From NCBI GenBank assembly GCA_017506865.1, contig JAFCMP010000019.1:124001-188000 (forward strand): DNA of 64,000 bases, written 5' to 3'. The position numbers and the translations under genes are program-made. Shown piece after piece: positions 1-64,000 of the stretch (its first letter is position 1; every line of letters starts with the position of its first letter). Below the pieces are notes generated by a model. It saw nothing but the letters and a program-made list of their open reading frames with translations, was not told where the DNA came from and did not search any database. This stretch comes from Tribonema minus. Its lineage: Eukaryota; Sar; Xanthophyceae; Tribonematales; Tribonemataceae.

Positions 1-381
1 TGGCAATCTGGCACCAGATCGGTCCAGTGGTGGTCGGGCGGCTTTCATGGGGTGTGTGTATGTGAGTGTTTCTGTGCGTCTTGTGCACGATTTAGTTCTG
101 AAGTACTCCAGAATACTATGAAGCACATGCTTCAAAGTATACAAGCGAGGGACACCGCTCGAGCACAGAGCGATGACCGGGCGACAGCCGCGCCCGCACG
201 TGACACCTGGCCGCGACTGCTGGCAAGCTGTGAGCGCCGTGCTGCTGCCGCGCTCCTCTCTCCGGGCCCAGGAGCTCTCACGCAGCATTCAACACAATAG
301 ACACACCGCCGCCTTGTGAGACCCCTACAGACTGCTGCACGGCATCTGCCGCCTCACCTAACCCTAACCCCAACAACTCAC
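1..381. other. Window edge and intron of the methyltransferase gene; no exon resolved
   Basis: This stretch follows the donor of the methyltransferase exon 3 on the minus strand and should hold intron and possibly the last exon. I find no open frame matching the expected C-terminal third of the domain. A short telomere-like block (CTAACCCTAAC) lies at about 358-368. Confidence 0.4.
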
Positions 382-688
382 CAAACCCCGTCCCCAGCCA
401 CACCTGCGCCGCCGGCGTCGCCGCGACAGGCACGCCCGCCAGCAGCGGCGCCGCGAGCGCCGCAGACAGCCCCGGGATCACTACCGGCTCCACGCCATAC
501 TCGCGCGCCTCCAGCACCTCCTCGCCGCCCCTCCCAAACACAAACGGGTCCCCTATCTTGAGCCGCGCGACGCGCAGACCGCGCCGCACGCCGTCGCCCA
601 CCCACGCGCCGATCTGCGCCTGCGCGGCGTCCATCGCGCCGCCGCGCTTGCTGCGCGGCACGCGCAGCACGGCGCCGCCAAAGCCGCT

Positions 689-750
<62 letters not shown>

Positions 751-2303
751 GCACGAGCGCCGTCACGGAGGCGTCGACGAGGCGGTCCGCGATGACCAGA
801 TCGGCGCTGGCGAGCGCTGCCACGGCGGCCTCTGTCAGGTGGCCCGCGTCGCCGGGGCCTGCGCCTATGAGCGTTATGGCGGCGGCGCCGGGGGGCGGCG
901 GCGTGCGCAGGAGGTCAGCGGCGCTGCGCGGTCCTTGGTTCACCGCGCCCATCCATGTGCCTTGGGGGCAGTCACAATGGGGGGGGGGGAAGGGGGGGGG
1001 GGGGCGGCGGGGCGTTGCTGAGCGCGCGCTGGCGAGCGTTTTAACAATGAACTGATGTGATCATGCAGGATGCATATCTGCCCCTCCAGTTGACTGTACG
1101 CAGTGACGGCGGCGCCCGCCGCATGCGCCTTCAGATTGCGTGTACGAGCGCAGCAGCGGAGGCCGCGGAGAGAACGGCCGGGCATGGCAGGCACCAGGCG
1201 CAGCCGCCCACATGGACTGGTTGACCGCTGCGGCGCACAAGGATCCGCGTGTGCAGCGCCTGCGCCCCAGTGCAATGAACTGCTGCACTCGCAAGCACGT
1301 TTCTCGGGCCGCAGGCAGCTGCACCAACCATGCATCGCGACGCCCCACTCCATGCGTCGCGGCGCCCCACTCTCACCAGGGTGCAAAACGCGCACGCAGT
1401 CGCCGAACACCAGCATCGCCGGCTCCTGCGTGGCGTGCTCCGCTGCCAGCCGCGGCAGCGCGGCGATGCTGCCGATGACAACGTGCTGCGCCTGCGTCCC
1501 CGCCGCTTCGATGATGGCCGCGGGCGTGTCTTCCGACCAGCCGCGCGCTGCGAGCGCGGCGGTGATGCCATCTACGTGCCCTGCCGCCATCATGAACACC
1601 AGGCTCAAGGAGGGGTTCGGCACGGGGAGGGCGGCTCCGCTGTCGCGTGCCGCTACCGCTGCGTCGAGAGAGAGCCACGAGCATCAGCCAGGAGGTTTTC
1701 TTGTTATCGCTGACCAACTTAAAGGCAGGTCAGGTGTATTATGCTCCTGGCAAGGTGTAGTGGGTGCGGCAGTTGCACCAGGAAGCAGGCGGCCGGTCAA
1801 CGCGGGGTACCTGTGCCAATCCACACCTGATCGGCCACGCCCCTGTGCGTGAGGGGGATGTTCGCCAGCAACGGTGCAGCGAAGGCAGATGATATCCCCG
1901 GGATTACGGAGGGAGGAGGTCCCAGGGAGCTGTACAAATGGGCTTCCGCATCGGTGTCTTCAAACATCCACGCATCGCCTGCCTTCAGCCTCAGCAAATA
2001 TTGCTGTCCCTGAAGCTGTGCTGCTGCTTGCACTATCTGCTCCCGGGACGGATCCACTGGCAGCACAATAGTTTTCTTTGCCAAGCCGGGGAAGTCATCC
2101 ACAGGTACGGAGGCGTCAGCTAGTATCGCGGTGGCGCTCTCCATAGCTGCCCTGACGTTTAGAGTAAGAAGTGCGCTGCTGCCGGGACCACATCCCGCTA
2201 CGGTGATTTGGTTGCTGGCTGGTGATCCGTCCGGCAGCAGCAGTATCAATAGCATGCTAAATCGCGTAGCGAGCAAGTGTCGGGCTGCCGTTCTAGAACG
2301 CAT
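382..2303 (-). CDS. Uroporphyrinogen-III C-methyltransferase with two tandem methylase domains (3' end off the window)
   Basis: SUMT/CobA family: two SAM-dependent methylations turn uroporphyrinogen III into precorrin-2 for siroheme or cobalamin. Three exons were modelled, 2303-1811, 1658-1377 and 960-382, all joined in phase 1. Domain 1 reads GCGPGSSALLT, then LRLKAGD, then PGISSAF and IPLTHRGVADQVW. Its C-terminal half lies in exon 2 (SLVFMMAAGHVDGI, DTPAAIIEAAGTQ, VFGDCVRVL). Exon 3 starts a second domain with GAGPGDAGHLT and LKIGDPFVFGRGGEE, then PGLSAALAAPLLAGVPVA. It ends at a donor (TTTG|gtgagt) with the domain's last third missing, so the next exon lies beyond base 1 or is unrecognised. 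A run of about 20 glycines sits between the first two motifs of domain 2. The N-terminus (SMLLILLLP) resembles a signal peptide, which would suit plastid targeting. The family is clear; activity of each domain is uncertain because each has lost different motifs. Confidence 0.85.
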
Positions 2304-2605
2304 CGTGTGCGCATTCGAGGTGGTGCACAGGTCAGAAATGGCACACAGCTAGAGGGATCTATCTTAAGATCCTGTGCAGGAGTTGCAAGGATCTCTCACG
2401 AACCTGATCAACTTCAATTGTTGATATTGAACAGTTACTTTTTATTGAGTAACCTAACAAACACAGGAGGCGGAGAGCGGCTTGATCTCGCGGTGCTAGG
2501 TGCTGCCTTGCCAAGGCCTCTTGCTTGGTTTTCTTGACGTGGGGCGGCGTCTTGAGAAACCGCATCGATACCCGGCAGTGCCTCCAAGGGGCTGTCGCTG
2601 ACAAC
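2304..2605. promoter_or_regulatory. Divergent promoter region, methyltransferase / Rab
   Basis: The start codons of the methyltransferase (2303, minus) and the Rab GTPase (2606, plus) are only 302 bp apart and point away from each other. Both promoters and both 5' UTRs must fit here. No specific element is recognised. Confidence 0.45.
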
Positions 2606-4132
2606 ATGAGTACACCAGCGGCGGCAGCGCCAGCAGCGCCAGCACCAGGTACTCCGCGCGCCAGTCTTCCAGATATTTGCTTTTCCCTTGTTGACGCATA
2701 GGGCACTCAGACGCCTTTCTGAATGCACCCTGTGATTGATTTTCACGCCAGCACTGTTCGGAAGCCTTTGGCACGGCTTCGTCGTGCTAGTCTTTGTTTG
2801 TGTCTCAATTTGCAAGTTTGGGATGCGGCTGCATTCCCATTGAGTCTGAGGATGCAGCCAGGGTCTCACTTCCTTCGCTTCGACCCACTGGTGTTGTGAC
2901 TTTCTCACCTGCTTGGCGATGCACTGCGTTTTGCTGCTTTTCTGCTGCTGCTGACATGTACAACTGCAGCTGCAGTCCTCATCCGGGTGCTGATGATTGG
3001 TGAGTGACTCGTTGACTGCTGCCGGTATCCTGTGTCTTGGTGGTCGCATGGAGAAATGTGCAAGTTGCAGCTGCATATTCTGGCAGCCTGCGTGCGGATG
3101 ATACATTGACAGTCACCATCAGTCTTTACAGCAGATTGTCAACGCGCACGCCCATCGCTGAATGCTTACCAGACATGCAATCTACCTGCATCATCGCCTG
3201 CAAACCAGCCTTTGATCGTGCAGATTATGCATGACGTAACTGTTTTGGCTGTGACCTCACTCTCGGCATGCACCAGGCTTGCGCCGACACCCTGCACAGC
3301 GCTACTTTTGCTCATGTGACGTACATGAGGTTGCATGTCATTTGTTTTGTGGTTTGTTCAAATCATATGACGGTGTTTGCTGTGCCAGCATGAGCCGTGG
3401 CGTTCACTAAAAGCGCAGCGTGATACCAATTCTGTTTTGTAGAGTGACCACAAGCATCATTTCTGCCGAAGCTCGCCCGACTCCTCACGATCACCCCGTC
3501 AAATACACGTTTCCTTCTCACGATCGCCTCATTAAAACATGCGCGCTGTCACAGGCGAGTCGTCCGTCGGCAAGACGTCGCTCGTCTTGCGCTATGACAA
3601 GCGCGGCTTCAACTCCAAGTTCACCACGACGATCGGCGTCGACTACAGCGACCGGATGCTCACGATAGACGGCAAGCAGATCAAGCTGCAGATATGGGAC
3701 ACGGCGGGGCAGGAGCGGTTCCACTCGCTCACCACCTCTTTCTTCAAGCGCGCGGAGGGGTTCGTGCTGTGCTTCGACGTGAGCGACCGCGCGTCGTTCG
3801 AGTCCGTCGCGCGCTGGATGAAGGACATCGAGGCGAGCGGCAAGCCCGACTCGGACGTCGTGCTCGTGGGCAACAAGTGCGACATGAAGGAGCGCGCCGT
3901 CGCGAAGGAGGAGGCGCAGGCGCTCGCGGCGCAGTTCCGGGTGCCGTACTTCGAGGCGAGCGCCAAGGAGGACGTCAACGTTGACGCCGTCTTCTCCACC
4001 GTCGCCAACAACATCAAGCGCAGGCTCGACGCCAAGGCGGCGCCGGAGGGGGGGGGCGCGGCAGGGGGCAGCAGCAGCGCTCCGGTGTCGCTCACCGCCG
4101 CGCAGCCGCCCAAGAAGAAGGCGTGCTGCTGA
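2606..4132 (+). CDS. Rab-family small GTPase
   Basis: Membrane-traffic GTPase of about 214 aa. Three exons were modelled: 2606-2648, a 24-nt microexon 2976-2999, and 3555-4132, all joined in phase 1. Exon 1 gives an Ala/Pro-rich leader (MSTPAAAAPAAPAP). The microexon encodes the first beta strand (V-LIRVLMI-G). The large exon carries the P-loop GESSVGKTS, switch I FTTTIGVDY, switch II WDTAGQERF, the guanine-specificity motif GNKCD and SAK. The tail is Gly/Ser-rich and ends KKKACC, a polybasic CC prenylation signal. The ATG at 3539 is not the true start, because it lies in an acceptor (tgtcacag|GCGAG) and would drop the strand before the P-loop. The sequence is closest in feel to the Rab1/Rab8 group, but the subfamily cannot be fixed by eye. 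Its 5' neighbour is divergent. Confidence 0.9.
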
Positions 4133-5137
4133 GGGCGCGCCGCCGCCGGCGCCGCCGCCGCCGCCGCTGTACACTTGTTGAAGTTGGCGCGTGCACAGAT
4201 CTCAACAGTTCAAGTCCTCGCCGCGCGTCTACCGCCTACCTACTGTCGCTAGCCCATCGTGCCTTCAGCCGTGGCCGCTGTGTGTGTGTCCTGTATCGGC
4301 GTTTGTCGGGACCGGTGCGGTCTCTGATCAGTCCCGCTGCATTCATTTTTCGACGCGCGTTGTCGTGGCGCTCGCCGCAGTGGTGGCGCGCTGCTTGCCG
4401 GAGTTTACCACGCCAACAGCGTGGTTGCGGTTGTCGCCTTTGCCATTTGAATGATATGAGCAAGCGTGTGTGTGTCATCATGTGCGGTCTCTTAGTCCCC
4501 TGTTTGCATGCTGGTTGACACGAGGTTGGGCGGCGAGTGCGTCGCCTTGCGCCCACCTACGGTGAGCAATCGCGCATCGCATGATGATGTGCGTGCGCAC
4601 ATCACGCATGTCACACACACGCAGTAGTAGCAGACATATAGTGTTGCGCACGGGGGACAGGGCCTTGTCCGCTGCATTTCTGATGACCAGAGGCTCTTTC
4701 TGTGGCTGGGACATGTAGGTAGGTACTTGCAGAGTATGCCTCATGCCGTCCCCCGCGCAGCCTCCAGGGCCATGCTTTCTGGTGCATGCACTTGATACCC
4801 ATAAATGTGATCACTAACGCGTGTCCGAGGCTCATCATTCCTTCCTGTTGCAGGCTTGTCCAATTATGAGTCACATCTTACATTTATGGGACATTAACAG
4901 TATTATTTGTGTCCTATTGAGCAATGCCCAGCGCAAAGGTTGTGGCGGGAACATCATTACCTACTGTATACATGCACATACACATGCACGAAGCTCTCAG
5001 CTCCACAAACAGCGTCTAGACACCAGATAGACACCGCGCGGGTACAAGAGTGCACCAAAACTTACGTTGAAAGTGCAACAGATCTCAAACCTGTGTGCTA
5101 CCAACACGCAGCGTCTTGCTCTAGTTTACCCCTCCCC
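4133..5137. other. Tail-to-tail intergenic region, Rab / ferredoxin
   Basis: This holds the 3' flanks of two convergent genes. GCC-rich sequence follows the Rab stop; the rest is of mixed composition. No coding region, RNA gene or clear repeat is recognised. Confidence 0.5.
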
Positions 5138-6779
5138 CTAGGCAGCGCCATCAACCCCACCCTCGCCCTCAAACTGCCTCTCCAGATCTGCCACAAACTT
5201 GTCGGGGTTGCGCTCGCTGTAGCCGCGCTGCACCTGCGCCACCGCCTCCAGTGCTGCCGCGCGTGTGGCCTCGTCACGCAGCCTGTCGCAGTACTGTATT
5301 TGCCACGCCTCCTTCTGAACGCCCAGTTCCACGCGTAGGCCTGGGCCGACGGGGTAGCTGTGGAGGGGCAAGAGGGGGTTGGGGGGGGGGGGGGGATGGG
5401 GCTGCTCAAATCGCTGATTGTGCACATGAATGTGGTGGAGTAGCGGAACGGTGGCGCGGGTGATCACAGGGCCTTTGTGACGCACCAGCCAATTTGAAAT
5501 GCGGCGTGAAGTTGCGACTCAGGTTGCGCATGCAGCCAAGATGGGCGTGCACGATCTACTGTGGTGGGCACACTCGTGCGCGTGCCATGTGCACATAAAT
5601 GAGCTGGTGGGTGTGAGTGTGCGCAGCTCACACGGCCTGTGAGCACGCGACGGGGGCGTCACAATGTGAACTACATACCTGCAGCAGCTCAGGAAGAAGC
5701 CCTCATCCTTGGCCTCGTCGCACAGAAACGTGTCAGAGTCCAGCGTCACCGCGCCCCCCGCCTCCTGCCGCAGTGTCGTTACGAGGTTGTAACTGGATGC
5801 CGCTTTAAAGCGCCCCGCACAGGTCAGGCAGTTGCCGCGGCGGCAATCGTAGGGCGCCCTGAGTCCCGCCAGCTCCGCAGCCTGAGCGTTGGGGCAGCAA
5901 AGGTAGGTATGTATTTGTGTGTGTACATGTGGATTCCTGTGGACCGATGGGCAGGGGACAAAGAAGCGGGATATGCTGCACCCGTGCAACCGAACAGTTC
6001 TTGCTGGTGAGGCCAGGGCTCTAGTTCTTGGGAACTGGCAATTTCAAGTCTCGACGCCTCTAGAGCAGGAGCAGTAACTGGTCCTGGGACGTGTGTGCAC
6101 CGACGTGTTGTCGATGCAACACATAGTTTGAAGTTGTGCCCTGCCTTGGCGGCACTTGAAGTTGAGCCGTTCAAGGATCTGCCCAGCCAGCTTGGCTCTA
6201 CGATTTGCAAGCCAGCCACACCCTTGGCTCTTGAAAGAACAATCAAGCTACGTTAATATTGACTGAAACCACTGCAGCATGCATTTTGAAAAGGTAGCTG
6301 CCACAACTCAGAACATGAGAACTTCCTGCATCCAAGCTTGAAGCGCGCTTGCCGCTACCCGAGTCGATGTCAAGCGCCCATGCTATTCAGAATTGACTGA
6401 TGGCAAGAGTGGCGGCGCCAGCAGTGGCTACAGACAGCACCCGCACCGCATGCACGCCCAGGATACATTAAAAAATCCAGGCGCCCTACTAGTGCGCATG
6501 AATACGCGAACCGCGCACCTGCAGAATGGTATCGTCAGGCCTCATCAGCACAGTCGTTTCCTCTCCGTGCAGCTCGAACGTGACCTCCCATGTCTTTTCC
6601 TTCTGCTCTGTCGCTGACATGCGGCTGCTGCTGGGGATCGCACAGCTGCACTGATACGATGGCCGACTGGTCAAGAATGCGGCCACTTCGCTGCTCAGCA
6701 GAGTCATTGCTAGCGCTGAGGCCGCGGGCAGCATCATGCTGGTGGTCTGTCGCATTGCCAAGCTGCGCGACTTGGACAA
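5138..6779 (-). CDS. Plant-type [2Fe-2S] ferredoxin with plastid-type leader and C-terminal extension
   Basis: Electron carrier for plastid (photosystem I-linked) redox reactions. Exons are 6779-6519, 5881-5679 and 5357-5138, about 227 aa. The leader (residues 1-45) has a hydrophobic segment ending SSEVAAFLTSRP; an Ala-Ala before Phe resembles the cleavage motif of stramenopile-type plastid signals. The fold follows: TWEVTFELHGEETTVL, then DDTILQ|AAELAGLRAPYD, then the cluster ligands CRRGNCLTC and the distal Cys in FFLSCC. The CxxxxCxxC...C pattern is complete. Exon 3 continues YPVGPGLRVELGV and adds about 55 residues of charged, probably helical tail absent from ordinary ferredoxins. A C14 tract forms part of the pyrimidine tract before exon 3. 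The gene is divergent with syntaxin. Family assignment is firm; plastid location is inferred from the leader. Confidence 0.9.
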
Positions 6780-7105
6780 GCAAAGCGCACGGCGATGCTG
6801 GAGGTGGAGGCGCCCCCCTTATCTATGCGAGTGTGGAAGCCAACACTGTGGAAGCTAGAAGTGCCTTGTCAAGCCTCGAAATCCTCTCTTTCTCTGCGAC
6901 CGCGTCGCGCCAGCTCTCGTGCTGACCAGCAGCAAAAGGTGGTTGCGAAGCAGAAGGTTGTTGCTGATTTCCAAAGGGGGGGTGACCGCTTTGTCATTGA
7001 GCCAGAGAGACCTTGCACTTTGACACGAAGGCTCAAGCGAGAGCAGTTGAGGACCTGCCTTAGGGGACAAGTGCGGGCCTCCGGCTGGGAGTTGGAGGCC
7101 CTGCT
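6780..7105. promoter_or_regulatory. Divergent promoter region, ferredoxin / syntaxin
   Basis: The ferredoxin start (6779, minus) and the syntaxin start (7106, plus) are 326 bp apart and head to head, so this interval must contain both promoters. No TATA box or other motif stands out. Confidence 0.4.
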
Positions 7106-9540
7106 ATGGCAACCAGGGACCTCACAGCGCGATATCTGCAGCTGCGGGCGTACAGATTCGGAGGAGCCCCACAACGAAATCCATCGGCAGATGAAAAGAC
7201 AGATGTCGCCCTGCTCGAGGTAAGCAAGTGCCCGTTTTGCTCATGTCGCAAGCAGGTCACCAGCGGCATGTAGAGCTCTGCAGAGGTATCGCTATGCTTG
7301 TTTCATTTCAGCATGGCTACAACAAGAAATTCTGACTTAAATACGATGTGTTGAAGTATGTACCTCTCTCAGTGGATCATCAGCAATGTGACGCAATAGC
7401 AGAGCTCGGCAGCAACGTTATTGGTGTGACCTGTGTTCGAAACGAAGCTGCGCCCACCAGCTGCGCTGCAGGGTTGCACGCGCCGTGGAGCGTGTTGCAA
7501 TACATACATGCCTGTCTGTAACATGTTGCGCCAAGCCAGCTCACCCGCAAGCGGCGTGACGCTGAACGCAGTGGCGTGCACCAAAATTGGTGCCGAGTTT
7601 CTGTTCATCCGATTGTTCCAGCGTCAACATCCCACTCTGATCCCCGCTCAGTGCTACTATGGGGGGGGGTTGACCAATGTGACTTGCGCGCGTGAGGGAG
7701 CAGGATGCCGATCTGGGCGAATATCAAGTTGAAGTTGTGCAAGCTGTGTGTTTGACGCACAGCTATTGTGCCCGCAAGCTGCGCTCTGAGGTGGCACGCA
7801 CCACGACACGCGGCTTGGTATATACCTACCTGCCTGTGACGCTTGTTGCAGGCGCGATGCGCAGGACGACGGTGCCGTGACCGGCTGGGCGAACTTCAAG
7901 TCACATCTACTCAGCAATCAATCAGTAACGAGTGCAGGTCATTTAATCCTCAGTTCGTCTCACTAAGACCCGTGCTTAATGTCACGCGGGTTAAGCCGCC
8001 TGCACGCGGGATGCGGACAATATCTGGCGCGCAGCTGCGGCGCCCGCCCGCTGCGCTCACAAACTGCGTTGTCATATATATCTACCTTCTCGTAACATGC
8101 GTTTCGCGTCAATCAGGACGCCGGCGCGGCGACGAACTTGGCAAACTTCAAGTCACAATTATCTTCACTACTTCAATAATGCGCTTTGGTTCATTACAGT
8201 AGATCTTCGGATTAGTCCCACTTCCACCCCTGCGCATTTCCACGGGGGAACAACTGTGGCCAAGCTCTCTTGCGCGCGTGGCTCGAGACGCCGGCGCGGC
8301 GACAAACTGGTCAAACTTCAAGCTGCAATTACCTCTCATCATGTACTTCAATACCGCCTGTAACAATGTGTGGCGCGCGTTACTCAGGACGCCGGCGCGG
8401 CGACGAACTGGGCGAACACGCGCTCGCAGCTGCCTTTCATCCCTAGTTCAATAACGCGTTTCGGTTCATCACATTCTCTCGTACCTGTGGCCAATGTCTC
8501 ACGCGCGTGCTATTCAGGACGCCGGCGCGGCGACGAACTGGGCGAACACGCGCTCGCAGCTGCCGCCGGCGTGGGTGGAGCGCGTGGACCGCGTGGACGC
8601 GGACGTGAGGACGATACAGTTGAAGATGCGCGCGCTGAGCGGCCTGCACACCAAGCGCCTCATGGTGTCCTTTGACGACGTCAGCGAGCAGCACAAGGAG
8701 AAGGAGATCGAGCTCATGACGCAGGTGCGCTGCAGGGGGGGGGGAGGGGGCTTGAGAGCTTGGTTCGTTGATTTTGCGCGTGTTATGGTGGACTGTCTGC
8801 CGCCGCGGCAACTAGGTGTCTGGGAGAGGACACGGGGGGGGGGGGGGGGAGGGGGCTGATGAGTGCTGTGTTCCTTGATTGCGTACTCATGATGCACGCC
8901 GGGCGTGAGCTCAAGATGGATATCGCCTACTTGGTTTTCTGAAGTGACTGGAGTTCAACTGCATAGAGCGCTGCGCGGAGTCCCGACCCACAGCGCCCTC
9001 CGAGCGCGAGCTCAGGGCGATCTTGGGCGACGGCGTGTGAGTCTCACTGTATCAAACGCCGTTCGCAGCCCTGATCCACAACGCTTTCCTCCCACCCTTC
9101 GCCGCGCCGCAGGAGATCACGCAGATCTTCCGGCACGCCGAGCGCGAGCTCAAGGCGATCGTGGGCGACGGCGGCGGCGCGCGCACCGCGGCGGACGCGA
9201 CCGTGCGCGGCAACATCCAGCGCGCGACGGCGCGCAAGCTGCAGGCGCTGTCGATCGCGTTCCGCTCGGCGCAGAAGGACTACCTGGTGCGGCTCAAGCG
9301 CCAGAAGGAGGGCGGGCACGAGTTTGACTTTCTCGCTGTGGAGGAGAGGGCCGCCGCCAAGGTGGGTTTGGGGGTGGCAGCAGCGCTCGCGTGAGAGGAG
9401 AAACGGGGGAGGGGGAGTAGGCATGTATGCTAGGGGGAGGGAGGAGGGGGTGAGTGGGGCAGCAGCACTCACGTGGGGCAGGAAGGGGGGGGAGTGCATG
9501 TTTGGGTATGGGTGGAAGGCTGCTGCTAAGGCGCGCAGAG

Positions 9541-9574
<34 letters not shown>

Positions 9575-10989
9575 AGGCATGCATACATGAGTATCTTTGG
9601 GGAGAAGGCAGGTGCTGAGGGGCTGCTAAGGTTCGAGGGGGATGGGGTATAATTGGGGAGCTCACATCTGCTGCACATGCGTTGCATGCGCTCCGCAGGC
9701 GGCGGCGCTGGGCTCCCGCACGCAAGTTGTAGTTGAAGATAAATCAGTGACGCTCCCCCCGCGCAGGCGGCGTCGCTGGGCTGCATGTCCGCGGCCTACG
9801 TCCAGACGCAACTGACGGTTTTGGTAGAAAACGAGTCGAACGTGCAGCTGAAGTTGAACTGGAAGATGAGCCGTGTCACTCACATGAGTGACGCTCCCCC
9901 CACGCAGGCGGCGTCGCTGGGCTCAGGCATGTCTGCGGCCTACGACCAGGCGCAGCTGGCGGTCCTGGAGGAGAGCGAGTCGTACGTGCAAGAGCGCGAT
10001 GCGGAGATTCGCAACATTGTCAAGTCCATCGAGGAGCTCAGCATGATCTTCAAGGAGCTGGCGGTGCTGGTGATTGACCAGGTGCAGTCACTTGTGGGCT
10101 TGGCGTTAGGGGCAGGGTAGGGTTAGGGTTCGGTTGCTGTTCCTCAGACGCTATGGCTTCTTGATTGCATTGTCAAGTCCATGGAGGAGCTCAGCATGAT
10201 CTTCAAGGAGCTGGCGGTACTGGTGATCGACCAGGTACGGGCGGCTGTCATTCTGAAGGAGTATCAGATTTGGTTCGTGTTGAAGCTCGCTGGATCCTGC
10301 AGTTGGCATCCCTGCCTGCGTATGCGCAGTTGCTAGGTATGTGCCTTTGCCAATATCACATGTACGTGCATAGTGAAAAAGAAACGACAATCACAGCAGG
10401 ACACAGTGGCATTACCTGACTTTGGCCCCAACCCTAACACTGACTGCAGAGCATGATTCTTACCGCATCGCCTTCAACATGGAGCAGGTCATGGAGCACG
10501 CCAAGGACGGCGTCGCGCAGCTGAACCAACAGCAGTCAACAAAGAAAACAATGTGCTGGAATACTTCGTCATCCCACTCTATGATTCACATGACAACACG
10601 CTCTGTTCTTTTCCTCTCGCCCCAACCCTAACCACAGGGCACAATCCTGGACTGCATAGACTCCAACATCGAACAGGTCGTGGAGCATCTTAAGAACGAT
10701 GCTGTGCAGCCCAACCAACAGCAATCAACTAGGAAACTCCACGTTGTATTAGTAGTATACATTCCATGTTTCTCACGACAGCACGCCATTCTCTTGCACT
10801 GCGCAGGGCACGATCCTGGACCGCATTGACTTCAACATGGAGCAGGTCGTGGAGCACACCAAGGACGGCGTCGCGCAGCTGCACAGGGCCGAGGAGAGCC
10901 AGAAGGCGGCGATGCCCGTCAAGTGCATCGCCGCGCTGCTGGCTCTGATTGCGATACTGGTCATCCTGCTCGTGCTCAAGCACCGATAG
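7106..10989 (+). CDS. TLG2: Syntaxin-16 / Tlg2-type Qa-SNARE
   Basis: Qa-SNARE of the trans-Golgi/endosome, about 308 aa. Five phase-0 exons: 7106-7219, 8518-8724, 9113-9361, 9908-10081 and 10807-10989. Exon 1 (38 codons) encodes the N-peptide [14 protein letters not shown], the segment that in this family binds the SM protein Vps45. Exon 2 has [20 protein letters not shown] (the syntaxin-16 PPKWVDGVE region), and exon 3 the Habc helices ([26 protein letters not shown]). Exon 4 holds the first half of the SNARE motif ([30 protein letters not shown]). Exon 5 completes it ([18 protein letters not shown]) and ends in a membrane anchor ([20 protein letters not shown]). Introns 1-4 all contain degraded copies of the neighbouring exon edges. 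Assignment rests on motifs along the whole length. Confidence 0.93.
7693..8440 (+). repeat. Five degenerate copies of the syntaxin exon 2 acceptor edge
   Basis: Copies of the intron 1 acceptor plus the first 35-50 nt of exon 2 (GACGCCGGCGCGGCGACGAA and onward) start near 7697, 7858, 8113, 8286 and 8391; the true exon starts at 8518. The 8391 copy matches the exon over about 46 nt. The 8286 and 8113 copies keep the first 17 nt almost intact and then diverge. The 7858 and 7697 copies keep only scattered matches. Intronic flanks such as the AATAACGCGTTTCGGTTCAT block are copied too, so the unit spans the splice junction. Confidence 0.85.
8990..9050 (+). repeat. Degenerate copy of part of syntaxin exon 3
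   Basis: CTCCGAGCGCGAGCTCAGGG followed by CGATCTTGGGCGACGGCG copies the interior of exon 3 at about 9136-9167 (CCGAGCGCGAGCTCAAGGCG, then ATCGTGGGCGACGGCG). It lies 120 bp upstream of the true exon, inside intron 2, and ends in GTGTGAG rather than continuing the frame. Confidence 0.75.
9540..9572 (+). repeat. Poly-G tract of about 31 bases in syntaxin intron 3
   Basis: This is the longest homopolymer in the window. It sits in the intron between exons 3 and 4. Such tracts are prone to length error in sequencing and may form G-quadruplex structure. Confidence 0.9.
9690..9865 (+). repeat. Two degenerate copies of syntaxin exon 4 acceptor edge
   Basis: Copies start at about 9698 (GCGGCGGCGCTGGGCTCC) and 9768 (GCGGCGTCGCTGGGCTGCAT), against the true exon at 9908. 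The second also copies the following codons with an open frame ([17 protein letters not shown] against [17 protein letters not shown]). It reads in frame through the remaining intron into exon 4, so a longer protein is possible if that acceptor is used. Confidence 0.85.
10166..10240 (+). repeat. Copy of syntaxin exon 4 donor edge
   Basis: A stretch of about 70 nt (GCATTGTCAAGTCCATGGAG through GACCAGGTACGG) repeats the last 70 nt of exon 4 and its donor at about 10013-10085, with only a handful of changes. It lies about 85 bp downstream of the true donor. A TTAGGG-type block (10117-10130) lies between the two. Confidence 0.88.
10425..10735 (+). repeat. Two degenerate copies of syntaxin exon 5 acceptor edge
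   Basis: Copies begin near 10450 and 10638 and repeat exon 5 (10807 on) for about 80-90 nt. The 10638 copy keeps an open frame ([20 protein letters not shown]) but ends in NQQQST before the membrane anchor. The 10450 copy is frame-shifted at its start. Each is preceded at once by a CCCTAAC telomere-like block and an AG, so each retains a plausible branch site and acceptor. Confidence 0.87.
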
Positions 10990-12539
10990 CGGCGGCGTTG
11001 CCCCCTGGGTACTGGCCTCTCCCCCCCCCCCCCCCCCATTATGAGGGCCTTCCCTTTAGGAGCGGTTATGTCGAGAGGAAGGGGGGGGGCCCAGGGGGCA
11101 ACTGATCACCGCTGCTGGTGTCCTGTATGTTATTGTGGCGCTGGCGCGCGCGTGCGTTGACCTAATTGGCACGCATGCGTGCACCAGAGAGCTGCACTGT
11201 GCTTTCCTGTTCATTCCATTTTCCCCTTGCTGCCGCATCATGGTACGATAATAGATGACGTTTGCTGTCAAGCGAGTGTGCTCTACTGTTGCTGTGTGCT
11301 GGTGCATCGTTGCATAGACAGCCTGGGGAGGCATTGAGAGCCGGTCTTACTAGCCTTGCTTCCATCTGTTTTGGCGTCACCGCCATATTGCCTGCTAAAC
11401 CATTGTTGTCAACTTGTTGATGATTACGCATGCTTTCAAGCATGCGTAATGCTTGGTCAAAATCAAGCACCATGCCGGCAGTAGAGTCTCGATGTTAGTG
11501 CTCAGCGACACTACTCCAAACATGAACGTCCAGCCCACAACACCTCAGTATGGCTATTGTAACAGCGCCGAAGGCGGCCACACGAGCAAGCATCGGTCGA
11601 TGCTACCAGGCACCAAGTAGGCTCGTACTGATTCACTAATGATGGATGCATGAAATCCTCAAGCTCATGGAAAGTTCTACTACCCCAGCCATCACATGCA
11701 GCGCAAGAAAAATGGTGTGCCAGGTGTACTCTTGCTCAGTGGTGATGCGCAAACACCCGCCCCTTGTAATCGCATACGTGCATCCTTCCAATGCATGACA
11801 TCATTACATCACCTGCACACACACCCCAAACATCCACTTTCATCAAGTCAAACCATATATAGCAAGTGGTAACAGTATGATTGAATGCTGCCCGGCCGCG
11901 ACTGAAAGCTGGCAAGCCTCGTGACAACGACTGTTGCTTCAATGCATTTGACGCGTGTTTAAATTAATGCCATGGGGGCGACAAGCATAGAGTCCGGCCC
12001 GCTGACATCACGACACATTGCAATACACACACACCAGCGCCGGTAAAGCGAGCTCTACCGCCGAAATTATATTTGTTGCAGCGCTCAAGCGCCTGCAGGG
12101 CGCGGCGCTGCTCTGTCGTTAAAAATAACATGTACTGCGGCAAAAGGTGGCAGAATGCTGCTCCTGATGCCAGCTTCAAATGTCACATGCAGCAACGCCT
12201 ATCCGCACTCGCGGCAGCATCGTCAAAATATGCACAAGGCCTTTCCAGCCCGTTCGGCCTCTGTCCCGTGAGGCCTTCTACCTGCTCCTGATGACCCCAG
12301 CCGCCTAGTAAGCACTTGGGCTGCTGCTGCCGTTGTCATACTTCCCCCCCGCTCAATACTATTGCCGTTGTTGCTCCCCCCCGCCTCATACCCCCCCCCC
12401 CCCCCCCGCCACACACACCCAACCTCGCTATCCGTCTCCCCCAACCCGCCATCCCCACCGCGCCCCAAGGCAGGTGTCCAATGTGCTCAGTGCACCCCGC
12501 ACCCACCCCCTCCTGACGCAATCTCCACCTCAAGTGCTA
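10990..12539. other. Tail-to-tail intergenic region, syntaxin / BEACH
   Basis: About 1.5 kb between convergent genes. It contains poly-C tracts (about 11022-11037 and 12391-12407). No coding region or RNA gene is recognised. An inverted repeat built on GATTACGCATGCTTTCAAGC lies near 11425-11447. Confidence 0.5.
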
Positions 12540-14203
12540 TCAGACGTGCATGTCCTCCAGGCCGCTGCGGATCATCTCCAGCCGCGACCGGATGTCCACG
12601 CCCACCGCGACGCTGCCGTCCGCGTACCCCACCACCAAATATGCATCGTCCGCAGCAAAGCTCAGCGCGGTGACCGCCACCCTCTCCGCGCCCCCCCCCC
12701 CCGCCCCCCCCGCGCGGGCTTCCACAGCACCCGGATCGGGCTCAGGTCCTCGACAGCGCGCAGCATCACCGCGCCATCCGCGCACCCGCACACCAGCGTT
12801 TCGCCGTCGGCCGTCGCCGCGAGCGCTGTGACCGGCGCCTCGAGCTCCACGCGCGCGAGGTGCGCGCCGTTCAGGGAGACCAGGTGCAGCGTCGGCGGCG
12901 CCGCGCAGCTGCCGCCGCCGCCGCCGCTGCCCGCGCAGTGCAGCACGCAGTCGCCGTGGACGGTGAGCACCGCGAGGGTCGGCACCGGCGCCGCCGCCGC
13001 CGCCGCTGCCGCCGCCGCCGCCACCGCCGCTGGCGCTGCCGCCGCTGCTGACGGCGGCAGGAACAGCGAGCGCACGTGGCGCCCCTTGGCGACGCGGTGC
13101 AGGGCCACGCGGCCGTCCGCGGCGGCGGAGAACACGACGTCGAGCGCTGTGGACAGCGCGACGCACGTGATCGCGGCGTCGTGGCCGAGGAGGTCGTGCG
13201 CGTGCGCCGCGGCGCCGGCGGCAGCAGCGGCGGCAGCGGCGGCGGCGGCGGCGGATGGTGTGGCGGCGCTCGGCCGCGGCGGGGCGTCGTGGGGGGCTAG
13301 CGCCTGCGCGAGCGCGGCGTTGCCGACGACCCAAACGCTTAGGATGCCCTGGCGGCTGCCGCTGTGAGAAGGGGGCAGCGATGACGGCGACGGATGCCAT
13401 GAGGTTTGAAGAAGGGTGCGCGAGTATGGAGACCAGGAGTGAGTGATGGCGTGTCGATACTACTGTAGTGTCTGATGGCACAGGTGAGCCATGTGCATGG
13501 CAGATGCTCAGATACTGATGATGCCGCGTCGTACAGAGAGCTCGCGGCGCGGTGAACAGCCCCCGCGACCAGCGCTCATGGAGTGTCCACTGCAGCAAGC
13601 CAGGGGGAGTGACAGCACTAGAAGTGGAGAATGCGCGAGAGCACTAGAAGTGGAGAATGCGCGAGAGTGCAGGAGGATACACTACTCCTAAGAAGCACCA
13701 ATGAGAAGGTGCGACACATAGCCACAACGATGATGAAAAGTTTCAAGTAAAACATCATAGAGGTAGACATTGGACTACTGCCATCGCACTGACCAACACT
13801 GAACAGGGCGCACCAGTTTCATTGCGGGAAAACACTCAAACACATTAGAAGGTCACTGCCGCTGCACACACAACGCGTGCACTCCACCACTCACGTGACC
13901 ACAATGCCGTCGCGCCCCGCAGCCAGGCACGTCACAGCTCCCGCATGCCCCGCAGGCAGCGCGCACAGCTCTGCGCAGGCGCCGTCAAGCGCGTGCACGC
14001 GGAACCCGCCGTCCCAGTAGCCGCAGCTCACGAGCGCCTCGCTGCCGCCGCCTCGCTGCCGCCGCCGCCGCCGCCGCTGCCGCCGCACACGCCGAACTGC
14101 CAGTGGCCGCAGCGCTGCGCCAGCGCGGCGCTCTCACGCAGCACGAGCTGCGCGTTGCCGTTGGACCACTGCTCCGCTGCGCGGCTGCCACCGCCGCCGC
14201 CGC

Positions 14204-14234
<31 letters not shown>

Positions 14235-17200
14235 GCTGCTGCCGCCGGACGCCACGCGCAGCGCGAGCCGCATCAGGCGCCCCGGCCGGCTGGCGACGCG
14301 CGGCAGCAGCGGCGCTGCGGCAGCGGCGGCGGCAGCGGCAGCGGCGGCGGTGGCGGCGGCGCTGACGCTGGCGCCGCGCACGGGCAGCGGTGCCGCGAAC
14401 TCGCGCGCTGCCGTGAAGGGCAGGTCGGAGCTGCCCGGCACGAGGCGCAGCGCCAGCTTGGTGACTGTCATGTCCGCGTGAACAGTGACGATCGCGTCCT
14501 GTGCGAGCGCGCGCGCATCGAGGGTTTGTAGGGTTCAGCGGCACATTGCGAGTAACCGCGTGGGTCGGCGTTGGCGGGCCTACTGTAGGGTTGTGGACAC
14601 GAACGACCCGCGTGAAACGGCATTGGCGGGCCTAGGTCATGGATATCACGGGATGGGAGTGGGGGGCGAATGCAGCTGCACCTCTGCAGCTCGACTGCGA
14701 GGGCTGTGCAATTTGGCGCACTCGCACCACCAAGAAACCTCCCCACCAGAGATCAGCGCCACGTGCTTCGACAACGAACGAGAAGCACTGATGACATCAC
14801 AGCAGATGTAGTGCAGGTCCTCTTCGCGCTCCTCATGATGACGACGTAGCTCGCCCGCACACCAGACACATCGAGCTCCGTTGCCAGGCGCCACTGCCAC
14901 ATATGTACTGCCACATACTTCCATCTCACTCGCGCGTGAGCCTTGCAGGGCTGTTCTATGCAGCACAGCTCAACCGCGGCGCCGCCTCACACCTGCGTGC
15001 ACATCACCGCCAGCAGCGCGCCGCCGCCGCCGCCGCCGCTGCCGCCGTCCTCGCCGCCGCCGCGCGGCAGCGCAAACAGCTGCACGCCGTGCGGATCGTC
15101 GAGGCAGCGCGCAGCACAGTCGCTGCGGCGCGCGCGCGGCGGGTGCGGCTCTGTGAAGAGCTGCGACGGCGTCTGTCCAAAGTGCGCAATCTGCGCCTCC
15201 GTGGCCTCGCGCTGCAGCGCGTCGCGCATCGCGCCGACGTCGACCGCGCCCTCGTAGCTGCAGCGATGACAGTGGTTTCAAGGAAGAGGGGCAAGAATTG
15301 GGGGTCAGGGGCGTGGTCAGGTCAGGGGTGGGGTTAAGTCATGTGTGGGGTCTGACGTGGTGTGAGCGCTGCTGCGTGTTGCGCATGGCGCCTACGTCGA
15401 CCGCGCCCTCGTAGCTGCGGTGGCGGCGGCGGCGTTGCGCAGGGCACAGGGTCAGGGTTAGGATGGGGGTAGGGTTAGATCGGGGGTGGTATTAATCGTA
15501 GTAGCGCTGCAGCGCGTCGCTCATGGCGCCCACGTCGACCGCGCCCTCGTAGCTGCGGCGGCAGTGGCAGTTTGCCAAGATAGTGCGGGTTAGAAAGAAA
15601 GGGTAAATATCGGTCAAGCGAATAGATTCAGGTCAAGCGGATAGGGTTAAATAGTAGGGGTAGGTTGAGATCAGGGGGTAGGGTTAGAGTGCGGGTGAGG
15701 AATCAGAGATATATTCAGGTCAGACGAACAGAATTAGAGACTAGGGGTAGGTTTAGGTCAGAAAGAGGGTTTGACTTGGAGTGCGTGTGCTACAGCGCGT
15801 CGCAGCTGCGGCAGTGGGGTACAAAGCTAGGGTTATGTTTAGGTCAGGGGTGGGATTGAACTGAGGGTCAGGTCAGCGCTGCAGCGCGTTTCGTATGGCG
15901 TCCATATCCACGGCGCTCTCGTGCCTTTCCGGTGCGAAATGCTTACCTTGCAGCTTGCAAAACAAGACAGCGCGCACGCAGCGACCCGCGTGCTCACATG
16001 ATTCAGTGCAACAGGTGACGTGCCACTTCATACATGACGCCTCTCGCATGTTCACATCGACCGTTCACATGCAGGCCTCACGTGAGGTAGGTAGCAGACG
16101 GGGTTAGCGCCCCGAGCAACGTCAACAGTGGAACCAAAAGGCCACGCACAGCCCCTCACATAGACATAGCCACATGAGGTCAGAGCAATAGGCATGCACG
16201 CGTCTGGCGAGTGCAGCGCACTGGCGTGCAGCACGCGCCGCGCCCAGACAGGACCCACTCGCTTACGCCATGTAGTGGAGCGCTGGGATTGAGCCGACGC
16301 GACCAGAACACGTGAGCGTAAAGCAAAACCTGCATCTGAGATGCAAAAACGCGCGTGCGAAACGTCGCAAGCGGGAACTGCGCGCGCGCTCACGTGAGGT
16401 AGTAGAAGAGGTTGCACGCCTCGAGCGCGGCGTCCGGCGGCGACTGCTTGGCGCCAAAGACCAGGTCAACCCACTCGTGCAGGTGCGCGCTCACGGCGTC
16501 GCTCTCCAGCGCGCGTCGCATCGTGCGCACGAACGCCTGCGCGCTGCCGCTGCCGCTGCTGCCGCCCCCGCTGCCGCCGCCGCCGCCACTGCTGCCGCCA
16601 CTGCTGCCGCCACTGCTGCTGCCGCCGCTGCCGCCGCCGCTGCCGCTGCCGCCGTCGCCGCCGCTGCCGCCGCCGCCGACGCCGCCGACGCCATGCTGAG
16701 TGCTGACACTGCCGCTGCCGCCGCCGCCGCTGCCGCGCTCCGCGTGCGCGCCATTCCGCAGGACGTCGCGGCGATGCGCGCTGCTGCCGCCGCCGCCGCC
16801 GCCGCTGCCGCGCTGCCGCTGCGCGCCGGTGCAGGCCCACGGCGGCAGCCTGACGTCATCTACGCGCTCTCCGCCCTCCTGCAGGTGCCCCAGGGGCAGG
16901 GCGTTGGCGTTGAGGAAGGCCTCCGGGAGGCAGAAGAACTCGGGCACGAGCTCCTTGACGTCGCTCATGCTGCTGAGGCAGCCGCGCCAGCTCTGCGGCG
17001 GCGGCGGCGGCGGCGGGGGGCACGGTCAGAAGGGGAACAACGATGAAATCACTCAAGTGCTTCTATGTCGAGTGGTCATAGGCATACTGTACTTCGGGAG
17101 CATGTTTGATGCGTATTAGCATACAAAGTCATGGTGGTGACGCTCCTTGACGTCCCTCATGCTGCTGAGGCAGCCGCATCTCTGCGGCAGCGGCGGCGGC

Positions 17201-20200
17201 GGCGGCGGGGGGCGGCGGGGTAGGAAGCAGTAAAGAGTTGAAATCACTCCAGAGTATGTCGCAATCCTCTACATGCGTATTTTGGGAATATGTTTGATGC
17301 ACATCAGCATACGTGAGGACGCTTAGAATCGCGTGCGTGCTGCTCCTGAGGCGAGCTGAGCTGCATAGGTAGTACAGCTTTCGCACTGCATGGGGGAGCT
17401 TGAGCAATGCCGAGGCTATGATCAATGCAGTCAGCACAGCACGCGCACATGCACCATGCACATGCCAGACGGGAATGGCGACATCGCGCAGCAGCAGCGC
17501 GCGCCGTACCCTGGCTGCTACATTGCAGATGAGCACTGCTGCAGCAGTCAACGCGCTGCGCATGAATGCATGAATGAGTACGCATAAATATGGGCGTGGT
17601 TTCACGAACTTGAAAGAAACGAGTGCGCACTTGCATCACGTCGAAAACCAACCATCCGGCCACTTAATGTGAATGCATATTTTTATAAGCATGCATTCAC
17701 AGGCATGAAACGACTGCGTGCCTGCTGCGCCCCGTCAAGGGCCCAGCCATCCGGCCAGTTACTGTGCCTTCGGACAATGTACAAGTGCATGAACCAGCAT
17801 GCATGAACCAATCAACAGGCGTGAATTCACAGTTGAGAAACGGGGCTGCGCACCTGCGCCACGTTGAAGCACAGCCTGTCAGGGCAGATAGTGTGGATTT
17901 CACAGCAGTGTCAACTCGTGATCGAGCATGCATGAATCATCTGACAAGCATGAACGGGCATGAATTCACGGTCGCGCACCTGCGCCACGTCGATGAACAG
18001 CCTGTTTGGAACATTAAAATCAATGCTGCATGAATGCATGAACGAACACGCATGAATGAACGGGCATGACTTCAGCGGCCACACACCTGCGCAACATCGA
18101 AGAACAGCCTGTCCCCATCAATGCTGCGAGAACGCCTGGATGACCACGCATGAATAAACGGGTGTGAATTCTCAGCCACGCACCTGCGCCACATCGAAGA
18201 ACAGCCAGTCTGGACCATTCAAATCAATGCTGCGTGAATGCATGATGAACACCCATGAATGAACGGGTGTGAATTCACAGCCACGCACCTGCGCCACAGC
18301 GAAGAACAGCCTGTCAGGGCAGTCAGCGCAACGTTCAACACCAAGCTGATGCGTGAGCCAGGATTTAATTATACATGATCCGACGGGCATGACTTCACAG
18401 TTGTGAAACGGGCCTGCGCACCTGCGCCACGTCGAAGAACAGCCTGTCGGGGCAGTCAAAGTGCCCCCCCTGCAGCGCAATGTGCATGGACGTGAAGGGC
18501 TCCTGGCGCACGAGGTAGTGCAGCACGATGCCCGCGCTGCTGTAGTGGCTGCCGTACATGAACTTGGGTATCGCCTGTGGTCGGTTGTGGGGAAAGGGGG
18601 GGGGGTATAATAGCATTTGTCAGGATCAAGATCTCCTGACCTTCACTAGATTGGTGGCGATGCCTCAAGCGCACGGACGCGGAATGTATGTGCGCATCAG
18701 GACTGCATACTATGAACTCGAGGAGTACAGCGCTGCTGTAGTGGCTGCTATACATGAACTTGGGTATCGCCTGCAAGCTGTATTGAGGGGGAGGGGGGGC
18801 AGAAGGGGGGGCAGGGGGGATGGAGGTATTACAGCGCGTATCGGGATGAACATCTCCTGACCTGCACGAGACGACGGTCGGTTTTGGGGTGGGCGGGGGG
18901 GGGGGGGGGGTAATTATAGTGTGCGTCAGGATAGAAATCTCTTGACCTGCACGGAGACTAGTGGCGATGGCTCGGGCGCACTGACGTGGCATGTCAGTGC
19001 GCCTCAGGATTGCATACTATGAACTCGAGGAGTACAGCGCTGCTGTACATAGTGGCTGCCGTTCATGAACGTGGGTGTTGCCTGCGGTCAGTTGTAGGGG
19101 GAGCGGAGGTGGGGGAGGTCTCTCAAAGTGAGTACGCGGTGCTTTCACCCCTCATACGAATTACAAGGAAAATAATATATATATCAAACCTGCGGCTGCC
19201 TGCAGAGTGTCCGTATGTGTCATTGCCGCAGCTGCGCAGCTGCGACCTCGACCCTAACCCTAACCCTAGCCCTAGGGAGTACGTTTAGGGTTAGCCCCCT
19301 GCGCTCCCGAAGCTTGCAGGTGGGCCCGCACCCATGCACTGGGCACATCACACTTGTACAAGCAAGTACACTTCACGATAGACAGTGCGCTATTGGCGTG
19401 AAACGTGTGGCTGTAGTCACGCATGCGTGCGCGGCGGCCCGTGCACGTCTTCCCATCTTCTCTAACCCTATAGCAAGGGTTAGGGTTAGGGTCAGGGTCA
19501 AGAAGAAGCTCGCCGCTTGCACTACAAAGAGCGTGCAGGTGTGAAGCCTATGCCCATGCACTGGACACATCACACGCTCACCAAAATACATATCAACGTA
19601 CCGGATCTTGAAAGTTGTGCAAGCAGTCAGTATGCTACAAACATCACAATGAGCACTTTGAATGCCATCAGCGTGGCCCAAGTCACGCACGCGTACGTGT
19701 TTTCTTTTTCCGTGCGCGTCCTCCCAACGTACCGGATCTCTAAGGTTATAGAAGCAGTCAGTTCTGAAACATATAATTAGCAGATAGTATGCCATCAGCA
19801 TGAGACGCGTGGCGCAGTCACGCACGCGTACGTGTATCTTCTTTATTCCATGCGCAACGTACCGGATCTTTTAGGGTTAGAGTTAGGGTCACGGTCAATA
19901 AGAAGCTCGCCTCTTGCACTACAAAGAGGTTGCAGGTGTGAAGCCTACTGTATGCCCATGCACAGGACACATCACACGTTTACCAACATTCATATCAACG
20001 TACCGGATCTTCGAAGTTGTAGAAGCGGTCCAGGAAGGCCGCGAGGCGCTCGGGATTCAGCGCGCCAATCGGCTTGGTCAGGTCGCGAAACACGTCGGGA
20101 TCGTCAAGGTCTAGCGTGTCGCTGGTGAAGTCTTGCAGGACCCAGGGGAACACGGGGTACTGTGTGTGCGGGTAAGGGGAGTCAGGGGGGGGGGGGGGGG

Positions 20201-23200
20201 GTGAGTGTCAATGGAGTCCAGTGGAGAGGGGGGGGGGGGGGGGGGGGCATTGTGGCTATGATGTCGCCAGTCAGTTTGTGGGAGACAATTTCACAAAACA
20301 AGCGAGCGGTAGAAACTGGTGGGGGCAACTGCCTCCTGCAAAACCGGTGCATAGCGAGTTGCAGACCAGAATCGGTCCTCGAGGTCTTGCGTGTCGCTGG
20401 TGAAGTCTTCCAGGACCCAGGGGAACACAGGGTACTGCGTGTGCGGGTAGGGGGGGTTGGGGGGGTGGGGAGGGGGGGGAGTGCTTGAGGGCTGGTGGAG
20501 AGGGGGTGGGGTGGGGGCATTGTGGCATGACGTCACCAGTCAGTTTGTGATTGTGGAGACAATTACCCCCATACCAGCAAGTGTTGGAGATTGGAGGGGG
20601 TAACTGCTTCTGAGACTCAGCGGTGCCTAGGGAGTTACGGGCCAGCTCCGATGACCGACATATAGTCACTTTGAAGTAGATAGGTTCAGATCTGTGCATG
20701 CGGATCTGCAGGCAGTGTGTAGTGTTGGTGACGCGTAGCATTGAACGTGGCCGCGCTTGTACTTCACAAATCCGCTGCCGACTTGAACTGATCTGAAGGC
20801 AGCAGTTTCGGGACGACAGCTCACAACGCAGTACACACTATCGTGAAACGGAACATCACTCATTAAAGTCTCTTGCTGATTGTCACCGCCAAGCAGCCCA
20901 AGAAGCGCGCGAGGGCGCCAACGGCCACCGACTCGACTCACGATCCCACTGACTCAATGACTCGATGACTCGCCTGGGTGATGTCGTTGTACGACCGCCC
21001 CGCGGCAATGTTGAGGTGCATGAGGTACTCGAAGTTGGACATCTTGCGGCGCCGCCAGAGGTCCGTGTAGCGCGCCGCCCTGATGGCGTGGCGCGGCTGC
21101 AGCGGCGCGCGCCAGTCGCACAGCGGCGTGTGCTGCGCAGTAAAGGGAGGGGAAGGGGGGGGGAGCTTCAATTATGAGCATGTGCACTGCGTTGAAGGGG
21201 GGCGCAGAGGGGGAGAAAGGGAGAGAAGGTACTCGAAGGTGGACTTCTTGCGGCGCCGCCAGAGGTCCATGTAGCGCGCCGCCTTGATCGCATGGCGCGG
21301 CTGCAGCGGCGTGCGCCAGTTGCACAGCGGGGTGTGCTGCACAGTAAAACCAAGGGGGGGGGGGGGGTCGGGAGGGGGGGGCTTCAATCATGGCCATGTG
21401 AACAGGGATGAATGGGGGTGGGCGGAGCGGGCTGGGGGGGGTGGGAGGGATGGTGTCCATATCCCGACAGCCCCTCCCCTGCCAATCCCAGACGAAAAAG
21501 CCCTGCGCAAGGGAACAACAGCCGTGCGCATCAGCGCTCAACACTCTCGTACGCGCAACGTCGAGCGCCCGCTGCAGCAACAGTCGCGGCAGCGCAGTGC
21601 CCCCCCATGCACTTATGGAGGCACTCTCAGCTGGGCTGCGGTACGCGCTCGGCCGCAATGCTCAGGCGGAGTTGAGCACTGCAGCACCCCTTGCGTGCAC
21701 GCCCCCGTGCACTAATAGCGGGCCTGCGTCGCCGCCGCACGCAGCCGCGCGCATGCAAGTCTGCGACGCGCGCCGCTGCGCTCCTCACCGTCTGCTGCAG
21801 CAGGTCGAGCAGCGCGCGTTTTCACCAACACCCAATGCACCTGCAGCCACAACGATCGGAGCCACGGCGGGCATGCATTCTTTTTATCTTATCTCCCGCG
21901 CTCACCGTCTGCTGCAGCAGGTCGAGCAGCGCGCCGCGCTCGCGCGCGCCCGCGAGCGCAAAGAACGCCTCGTGCGCGCCGAGCCAGAACAGCTCCACGG
22001 CGCGCGGGCTCAGCAGGTAGCGCCGCAGGCACACGCGGCGCAGGCGGTCCAGCCACCACGCGCGCGCGTGCCGCTTGCGCTGGCTGCCACGCAGCCAGCG
22101 CAGCGCGGGCGCCGCGGCGGCGGCGGCGGCGGCCGCTGCCAGCGCCGCGCTGTCGGTGGGAGCGGAGGGCGGCGCCGTCGCTGCTGCCACGGCGGCGGCG
22201 GCGGCGGTGGCCTCGGCGCTGCCGCCGTGCTGCCGCGGCGCCGCCGTGGCGAAGAAGTGCAGCCTGCAGGCGGGCATGCAACAGGGGGGGGGGGCAGTGC
22301 TGGATGAAGTTGATGTTGAAGGTGCAGGTGGTGACGCTCCGCTGAGCGGTGACGCAATGCAAGGCATCGCAGGGCCATCTGTGCTTATGAAGCATGCACA
22401 GCGGAAAGGACCTGTTAAACGCAGCCGAGAAGAGTTCACCGCAAGAGTCCGCCAGGAGTTCAGAGGGCAGACGCGCACAGTCGCCGGGGACGCGGCGGCG
22501 CTGCTGCACCGCTGAATCCGCCCCCTCACACACTCCACGCATGCACGAACGATGCTGCCAGCGCAACAGGCGGCGTCTGCGCCTGCAGCAACACGCGCGC
22601 ACGCATGACTATGCGCCTGGCCGACAGCTGTTAGTACCCAGGACCAGCGACGCCCCTACAACTTGTCTCTGCGCTCAGAGCGCATCATTGACTAGTACGC
22701 CAGGCAAAGGCTCGGCCATTGACTTGTTCACTGAGCGTAGTAAAGCCCCAATTTGTAAGAAATTGAGTCAGAAGGTCGTAGAGCTCTAGGTGACAAGGGA
22801 TGGTTAGCCGCCAGTGCCTTCCACCAATAACTGCGGACGCCGCTGCTGCAGCAATTGGCCACGAGTCAAACAGTACCACCATATCCACAGTAGCCAAAAG
22901 ACTTCTGTGTGCAAGCTTTTGGGCGTTCGAGGCATATGGGTGTTGGGTATGGAAAGGTCTCACGTGTTCGTTGTATGTTTCAAGTGGTTCAGATGGGCTG
23001 GGGGGGCTCGTCAAGGGGGGGGGGCCACCTGCGGTCCCAGGGGTGGTCAGCCGCTAGTGCCTTACACCAACAACCGCGGCCGCCGCTGCTGCAGCACCTG
23101 GCCACGAGTCAAGCATCAGCGCGTACGCACCTGCGGTCCGTTACCAGCAGCACGCCGTCCAGCAGGCACTGCGGCAGCACCATCGTCGCGCGCCACCGCC

Positions 23201-26200
23201 CGCGCACGACCTCCCCCTCCCACGTCCCCCCGCCCTCGCCGCCATCTGCGCGCGCCTCCTCCGCCATATCCGACGTCACCTCCTCCCAGCCGCCCTCCTC
23301 CCCGCCGCCGCCGCCGCCGCTGCGCCCCACGCTCCACACGCTGTCGCGCTTCGCCAGCACCGCGCTGCCGCTGCCGCTGCTGCCGTTGACCGCCAGCCCG
23401 GCGGCGGCGCCGTCAGCAGCAGCTTCGCTGACGCTGCCGCGCGCGGAGGCGCCGCCGCCGCCCGGCATCAGCGGCGGCGGCGGCGGCAGCGCCGCGGCGG
23501 CGTCATCCGCCGCTGCAGCAGCAGCGTCGAAGGCGCCCTCGTCGTGGCGGTAGTCGTACGCGGACGTGCTGTGGTCGGGCGGGTGGCGGTCCGGGACGAG
23601 CAGCATCTGGCGCATGAGCGCGTCCTTGTGCAGCGAGAGGCGCCAGCGCCGCGGCGGCGCGCCCCAGGGCGACCAGTCCCCGCCGAGCCACGCGCGCGCG
23701 CGCTCCCAGCGCGCCGCCGCCGCATGCAGGCGCTGGCGGCGCTCCGCGTCTGCCGTGGTGACGCTCCTGCGGCGGCGCGTGCACGCGCGATATGGGTAAG
23801 TATGTATGTGGTTACGGTGCGGTTGCGATGCTGTGCTGCGGCGCTGTTGTGACATACCTCAAGTATTGGTGCCGCAGGAGCGCGCCCGCAAGATGGGTGC
23901 GCATGTGGTTATGGTGCGGTTGCGATGCGGCGCTGCTGTGCTTTCATGATATACTCCAAAAGTAGTACATAGTGCTCTGTGGCATTTGCCGCGGCGCTCC
24001 GCTTGCTGGTGACGCGCCCGCAAGGTCGTCTGCACGCGCTGCCATGGTGACCTGTTTGATGCGGTGGCGGTCTCAATGCGATATGAGGGACTGAGTGCCA
24101 TGGCATGGCTCCGCACCGAATCGCCTAATGCATATCACAGCTGAATCAGGTGCCACTGGTACATGCGTCTGAACCAAGAGCAGTACTGCACGGACGTGGC
24201 GGCGGCAACTGCGCTGCCATTGCCACGAGAGTCAGTACATGCCAAATGCAAGCGCCGGCGTCGCCCCTCCCCCCCCGCTGTCGTGACGCTCTTGCTGGAG
24301 TGCGGCACTTGCGTGTGTAGTGCAGGTAGAACATCAGATCAAGCCTGGCAACGCTGCGTATGACAGCAGGCTTTCCCGTGCAGCGCGACGCACCGCGCAC
24401 ATCCACCGCAGCGCCGCACTGCACGTGCACACAAAAGTGCCAGCTGCATGGTTCCCAAAGGCTGTTTTCGGCCATAAGCAGCCTTCACAGCCTTGTCAGC
24501 ACCCCCTTCACTGCTGCCGCAGCGGCTAGCACCAGGCCGGCGCGCCACGCATAACATACATGCATACATATGGCGTTTGCAACACCCTCTACCGGCACAA
24601 GCAGCGGGTGCGCGCCGGCGGCAGTACCTCGCGTGGGCGTGCCGCAGCACGTCGCCGATGGCGCACGCGCGCGCGCTCTCGTCCTCCGCCGCCGCCGCCG
24701 CGCCGCTGCCGCCGCGCGCCGCGCGCGCCGGCGCCATGGCGTCGCGCACCTCCAGCCAGCGGTATGCGAGGCGCTCCGCCATCGCCGCCAGCGCCGCCGC
24801 CTCCTCCGCCTGCGCTTGCGCCGCGGCGGAGCGCAGCGCATCTGTCTCCGCGCCGGCGACGCAGATGCACAGCTCCTGCGCCGCCGCCGCCGCCGCCGCC
24901 CACCCGTCCGGCGGCGCCGCGTCGGACGCTGCCGCCGCGGCGCCGGCGGCGGCGTCGCGGTGGACCACAAACTCTGGCATGGCGTCCATGATGCTGCAGG
25001 CGATCGCCGCGAGGCAGCGCGCGAGGTCCACTGTCTGCCGCGCCGCCGCTGCTGCCGCCGCCGCCGCAGCCGTGGCACCGCTGCCGCCGCCGCCATTAGT
25101 GCCGCTGCCGCCGCCATCAGTGCTGCTGCCGTTTGCATTGGGCCTCGGCGGCGTCAGCGCTTGCGGCGCAGCAGTCGCGGCTTGCGCAGCAGCGTGCTGG
25201 TAGAGCGCAGAGAGCGCCCTGCGCGCGCGCGTGAGCGCAATCGCCGCGACGCCGTGGACGCTGATGTTGTACGGGTGGGGCGCGCAGTCCTGCGAGAGGC
25301 GCGGCGCCAGAAGCCGGAGAAGCGCGTTACGCACGTGCTGCTGGGTAGGTACGTATGCTGGGTGCAAACACCACGGATTTCTGCAAGCGAGGGGATGAGT
25401 GCAGCGACCAGCGCCGCGGCGGGCTAAGCGACGCTGACGCGCAAGCGCGGCGGGCGTGGCGGCGCGGCGCACGAGCGCAATGCTGCAGCGCAGCTGCCCG
25501 CGAATGCTCATGTCGAGACATGCGTCTGTCGGAGAAGACTGGGGCATCGTATTTGTGGAGCACTGCTGCACCAGCGTGACGGACCCCAATCGACACTGAT
25601 GACGCTCAGCAACGCACTCGTGACAGGGCGCCGCGGCTATGCCTCACCTGCGACGGCGGCGGCGGCGCCAGCAGCGCGCCCACGAGCACCGACAGCCTGC
25701 ACGCATTCTCCAGCGCCGCCGCCGCGGCGCCGCTCGGCGGCAGCCGCTCCACCAGCAGCAGCGCCAGCCGCAGCAGTGCGCACAGCAGCGGCCCCTGCCC
25801 CCCCACAAGGCATTGCGTGCCCCACAGCACGTCGCCGCCGCCGCCGCTGCTGCCGCCGACGCTGCCGCCGTCGCTGCCCGCAGACCCAATGACAGGGTCA
25901 AACAGGCGCAGCACGCGGCCCGCAAGGACGACGGCGCCGCGCTGGTGCTGCGCCGCCGCGTCGTCGGCGGCCCTGTAACTGCCGTAACCGCTGCCGCGGC
26001 GGCTGTGCGTGGCGGCGGCGGCGGCGAGCGCGCGGTCGCGCAGCGGCGACAGCGACAGGTCCGAGTCGTCTGCCTCCGGGGAGGCGGCGGAGGCGCTGCT
26101 GCCGGCGGCGGCGGCGGCGGCGCTGCGCGCGAGCGCGTGCGAGAGCGCGGCAGGGAAGCCGTCACACGCGAGCGCCGCGCCAATGAACGCCAGGTGCGTC

Positions 26201-27018
26201 ATGTTCTCCCAGAGGGGGGAGGACGGTGGGGGCGCGGGGGGGCGCGGCGGCAGCGGCGCAGCGTCGCCGCCGTCGCTGGCGCTGCCGTCGGTCGCGCCGG
26301 AGTGGTGCTTGGTCTGCGGCGGGTGGCGCGGCATGGGGGCGCAGAGGAGCGTCACCAGCGTCAACACACGCGCTGCCCCAGGCATCCCGTGATATGGTGA
26401 GAGAGCGATGCAGTGGTGCACGGAGCAGCGACTGGCCGCGAGTGATGCGAGGTGCGCATCGCGAGGCGTACATACATACTTGCCACAACCGGTCGCGTGC
26501 ACTCGTCCGTGCGCATGAGGCGGTGCCGTGCACATTCACGTGCACGGCCGCAGGCAGGTGGCAGGTCCAGGTTGGTCCTGCTGCTGTGTCAGTCAGCAGA
26601 GGGTTGCGAGCATGCAGCACCACCGAAAAAGTGATACAAGGCGCCGCGTAGCGCGTCGTCGAGCCTGCCACAAAGACTCTGTACCACTGCCTGGGCGCAA
26701 TACTGACAGCAGTGCTCAGCACTCCGTGACAGCCCATCGCCCAGCGCACCATCACCTCGCCAACCTCACGCAACGAGCGCAACCACCGCCACCCACAACA
26801 GAAGCTTCAGCGCAGGTAGGCGCGCACCTGCCGCGCGCGTCGCAGCCGCGCCGCCGCCTGCGCCAGCACCGCCTGCGCCGCCGCGCTGCCGCCGTCCACC
26901 GCCGCCTGCAGCGCCGCCGCCACCTCCAGCTCGCGGTACCCCGCGTCGGATGCGCGCGCCGCGCGCGCCACCAACTTCGTGTACAACTTTAAAACCTGCA
27001 CGCGCGGCGCCTCGTCTG

Positions 27019-27049
<31 letters not shown>

Positions 27050-30000
27050 GTCACCGGCTGCTGCGGTGTCGCCTGCGCTCACGAGGTCCTCCATGAGAGA
27101 CGGCGTTTGCGCGCTGCTGCTGCTGCTGCTGTCGAAGAGCGGCGCGATGAGGTGGAAGGGGCACCAGTGCAGCGCGCCGCCCGCGGGCTCCGCGCCGCCG
27201 CCGGCGACGGTCAGCAGCAACGCGACGTCGCCGCAGGCGCACACCTGCGCACGCGTGTGGCACAGAAGGCTTCATTATTTATTTCATAACCATCCATAAG
27301 CAATTATGAAAGGTGCTGAGTGCAAAAGCAAGTGGTGTGCTTCAACCGGTGACGGACGTCAGAAATCAAGGGCTCCGCGCCGCCGCCGGCGACACACAGC
27401 AGCAGCGCGACGTCGCCGCAGGCGCACACCTGCGCGCGCATTCGTATCACAGGAAGCATCATTTATTGAGGCTTCAGTCATTTCATCGCCATCAAACAGA
27501 AGAACTGCGGAAGTAGTTGGGCGGAAAAGCAAATGGCGTGCTTCAACGATTGACAGACGTCAATGATGTGCAAGGCCTTCGCGTGGCCGAGTCAGGCCTG
27601 TCAGACCGGCAGCGGTGGCACTCCTTCATGGCGAGTGGCCCGTTGGTACATTGGCAAGATGCAATGCACGGGGGGGTGGCCAGGCGCTTGCGCTGCACAG
27701 CGGCGGAAATCGATGCAACGCGATGACCGCCTTTGGCCCGACGTTGTGGTGCGAGCATTCTGTTATCAAAGGTTAAAACAGTAGGTAGGCACATATGTGG
27801 GCATGAGGCCACTGCGCTATTCGACACTAGCGTGCTCGTATCACCGGCAGCATTGCGTTTCATGTGAGACGCAGAGGCGTTGAAAGGCGATGAATAACAA
27901 CAGGGCGTCAGTGCAGCAGGGCGCAGCGCGCTAATTGACTGCGGCCTGCTGCCATCACATGACTGCTGCAGCCATGCGTGCGAGGTGCTGCTGCAGCAGC
28001 AGCATCGCTCGCCGCCGCCGCAGCAGCACCGGCAGCTTGGCAGCAGCAGCGCCGCTGCCAGCGTCGCATGCGCCGCCGTCCTCGGCTTCAGTGGGGCCAA
28101 ACCCGTTGCGCAGCATCTATATATCGGGCATGCACGAGCGCCGTACGCACCTGCACGCGCTGCGGCAGCGACGGCAGCACGCGCAGCAGCAGCGCCGCCG
28201 CGGGCGCGCAGCCGCGGCCGCGCACGCCCTCCGCGGCGCCGCGCGCGCCGCCGCCGCCGCCGCCGTGCTGCAGCAGCGCGCAGTCCGCGCGCAGCGCGGC
28301 GGCGGCGGCGGCAGCAGGTGCGCAGCCCGCTGCTGACGTGGCCGCGCTCGCATCAATGAGCCACGGCTGCCACGTGTCGCTGGTGATGGCAAGCTCCAGG
28401 AGCGCGGCGTAGGTCGGCTCGCGCAGCGACGCGCCGCGGCGCAGCAGCGGCGGCGCGACCCTGGCGACGACCGCGCGCAGCAGCGCCTGCGGCGGCGGCG
28501 GCAGCGGCGCGGCGGTACATTGAGGTGAGTAAGCAAGGATGCTATGGACGGCGTAAGAGATCGTGCTGAGCGCTGCTGCAGCTCGCGCTGAACGCTGCCG
28601 CCCGTGCGCAGCACAGCCGTCGTGCAGGCAGGCCCAGTGCACGGGGAGTTGACCGCGGCTGGTTCTTGGGCAAATATGAAGTTGTGTGCAGCAGCAGAGA
28701 GAGTGCCACTCCGTTGAGAGGCGTCCCATAGTATGTTTGCAAGCGCAGCGCCCCCTGCCCGAGCGCTGTTGTCCCACAAACGGGAGAACGCCCATACCTG
28801 AACTTGCCGCGTCCTTTTACCCAGCGAGCAGCTTGAGTCGAGCGCAGCAGCGCTCATCGATACGCTAATCCCCAGCCCGACCAAGGCGCTGGTGCAAGCA
28901 GCATCAGTACAGTCACAGCCATGCGCCCTCCCCCTACGTCACCGGCGGTGAGCAGGCTGGCAGCGCTGCGCAGCAGCAACGCCTTTTGCGCTGATGCACG
29001 AAAGCGCAGTTATCCAAGTTCAACAACACGCACTGTAACCACTGCCGTTGACACCAAAGCGAGCGGCGCTGCGTCAGAAGCACCAGAACACCCAATCCCC
29101 CCGATGCCTCAGTATGCCGATGCATCCAGTTCCGCCAATCCATGTACTTCAAGTTGAAGATGGCACCGCTCACCTCGACGCTGACGCCCGTGCCGTCCGC
29201 GGCGCCAGCGCCCAGCAGCACGGCGGCGGCGCAGGCGTGCGCGCGGCCAGCAGCGCCGCCCTCCACGCACGCGCGCCCGAGCTGCACCGCGTACGCCGTC
29301 ATGACGCGCAGCGCCGCCGCGCGCAGCTGCAGAAGCGCACAGTGCCAGGCCGGGAAAATGCAGTAGGCTTAGCAGCGGTGCCAGGCCGGGAAAATGCGGT
29401 AGGCTTACCAGGGTTGTGTGCTGCGGCGGCATCGGTTCTGGTTTGGAGAGATGATGCATTGGGTGAGTGCGGGGGATGAGGGGGTTTGCAGCAGCGCTCG
29501 GCATGACGGAAGGGGCGCGTGTGCGTAGCTAGCTAGCCGCAGCAGCGCCTGCGAGCGCTGCCCTAACCCTAGCCCTAACTGGAGCACCCACTGCGCCGTC
29601 AGACGGGTGTGAGACCATGGCGCAGCGGGTCCTCCACATCCCTTTGGGTCACTCTGGGGTTCACATTTCAACTGCACCGTAGATCCTGATGTACGCACCA
29701 GACGCACACGCATACACGCAGACTGCAAGCGCCAGCTGCCTCCGCGGAGCCAGGCACGACTGCGATAGATGGCACCAGAAAGTCGCGCGCCGCCCCCGCG
29801 CATGCGCGGCCGCGGCGCTGCAGATGCCCCCCCCCCCCACACCCCATCCCTCCCCGACACGGCGACAAGCAGCAGCAGCAGCAGCAGCAGCGCCAGCTCA
29901 CATTGTCGTTGGACACGTCCACGTCGTCGATGCAGTGGCGCAGCAGGAACGCCACGAGGCCCGCGGACGCGGCAGCGCTCAGCACGTCGCCGACGTCGCC

Positions 30001-33000
30001 GCCGCTGCCGCCGCCGACGTCGCACGCCGCGTGCAGGTCCTCCAGCAGCCACGGCGGCGGCCGCGGGCTGCGCAGGATGTGCGCGAGCAGCTGCAGCACC
30101 TGAGCGTTGGCGTCATGGGGTGCGCAGCAGAGTGCAGATGGCGCGAGGGGTGAGGCAACGGATGGGCACGTGATGTTGGAGGAAAAGCAAGGGAGCGCAG
30201 CAGTGCTGTATGGATTGCGTGCGGGGCGAGCGCGCGGTGCGCCGCGCAGTGAGCGCACGCACGGCACCCCGCAGATGTGAAGCCGGGGGCGCAGACCATT
30301 CACCCACGCACACGGCTACCATCAACGATGCACACAGCCGCCATTGTGCTGATCGCGACCGTAAAGCAACATCAAAAGCGATGTGCGTCAGTCCGCAGCC
30401 GCGGCACGCAGTACCCGTTCTACACAATATACTACTTCCCACAGCGTTCTGGCCCCATCAGCAGGTGATGATCGCTGCATGCAAGCTGTGCCACACCGCG
30501 GCGCGCCACAGTTGCAGCGGCACACGGCCCGTGTGCCATCGCTGTGTTCGACGCGCGGTAGTCGTCCATCCGCATCACAGAGCTGCCACATTGGCTCGAT
30601 GGAACAGCAGCAGCAGCAGCAGCAGCAGCAGCGGCGGCAGCACCAGCGCTGAGCGCTGACGCACCTCCACCGCGCCGTCGCCGTCCCACTAGCACAACCA
30701 CCACCACCACCACCAACAACAGCAGTTGCTGCGTTTGCCACAGCAGCAGCAGCAGCAGCACCACTACCACCGCCGCCACCCTTAGCGGCAGCAGCCAGCA
30801 GCAGCAGCAGCAGTAGCAGCGGCAGCAGCAGCAGCGCTGAGCGCTGACGCACCTCCACCGCGCCGTCGCCGTCCGCGCACGCCGCCACCCACCCCAGCGC
30901 CTCGACCACGCGCCCGCGCCGCTCCAGCAGCAGCGCCTTCGCGACCACCAGCACGTGCTCGCGCGCGCGCGCCGCCGCCGCCGCCGCGTCCCCCTCCTCC
31001 GCGACGCCCCCCTCCCCCTCGCACCCCGCGCCGCTGAGGAACCCGAGCACCGCGCCCAGCGACAGCCCCTCTAGGCGACGCTGCTCATCAGGCGGTTCTG
31101 CTGCGGCGGCGGCAGCGGCCTTTCTAGCCTGCGCTGCCACCGGCGCTGCGGCGGCCGGCGGCGGCGGCGCTGCGGCGGCGGCGAGGCACGCGAGCGCCGC
31201 GCGCTGCGCCGCGCCGCCGCAGCGCCGCCACAGCCCCGCCCAGTTGCCGAGCACGCTGCGCATGGCGGCGGCGGCGGCGGCGGGGCCGGCGGCGGCGCCG
31301 AGGGCGCGCCACAGCGAGAGCGCGGCGCGCGCGAGCGGCGCGCCCTCGCGGCGCAGCAGCGCTGCCGGCGCCGTCGCGAGCAGGTGCTCGAGGATGGCGA
31401 GGGGGGTCTCGTGATCGAGTGCGTGCGCACTGGTGGGGTGATCCTGCGATGCGTAAGCGCGTGTGTATGCGCTGGTGAAGGTGTGGCATGTGCATAGAGG
31501 TATGTAAGTATGGGTGCCTGGCCGCGGTGGCGCGCGCATTGCTGGGTGAGAGGGTGGTGTGTGCATGAGGGCATGTAGGTATACTTAAGAAGTAGATTTG
31601 TACTTAGGTCGCGCGGGGTGGCAAGGTTGTACTGCGAAGCGTGCGTGTGCGTACCCAGGTGGGGTATGGAGGTATGCATGCTTTGCAGAGTGGACTCAAC
31701 TCCAGTAACAGTGCACATGGGCGAACTGAAGTTGCCGCCACTTTGCGGTCAGGTGCGGCAGAACATCAAAGACAACGGCGGAACAGAAATGTACTCCTCC
31801 TTGGTTGCACGGAGGCAAAGCGTGTGGTGCAGTAATGAAACCGCCCTTACATTGATTTTTGCTCTTCAGCAACATGACATCTGGCAACACTGCGCACGCA
31901 CGAAATGTGTGCATCTTTGCACCAGTGCTCAGCAATGCAACCGCTTATTTAGCGCTGAACTCAGTTGCGGTGGTGCAGGTAGGGACGATGCCTCGCGTTT
32001 GCAGAGCAGTGCTTCGGTGCAGAAGGTCTTGAAGTTGAAGTTGGGGCTGAGGTGACGCACCTGTGCAAACGCCGCCAGCACATCCAGAAGCAGCGACAGC
32101 GGCACTGCCTCCGCCTCTGGTGACGATACGTATAATCTGAGGCAGCAACAATACAGCAAGGACACCCCATGACCCGATGCTCACGCTAGTGACTGCTGCA
32201 TTTGAGCTCTAGGTCATGTGTTGCAGCGTGAATGCAGATGATTTACGCTGTTGCTATGCCGTTCCTCCACACACTGAAGCTCTTGTGCGCCATAACTGTG
32301 CAAATGAGCAACAGATGTACTTCAACTTGAAGTACATCACTGCACTTCAACGTTGACTTGCATTACTGCAACAAGCAGGTGCGTGGAGTCGCCTGTACGC
32401 AGATCCGGGAATGGCCACCTTGAGTGGACAGCGCTGACCTTGCATGCGTTGTTGTATGAGACTTTGGCCCGCTTCTCCCCGCTGGCCAACCACCTGCAAT
32501 TGCCTCCCGGTTCCAGCGGGTCTCATTCTTAGGGTTAGGGCTAACCCTAAGCAATCCAGCAAAACTCCAACCTGTCAAAAAACGGCGACATCACCCAGGC
32601 ACTGCGCCAACCAGCAACGCAAGCACTGCAGACCTATGCACACTCTGCAAGCCGCCTATTACTCGCCTATTCGCCCCCCACCCCCCCCCACCCACCCACG
32701 CAGTCACCCCAGCGACGCTCACCTGTCAAACAGCGGCATCAGCGCGACGCCCCCCCCCGCCCCCTCCAGCGTCCCCCTCGCCCCCCCCCCGCACGCCGCC
32801 GGCGCCCACACCCGTGCGGGCCCCTCCAAAACCGCGTGCAGCCTCCCCTCCCCGGCGTCCCACGCCACGCGCCCCCCCCCCCCGCACCGCCGCGGCAGAT
32901 ACCCCAGCGCCAAGTGCCCCCGCGCACGCCCCCCCAGGCCCAAGCGCCCCCTGGACCCCCCGGACGCCGCCGCTGCTGCTGCTGCTGCCGCGGGCACGCG

Positions 33001-35056
33001 CGCGCCGCCGCCGTCGCTGGTCGGCGGTGGCGGCGCGGCGGTGAGCGCTGCCATGCGCGCGGCGAGCACGGCGGCGTCTTCCGCCGGCGTCAGCAGCAGC
33101 AGCGCTCCGATGAGACCGTCGAGGTGGTCGCCGACGCTGCAGCGCATGAGCGGCGCGTCACCTGCGGGCTGCGGTTTCGATGTTGGGGAGGAGGGGGGGC
33201 GAGCGGAGGGCGCGCGTGGGCGGCAGTTGTAGGCTGGGTATCTGGTGAATGAATGGCATCAGTCAGCTCCCAAGAAGCAGAGGGTTCGTCAACTCGGTTT
33301 CTTCAAGCATGCGCGCGTAGCGGGGCAGCATGCGTGCGTGGCGTCTCTTCGCGCGCACCGTGCGCAGCAGTATGCGAATGCCTGATTGCACGCCCTCTCC
33401 AACTGATGGATATCTCTCCAACTGATTGATATCAGCAGGTTCTGGCAGCTCTCAAGGCCGATGGCGATCGACAGCCATCCGTTACGACTTGCAGTTGGCG
33501 CGTAGTCAACAGCTGTAAAACGGAGCAGGCTCCAGCTGACAGTTAAATCAGGCCAATGCCGGCTGTCCGCATGGCAATGCAGAGTTATGAGCAGTGAGCC
33601 TTGTAACATTAGACGCCGTAATGTCATCTTTTGTGCACGTACATAGTACTATCAGAGCTGTGCATAGCATCTATGCATGCGCACGGCAGGCCCGCTGCCG
33701 AGACTCGCACGTCACGCAGTCTCGCCTGTGCGCAACACACACACACACACATCCGGTCGCACACTGCGCCAGCACTACTATCACGCACAGCATCCCATGA
33801 GGGCGGCCCTCCCCTCATAACCTGCGGAAAGCCCGCCTCTGGCCGCATACAGCCCCCGCAATTGCCTCATCCAAACCCCATCCACTGCAAACACGCACGC
33901 GCAGGAGGCGTGCATCAAACCGCCCCCAACTCCTCAACAACATTGTCGTTAACAACACATATGCGCGCGCGCGCTCACTCACCTTGCGCGGGTACGGCAC
34001 CGTGACCGCCGGCGCCGCCACGCCGTCCACCGTCACCTGCAGCTCGTCGCTGCCAAACACCTCCATGCCGCCGCTGCGCCGGTGCCGCACCACGACCGCG
34101 TGCCACCGCCGCCGCTCCAGCGCCGCGCCCTCCAGCAGCACCGCCGCCGGCGCCGCCGCCGCCGCTGCTGCGCTGCCGCTGCCGCCGCCCGCATCCCCTA
34201 CGCTCACGCACAGGCGCCGCCCCTGTATGAAGTAGTCTATGCCCGCGCCGTCGTCAGAGAGAAGGGTGAGGAGGTGCGCGCGCGGCGCCGGCGGCGCGGC
34301 GAATGCCTCAATGCGTACCCACATTGCCAGCTGGTATTCGCCTGCCGCGAAGGGCCACGGGACGGACGGCAGGCGCAGCCGCGCGCCGGCGCCGCCGAGC
34401 ACGAAGTACGAGTCTAAGACGGGTCCGGCGTCCGCAGCGCTGCTTGCTGCTGCGGGCGGCAGCAGCGCAGTGCCGCTGCCGCTGCCTCCTGCCGTGGTCG
34501 CAAGCGCCGTGAGCAGCGCCGCCGCGATGGGCGAGGGCGCGCGCAGCCTGCGCAGCATGGCCTTGAGCAGAGACAGGGGCACGTCGGGTCTGGCAACCAG
34601 GCCGAGGAGCGTGCCCAGACCTTCGAGCTCGCGTGGCGTGACCGCTCTGCCTGCTGTGTCTGCGGCATCGCACAGTAGGGAGAACAACGCCTTCGGCAGG
34701 ATCCCGCGAGTGCCATCGTCGGGAGCCTCGCAGGCGCAGCGCAGCCGTGCGGGTGCGTAGGCATCGGCCCTCAGGGCGTCTTCCAGAGTGGACAGTAAGT
34801 GCAGGCGCGTGTGCTCCGGCAGGCACCAGTACAGGTGGGGAGAGAGGACGTGCAGCAGCGCGGCCACCGCGCCATCGTCAACACGCACGCAGATCCCTGT
34901 CCCATGTTCAACCAGGCCCTGCATTTGGGCCTGCAGCAGCTGTGCGCCTGTGCTGGCTGCGCTGGTGGTTGCCAAGGATGACGGTGGCTGATGTGGCGTG
35001 AGCAGCCCTGCAAGGGCAGTTGCCACCAAGGCAGAAGCGCCCTCTTGAGCTGAATC
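12540..35056 (-). CDS. Neurobeachin/LvsA-type BEACH protein: ConA-like, PH-BEACH, BEACH, WD40
   Basis: Very large scaffold protein of vesicle traffic and lysosome/contractile-vacuole function; at least 2,800 aa in 19 exons. Exons: 35056-33983, 33168-32723, 32136-32061, 31443-30853, 30099-29902, 29326-29174, 28486-28151, 27244-26828, 26372-25648, 25340-24628, 23766-23131, 22263-21906, 21132-20974, 20159-20004, 18574-18422, 16992-16394, 15257-14993, 14498-13895 and 13361-12540. Exon 1 has a concanavalin-like fold ([20 protein letters not shown], then [20 protein letters not shown]). Later blocks are Ala-rich armadillo-like. PH-BEACH is split ([27 protein letters not shown]). BEACH runs [76 protein letters not shown]40 repeats follow ([39 protein letters not shown]). 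All phases agree except exon 8 to 9 (a missing exon?). Two WD40 frame breaks are listed separately. Confidence 0.93.
12690..12711 (-). other. Frame break at a poly-C tract in the last WD40 exon
   Basis: Upstream of this tract the BEACH frame reads [14 protein letters not shown]; downstream the protein continues in another frame ([20 protein letters not shown], then the stop). The switch occurs within a C13-G-C8 run, so a homopolymer length error is the simplest cause. A real frameshift would remove the last WD40 blade. Confidence 0.75.
14038..14065 (-). repeat. 14-bp tandem duplication that breaks the WD40 frame
   Basis: The 14-mer CTCGCTGCCGCCGC occurs twice in direct succession (14038-14051 and 14052-14065). 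On the minus strand the frame before it reads [10 protein letters not shown] and the frame after it reads [12 protein letters not shown]; counting the unit once puts both in one frame. It could be a recent mutation, a heterozygous allele or an assembly error. A 35-nt GT-AG intron at the same place would also restore the frame but would be unusually small. Confidence 0.8.
15371..15925 (-). repeat. Three graded copies of a BEACH exon acceptor edge
   Basis: Copies of the exon that starts at 15257 (CTACGAGGGCGCGGTCGACG, sense) lie upstream in its intron at about 15414-15371, 15556-15510 and 15921-15876. The two nearer copies are almost identical over about 45 nt and keep the preceding GCAG. The farthest reads [15 protein letters not shown] instead of [15 protein letters not shown] and has lost its AG. 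The sequence between is rich in degenerate TTAGGG-like repeats. Confidence 0.87.
16460..16790 (-). repeat. Ser/Gly-rich low-complexity insertion inside the BEACH domain
   Basis: Between [14 protein letters not shown] and [15 protein letters not shown] the BEACH exon carries roughly 90 residues of Gly/Ser, coded by imperfect GCC/GCT repeats. BEACH relatives have a short loop at this place. The frame stays open across the whole tract. Confidence 0.85.
17138..17190 (-). repeat. Copy of a BEACH exon acceptor edge
   Basis: Sense sequence CGGCTGCCTCAGCAGCATGA and the following GACGTCAAGGAGC, preceded by a GCC tract and GCAG, repeats the first 45 nt of the exon starting at 16992. It lies 150 bp upstream in the same intron. 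Confidence 0.85.
17630..18330 (-). repeat. Six tandem copies of a BEACH exon donor edge
   Basis: The 3' end of exon 18574-18422 (sense CTGTTCTTCGACGTGGCGCA and the G|GTGCG donor) is echoed downstream at about 18288, 18183, 18086, 17979, 17853 and 17630, spaced mostly 95-130 bp. The intervening intron sequence (GCATGAATGAACGGGCATGA and variants) repeats with it. The nearest copies keep DRLFF and AVAQ codons; the farthest retains only a trace. Confidence 0.87.
18715..19095 (-). repeat. Two copies of a BEACH exon acceptor edge
   Basis: Copies of exon 18574 ([14 protein letters not shown] region) lie upstream at about 18773-18718 and 19080-19030. The nearer reads [15 protein letters not shown] and keeps its GCAG. 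The farther has several substitutions plus a 4-bp insertion in the Ser-His region. Confidence 0.87.
19254..19295. repeat. Interstitial telomere-like repeat with inverted halves
   Basis: CCCTAACCCTAACCCTAG runs into CCCTAGGG and, after a few bases, TTTAGGGTTAG. The telomere-like units change strand within 45 bp. It lies in a BEACH intron. Confidence 0.85.
19505..20003 (-). repeat. Three copies of a BEACH exon donor edge in a larger tandem unit
   Basis: The donor edge of exon 20159-20004 (plus strand CAACGTACCGGATCTT) recurs at about 19597, 19731 and 19857. Some of the downstream 90-bp intron segment (ATGCACTGGACACATCACAC and CTTGCACTACAAAGAG) is repeated too, at about 19515-19590 and 19915-19990. 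A telomere-like block (19868-19880) abuts one copy. Confidence 0.83.
20370..20445 (-). repeat. Copy of a BEACH exon acceptor edge
   Basis: It reads [20 protein letters not shown] against [20 protein letters not shown] in the true exon (20159). It keeps the CACACGCAG acceptor and a poly-C-rich upstream flank, and lies about 285 bp upstream of the exon start. Confidence 0.88.
21225..21345 (-). repeat. Long copy of a BEACH exon acceptor edge
   Basis: About 115 nt repeating exon 21132-20974, with its own TGCAG acceptor: [20 protein letters not shown] against [20 protein letters not shown], then [16 protein letters not shown]. The frame is intact, but no donor follows. It is one of the longest and best preserved echoes in the window. 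Confidence 0.9.
21785..21822 (-). repeat. Copy of a PH-BEACH exon donor edge
   Basis: CTCACCGTCTGCTGCAGCAG followed by GTCGAGCAGCGCGC at 21786 is identical to the donor edge of exon 22263-21906 at about 21901-21935, and lies about 115 bp downstream in the intron. Confidence 0.87.
22772..22888 (+). mobile_element. Dispersed repeat, copy A (class unknown)
   Basis: This segment (GTCGTAGAGCTCTAGGTGAC, then CTTCCACCAATAAC, then GGCCACGAGTCAAACAGT) is repeated in inverted orientation at about 45033-45147 with roughly 85-90% identity by eye. A shorter, more diverged direct copy lies at 23037-23120. It sits in a BEACH intron. No transposase, terminal repeats or target-site duplications are visible, so it could be a short non-autonomous element. 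Confidence 0.65.
23037..23120 (+). mobile_element. Dispersed repeat, copy B (partial)
   Basis: GTGCCTTACACCAACAACCG, then CCGCTGCTGCAGCA, then TGGCCACGAGTCAAGCATC matches the middle of copy A at 22811-22872, with one end missing. It directly abuts the donor of the PH-BEACH exon ending at 23131. Confidence 0.6.
23750..24300 (-). repeat. Weak echoes of a BEACH exon acceptor edge
   Basis: Short variants of the exon 23766 edge (plus strand TGACGCTCCTGCGGCGGCGC) appear at about 23873, 24010, 24043 and 24283, with repeated flanks such as GGTGCGGTTGCGATG at 23816 and 23915. Matches are patchy, so the array is old or partly coincidental. Confidence 0.5.
27300..27560 (-). repeat. Copies of a BEACH exon acceptor edge with flank
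   Basis: About 27380-27435 repeats the start of exon 27244 (plus strand GCGACGTCGCCGCAGGCGCA, CACCTGCGC) and its intronic flank (CAGGAAGCATCATTTATTG against CAGAAGGCTTCATTATTTA). A second intronic block (AAAGCAAGTGGTGTGCTTCA, 27326) recurs at 27528. Confidence 0.8.
29338..29412 (-). repeat. Short tandem duplication next to a BEACH exon
   Basis: A 36-bp unit (GTGCCAGGCCGGGAAAATGC and following GTAGGCTTA) occurs twice, at about 29341 and 29377. It is immediately upstream of the acceptor of exon 29326-29174. Confidence 0.85.
30600..30850 (-). repeat. CAG/CTG-rich tracts and a copy of a BEACH exon donor edge
   Basis: The block GCTGAGCGCTGACGCACCTC and the following CACCGCGCCGTCGCCGTCC, which includes the donor of exon 31443-30853, is repeated at about 30649. 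CAG runs (30606-30631 and others) separate the copies. Confidence 0.85.
32528..32553. repeat. Head-to-head telomere-like palindrome
   Basis: CTTAGGGTTAG and CTAACCCTAAG are separated by GG, making a near-perfect inverted repeat with 11-bp arms. TTAGGG runs into CCCTAA, the orientation expected if two telomere ends had joined. It lies in a BEACH intron. Confidence 0.85.
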
Positions 35057-35297
35057 CTGTTGCATCGTGCGGCAGCTCTGACCTCAATGTTTCTGCTGCA
35101 ATCCGCGCACTACAGGCCAAGAGCGCGCACAAGCTAGCTCATATAGATATCATCTGCCTATCATCTCATCATCGTTACCCCATGAAGCTGCCCGGCAACT
35201 CACAATTCAAATGTTTACAACGTGAAGTTTGCCACAAACCCGCGAAGGCATGAGCATCTTGGCTGCAGCAGCGCCAAAGCAGTAGCAACTGCTCTAC

Positions 35298-35500
35298 CTG
35301 CAGCGGCGGCGCTGCAGCAAAGGGGGTTACGTCTGTGGCCCAGCAGAGCTGCACAGGCGCTGGTGCATCAAGACGGCACGCGAGACGCATTGGCAGCGGC
35401 AGCAGTGCCGCCACAGCGCGGGTGGCGCAGGTGATCATGGCCATACGGATGGCAACGCCGCAGCAAAAACCGCGTTCACGTGCAATATGTAGACAGGCTT
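35298..35500 (-). CDS. Candidate upstream exon of the BEACH gene
   Basis: An open frame in phase 0 (MITCATRAVAALLPLPMRLA, then PVQLCWATDVTPFAAAPPLQ) ends at a donor CTGCAG|GTAGAG. It would join exon 35056 ([15 protein letters not shown]) without a phase conflict. The 5' limit is unclear: either an ATG near 35444 or an acceptor near 35500. No family motif confirms it. Confidence 0.45.
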
Positions 35501-36682
35501 GCAGACGCTACACTACCTCAGCCATGTAGGACCGGAGCTGCTGCGCGGACTCAGATGCAGCGCAAGGGATCCGGCCTGGAACTTGACGCTAGCCCAAGAG
35601 TCGGCGAGAGAGGTGCTGATGGTGCACACGATGGTGGAGGCAGCCATCAAGATTTCAAACTGTATGGAGCTAGCGAGGCTCACGCGGCCGACAAGCGCCA
35701 TGCGCTCACCAGCACCGCAGCCTCACCTCACACATCCTGAGTGCCACAGAGGGGTATGGAATGTGAAACTTGAGCTGCATGTGAATCAGCGCGTGACCAG
35801 GAACCTTGCTGCAATGCAGAGGTGCGGAGCGGGGACCGTAGCTCTCAGACAGGAAGCCCTGCGCCCCTTTGTCCTGAATTTTTGTCCTGAACCTTCGCTG
35901 TAGAGTTGGCACCATGTGCCATGCAGCCAGCGACCATTACTTGACACTTGGCACCGGGCGACAGCAGTCACCATAGTGGCGCCGCCGGCAGCTTGCCGGC
36001 ACGGCAGCATGGGCTAGGCATGATCCACAGCACAGCCGCGCTCAGCCCAAATGGTAACAGGAAGCCTGCAACACGGCATGGGCGCAAACGCGCCTGGTGC
36101 GCATGCTGCATAGAGGCCAACTCTCAATGTGCATGGCGATGGGAACTTTGACCACATTTCATTGTCAACCGACAACGAGGTTGCTGGGGCCACAAGGGTC
36201 GGTGCGCCAGATAAGCAGCTGGCCATGTCTTTTTAATGGGGTGCCCAAAATGGTAATACCTACTGTATGCTAGTGCATGCCTGGAGATCACCAGCGATGG
36301 GGAACGTGCAATTGAGGGCACAAGGTGATAAATCCTCTTCAAAGTTGAACTCACTGACATGCGGAGCGGGGAGTCACGACACTCACAGAGCCATCAGGTG
36401 TGGCAATGGGACGTGCGTTGCGCTGCTTGTGGCTGCGTCAGGCGTGCTGATTGCAGCACGTTACCGTTGTCTGTTGTGCAGACAATAAAGCATGGTGGAC
36501 AACAGCTCACTGGCTGCATTAGGTATCCATGATGGACCATGTGCTCATTACCAACACTCGCTTTGGAGCTAAATTCCCCTGATGATTCATGTCTAGCTTG
36601 CCAGAAACTACATGCCCCTTGTCACAATGAGCCTCAATGCGCATTGACGATCACTCCTAAACGACATCGGCAAATGGTACCT

Positions 36683-36870
36683 CCCACACATATTTGAGCA
36701 TTACCCTGGCATCATAATTGTTGATGAGGGCTGCAACGATGACTTGTACACTGTTCTCTGTCAGATCACCAAGCTGGTTCAGATCTCTGTGCAGATTCCA
36801 TCTGCAAGCGAGCCCTGCATCCTTGACCAACAGAGGCCAGCTGAAATGCAGCACAAGTTTATAAGGCGCT
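36683..36870 (-). CDS. Possible further 5' exon (helical segment) of the BEACH gene
   Basis: The minus strand reads RWNLHRDLNQLGDL, then ENSVQVIVAALINNYDARVM, then LKYVWE, and ends at a donor GAG|GTACCA. Composition is protein-like, without the GC-driven bias of shadow frames, and resembles an armadillo-like helix pair. Linkage to the BEACH gene is only positional. Confidence 0.35.
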
Positions 36871-37823
36871 GCAGGGGAGTCCAGGTTCAGCAAGCAAGAG
36901 TGACGAGAGCATCCAGCATGTACACGAAAGGCGCAACCAGTGCAGGCGACTCTTTACATTACTTGAATGCACGATTAGACTGATGGCACATCAACATGCA
37001 ACAACAACATCGCTTCGTGCAGGTGCCCGGCGTGTGTTTGGCTGCCTGCGCCCGCGTCTGTACCATCAAAGTGGTGATAATTGTGCGCCTCGGCGATGGC
37101 GACACGACTGCGAAACGCATGCCGCTGCCCCTGAACGACGTTCACGCGGCACTCGGCGCAGGCACCGAAACGCTTGCGCCGATTTGGTGATGGCGTCTGG
37201 ATGCACACCGACAAAACTGCACGCGGCTGATACGTGAGTGCGCGGTAAGCAAACCACAGTGAGCAGCCGCCCTGCCGCTGCGCCGTCGCGCCGCGGCAGC
37301 AGCGGCATGCTTCGGGCCAGCCGGCGTCGGTCAGGCCATCAGCGTGCTGAAGCATAGAAAAGGCGGACGTCAGCAGTGCACGAGCGAGACGCCAGCGGGT
37401 GGCCACGGCGCAGCGCACGTGCGCAAAGCGCCGAGGGCGCCTGTGGTGGCGTGCCGCAGCGCTGTTGCCACGCATCAGCAGTCAACACACCGCCGGTGCC
37501 GATAGTCCTGCTCCAGAGCAGCTGGGCGGAGGCAGCGACGCATGCGCGCACTGGCACAGCGCGCTGGGCCCTGTGGCAGCGCTCGTGACAGCATGCCTCA
37601 GCAAACCAACATGTCTGCAGCCTCTCGCGTTACGAGACCCAGGAGTGCTTGCCACGACGACAGACGCGCAACCGCCCCCGCCCAGGCAACCACGATCCGA
37701 TGCAACACTTGATCACGCGCACAGACGCATGCACGTGCGCAGCGGCGTGCTGCAGCGTGCAGCAACGGCGACGCGCTGCAGCGGCGCACGCGGCGCGCTG
37801 CGGCGCGCCAACGAAGCGCCGCC

Positions 37824-40800
37824 TCACACGCACACGGCGGCGGCGTCCGCGAGCACGAGCCCGTGGTTTGCGGCGAGCTCCGCCTCGAGCCGCAGCTCCT
37901 CCATGAGCTGCACAAAGAGGACGAAGCCCGCGAGGTCGAGCGCGTCGGCGCCGACGCCCTGCGCGGCGGCGCTCAGCGGGACGGGGCCGCGCGCGTCGCG
38001 CGCCGCCGCCCACGACGCGCGCACGCGCGCCTCCGTCACCCACCCCTCGTGCAGCAGGTCGCGCACCTCCGCCCACTCCAGCACGGCGCCGAGCGTGATG
38101 CCGCTGCACGCGCCGCCGCCGCCGCCGCTGCCGGCGCTGCTGCCGCTGCTGCGGCGCCCTGTGCCGGTGCCGCCGGAGTACGTCCACGCAGCGGCAGCGG
38201 TGCCGCCAGCGGCAGTGGCGGCGGCGGCCGCAGCGGCGCTGTTGGCGCGCGCCGCCGCCGCTGCCACGAGTGCCGTGAAGGCCTCGCGTACGTGCGCAGG
38301 GTCCGCCTCTGTGTAGGGCTGCAGCGCCGGCGGCGGCGACGAGTCATGCTGCGCCTGCGCCGGCGGCAGCGGCGGCGGCGTCGGCTGCGCAAGGCCCGGC
38401 GGCGCCGAGCTGAAGCGTGCTGTCGAGTGCAGATCCGCCGTTGTAGCATCGCCTCCTGTCATGCAGGTAAGGGATGATGGCCATCGCATGAACAGGTGAG
38501 GCGCGGTGTGCGCGCGCAGCGCAGCACAGGGGCTTGTAACCCTGGACGCATCCTGGTGAGAAGCGGTAATCCGCCAACCTCCTGCGTCATTGGCGGTGGG
38601 CGTTGGCGGCTTGCGATGGCCACCGTCAACAACCGCTGCCGCACGATGTATCGGCACGTGCGTAGTCATCATTGATAGCGCCGTCTTCCCGCAATTGCGC
38701 GCACAGGTGAGGCAGTATGCGTGCATGTGCACCGCATTGGCAACGTTGCAGCAGAGCGCCTCCCTTGAGGGGCACGAGCACCTGTCAGCACTGCTACTAT
38801 ACACGTTAATGGATGCATCCACACATGTTGCCAAGGGTCAGTCGGTGTGAGTGACTACATGCGTGGCAGACCACTCTTGCCAATGCCAGTGGCAACAGCA
38901 GCAGCCACAGAAGAAACCAGGCACGTGCTGTTAGCCTGAGATTCCGCGTGTCTATGGCTAGCGCAGCGTGCAGTGACCGCATCGTCAGCGTTCATCGCAC
39001 ATAGCAACCCGATGAGACGACGGTCGACAGTTTGTATCGTCACGCATACATCACTGCACCACGTGATACAGCGCACGCTTCTCAGCAATGGCGACTCTCG
39101 TAGGCAAGCGCCTGCAGCAGCGCTCATCCAAGCACGGCAGCGACCGCCTGCGCGACAGCACACGTGCGCACCATGCTGCGCATCGTATTACGCCAGCAAT
39201 CATTCCCCTGCGCACGCACGCGGCGCTGCCGTACGCACCGTGCAGCGGCGGCGCCGCCGCGCTGACCGTCGCCACCGACTCCGTCCGCGCCACCGGCGAT
39301 ATGCACGCCGTCACCGCGCCGCTGCCGCCGGTCGACTCCGACGATCGCCGCGAGAGCGATACGCCGCCGCCGCCGCCACTCGCTGCGTACACGGTGCCCG
39401 CTATGGCGGTGCTCGACGCCATGTCTTTGGTGCTGCCACCGCCGCCGCTGTGGCGGTTGAAGGGCGAGAGCCCTGTGAGCCTTCGCACGATGCCTCGGCG
39501 CGTCTCCGCCTCCTCCGCCGCGGGCACGCCTGCCGCGAGCGGAACGCGCGCGCGCAAGCGGCAGGGGGGGCAGTCAGCGTCAGAGAGTGCCCGCAATCAT
39601 AGCAAAATCCATGCACGCCTCTGTCAACTTCGCCACTGGCGCGCGTGCCGCACAACACGCGTACGTGCGATTGGCAGGGGGACCAGTCAGCGTCACAGAG
39701 TGCCTAAAAGCCAGACGACAGCCATGCACCCCTCTGTCTCCTCCGTCGGCGGTGCCCCTGCCGGGCAGTCGCGCAGTCGCTGCGGCGGCGCCGCGGTACA
39801 GCAGCAGTTCAGCCAGCAGGAGCAGTAGCGCAGCAGTTCAGCAGAGGGTACAGCGGCGCAGCGCGCTGCTCAGAGGTGCAGCTGTGTGCAGCGAGTGCAT
39901 CCCAGGTTCAAGGCGGTGTTGTGCATGGGGCTACACCATGTGATCTGCAGCCAGCTGCGGTGCGCACTTGCACGGTCGCACGGGTGCCACTTGGAACCAT
40001 AAGCCCCGCCCTCAACAAGCGCAACGGCATGGCAGGTACGCACGAACCACGCACCGTTGCCGCTCGACGCGCCGCCCCTGTCGCCACCGTCGCGCGCCGC
40101 CGCCACCTCTGCCGCCGCGCCGCGCGCAAAGAACGCCGAGCCGCTCGTCTTCAACGACCCACCCAGCGACACCGCGCCCTGCCGCGGCGGCGCCGTGCCC
40201 GCCGTCAGCGATAGCCGCTGCGGCGGCTCCAGCGGCGGCGGCATGCCGGGCGGCGGCGGCGGCGACGGGCGCGCGAGCGCCGCCGTGACGCCGAGCGCGC
40301 GCTCGACCTCGGGGAGGGAGGGGTCGCCGCGGCGCGCGCGCGCCTCCTCGCGGAACGTCTGCACCGCGCGCTTGAGCTGCGCGGCGACGGCGGCGGCAGC
40401 GGCGGCGTCGGCGGCACGGTGGTCAGAGGGCGGCTGCGGCATACAGCACTGGAATATCGTACGAGCTAAGGTTACGGAGTCTCATTGCGGAGCGTCCGCA
40501 CCGCGTGCTTGAGTTGCGCAGCGGCGGCGGCAGCGGCAGCGGCGGCGGTGGCAGCGGCAGCGGTGGCAGCAGCAGCAGCAGCGGCACCACGGTGATCAGA
40601 GGGCGGCTGCAGCACACAGCACTGGAATGTCGTGTGAGCCACGGTTACACACGTGTGTGGAGGGTCCTTGCAATACGGCTGCAGTGCGCACTTGAGCTGC
40701 GCAGCCGTGGCAGCGGCGGCGCCGGCAGCACAGCGATCAGAGGGCGGGTTCGGACACGCTCTCGCAAAAAGATGGTTTGAGCAAGACAACGGGTTGCGAA

Positions 40801-43800
40801 TAGGCGCGCCCACTGGCGGCACACGATGCACTACGTAACTTTTCACGATTGGTGTGTCTTCCAGCATCATCATATGACTGTATTTGGCCAGGGCCAGTGA
40901 CGTGAACACGCCGCAGCGCGCGAGGGCGTGCTCACGGAGCGTCTCTGCCGCGCACTTGGCCTGCTCGGCGGCGCGCATGCATGCGGGCTGAACGGTGTGA
41001 TGGGAAGACAGAAACGCACGGAGCAACGCGTGCGATGCACAAGGGCGCGATCTCTGCGGCAGCGCTGGAACGCCGCGTACCTGCGGCATGTGCGCCAGCG
41101 GAGCCTGCGCATCCCCCGCTCGCGGCCCTGAGCACTGCCAACACCCGTGGAAATGCACACCCCGATGCCTACATGCATGAACTCAATCCACGCAGCAGCG
41201 CTCACCTGCGACATGTGCGCCACCGACGCCTGCGCATCCGATCCCGCGGCCCTGAGCGCTGCCAATACACGTGAGGGTATGTAAGCCACTTTACATGCAT
41301 GTACAGACATACCATGCAGCAGCGCTCACCTGCGACATGTGCGCCAGGCACGCCTGCGCGTCCCAGCTTGCGGCGCGCGCCAGAGCCTCGCCCCACGCAG
41401 GCCCCTCCTCAGGGGTGAGCGCCGCCAGCAGCAGCTCCTTGCCGCCGTCCACCTGGGGGCAACGGGTGATGCACCACAGTTGAAGTTTTAAACTTGAGGT
41501 TTTAAATTTGCACTCTTGGGGTGAGCTCCGTCAGCAGCAGCTCCTCACTGCGGTTGAATTTGGAAAGCTCAAGTTTCAAGTTTGCGCAGGGTGTGTGGGG
41601 GGTGAGCGCCGTCAGCAGCAGCTATTTACCGCGGGCAATGATGAACAGGTGACGAACCGCAGTTGACGTCGAACAGTCGAGGAAGTTGGAGATTGAAGTT
41701 TGCCGTCCACCTGCAAGTGAACACACGACGAGCACCGCGTCAGCTGGAGACAGGGTCCGCGAGCACCGGCCTGAACCCTAAACGCTGCCTCCCTCGCTCA
41801 ATCACGCTGGCATGCGGTGCTCACTCTCACCAGTACATCGGATCAGCACCGCTGCTGGAACGCACTGTTGGGTTAGGCTTAGGGCTGGGCAAGGCTGACC
41901 CTAGCCCTCATCCTAGCCCTAACCCCAGCCCTAACCCTACCCCAACCCTACATAACCCAGACCGACTGCCACCAAGCGCTCACCTGCACGCGGAACGCTG
42001 CCTCCCCCGCATTCTCCACGCCGGTGACGTCGTACACGGCCCCAGTTGACGTTGAACAGTTGAAGAAGCTGGAGATTGAAGTTTCCTGTCCAAAGGCAAG
42101 TGACGATCAACACCTGCGCAAGCGCTCACCTGCACGCGGAACGCTGCCTCCCCCGCATTCTCGACGCCCGTGACGTCGTACACGGCGCGCGGCTCGAGCA
42201 GCACGGCGCCGTGGTTGCAGCCGGTGGCGCTCGCGCTGCAGTTCTCGTCGCTGAAGTCGTACGCGTGCAGCAGGCTGCCGACCAGCCTGCAGTAGATCTT
42301 CGTCTTCATCACCTGTGCATGCGTTTTGAGTTTCGTGGGGGGAGGGAGGGGGGGGGGAGGGGGGGGAACAGGCGGGTGAGCACAGTTGCAGGCACCACGT
42401 AAACGCGAGCGCACATGCTGGCGGTTTGAGATACTGGCTCAGAGATACGTAGCGCCTGACACTGCGCCATGTTGGCGGGGGGTCGGCGCCGTCGCATGCG
42501 CTAGGCATCGATTGGATGGCTGGCCGTGCGTCGTACGCAAATGCCATACGTACTCACTGCTGCAAGAATTGTGCGCGCCGGACCCTAACTCTACTTAACG
42601 CTAATCCTAACCCTAAGCCTGACCCTAAACCCTAACCCAAACCCTAACCCGAACCCTAACTTTTAAGTACACGCGCGGAAGGCGGTAGGTACCACTGCCG
42701 GACGCAGTGGCGCGCACGATGGGCACCACTGCTCATTGCAGGACCGATGCTGGCCCCCCTTGCAGCCAGCGGCCACACGACCTGATGCAGTCACGCGCAC
42801 GATGGAACTCTTTTGCTGCGCATTATCAATGGTGACCCCCAAGTAATCGGTGGGCGGTTACGCCTGTTGCAGCAGCGCTCACCGTCCCCTTCCTCAGCAG
42901 CGGCCCCTCGTGGTGCTTGACGGCGTCCATGGGTAGGTATGCCTCCGCGTCGCCCGCGCCCGTGCGCACGCCGCCGTTGCTGCCGACCCACGCCGCCTCC
43001 AGCGCCGCCGCCGCTGCCGCCGCGGAGGTGCCGAGCAGCTGCGACAGCCCGAAGGCCTGTGATTGTGGCAATGGCGGGGGGGCGGGGGGGGGGTCAGGTC
43101 AGTGGGACAGTTTGCACATGGGGATGAGTGTGTGTGTAGCGCCAGAATACGGCACCGTATGATTTAGTAGTGTTTTGGACTACGTCTGAGTGGGCTGCGG
43201 GCACTAACGCAACCCTAACCCTAACCCTAGCCCTAATCCAAAGCAACACGCGGGTGCGCCACGCGACGCCGCGCATGCCGCCATTGCGCATCGTGCTGCT
43301 GTCACTGCACTGACAGCGCCTTCGGGTGTTTCAAATTTCGAAGCAAGAACAAGCGCACGCGCCTCGTGCTGAGCTGCGGACCCGCCGTTGAGCATCATCA
43401 GCTGGTGTTGTCGCTTGATAGTAACTGCAAGTGTGATTTCAGTGCATTTGTAATGACATTCTCAGCCCGCACCGCCTGTGGTTACACCAGCCTATTTCCC
43501 TGTCCCTGAGGCGAGCCCTGGGTTTATAGCGTATGCGTGGCCATGAGATGCCGTGGTTGTGCACACCTGTAACACCAATGTTGTGCTGCCATCACCTCAG
43601 TGACTCCCCATGTAACCCTAACCTTAACCCAAACTGTAACCCTAACCCCCCTAATAACCCAATTGTGCTGCCGTCATCTCAGCAGCTACTTGCTAACCCT
43701 AACCATAACCCTAATCGCGGCATACCTGGGAGAGGCAGTGGCTGTGCTTGGACTCCTCGAACCTCACCAGTCGCGTCAGCAGCGCCGTCAAGATGGGTAT

Positions 43801-44503
43801 TCTGTGAGCAGCAATTGGCGCAGGAGGCAGCGGAACACAAGGGGGTCAGCGCCATGCCAAAGCCTCATTTTGAACCACCACACGTGATGTTGAAACTTCC
43901 ACTCCAGTTGGTGCAGGAGACAGCAAACAAGGGAGTCGGCCCTTCTTGCCATGTGGAAACTTCAACTTGACACAGATGATGTTGAGACGCCATATCGGCG
44001 CGTGATGCAGGAAGAGGCGCTGGGCTGCGCATTGGCCATGAACGCGCCGTCTAGCTGGGTTTGGGTTAGAGTTGACACGAAGCGCGGGTCCAGCAGCGAT
44101 CTGCGGACATCGCCTTTGAACTTCAAGGAGTACTCCTAGGAGGGGCGTGCACACCATAAGAAGCGTGCTTCTGATAGCGTGCATGCATACACGCGGTCAC
44201 AATGCTATGCACATGGTCAACGACCGTACGGACTGTACATATCACGCATACACGCAACAAGCTTTGAAATCCAACTCAGACTGTTCACAAAGGCACCATG
44301 ACGGCTATATAACCGCTGCGGTTCAGTTGTTATTGCTAAGCGCTACCGCACTCTCTTGCATGGCATGTACGCCACACGAAAGCGACTTCGGACTGCGCTA
44401 GACTGTACATCAAGACCAGGCAGCTTTGCCGGGCGACGAGATCGCTGTGCAGCACTGCTCAGCTCATGTCGCGCAGCCTGAGACCACTGCGCTGATGCCT
44501 GCT

Positions 44504-44539
<36 letters not shown>

Positions 44540-47500
44540 CGCGCGCGCTTGCACACACACCTTGCAGGTGCTGCCGCTTCTGAGTGTGCTGCAATGTTGA
44601 ACGTTGACAACCGGCGGCGGGGGAGGTATACAGGCGCTGTTGCGTAGGTCAGCATCATTCACAATTCACATATGCGCTGTTCACCTTTCTTGCCACGCCT
44701 TGTTGAGCGCACTGCACGTATCCTTGGACGCCCTGTCGTACTCTAACTTCACCTCATCCAGCTTGATCAGGTTCCTGCGACAAAAGCACAGGAGGTGTGC
44801 GCATCATACGTTTTGAATTGCTTCACAAACATATGCAGAGTGGTATGCAGACGACGTTAGGGCATTCGGAAGCTCCATATACAAGTACAGCACATCTCAC
44901 CTTCAGTAGTAATAAGTGCTGCGTTGTGCTCCTCCAACAAAACAAGGTTGCGCTTGCTGACATGCAGCGGCGGCACCTGCAAGGCTTTCTGTCGCACATG
45001 CCAATTGTCGCTGTACCCAATATAACATTCATGGATATGGTGGCACTGTTTGACTCGTGGCCAATGACTGCAGCAGCGGCGACTACGGTTATTGGTGGAA
45101 GGCACTTGCGACCATCCCTTGTCACCTAGAGCTCTACGATCTTTTGATTCGTTTTTCATTCAACAAAGACAGCGGGCGATGCACCTGTGAAGGCGGCTGA
45201 GCGCTTGCAGTCAGTCGTGCGCACTTCCAAACAGTTCTGCGCACTTAAACAACGTCGGCGGCGACGCATCGCTGCAGATGCCATGCGCTTGCAGCATGAT
45301 AATGTTTGAGTTCACGCATACTTCAAAGAGGGCGGGCACTGCACCGCCGCAGGCTGCTATGCAGCTGCCTGAGGGCCTGTACTGCGTGCCCTAAACACAT
45401 CTTCAAGTGACATGCCTACTTCAAAGGCGACTCACCGCTGCAGGCGGTCGTGCAGCTACGTGACGTCCTTGCCCTTCTCCGCCGCAGCCACGTTGCGCGC
45501 GCAGATCTCATTTCACAATTCTCTGTTGCACACGCATGTTGAGGTGACCTGCCTACTTCAATCGCGCGCCTCACCGCTGCAGGCGGTCGTGCAGCTGCGT
45601 GAGGTCCTTGCCCTTCTGCGCCGCCACTCACTCACGTTCACGTTTTTGAAGCGTACACACATGTTGAAGTGACATGCGAAGTTCAAACGCGTGACTCACC
45701 GCTGCAGGCGGTCGTGCAGCTGCGTGAGGTCCTTGCCCTTCTCCGCGGCGGCGGACAGGCCCGTGCGGATCTCGTCCACCTTCTTGCTGTAGTAGTCGTA
45801 GCGCAGGCGCGCCGCTTTGAAGCGCTGCACGTGGTCGTCGAGCGCGCGCACCTGCCGCTGCCATGCCGCCGCGTCCGCGATGACGCCTGCGAACAGGCAC
45901 AGCAGCGCAAGCGACATCAGATGGCTGAGTCACATCAGCTGCCGGTCTGTCATGCGAGCACCTGGTGCTGAAGAGTATGCAGTGCACCTGCCGCTGCCAC
46001 GCCGCCGCGTCCGCAATGACGCCTGCCAGCACAAGCAACAAAGCGACGCGTGCAGTCAGACGCCGCGGGCGGCGCCGCTGCTGGATGTGGGGCATGTATG
46101 TATGTACCCCCGTGCTGTCACCCAAGAAGTGGGAGCAGCAGAAGTGACGGAGCGGGGGATGTGTCGGAGCACTGATATGTTGCCGCAGCCGCACACAAGG
46201 CCGCGGCGCGGCACTCATGTGCAGCTCCTCTCCCAGCCGCGTCCGCGCGACTTGACGCACGAAGCAAACTTCCTCAATTCCCAAACTCGGCTGGTAGCTC
46301 TTGTAGGTGATGGGAAGAGGAGCGTCGCCAGATTTTCTTGACCGCTCCCGTATACCTTTGACGAGCGTGGTTGACGTAGACCGTGAAGCCCTTTTCCTGC
46401 ACGGCCCTGTGGCGGACTGACACCGCTGTCAATGCCCTTGTTGTGAAGCGATGTACTTTCTGGCTTCCCTGCCAGAGAACTGCGCCGCACCGCCGCGCGG
46501 CGCGCACCAGCACATGCGCTGCTGCACGAGGAGCACTGACGCTGTCACTGCACCCACGCCGGTTCTCCGAGGCCACGGCACGGCAGTTGCGCATAGCTCG
46601 CGTCGAGGTCGCAGGCGCGGGAGCAAAGCGCAACTTGAAGTTCTTCCTGTGTGAGCTTCGTTATTCTCCTGAAGTACTTGATTTTTCAGTGATGTGAAAC
46701 TAGCTTGATACTTGTGTACCTTTGACGAGCGCCTCGCGCAGGTGGTTCACGTAGCCCGTGAAGCCCTCCTCCTGCACGGCGCGGTAGCCCACGACGGCCT
46801 TGTAGCCCTCGTCCGCGGGCGTGTACATGTGCGCGATGACGTCGCCCAGCGCGCGCGTGGTCTCCCCCAGGTGCTCCATCTGCGGGGGGGTGGGGGGGAC
46901 GCCAGCACAAATGGCGCTGCTCAGTCGCTCCAACTAGCGGTCGATACGATAATGAACTTGTCTTCTCATACATCAGATTTTGACTACAGAGTTGAACTTT
47001 ATCTTGGATTTGAAACTGTAACTACTGAGATGACGTCGCCCAGCGCGCGCGTCATGTCCCCCAGGTGCTCCATCTGACGGGGGGGGGTTACACGATGGCC
47101 CTACTCAGTCGCTCAAATAATGCAACTGTAACTGCCTCAGTCACTCCAATACCGTAACTGCCACAGGAATCATGGTTTGTACACGAGTTTGGCACAGAGT
47201 GCGTGGTCTCCCCCAGGTGCTCCATCTGCGGGGGGGCGCCGGCAAAACACAATGGCGCCACTCAGTCGCACCAACTTGTGGTCGATATGATATCGGACTT
47301 GTCTTCCAAACGTTGAAGTTTGGCTACAAAGTTGGAACTTTTTTGAACTTGAGTTGAAACTGTACACATCCACAGGAATGATGGTTTGATCACCGGGGGG
47401 GCGCCGGCAAAGCACACCAGCGCACGGCGCCACCACCGTGCCAGGGGTGGACGACTAAGCAGCCAAGCGGAAACACGATGGCACTGCTCAGGCACTCCGA

Positions 47501-48611
47501 CTGTTGTCAGTGCAAAAGCATTCATTAGTATATGGTTGTACACGAGTTTGGCACAAAGCGCGCGGTCCCCCGCAGGACCTCTATCTGTGGACGCTGCAAT
47601 AACTGTAACTGCCATAGCGTAAATGGTGGTCTGGACACCGGGTTTGGCACAGCGTGCGCAATCTCCCCCAGGTGCGCCACCTGCGGGGGACGCCTTGAAT
47701 GCTCGCATATTGGCGATGCCTGCATCAGGGGCCGTGGTGATTATTACCCCTGCTTGTTAGCAGCATGCCACATCTCACACGCACACCAAATGCTATGTCA
47801 GAGCGTTTACACGGTGCTGCCCATAAAGCTGCAGAGAGGGCGACCGAGTCACTGAATTTGATATAAATATGAGACCAGAAAGCGGTAGACAGATGAGCGC
47901 TGGTGCCTGCAAAGCTGGTGCGGTCGCCCTCTGTGGGCTTTTCGGCTGCATGTCAACTGATGCAACGCCTGCGCATTGTGCGTGACCTGGTCTATGACCA
48001 ACACTGGTAGGCATCAGCACTCACAGGCACGTCTATTGAGAAGTTGGTGACAAGAGCAGCGTTGTTGACAGCTGTGAGAATTGTGCGGTATCGCTGTCTG
48101 ATACAATCGGCTGCTTTTGAGGTTGGCGTCTGATACGTATTACCAGACGTACAGTACTCTTGGGTGAACGAAACAGTAAGCTGAAATATGCAAGGACGCA
48201 TGATGAATCGTGTACAAGCTAGGCAATTACCTTGTTCACCTAGAAGGAGATGGTCTACTTGATGAATCATGTACAAGCTATGCAGTCTTGATGAATCGTG
48301 TACAAGCTAGGCAATCACCTTGTTCACCTAGAAGGAGATGGTCTACTTCACACCAACATGCTCACAGCTTGTCAAACTTCCAGAATAGTGACAAAGTGCA
48401 CTGAGCACCAACAACGTCAGCTTCCTCTGTGTGAATGCAGCCTCACCTGGACGACATAAGCCTCCAAGCAGCCCCTCAATTCATCCACAAACGCCCGCAG
48501 AAAGTCGTACCGATGTTGCGCAGCGTCGACTTCGGGATTGTCGCTGGTTTGTTTGAGTCCGAGGTTGTGCAGAACCCGGTAAGTGAGCTTAACGTGCTTT
48601 GTGGACGCCAT
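37824..48611 (-). CDS. BAR-PH domain protein
   Basis: Membrane-curvature/phosphoinositide-binding protein of about 842 aa. Twelve phase-consistent exons: 48611-48447, 48093-48025, 46879-46720, 45886-45700, 44774-44685, 43801-43726, 43056-42883, 42312-42130, 41452-41330, 40433-40055, 39529-39239 and 38455-37824. Exons 1-6 form an N-terminal BAR domain: DAAQHRYDFLRAFVDELRGC, MEHLGETTRALGDVIAHMY, LDDHVQRFKAARLRYDYYSK, NLIKLDEVKLEYDRASKD, RIPILTALLTRLVRFEES. Exons 7-9 form a PH domain: HHEGPLLRKGT|VMKTKIYCRLV, AAFRVQ|VDGGKELLLAALTPEEG, AWGEALARAA with its late Trp. The rest is Ala/Ser/Pro-rich, then a helical block (ITLGAVLEWAEVRDLLHEGW, DALDLAGFVLFVQLMEEL) that may be a decayed EF-hand pair. No ArfGAP or RhoGAP domain is visible, so it resembles APPL/ACAP-type architecture only in its N-terminal half. 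Confidence 0.88.
39555..39745 (-). repeat. Tandem duplication in a BAR-PH intron
   Basis: Plus-strand segment GGCAGGGGGGGCAGTCAGCG, then CAGAGAGTGCC, then CCATGCACGCCTCTGTC (39557-39630) recurs at 39674-39740 with moderate divergence. It begins just inside the intron before exon 39529-39239. Confidence 0.8.
40490..40990 (-). repeat. Three graded copies of a BAR-PH exon acceptor edge
   Basis: The start of exon 40433 ([29 protein letters not shown]) is echoed upstream at about 40607-40490 (PPSDHRGAAA, AAQLKHAVRTLRNET), 40748-40665 ([24 protein letters not shown]) and 40980-40915 (AAEQAKCAAETLREHALA). Similarity falls step by step with distance from the true exon, making this one of the clearest gradients in the window. 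Confidence 0.87.
41070..41245 (-). repeat. Two copies of a PH exon donor edge
   Basis: The donor edge of exon 41452-41330 (plus strand AGCGCTCACCTGCGACATGT, then GCGCCAG) recurs downstream at about 41201-41240 and, more diverged, at 41077-41115. Confidence 0.86.
41510..41645 (-). repeat. Two degraded copies of a PH exon acceptor edge
   Basis: GGGGTGAGCTCCGTCAGCAG, CAGCTCCTCACTGC (about 41518) and GGGGTGAGCGCCGTCAGCAG, CAGCTATTTACCGC (about 41599) repeat part of exon 41452 (AGGGGTGAGCGCCGCCAGCA, GCAGCTCCTTGCCGC). Both lie upstream of the true acceptor, separated by AT-rich stretches. Confidence 0.82.
41875..41960. repeat. Interstitial CCCTAA-type block in a BAR-PH intron
   Basis: Variants of TTAGGG and then CCCTAA/CCCTAG/CCCCAA repeat for about 75 bp (41872-41950), switching strand near 41890. 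They are degenerate rather than pure. Confidence 0.85.
41980..42075 (-). repeat. Copy of a PH exon donor edge
   Basis: AAGCGCTCACCTGCACGCGG, AACGCTGCCTCCCCCGCATT, CTCCACGCCGGTGACGTCGT (41974-42034) is nearly identical to the donor edge of exon 42312-42130 at 42119-42180. The copied stretch covers about 60 nt of exon. Confidence 0.9.
42588..42665. repeat. Longest interstitial telomere-like array
   Basis: About 75 bp of imperfect CCCTAA units (AACCCTAAGCCTGACCCTAA and similar) in the intron between the first two PH exons. Unit length varies between 6 and 7. Confidence 0.9.
43205..43235. repeat. Interstitial CCCTAA block
   Basis: AACCCTAACCCTAACCCTAG and CCCTAATCC in a BAR-PH intron. Further short blocks lie at 43613-43650 and 43693-43715, the last just downstream (sense) of the donor of exon 43801-43726. 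Confidence 0.88.
44506..44534. repeat. (CA)n microsatellite
   Basis: About 14 CA units in a BAR-PH intron. A second CA run is at 33732-33750 and a GT run at 62207-62222. Confidence 0.95.
45033..45147 (-). mobile_element. Dispersed repeat, copy C (inverted relative to copies A and B)
   Basis: The reverse complement of this interval aligns with 22772-22888: GTCGTAGAGCTCTAGGTGAC, CTTCCACCAATAACCG, GGCCACGAGTCAAACAGTG, CCACCATATCCA. It lies in a BAR-PH intron, 22 kb from copy A and in the opposite orientation, so local tandem duplication cannot explain it. Confidence 0.65.
45425..45625 (-). repeat. Two copies of a BAR exon donor edge
   Basis: The donor edge of exon 45886-45700 (plus strand CTCACCGCTGCAGGCGGTCG, TGCAGCTGCGTGAGGTCCTT, GCCCTTCTCCGC) recurs at about 45431-45485 and 45571-45625. 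Flanking blocks (ACACATGTTGA-AGTGACATGC and variants) are duplicated too, giving units of about 125-140 bp. Confidence 0.9.
45985..46030 (-). repeat. Copy of a BAR exon acceptor edge
   Basis: CACCTGCCGCTGCCACGCCG, CCGCGTCCGCAATGACGCCT, GCCAGCAC repeats the 5' edge of exon 45886 (plus 45850-45895) with three substitutions. It lies about 135 bp upstream in the intron. Confidence 0.9.
46343..46428 (-). repeat. Copy of a BAR exon donor edge
   Basis: TACCTTTGACGAGCG, then TGAAGCCC, then TCCTGCACGGC follows the last 70 nt of exon 46879-46720 with about a dozen differences. It lies roughly 350 bp downstream of the true donor. Confidence 0.82.
47035..47695 (-). repeat. Four or five graded copies of a BAR exon acceptor edge
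   Basis: The start of exon 46879 (plus strand GTCTCCCCCAGGTGCTCCAT, CTGCGGGGG) recurs at about 47056, 47209, 47567 and 47663, with an intronic fragment (GGGGGGGCGCCGGCAAA) also shared near 47232 and 47393. The two nearest copies keep most bases; the 47567 copy is heavily substituted. Intronic flanks containing CACTCAGTCGCACC variants repeat with them. Confidence 0.85.
48200..48350 (-). repeat. Tandem duplication in BAR-PH intron 1
   Basis: GATGAATCGTGTACAAGCTA, GGCAATTACCTTGTTCACCT, AGAAGGAGATGGTCTACTT (48201-48258) recurs almost unchanged at 48290-48347. A short third copy of its first 20 bases lies at 48259. Confidence 0.92.
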
Positions 48612-48779
48612 ATCACCAGCCTGCTCCTTCCCTTCCTCCGGCTACAGCTCGTGAGCAGCGCGCGCTTCTCTCACCCAACTGTTGAACTTTCGGTTTCAGT
48701 TGAAGTTGTTGGCTCAGTTTTCACGACTTCGTGTGGCGCCTTTTTCAGCTGACAGCGGCAAAGCAGCTGCCAGGCAGTC
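48612..48779. promoter_or_regulatory. Compact divergent promoter, BAR-PH / DUF167 fusion
   Basis: The start codons lie only 168 bp apart, head to head, the tightest such pair in the window. The interval contains the TTGAAGTT-type motif found elsewhere (48700-48708). It must serve both 5' UTRs. Confidence 0.5.
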
Positions 48780-50571
48780 ATGAGCGGCGACCTGGACGAT
48801 CCGCACTTGTTGGCGTATCGCAAGTGGCTGACTGCCGCACTAATCTCAGCTCTCGGTTTTGACACAAGTGATGCAGAGGTAAGGAGTGCTCTTTGCAGCT
48901 CCTGGGTGTACTTCAAGTCCCTCGTAATGATTTTTTGAAAGAGCGAGAATGCCTGTTCTTCTTGCAGAAAGCTTCGAGACAAGCAGTCACAATGCATGCA
49001 AAGCGCTGTGCTTGACAAAGTGCTCCCAGGCGCCCTACGTCATTACTAACCTATTGCAAGAACTGGGCCGCCTTGCTGTTGCAGGCGTATGCTGCCTTTG
49101 TGGAGGTGACAGTGGCATCGGAATCCCCGGAAGAGGAGCAGCTGGACTCGATAGCCTCTATCCTGAAGGATGGTCGCGGCGCTCAGCCAATGCCCGAGTC
49201 GCTGCCGCTGGACATCCTCAACCACTGGAGAAGGCGCTCTCACTTGGCCAATGCTCCACCGCCGCCACCGCCGCCCAAAGAACAGCCGAGAGTTGCCAAG
49301 CCAACAGAGGTGCGCAGCTGGTTGATGACTTTGACTCGTCTGTGCCTGTCATGCTATGCAGCGGCAACGTGGGCAATGCCAAGCTCCTGCCAACAAACGC
49401 ACCCACCGGGTAGGTGATTTTGAGCACTGTTGTGCTAGCTTCAATGCTGCTTCCTGGGAGCATGAGCAACGAGGCGCAGGCACAATAGACGCTGAGGCGC
49501 TGCTGACCAACGCTCATGTGCCGCTGTCATGATAACTATAACCACTGCCCGCGTGACACTTGGGTCAGCATGCTTTGCTGTTGCTGCTGCTGCCGCTGCT
49601 GCAACACCTTTGTGCTGTGCCCACCATTACCACTTGCGGCTCGCTGCCCTGCAATCCACACCCACGCCGCCTCACCGCGTGCTGCCGCGGGCACGTTCAG
49701 GCTCAGGCCGCGCCAGCGCCGACGACGAAGGCGCCAGTAGTGGACGAGTCTTCAGGCCCCATTCCAGCGAGCATCTGGGCGTCGACGCGCGAGCCGGACG
49801 CGGTCTGCATCGCCGTCGCCTCGAAGCCCAACGCGCGCCGCAGCCAGATCCTTGAGCTCAATGAGGTAAGCCGTACGCGAGCTGCGCAGACCTAGGTCGT
49901 GCTCCACCTCCAGTGCTAGCAGCGCAATGTTGAAGTTGTGCATGCTGCACGTTGATAGGGCTCGTCCCGCGTGTGCGCGCTCCTCGCGTGCCTCTGTGCG
50001 CGCCGCCGATCGCGGCTGACGTCGCAGCTGCGCATGGCCTGTTCCGCATCGACACGTCCGATGCGGTCAAAGCAACGCTCAGTTCAACCCCCCCCCGCCC
50101 CCCCCAAAAGTCCCCCTGCTACCCCGCCGGGCCACCGCTGCCAGCAAAACCAAGCAACGCTCAGTTCAACCCCCCCCCCCCCCCCCAAAAGTCCCCCTGC
50201 TACCCCGCCGCGCCGCTGCTACCAGCAAAAGCAATGCCTGCACCGGAAACACGGCGTCGCATTGGCTGCGTATGCTGCTTGCGCAAACGTACAAACATAC
50301 AGCGCGCTCTCCGCTCTGACGCCGCGCCCCGCGCCGCTGCCGCCGCTCTCAGGAGGCGGTGGAGGTGCACATCGCGGCGCGCGCGCGCGAGGGCGCCGCC
50401 AACACGGAGCTCGTAGCCTTCATGGCGCAGGTGCTGGGCGTGCGGCGCGGCGCCGTCGCCGTCGCCACCGGCGCCAGGAGCCGCACCAAGCTGGTGACGG
50501 TGAGCGGGCTGACGCCGCGCCGCTGCTGCGCGCTGCTGCTGCGCGCCGCCGCCGCCGACGCCGCCGGCTGA
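48780..50571 (+). CDS. CCDC43-like N-terminal domain fused to a DUF167/YggU domain
   Basis: About 235 aa in four phase-0 exons: 48780-48878, 49085-49309, 49701-49865 and 50353-50571. Exons 1-2 resemble the CCDC43 family: a Trp-Leu helix (LLAYRKWLTAALISALGFD), AYAAFVEV, and an acidic LDSIASILKDG. A proline run ([13 protein letters not shown]) follows. Exons 3-4 carry a UPF0235/DUF167 domain: DAVCIAVASKPNARRSQILE, EEGAAN-type core (AREGAANTELVAFMAQVLGV), and ATGARSRTKLVTVSGLTPR. DUF167 is a small fold of unknown function seen in bacteria and in human C15orf40. The molecular role of the fusion is unknown. The 5' neighbour is divergent. Confidence 0.8.
50075..50232 (+). repeat. 75-bp tandem duplication in the DUF167 gene intron 3
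   Basis: AACGCTCAGTTCAACCCCCC, AAAAGTCCCCCTGCTACCCC, GCCGGGCCACCGCTGCCAGC (50079-50152) is repeated at 50155-50228. The copies differ mainly in poly-C length and one CA/GC change. Confidence 0.92.
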
Positions 50572-52896
50572 AGCCGGGGGCGCGCTGGGCGCTGGCGACG
50601 CCTACTCATCTGTCGAGCAATGCAAACGCAGTGCCGACTGCGGTAGCCGCTGGCGCGGCGGCAGTGGCTGTCGGTGCCAGGAGTGGCGCCGTGGTCGCGA
50701 TGGCGAGCGGGCTGGTGCCGCGGCGCAGCGGTGCCGCTGGCAACAGCACAAGGGCTGCTGAACAGCGCTGCCGCAGGCAACGACGTTACGTGGGCTGCTG
50801 CGCAGGAGCGCATAGCCTTTTCGTGCTTTTCTGGGCGATGAGGCGCTAAGCACTGGCTGGGAGCAGGAGGAGCGCTGCTGCGGTGCCGGCGGCGGCGTGC
50901 GACGACTCCGCCTGCTCTCAGGCATGCGCACGGCACTTGCCCCTGCCTTCAGTGCACTGCAGTGCTTGGCCTGGCTATGGTCACGATGGCGGTGATGCCG
51001 GATGAGCGCTGCAGCGGCGAGCTGAGCATCGCCACGCCGTGCCCTTCACCCAGTCTACGCGCCCGCCGCCGATTTGGCGCCTGCCGCACTCGCCACGACA
51101 TTCAGCGTGCTGTGCGACCCGCGGGCCGATCGTCGCAGCAGTTCGCTGGTACACGAGCCGTTTCAGCAGTTGACAACGGCGGCATCGCATCGTGGTGCTT
51201 CTGAGCGCTTCCTCCATCACAATGCCTGTCGCAGTGCTCAGCACACGATGGGGCGCGCGCTTGCTGAGCTGCGCGGTGCGTGCGCTGTCGCGGCACACCG
51301 TGAGGCGCGTGCGTACATGTCGAGGGCACGCCCCTGCCCCGTGTCGGAAGGCGCGACGCTGCGCGCCGCCGCAGCGTGGAAGCGCTCAGCACAGCGCTTG
51401 CTGCGCTGCTGCTGCCTGCACATGCTGCTGCATCCGCGTTTGACGCGTAGCTGCTATATCACGCTTCGCCTCTGGTGGACATCTTTAAAGAACAGATGTG
51501 CAATGCATGCTTGGCAGCGGAATGTGTTATTGCGTGACCATCATTGTGTTGCGAGTGTGGCCGCATCACTGCCAGCGTGGCGTGTCTGAAAAGCGCCGCG
51601 CACATTGCCCGTGCACTTTGTCAGGTAGCATCCCACTGCAGCTGCGTTATGATGGCTGTCCGCGTGGAGTTGCCGGCATCGGTTTCGTACGTTGAGCGCG
51701 TACACCATGGCCATGCTCAACTCTGCATGGCTATGTATACAGCACTTGCTGATCAGCGTGGGGTACACGTGGCGTGTTGTGGTGTCATGATGTACGATCA
51801 TTATTTGACTGTATTTGGTTGCAGATTGTGGGGGGGTGCATGTACACAGGCGCCGTGCAGACTCCAGCGATTGATACAAAGGAGTAAACCTCAGCAACAC
51901 GTACGACACCCGTCCCTCCCTTGGAGCCTTTGTGATTACAATCCATGAGCCCTTGAAGTTGTGTGCACAATGATTGCTAGCGGAGCCGAGTGGCTGCCAC
52001 TGCTGGATACTTACTGCGTGCACACGTAGCCGCAGCCGCAACTTCAAGCTCCCAGGCATTGTCATGGCGCCACATGATGAGCACCACTGCATAGGTGTAC
52101 TTTTTGGGGCAGTGCCTGCTGGTGTGAACATACCTTTGTCAACTTGCTCATCAGGAGGGCGCGCAAGAGCCCAAATGTTTGTCGTCAAGCTTGCTAGCAC
52201 ATTGTCGGTTCATACATACTTTGTGACGATGTGTCCCATCGCAAACTGACATACATTCCCAATGCCACCTCTAACGAGCTGCATAACCTTGAGCGCGCGA
52301 GCGCGCATATAGCATCCTGACATGCCTAACTTGAGGACGCTTGCAAAGTAAGAAGGGGTGACGGCCGATGTGCTACATGTGTGGTCACTGAATGCTGCTG
52401 CTTCAGGAGCAGATCAGCTGACGCTGTTGCCATGCTAGCATGGATGCTCAACAGGTGTTTTGGTTCCTGAGTCCTGATACAAGTGCAAGGGCCTGCTGGG
52501 CATGGGGTGCGACGCGCAGCATTGTATGTGTGCTGATGATGTGATTGCATGCATTTTGGTACGCGTACGACTGTTCTGAAGGCGTACAGCCGTGCGCGTA
52601 CCAAGATGCATGCAACAACACCGGGGCGCACAACATGCAAAGTACGTTGCACACAGGGCCTGAACAGTACGTAGCCGAGCATTGTACAGGCAGGATATGA
52701 TGCAGACCACATTGCTCAGGCAGTCATGCTGCTCTGTGGCAGTCAGCAACAACAAGTGGCACAACAAGCAAACAAGCGAAGATGAAAGACCTGCAGATCA
52801 CCACAACCATAAATTGATTTAGACAGCAAACACTTCAAGTTGCCAAACATCAACATGTGCAATGCGGACGCGGCAGGCTCTGGATTCGCGGGCACA
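50572..52896. other. Intergenic region without a recognised gene
   Basis: Apart from the degraded exon copy at its start, both strands hold only short open frames without family motifs. The block CCTCCCTTGGAGCCTTTGTG (about 51913) resembles CCTCCCTTGGGCCTTTATAA at 56580, which may be another dispersed sequence. Confidence 0.45.
50625..50765 (+). repeat. Degraded copy of the last DUF167 exon downstream of the stop
   Basis: GCGGCAGTGGCTGTCGGTGC, CAGGAGTGGCGCC, GCGAGCGGGCTGGTGCCGCG follows the exon at about 50450-50522 (GTCGCCACCGGCGCCAGGAG; GTGAGCGGGCTGACGCCGCG). It lies about 60 bp past the stop codon. This suggests the duplication process is not restricted to introns. Confidence 0.6.
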
Positions 52897-54081
52897 TCAT
52901 GCCGCAGTGCCAGGCGTCACTGTGGGTACCTGAAAGCGGATGTTGAGGTCGATTGCCTGCTGGTACAGCTCGTGCGTAAACACGAGCAGCACCCCCGGGC
53001 TGCTGGAAAATGACGCTACGCCGACCCCCCTCACCGCGGCGATCTCCAGCATACGCTTCTGAAGTGGTGACTTGGCCCCCTTCTTGATCTGCTTCTTGGT
53101 CAACTCGCGGGTGTGGGCGCCTCTGCCAGGGATGACAGCCGCCCAACCGTACATCTGAAGAAACATCTCTGGAAACATGAAGGCGTGCTCAACCATCCCC
53201 CCCGACTGGCCGTGCAGGTCTATGGAGGCCAGCAGGTCCAGCGGCGAAGGGTGGGGGTCGTCGCCGCGCGGGTCCTGGATAGATGCAGGATAGTTGCCTA
53301 GCTCGTCCTCAAGGTCATTGGCGTCGTGCGCCAGAAACATCCAGCGCTGGTGGATGTGCGGGCGCAGGTTTACCGCCATCATGACAATGTCAGATGCATC
53401 GAATGTCTTCTCCCTGAGGTCAGCATCGAGAGCGTCGAGATCCTTCTGAAGGCCGGTGATGATGTCGGAGCGCGCCACGTGCTCCTGCCCTGTGAAGCGC
53501 GCCAGGACCTTCTGCTTCTTGGTGATCTTTCTAGCGACCCGTCGCCTCTTCTTCTTCAGGGTCTTGACCTCTGGCATTACTAGTTTGTAAATCTCTTGGA
53601 TCACATCATGCTGATGTGGCGTCCAGTCGTTGCGCTCTTTCAGGTATTGGTCCATGACGAGCAACCCAGCAGCGGGGCCAGGGAAGAGGCTCTTGCACAC
53701 CACAGGGCGAGTCAACTCGGAGGAGAGGGGAGCGTTGACAGGCGGCGCACGCGGTGTCACCAAATGCAGCCCCCCTGGCACGATTCGCGCTGGCTGTGTA
53801 CCGTCAACGGGCAGCGGTATGGCCTCTTGAGGCGCTGGTGGAGCACTAGGGTGAGCAGCAGGAGCGCCATCAGGCTCGCCGCAGGGGGGCGCTCCGCCTG
53901 TCGTCACGCTGCGCTTCTTCTTTCTAGGCTTCTTGCGCCGTCGCTGCGCGCTGTTGTTGGCAGGCGAGGGTTGCAGCTCAGCGTGCCTCCTCTTCTCACC
54001 CTGAGCGGGGCCCGAGTCCTCCCCTAGCAATCCCGCAGGGATCTCAATGTCCGAGAATGTATAGTCTTCAAAGCTCGTCAT
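52897..54081 (-). CDS. Intronless protein of unknown function, basic and probably nuclear
   Basis: A single 394-codon frame without introns or Ala/Gly homopolymers, unlike every neighbour. The N-terminus is acidic (MTSFEDYTFSDIEIPAGLLG). Two strongly basic clusters follow, RRRKKPRKKKRS and LKKKRRRVARKITKKQK, like nuclear-localisation signals, with a Pro/Ala-rich linker between. The middle looks helical (DIITGLQKDLDALDADLREK), and the C-terminal part is mixed (EHAFMFPEMFLQMYGWAAVI; SPGVLLVFTHELYQQAIDLN). I do not recognise the family. The lack of introns could mean retroposition, transfer or an element-encoded protein; no mobile-element hallmark is visible beside it. Confidence 0.7.
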   Translation of the reverse strand: MTSFEDYTFSDIEIPAGLLGEDSGPAQGEKRRHAELQPSPANNSAQRRRKKPRKKKRSVTTGGAPPCGEPDGAPAAHPSAPPAPQEAIPLPVDGTQPARIVPGGLHLVTPRAPPVNAPLSSELTRPVVCKSLFPGPAAGLLVMDQYLKERNDWTPHQHDVIQEIYKLVMPEVKTLKKKRRRVARKITKKQKVLARFTGQEHVARSDIITGLQKDLDALDADLREKTFDASDIVMMAVNLRPHIHQRWMFLAHDANDLEDELGNYPASIQDPRGDDPHPSPLDLLASIDLHGQSGGMVEHAFMFPEMFLQMYGWAAVIPGRGAHTRELTKKQIKKGAKSPLQKRMLEIAAVRGVGVASFSSSPGVLLVFTHELYQQAIDLNIRFQVPTVTPGTAA

Positions 54082-54143
54082 CGTATCAGCGCAAGCCCTT
54101 CTCCCCTACCGCGCAGCCTCCACCATGCACGAGGCAGGCGCTT

Positions 54144-54359
54144 AGCGCGCCAATTGGTGTTGGTATCGCTGGTTATCGCTGGTTGAGTTCGATGAATCAA
54201 TCAAACACAGCTTTCAACAACCTGAACGTCACTTCCAGCTGCTTCAGGAAAGGATTGCCGCTGTAGTCATAGACCCGATCGTTGCGCTAGACCCTGAGCG
54301 CGGGCTGTTCATGACCCCCGAGTCGGACATTGAAGGCAGCAGCAGTGTGGCTGCCTAGC
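54144..54359 (+). CDS. Possible short exon or gene fragment
   Basis: An open frame without ATG reads VEFDESIKHSFQQPERHFQL, LQERIAAVVIDPIVALDPER, GLFMTPESDIEGSSSVAA and stops at 54359. It has balanced, protein-like composition. It starts about 60 bp from the divergent intronless gene, behind a possible acceptor (CGCTTAG|CGC). A start codon and partner exons were not found. Confidence 0.35.
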
Positions 54360-54519
54360 CCCGCAGTGTCTAAGGCATCCTTTGAATATCATTATTGCCA
54401 TCAGCATACTGTTCAGTATCAACACACCCCGACTCCAGCTTGGGTCAAAACGTTTTTTTTGTACGGTAATGTTTGGTGAGACACCACCACCCCAAGCAAC
54501 CACAACGGCGAGGGGAGCG

Positions 54520-55480
54520 ACACGCTTGATCCAGGTGAGGTGAACTGCGCGCCGCACATGCTCCCATGCTTGGGCAAACGGGGTGGGCTGGCGCTTGCCT
54601 TCCTGCCCGCTTTGCTTGGTTCTCTTTTTTTTGCGCTTGATTCTCATGCGGTCCGCTTCGTCCCGTTCCCCTCTGCGACAGAGCCCCGAGGCACGCGCAG
54701 GAGGGAGGCAGGTGGTGAGGGACGAGCATCCGTGACACTGAGAGCTCTGCAGTCTGCACCTCCAGTTCAAGATCACCGGGTTGCAGTTCTTCAACAATGC
54801 CTCCTCCGCGATCTGCCAGAGGGTCAGAGACCAAGCGTGTGTCTCTCACACACAACTCACGCAACCAAGCACTCTAAGCAACCGGCGATGGGGCGACAGA
54901 AACCACCGTACCGTCATAGCGTCAAGCCTTCGTCAGCGGGAGCCACTTGGTCCAGGTACGAGTTACGCCTCCGGACGAAACTGACTTCGCTGTGCAATGG
55001 GGGCTTTGTTGCCTGCATGCTTGCCCATCAGCACGGCACCTGCAGTTGCGTGCTTGCTTGATGTGACAGAAACCTGATTTTCGTTGCGTTCTGTCTGCTT
55101 CGTCCCCTCCTCTGTCTGTGCACGTGTCTGCGGCAGACCCCGAGGCACGCAAGAGGAGGCAGGCGGCGAGGGGGGAGCAATCCCTTTGTGACTCTGAGAG
55201 CTCTGTAGTTTGGCCGGCCATGCGAGTGAACAGCATGTGGAACTGCGCACCCAACCCCGCAGCCCGAAACTCTGCCAGCGCAAGCTCGAGCTCACTGCAA
55301 GTGCTCGCTGGCATTGAGATTCAGGGTTGCGACTAGGGCAATGGCAAGAGGCGTTACCTGGCTTTATAGCGGACATCGCCGGCCTCTGCACCTCCAGATC
55401 AAGTCACAATCGGCTGCATGACCCCTTGACCAATGCCCCCTCCCCGACGTGCCAAGGGGATCAGCGACCAAGTGTGCTCC
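54520..55480. repeat. Diverged tandem duplication with a 170-bp presence/absence segment
   Basis: Segment 54645-54842 (GTCCGCTTCGTCCCGTTCCC, CCCCGAGGCACGC, GAGAGCTCTGCAG, TCTGCACCTCCAG) is repeated at 55092-55210 plus 55381-55478. The second copy holds about 170 extra bases (55211-55380) at the point where the first is continuous. The left parts (54525 and 54948) share a TTGATCCAGGT/TTGGTCCAGGT donor-like edge. No coding interpretation is firm. Confidence 0.75.
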
Positions 55481-57293
55481 TGCATCCGCCCCGAGTGCGC
55501 GAGCGGGACCGAGTCTGAGCACTGTCACTGAGCACTGTCACCCTGGCACCACCTCCAAGCGCTGTCCCCGTGGGTGCGGGGACCACCTCTGCCCGGCGGG
55601 GGGCAGGTCAGTGCTCCCCAATCATGCCTTGAGATGAACTTGAAGTAGTAGGTGGTCGCACCATCACTTCATTCACATACTGTAAGTGCTTGCAGACAAA
55701 GTGTGTAGGTGGCGAGCACTGTCTCTGTACTCGCGTGGTGAATGCTTGCGTAGGACCGTCGCCGGCAGTGTGTGTGCTAGTTACAGCGAGACCGACTGCC
55801 GTATGCATTGTGCCGCTGTGCGCCTGTTCTACGATGCATGCAACATCATACACGACTGCTGCGTTGCTGACTGAGCGCTGCTGTGCTCGTTGTGCCCTCC
55901 CGTTCCCGCATGTGTGCTTCCGCGACGAGCACGACTTCAAGTGTGGGGGCGTCACTCACTTCAAGGGCGCCGCAGACACTCTGCCCTCCCGCGGCGCCCC
56001 TGTATTTCTGCAGCTGTAGCAGTAGCGACTTTGTGCTCCACAAGTAGCTCGATTATCTTAGTGCTGCAGACAGTATTGTGGATTAGCGCATCTGCCTTTG
56101 TGGCACACGAGTAAATGGTATGTTGGTTTTCACTTTTCCACGGCCAGCCTGGGAGACTTTAGTGTTTTTATGCTTGTTCTGTCTGCTTTTCTTGAGCTGT
56201 GGATCTTTGTGCATGTGCTTGCTATGTTCGCACCTGGGCAGCCTGTGATTGCTGTTGTCTGCTGCGAGTGCTAGAAGCAGACCGATTTGTGCATGCAGAC
56301 ATTGTCGAATGTGTCTTGTGTAATCAGCATGCTGGCTCCTCCCAGCACTTGGGTGGCAGAATTCGAAGCATCTTTGAAATGACATGTGCATGCGCGCACG
56401 ATCATGACACATGTTGCAGTGAGTACTCAAGTTAGACAGTGCAAGTGCGCGTCATGGCGTACACACGTGGAGCGCGAATGCTGGGCTGTGTTGCGGCGCC
56501 GGTATCCAAGCTCCTAGGGCACAGCGCAGACTAGGCTGCTGCGTTGACGCAAGCTTTTCGATTGCATAGGCAACCCGGCCTCCCTTGGGCCTTTATAAAT
56601 ACAAGTCCATACGTGCAACAAGCCACTAGCTACTCGCAGATAAAAGATGCTTTGAAGCACAAATGAAGAGCAGAAGAAAGGTGCTTAGAAGCTGATGTGC
56701 GGCAAGGTGCCAGAAGGGCTCGTGATGCGCCATGAGCAGACGTGGGGATGCATTGAATTGTGCAGCTAAAGCTGCTCACACATACAAATTGCACTTATTG
56801 CTGGCAACAGCAGAAATCCCTGGTGCCCCCCACCCCCTCCTTGAAGTATAGAAGTATTCCTTCAGTTTGAAGTACAGCTTCAGCTTGCCTTGTGCCTTTC
56901 TTGTAGTGAAAAACAACACAATTGCCTTGTAGGGCAAGTTTACAAGCCGGCTTAGAGCTGAACATCGTGAATGAAATGTTGTGACGGCTTTGCTAGCAAG
57001 CATAACACACTGCTGTCGCACGCAATGTCAAGCGAAAATGCGCCTATGGCATTGGTGGCATGCTGTCGCGCAGTACAACCAGTACAATTAAAAATGTTGC
57101 CCACATCAAAATTCACCATCCATGCTCGACACGACGAGCGACATGTGCATTAAAAAAAGAAATCAACTGAAAGACATCGCAGCAAGTTCGCACTGTCTGC
57201 CCAGCACGCACACGGGCAGGCCGCAGCGCTGCCGCCGCCGCCGCCAAGGTACTGCACTGCAGCTGCATCCATTCCTAGCGCGATGAGCAAACT
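55481..57293. other. Intergenic region without a recognised gene
   Basis: No supportable coding exon was found on either strand. Composition is less GC-rich than in the exons. It holds the 3' flank of the coiled-coil gene. Confidence 0.45.
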
Positions 57294-60200
57294 TCAATGT
57301 ACAGAAGACGCGTTGACAGCCTCGCGTGCCGCCGCCACGCGCTCCATCAGCATCTGCACGCCCGTCTGCAGCTGCTCCAGCTGCGCCGTCGCCCCCCCGC
57401 CCTCCTCCTCACAGTCGCTGCCCGCTCGCGCCGCGCCGTCTCTGTCGTCATCACTAGCAACCACATACACGGCCTCATTCAAAAGATCTTCGTCCGCGCC
57501 GCAGCCGCCTCGCTGCACACCGCGCCTGCTGCCGCCACCGCCGCCCCCGCTGCCGCCGCTGCTGCCGCGGGAGCACTGCGCCGCTGCCGCCGCGCTTGCA
57601 TGCCGCTCGCCATCAGCGCTCGCCAAGCCCGACCTGCCGCTTAACCCTAACCCTAGCCCCGCAGCGGCGCTCGGCGGCAGCGCGCTGAGGCTCGCCGTCC
57701 TGTCCCAGCGCCTCAGTGACGCGCTCATAGTGGCCACATCTCGCGCGAGGCCTTCGCCCTGCAGCCGCGCGCGGCGCTCCGCGGCGCGGCGGCGGCGGCG
57801 CTCGTCGGCGGCGCGCGCCGCCAGCGCGGCGGCGCGGCGCGCGCCGAGCTCCTGCGTCGCCGCCAGCTGCGCAGCGGCCAGCAGCGGCAGCGGCGCGGCA
57901 ACGGCGTGCGGTGGTGTAAGTGCGTGCGTGCGTGCGTGTGCACGCAGCGGCACGCTGGACGGCTGCGTTGATGAGCGGATGGTTGATCGAGGTGAGGCGC
58001 GGGCGCTGCGTGACGCGCTCTTTGTGCCGCGGCGTGCATCAGCAGGTCAGCAGCAGCAGCGGCGTGCTGCCGCATTGCGCTCCCGTGGCGGCGCGCGTTG
58101 CGCGGCGAGCGCTTGGGAATGTGGCGATGCGGCTGCTGCACCATAGAGTCATGCGTACAGAAGCCGTGAGGCAGGCCAATTTGGGGGCGTGCAGGCAGTC
58201 GAAGCGCACGCCATTGGCCCAGCCCCAACCTCGGCACAGACTCTCAGCACTTCGGCGTGTGTACGGTGCGGTTTTAAACTTTGCATGAACCGGAGATGTT
58301 TGCGCGCGAGGCACGGCGCAGCGGCGCTGGCTGGCGCTCTTGCGCCGCAAGGGGGCGGTGGTGCGCACAGTCTCACGTCGTGAACTCATAGGTTGGTCAT
58401 GCAGGCACTCAGTGGTGGCGCAATGGACGACAAGCACGACACCGTCATCTGCGCGGGCCGACAGAGCGCAGCACTGACAACTCGTTGCAGCTGCGCCCCC
58501 TCGCCCCCCAAAACTGGCAAGCCCTACCTAGCCCTTTGCCGTGCTTGAGGCACAGTCAATCAGCTGTATAAGCAGGTCTTGGCTCTCAAAGGCGGGGGGC
58601 TGTCTTGACTCTTTCTACTTCAACTTCAACTACAACTACACACAACATACCTGTTCCTGTAGCAGCGCTACGCGCCGCCTGAGCTCCGCCGCCTCCTGCT
58701 GCAGACTCTCGCCGTCCGCCGCAGCCTGCATCCGTCAGTGGAGCGCAGTGTGAAGGCGCCGCTTTAATCGTGTGAGCGCGACGAGGGGCAGACGTGCTAC
58801 GCTGCCTGCTTGAAAGGAGGTAGGGTTTGGGGTCTGCTTGAAAAGGTTAGGGCTTAGCGCTACACTCAGGTTGGCCGCAAGCGTGCCCAATCGCCCCACT
58901 CCGCCTGCGCATTGGTAGCAGCGCGTGCCGCCCCCTCTAGATGTACAGACAGAGAGCGTGCTGCAGCGGCCTGAGCGCTGACGCACGACGCTGCGCAGTG
59001 CTCAGCCAACGTAGAAGCGTGCTGCAACGGCCTGAGCGCTGACGCGCGATGCCACAGCGCTCAGCAAACGCGCATGCGAGAGGAGGTGATCACGGGGTGC
59101 GGTCCCCCCCCAGTGCTAAGTCAGCGCAAAGGCCGGGCGAAAAATGCCGTGCGGGCTGAGCTTTGATGACACATCGCCGCAGTGCTCACAGCACCATGCC
59201 CTGCGCGACAGCTCGAGGGGGGGCTGCTCTAATGGCCCGGCCTTGCGCAATGCGTCAGCGCTACCGAATGAGTACACTGCATAAGCACTGAGGTACATAA
59301 AAGTGTGTGGCATGTTACGAGTGTGATACGACACACGATGCCATGTGCAGTCGCGTAGCACACGGGGTTTGACCTCGCAGAGATCAGGAAGGTGGGCGGG
59401 CAGTGGCGGCGGCAGTGAGCTTTCCGCGAACACATGACTACCATGCGCAACGGATTATGTGTCGTCTACATTATGGAAGAAGCTGAGAAATGGCACACTC
59501 CGCAGTAAACGCCATGCTTCGCTTGAAGATGTAAATACCAACAATGTATATGGCCGCATGACCCCCACCTGATGTTCGGCGGTTTCATGATGTCGCTGCA
59601 GCTCCGCGAGAGCTCCGTCCCGCTCCTTCTGCGCATTCTGTGCCTCCGAATGGCGCGCCTCAGCAGCTTCCACGAGCGCCTTGTGCGCACGCGCCAGCTC
59701 CTGCCTGATGTACATATGATGAAAAGATGTACACATTTGTCTATATGCACGGATATGTCAATATGCATTAAGCATGAGGGCAACACTTCTACATATGTGA
59801 ATGAGCTTGCCTTTGTATGGATGTAATGCAAGCAAGTGCAGAAGCACGACCGGACAGCATGGCAGTACATAGGTAAATGAGCTTGGCTTTGTGTGATGCG
59901 TGCGTATGCAGAAGCACGTACGGGCAGCATGCATAACAGGGGCAGTATGCACACCAATGCCGTCGTCCGACCTTGCGTACTGCATGGGGTAACCTGATGA
60001 GTCAAAGGCAGATTGTGACAAATGTGAGCCTCAGGACGCAAGTGGTAGCAACACATCCTCAAGCATGTTGAGGGCACGCCGTATAGCTCATGAGCGTGCC
60101 ACACTGCCTAGGTACAGGTGTACACTGCCACTGAACTGCTCGGCCGTTGACAAGCTGATCATACCTAGCATACCGCATGTGAAGCGGGTGCTATGCTGTC

Positions 60201-62054
60201 ACAGATGCTCTCCAGACAGCGCAACGCGTGAGCCTGGAGCACTGCTGCCTCGACATCATGACACAACCAAATGCAGGGGCCATCATTCAAGCAGCTCCTG
60301 AGCGCTGACGACCAAGGGTATGTAGGTATGGCTCGAAGTACATGAGCTTCACATGAGCTTCAACCCTGCGTGCAGTCACCTGAGCGCTGATGAGCAAGCG
60401 CATGTATGTAGGTATGGCTCAACGTGCAATCACACGAGCCCCTTGCCGCGCAGTCACCTGAGCGCTGATGAGCAAGCACATGTAGGTAAGGCTCACCGTG
60501 CACCCGTCTCACACAACCCTCAACCCTGCTGCGCAGTCACCTGAGCTGCAGCACCTCTCTGGTGGCCGCCAGCAACTGAGCCCTGCTGACGTGGCCCGCT
60601 GCGGCAGCGCTCCACCCCGCGCGCTCCGCGTCCCTGACGCGCTCGCGCAGGCTCGCAATGAGTGCTCCGTCGCTGCGCTCCGCCGCCGCGTCGCTCTGCG
60701 CCGCCGCCGCCTTGTGCTCCGCCAGCTGCGCGCGATGCAGCCGCGACCGAGGCGCATCACGGTCAGCGCGGCACCAGCAGCAGCAGCCGCTGCAGGATTT
60801 GTGCTGCAAACGAGGTAGCAGATCGCCTCAACAGGTCCATTGACCCGCTGTATGCCCGCTGCCACAGAACAACACCCTGCGAGTTTGCAGCCCGAAAACT
60901 GACACTGAGGCCAGCGTCCTGACGCAAGGCGGTGGTGCCGTCGCCCTCAGCGATTTCAACTGTGGGTGAACTTGAAGCGCAAAAAATTCAAGGGCTTGAA
61001 CCTCACCTGACGCTCCAGCGCAGCGATCACGCGCAGCAGCTCGTCCGTGCGCTCCTGCGGCAGGTACACGACGCGCATCGCCGCCACCCTGCTGCTGCCC
61101 GCCACGCCCCTCCGCGCCGCCGCCGCCGCCGCTGCAGCCGCCGCTGCCGCGTGTTCACCTCCCCCCTTCTCCAGCTGCAACTCATGCTGCGATGCCGGCG
61201 GCGACGGCGCCTTCGACGCAGCGTCTTGCGAGGGCACCGAGGCGCCGCGGCCGCCGCCGCTGTCGGCGCCGCGCGGGGCCCTGCTGCCGCCGCTGCGCAG
61301 CAGCGGGCGCGAACGCAGCACCTCGGGGCGGCAGTCGCGGAAGAACATGGCGGCGGCGACTGGCTGCGCGCTTGTGAGTGCGTGCAGGTCCTGGCGGCGC
61401 GCTTGAAGTTCGGCGGCGGTTCGCTCCAGCTCCATGCGCAGGTCTGCTGCGGCGGCGGCGTGCGTGCGCGCCTGGTCGGGCGGGGAGATGTGTGCATGGG
61501 CAGTATGTAGGTCAGGAATGAAAAAAGGGACAACATTGTTGCTGATCACGAGCGAGCGATGCTGAAGGCAGAGCTACATTAATTCACGCAAGATGAATTT
61601 GAGCAAAGACCAGCCAGACAGTCGAATGGTCAGCATGTATCTGATTGCGCTCTCTGATCTATCACGTTCACTTCTGACTCACCTCGTCCTGTTGTTGCTG
61701 GAGCAGTTCCTGCAGCTCATCGATCCTCTGCGCTCTGCTGACCACGCACTGGGTCACCTCTTGCAGCTGCTCATTGCTGACCTGCAGCTTTTGGACGAGC
61801 TGCACTGCGCTAGCGACGCCACGCTGATGCTGGCCCAGTTTGATCTGGTACTCCTCCACCACGTGCGCAACCGCCCTGCACAAGCAACAGAAGGCAAGGG
61901 CACGGCCACAGTCAGGCACGGCACAGTCAAAGCAAAATTCAGACTGACTGTCAATATTGTACATGACACCGTGGCTGGTATTTGCCACGCGCAAATTGCT
62001 TGGTCATGCCCACCTCAAACTGTCCTTGTCGTCGCCGCCGCCAGGATCGCTCAT
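57294..62054 (-). CDS. Coiled-coil protein of unknown function
   Basis: About 555 aa in seven phase-consistent exons: 62054-62014, 61875-61683, 61471-61007, 60725-60541, 59704-59569, 58725-58651 and 57866-57294. It starts MSDPGGGDDKDSL and continues in long heptad-rich helices (AVAHVVEEYQIKLGQHQRG, EVTQCVVSRAQRIDELQELL, ELARAHKALVEAAEARHSEA, SLQQEAAELRRRVALLQEQ). Gly/Ser/Ala-rich linkers interrupt them, the largest in exon 3. A short conserved-looking stretch in exon 3 reads MRVVYLPQERTDELLRVIAA. The last exon includes a telomere-like repeat read as GLGLGLSG. It may be a centrosomal/ciliary or tethering coiled coil; its divergent neighbour, CCDC77-like, makes the former tempting but unproven. 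Confidence 0.75.
58960..59065 (-). repeat. Tandem duplication in a coiled-coil gene intron
   Basis: GCGTGCTGCAGCGGCCTGAG, CGCTGACGCACGA (about 58957) recurs at about 59017 (GCGTGCTGCAACGGCCTGAG, CGCTGACGCGCGA). Confidence 0.88.
60290..60545 (-). repeat. Three copies of a coiled-coil exon donor edge, about 80 bp apart
   Basis: The block CAGTCACCTGAGC around the donor of exon 60725-60541 recurs at about 60374 and 60451, with a weaker copy at 60294. Each carries the same downstream sense/antisense flank (GATGAGCAAGCGCATGTATG, TAGGTATGGCTC). Confidence 0.87.
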
Positions 62055-62427
62055 CTCCGATGGGCAACTTCAGATTTGCTGTCGTCCAGGAGGTGTTGAG
62101 CGTGCAACTCTTTCCTGGAGGTTCGAGCCTCTCTTTATCTCAAGCGGGTAGGAGACCAAGTTCGTGTGAGACCAGGCTCTCAAATGAGCATTGGGGCTTG
62201 GTTCAGCGTGTGTGTGTGTGTGTTTGCAAACGGATTGCAGTGCAGAATAAATTCCAACTGTCACTTTGTGTGCTGCAAAAAACCAGCACAACAGTGTGAC
62301 AACACAAAGCAAGAGCAATAGCAGAACTCGCAAGCTCGCATTCTATCCTACTATCACTGGCGAAACCTGTCTCTGTAGCCCCCCCTCGTTTGACGCTGCT
62401 GGCAGCGAACAGCTGCACACCTGAAAC
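62055..62427. promoter_or_regulatory. Divergent promoter region, coiled-coil / CCDC77-like
   Basis: The two start codons (62054 minus, 62428 plus) are 373 bp apart and head to head. The interval includes a GT microsatellite (62207-62222). No specific promoter motif is recognised. Confidence 0.45.
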
Positions 62428-63486
62428 ATGTCCGGCACCTCGACAGGCAGTTCTCCAGTATCTGTGGAACGGCGACGGCGATCGCCGCCACCACCACCAG
62501 GCGAAGAACTCGTTGCGTTCTACAGGCATGCCGCGGCCACCGCTGCTGAGGAAGAAACATATTTCAGAAAACAGATAGAGATGGTTCAGCCCAGCCAGGA
62601 GGAGCGGCACAGGATCGAGTGGCAGCTGGAGGTGAGGGCTGTACTCGCACATGTTGCTTTTGCATGGGGGCTCGACGATTTGGTTTGGCAGTCAGCTTCA
62701 CTGAGGTTTTGTCTTATCAGCGGCCATCAGGCTAGCGCATGGCTTGCTGTGCACGCACTCTCTTTGGTGACTCGCATTCAGTTACGTACGTGTTGGAAGT
62801 CGTTGTGTCATGTTAGATATAGCATGGATGTTTCATGGTCCCATTTGATGCTCAATGCGATTTTCTACTGAGATTTTGGCTGGAGCATTGCAAATCTGCA
62901 AGCGCGTAGGTGCGGGCGACCACACAGCTCGCGCAGCACTCAGTAACCCTGGCCCGGGCAGTCTGTGATGCTGAAGCTGCTGCTCCACATTTTCCTTTCA
63001 CTTGCCCACCAGGCCCTGGAGCGTGAGCTGGCAGTGGCATCAGGAGAGGCAGCATCGCTCCGCGCTTCGACAGGAACAGCCGGCGCCGCCATCGCCGCGC
63101 GCGCCGCCGCCATCGCCGAGCTGCTGGCGGAGCAGCGCGAGGACAGGACGCGCGTGCAGCGCCTGCTGGCGCTGTGCCAGCCCGTTTCGCACGACGTAAC
63201 CGTCTTGTTCGACCACTTTGGCGCATCCGAGGGACCTCGCGCGGCGCCACCGCTGCCGCAGCCGCAGCACTCGATGGCCATATCTTCAGCAGCGGCGCCG
63301 CCACCGTCCGCAGCAGCAGCAGGCGGCGGCGGCGCAGTGGCTGACCGACGGCGGCAGCAGCAGCGGTCAGAGAGGAGCAGCGCAGGAACTGCAGTAGCAG
63401 CGGCGGCGGCGCACCCAAAGTGCACTCGCGGCTACGAGGAGCACTTGCTACGGCGCGTGGCATTGCTGGAGGCGCACGCCGAGGAG
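62428..63486 (+). CDS. CCDC77-like coiled-coil protein (3' end off the window)
   Basis: Two phase-0 exons are visible, 62428-62631 and 63013-63486 (226 residues); the donor GAGGAG|GTGCGC then leads out of the window. The N-terminus is Ser/Pro/Arg-rich. ELVAFYRHAAATAAEEETYF and RHRIEWQLE match the FYRxRI...WEL opening of CCDC77. Heptads follow (ALERELAVASGEAASL, AIAELLAEQREDRTRV), then the QRLLALCQPVSHDVT signature and an Ala/Gly/Gln-rich linker. CCDC77 relatives are reported at centrosomes or basal bodies, which would suit a flagellate stage. The match is by motif pattern only. Confidence 0.6.
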
Positions 63487-64000
63487 GTGCGCTCAACTTC
63501 ACGTTCAACTTCAATATTAGGGCTGTGCAAAAGCGCACTTCATGCGCATGGCTGACGTCCGTGCTGCTGCGCAAGCCGCCGCACATGCAGAGATTGTTCA
63601 GCTTGCGGGTCCTCACGACAACGCCGCCAGTCATGCGAGGGCAACAGTTCTGAATTGGTGGACAGGCAGCCAGCGCAACTGGCCAGCGCAACTGCAGTGA
63701 ACAAGAACACACTGCAGACGCCACCTCCAATATGCCAGCCGACAGCAGCCAGCAAGCGCACTCAGTCTTCTCTGCTGTAGCATACCCCTTTTCTGCGTGC
63801 TGGCGAACGGTATTTGAGGCTACAATTCGTATAGGCAGTTTCCCACAAGCGTGTGCAACGGTCCAAGCCATTTGACAAGCAGCAGAGGCCCCATGAACGC
63901 TCCATCGCGGCGGTGCCGGCGCCATGGCCGTCTGCGCGCTCTGTGCGCGCGTGCGCAGCGCACGCCGCGTCGCTGGAGTGCGCGCACGCGCCTTCGCTGG
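63487..64000. other. Intron of the CCDC77-like gene; no further exon resolved
   Basis: From the donor at 63487 to the window end no plus-strand frame continues the coiled coil convincingly. A repeat of CAGCCAGCGCAACTGG/CCAGCGCAACTGC occurs at about 63668-63696. Confidence 0.4.

Follow-up and report, generated by a model that had tools for sequence, protein, structure and literature searches.

Copies of exon ends are common in the adjoining introns of Tribonema minus

Copies of exon ends are common in the adjoining introns of Tribonema minus, and the repeat array in intron 1 of a syntaxin gene is one example. A survey of exon edges, as the first-pass annotation of this DNA had proposed, was run on 48 modelled introns and revealed a clear excess: 81 copies lay at 38 of 96 exon edges (19 donor, 19 acceptor) and in 28 of the 48 introns, versus 2.6 copies and 2.0 edges per set in the foreign-intron control. 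Local tandem duplication seems to lengthen introns in this yellow-green alga, a xanthophyte, and the conserved exon stands as the last and best-kept copy. The explanation that we favour, with somewhat better than even confidence, combines local direct duplication with refreshing of the copies by the exon and needs no process aimed at the exon boundary.

The window (the whole stretch of 64,000 nt analysed) carries a gene that we predict to be syntaxin-16-like, judged from its neighbours among the best 120 of the 344 protein matches listed. In the protein comparison, the joined product of exons 2-4 matched two T. minus proteins: P0001, annotated as "soluble NSF attachment protein receptor, partial", at 97% along the entire query, and P0002 at 75%. 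Syntaxin paralogues are located on contigs C19 (the contig of the window) and C520; their exons align to the same protein stretches, and intron positions are unchanged at the protein level. The gene model is as follows.

7106..7219, + strand: exon 1 (coding part), from a protein match and the start of P0001, with donor GTAAGC
7220..8517, + strand: intron 1, 1298 nt, from the intron model (intron 1 of the C520 paralogue is 457 nt)
8518..8724, + strand: exon 2, which closes the array as its conserved last member, from protein homology and the intron model
9113..9361, + strand: exon 3, from protein homology and the intron model
9908..10083, + strand: exon 4, from protein homology and the intron model

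At the joint of exons 3 and 4 (9361/9908), P0001 reads KVGMSAAY and does not have residues present in the gene model. The longer form is backed by the C520 paralogue, and the difference may reflect an alternative acceptor or an annotation error. Intron 3 also contains a run of 31 G at 9543-9573.

Copies of the head of exon 2 in intron 1 are listed from the nearest to the farthest.

8388..8434, + strand: copy 1, 47/47 identical to the exon
8287..8316, + strand: copy 2, 27/30, then TTCAAG
8117..8146, + strand: copy 3, 28/30, then TTCAAG
7865..7894, + strand: copy 4, 23/30, then TTCAAG
7704..7721 (start approximate), + strand: copy 5, weak and gapped, score 11 within chance, accepted on its flank match

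Local-alignment scores of the exon 2 head against these copies were 52, 24, 30, 19, and 11 from near to far. When the region was shuffled 100 times, the top score had a mean of 12.0, a 95th percentile of 15.5, and a largest value of 17, so that copies 1-4 stand above chance on their own and copy 5 falls within it. Copy 5 was accepted on context, because the 24 nt of intron directly 5' of it (7671-7694) match 8257-8280 at 79%. The repeat of the exon 2 junction is thereby confirmed at the level of the sequence, and the five tandem copies described in the first-pass annotation hold up as four clear copies and one accepted on its surroundings. The nearest copy, given there as identical over about 46 nt, shares 47 exonic nt with exon 2, or 51 nt including the four intron nucleotides preceding the exon. 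The reported fall of similarity with distance is correct in outline; strictly, copies 2 and 3 are in reversed order (identity over the first 30 nt is 30/30, 27/30, 28/30, and 23/30 for copies 1-4). The repeat unit also takes in intron sequence (8364-8434 and 8492-8564 match at 92% over 73 columns), which indicates that the duplicated material was genomic DNA and not spliced cDNA.

The junctions within the array are informative about its history. Past exon position +30, copies 2, 3, and 4 read TTCAAG, and exon 2 and copy 1 read ACGCGC; the junction GAAC/TTCAAG is thus common to copies 2-4 and absent from exon 2 and copy 1, which has its own junction at +47. The exon residues NTRSQLP resemble STRHQLP of two brown-algal proteins (P0003, P0004), and since these two proteins keep residues like those of the exon, the TTCAAG version looks derived. 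Chrysoparadoxa and the C520 paralogue differ from NTRSQLP. From the common junction of copies 2-4 and the separate one of copy 1 we count at least two founding duplications, probably followed by amplification within the array, and not five successive copyings of the exon edge. If the acceptors of copies 1-4 were used, they would add 130, 231, 401, and 653 nt, respectively, and only copy 2 would keep the frame. No array was found in a self-comparison of intron 1 of the C520 paralogue (457 nt).

Further exon-end copies were found in the same gene.

9000..9035 (wider region 8974-9035), + strand: intron 2 copy of exon 3 (positions +26 to +61), 34/36
about 9699-9715, + strand: second, short match to the exon 4 head in intron 3
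9767..9849, + strand: exon 4 head copy in intron 3, with a period of 141 and reaching over 83 nt of exon
10168..10236, + strand: exon 4 tail copy in intron 4, 66/69, which stops at the GT that corresponds to the donor
10452..10529, + strand: exon 5 head copy in intron 4, period 357
10640..10689, + strand: exon 5 head copy in intron 4, period 169

The C19 gene therefore has direct copies also at the acceptor of exon 3, the acceptor and donor of exon 4, and the acceptor of exon 5, and the C520 gene has them at the acceptor of exon 3 and the donor of exon 4 (two copies). In both paralogues the exon 3 copy lies at a period of 138 or 140 and ends near the same exon position (+61 and +60; the C520 copy lies at G000:C520:493023-492964). 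In the inner half, each copy matches its own exon where the paralogues differ, except for one site in each that has a base found in neither exon. In the edge half, two bases of the C520 copy are those of the other paralogue's exon, and the C19 copy can barely be aligned. This could mean that the duplication is old and each exon has since overwritten part of its copy, or that an exonic GGC run served as a breakpoint on two occasions.

Direct orientation also prevails across the window, where 74 of 77 local repeat pairs in the complexity-filtered listing (45 bits or more) are direct; the three inverted pairs fall within GC-rich triplet sequence between 14 and 17 kb. For repeats elsewhere than in the syntaxin gene, exons were recognised only by eye, from splice-like motifs in 10 of 14 aligned pairs. 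Pfam searches of ten window ORFs gave matches in three, one of these below cut-off; the ORFs at 278-1057 (-) and 21822-22652 (-) had TP_methylase and PH_BEACH matches above cut-off. An Rfam search of the window returned nothing at the gathering score. The window also contains 19 TTAGGG-like (telomere-type) stretches, defined as GGTTAGGGTTAGGG with at most one mismatch (0 expected; e.g., 19478-19491, 42630-42655, 43213-43226).

The survey covered one genome and three gene families, with introns inferred from profiles. Exons were located by Pfam profile matches to kinesin (132) and SNF2 (75), together with syntaxin (10), part of which were used. Introns were modelled between profile-adjacent matches under frame and splice constraints, and the 48 that passed fell into 26 gene groups. 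In a test with 40-nt windows, at a threshold that passes 1% of foreign-intron comparisons, direct copies in the downstream intron were detected for 22 of 48 exon tails (last 40 nt), and direct copies in the upstream intron for 19 of 46 exon heads (first 40 nt). The corresponding counts for the reverse complement of the gene's own intron were 0/48 and 3/46. Copies were found for 0-5% of exon windows at least 60 nt from the edge and for 15-32% of intron windows. At score cut-offs of 34, 40, and 50, there remained 32, 29, and 27 edges, respectively, and 63 of the 81 copy alignments begin within 3 nt of the edge, in direct orientation and with the splice junction included.

Edges with copies occurred in all three families (kinesin 24/60, SNF2 6/22, syntaxin 8/14). 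The gene groups varied beyond chance in the density of copies (n = 26, p = 0.0014), for example with 7 of 8 edges on C516 and 0 of 6 on each of C246 and C31. A set of 30 kinesin loci showed many direct pairs beside matched exons, with none at some loci. Direct repeats made up 10,817 of the 36,725 intron bases (29%) and inverted repeats only 162 (0.4%). The nearest copy was mostly spaced about 95-270 nt from the exon, edge to edge. That the pattern is an assembly artefact is scarcely credible, as the copies differ from one another at many sites and in spacing, and the pattern occurs on many contigs and in direct orientation only.

The first-pass annotation held that duplication always occurs at the exon boundary and that the intron grows by copying the splice site beside it. 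The second statement agrees with the wide occurrence of edge copies and with the rise of intron length with copy number (Spearman 0.47, p = 0.0007), although longer introns also give more room for copies. Neither statement survives as regards targeting. There was no excess of duplication beside the edge, with copies for 57 of 248 edge-adjacent intron windows versus 174 of 726 deep intron windows (Fisher p = 0.80, approximate because the windows overlap), and duplication aimed at exon edges was rejected on these counts. The higher copy rate on the exon side of the edge is expected, because one partner is conserved there.

It had further been proposed that each new copy duplicates the current exon edge afresh, so that older copies are pushed outward and decay. 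Of the 22 arrays with at least two copies, 13 have their greatest similarity to the exon in the nearest copy (8.3 expected, p = 0.028); the excess of concordant over discordant pairs was 23 of 74 (Kendall permutation p = 0.013), and distance and identity had a pooled Spearman coefficient of -0.33. These values favour such outward growth, as does copy 1 of the syntaxin array, identical to the exon and with a junction of its own. However, the gradient is weak, a tendency and not a rule: in 9 of the 22 arrays the most exon-like copy was not the nearest, and in one array a 66/66 copy lies at 533 nt, farther out than a 64/66 copy at 233 nt. The non-exonic junction common to syntaxin copies 2-4 also speaks against outward growth, as does the duplication of intron interiors as often as of edge-adjacent intron. 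We therefore regard it as rather unlikely.

The genealogy of the copies was analysed at 33 edges, with copies that reach the edge. Of 43 same-array pairs, 28 had exonic breakpoints no more than 3 nt apart, versus 7% of pairs between arrays, so that most arrays look like one founding duplication that was amplified later. The divergence between two copies was 6.96, compared with 9.14 when the divergence of each from the exon is added up, and it was below this sum in 26 of 39 pairs. This near-additivity, which is on the side of outward growth, makes the copies look as if they were mostly independent offshoots of the exon. The earlier claim that every copy was made anew from the exon agrees with these divergences and fails for the three syntaxin copies with the non-exonic junction. 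Common junctions, together with contents drawn mostly independently from the exon, would fit either unequal exchange with the exon or conversion by the exon. Overall, the first-pass interpretation was partly supported.

The best copy at each of the 33 edges extends over 18-83 nt of exon. The carry-over of exon sequence has a mean of 46.9 nt (sd 17.3), versus 66.7 nt (sd 32.3) predicted by random breakpoints. It is thus shorter and narrower than random breakpoints would give, and the model that we prefer gives no account of this.

The copies themselves bear no sign of coding constraint. Mismatches at codon positions 1, 2, and 3 numbered 94, 89, and 164 (p = 2.6e-7), a pattern expected if copies change freely and exons change at synonymous sites. 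Splice dinucleotides were kept in many copies (AG in 26/31, GT in 23/32), which, together with the good preservation of the exon parts, could point to functional alternative exon ends or decoys under selection. However, displacements were in frame in 21 of 63 cases, as at random, with only 6 of the 21 open. In addition, codon positions 1 and 2 change alike and at half the rate of position 3, as synonymous change in the exon explains. Furthermore, GT was lost in 3 of 8 donor-side copies with identity of at least 0.95, and AG was kept in all 6 such acceptor-side copies; this contrast comes from the kinesin/SNF2 introns of C511, C516, and C102. The frame and codon-position tests disfavour a function of this kind, which we consider very improbable. 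Possibly, the loss of GT in near-identical donor copies reflects selection against young competing donors.

The exon part of the copies was better preserved than the adjoining intron part. Across 58 exon-copy pairs, divergence was 0.112 in the exon part and 0.309 in the intron part, and in 56 of them the exon part was the less divergent; across 38 copy-copy pairs the values were 0.182 and 0.342, with the exon part less divergent in 37. In the 19 pairs with at most two changes in the exon part, it was 0.030 versus 0.316. The intron part was recognisably homologous (z of 3 or more) in 23 of the 58 exon-copy pairs and 9 of the 38 copy-copy pairs, and within those 23 pairs the divergence was 0.078 in the exon part and 0.241 in the intron part. 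Joint duplication of exon and intron is thus unproven for many copies. The 35 of 58 pairs with no recognisable homology of the intron part could be explained if short exon ends with their splice site were pasted by template switching, without the adjoining intron. The syntaxin exon 4 copy (66/69), whose similarity ends at the GT, is one of these 35. The homologous intron part in the other 23 pairs argues against it, as does one case of about 100 nt of intron homology adjoining a 66/66 exon part, and we consider it quite improbable.

Detection via the exon part favours exon similarity, for which a neutral simulation corrects under its own assumptions only (acceptor side, an exon part of 45 nt, ages distributed uniformly, and indels a quarter as frequent as substitutions). 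With similar detection, few-change pairs in the simulation reached 0.024 in the exon part and 0.086 in the intron part, and none of 5000 resamples reached the observed divergence of the intron part. The simplest account would be neutral tandem duplication in which selection acts on the exon alone, conversion plays no part, and the intron parts mutate faster; it explains the edges, the direct orientation, and the codon-position pattern. The lack of clustering among changes in the copies also speaks for it: a search for conversion tracts in 44 copies gave 2 with p < 0.05 and a combined p of 0.72, at low power for such short copies. The GC content of exon edges (0.61, 0.67) also differs somewhat from that of the adjoining intron (0.55, 0.62). 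This account falls short of the observed difference in the simulation, and it does not explain why exon parts are better kept even between two intronic copies. We consider it unlikely; it should be noted that a higher mutation rate in intron parts would also fit the contrast in preservation and counts against conversion.

An AACTTCAAGTT-like motif recurs in the window, with 18 matches at up to one mismatch versus 0.24 expected (e.g., 7892-7902, 8144-8154, 8314-8324, 46632-46642), and the 48 introns contain 46 occurrences of AACTTCAAGTT-related 8-mers (2.9 expected). Dispersed motifs of this type were rejected as a mark of duplication junctions (5 of 63 junctions versus 2.7 expected, p = 0.11).

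Under our preferred explanation, local direct duplication is frequent in T. minus introns, as the repeat pattern shows. A unit that straddles a splice site would carry some 20-85 nt of exon into the intron. Splicing would stay on the original exon-proximal site, and the extra exon end would turn intronic. Once two copies are present, unequal exchange or slippage could increase their number while keeping the junctions, so that an array forms in which the exon end comes last, as the common breakpoints suggest. The exon, under selection, would then overwrite the stretches of exon origin in nearby copies again and again, with gene conversion as the probable mechanism. We propose that the strong resemblance to the exon and its weak decay with distance arise because the exon is conserved and the copies are refreshed. 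A wider generalization, which we offer tentatively, is that in this lineage a considerable fraction of exon ends, kept by selection, serve as masters that re-seed and overwrite tandem copies of themselves in the neighbouring intron, so that introns would lengthen outward genome-wide and near-identical splice sites would be ignored.

To our knowledge, change in intron length other than by transposons is thinly documented. T. minus provides many aligned examples in one genome, each with an exon as an internal reference under selection. Its arrays raise the question of how the correct site is chosen among upstream or downstream copies of nearly the same exon end, and in this heterokont alga they amount to a natural experiment on how splice sites are selected.

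Among known systems, intronic minisatellites and tandem arrays consist of head-to-tail units, often of regular period. The arrays described here share these properties and have common unit boundaries (28 of 43 same-array pairs); they differ in that the terminal unit is a selected coding exon end. Concerted evolution by gene conversion is known in tandem repeats. The T. minus copies likewise resemble one master more than their age suggests, and the exon-homologous part is younger than the rest of the unit, as gene conversion would predict; the difference is that no conversion tracts were detected in the 44 copies, at low power. Duplicated (mutually exclusive) exons were rejected as an explanation, as the best copies span 18-83 nt and not a whole exon, and the frame is random. 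Introners resemble the present case as a process that adds intron sequence in many genes. They are dispersed, as the available text of PMC9860276 describes, whereas the 864-nt syntaxin array matches only itself in the T. minus genome; an introner origin was rejected for this array, to which the search, passing over very common words, was confined.

A literature search by titles and abstract openings, with most subscription papers and bioRxiv outside its scope, returned no report of exon-edge arrays across a genome. The general model of intron gain by tandem duplication is reviewed in PMC3443670, and Drosophila introns gained via duplicated proto-splice sites are described in PMC2891723. As far as the available parts of these papers go, the likeness lies in local tandem duplication with splice signals, by which exon sequence turns intronic. 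However, the model as given in the available part of PMC3443670 requires an exonic AGGT and makes a new intron, whereas intron positions are unchanged between the syntaxin paralogues. The nearest printed parallel found, judged from the available text of PMC4974935, is the potato RdRp gene, in which a tandem duplication across an intron-exon boundary made a new intron; the available part of PMC3488318 contains nothing closer. As in those T. minus copies whose intron part is recognisably homologous, the duplicated unit combined the 3' part of an intron with the 5' part of the next exon. The potato case, as described in that text, was a single duplication that created a new intron, whereas in T. 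minus existing introns are lengthened, often by several copies and in many genes, and donors are affected as well as acceptors. Relative to the known cases, the T. minus pattern thus lengthens existing introns, is often iterated, involves donors and acceptors equally, and is common in one genome.
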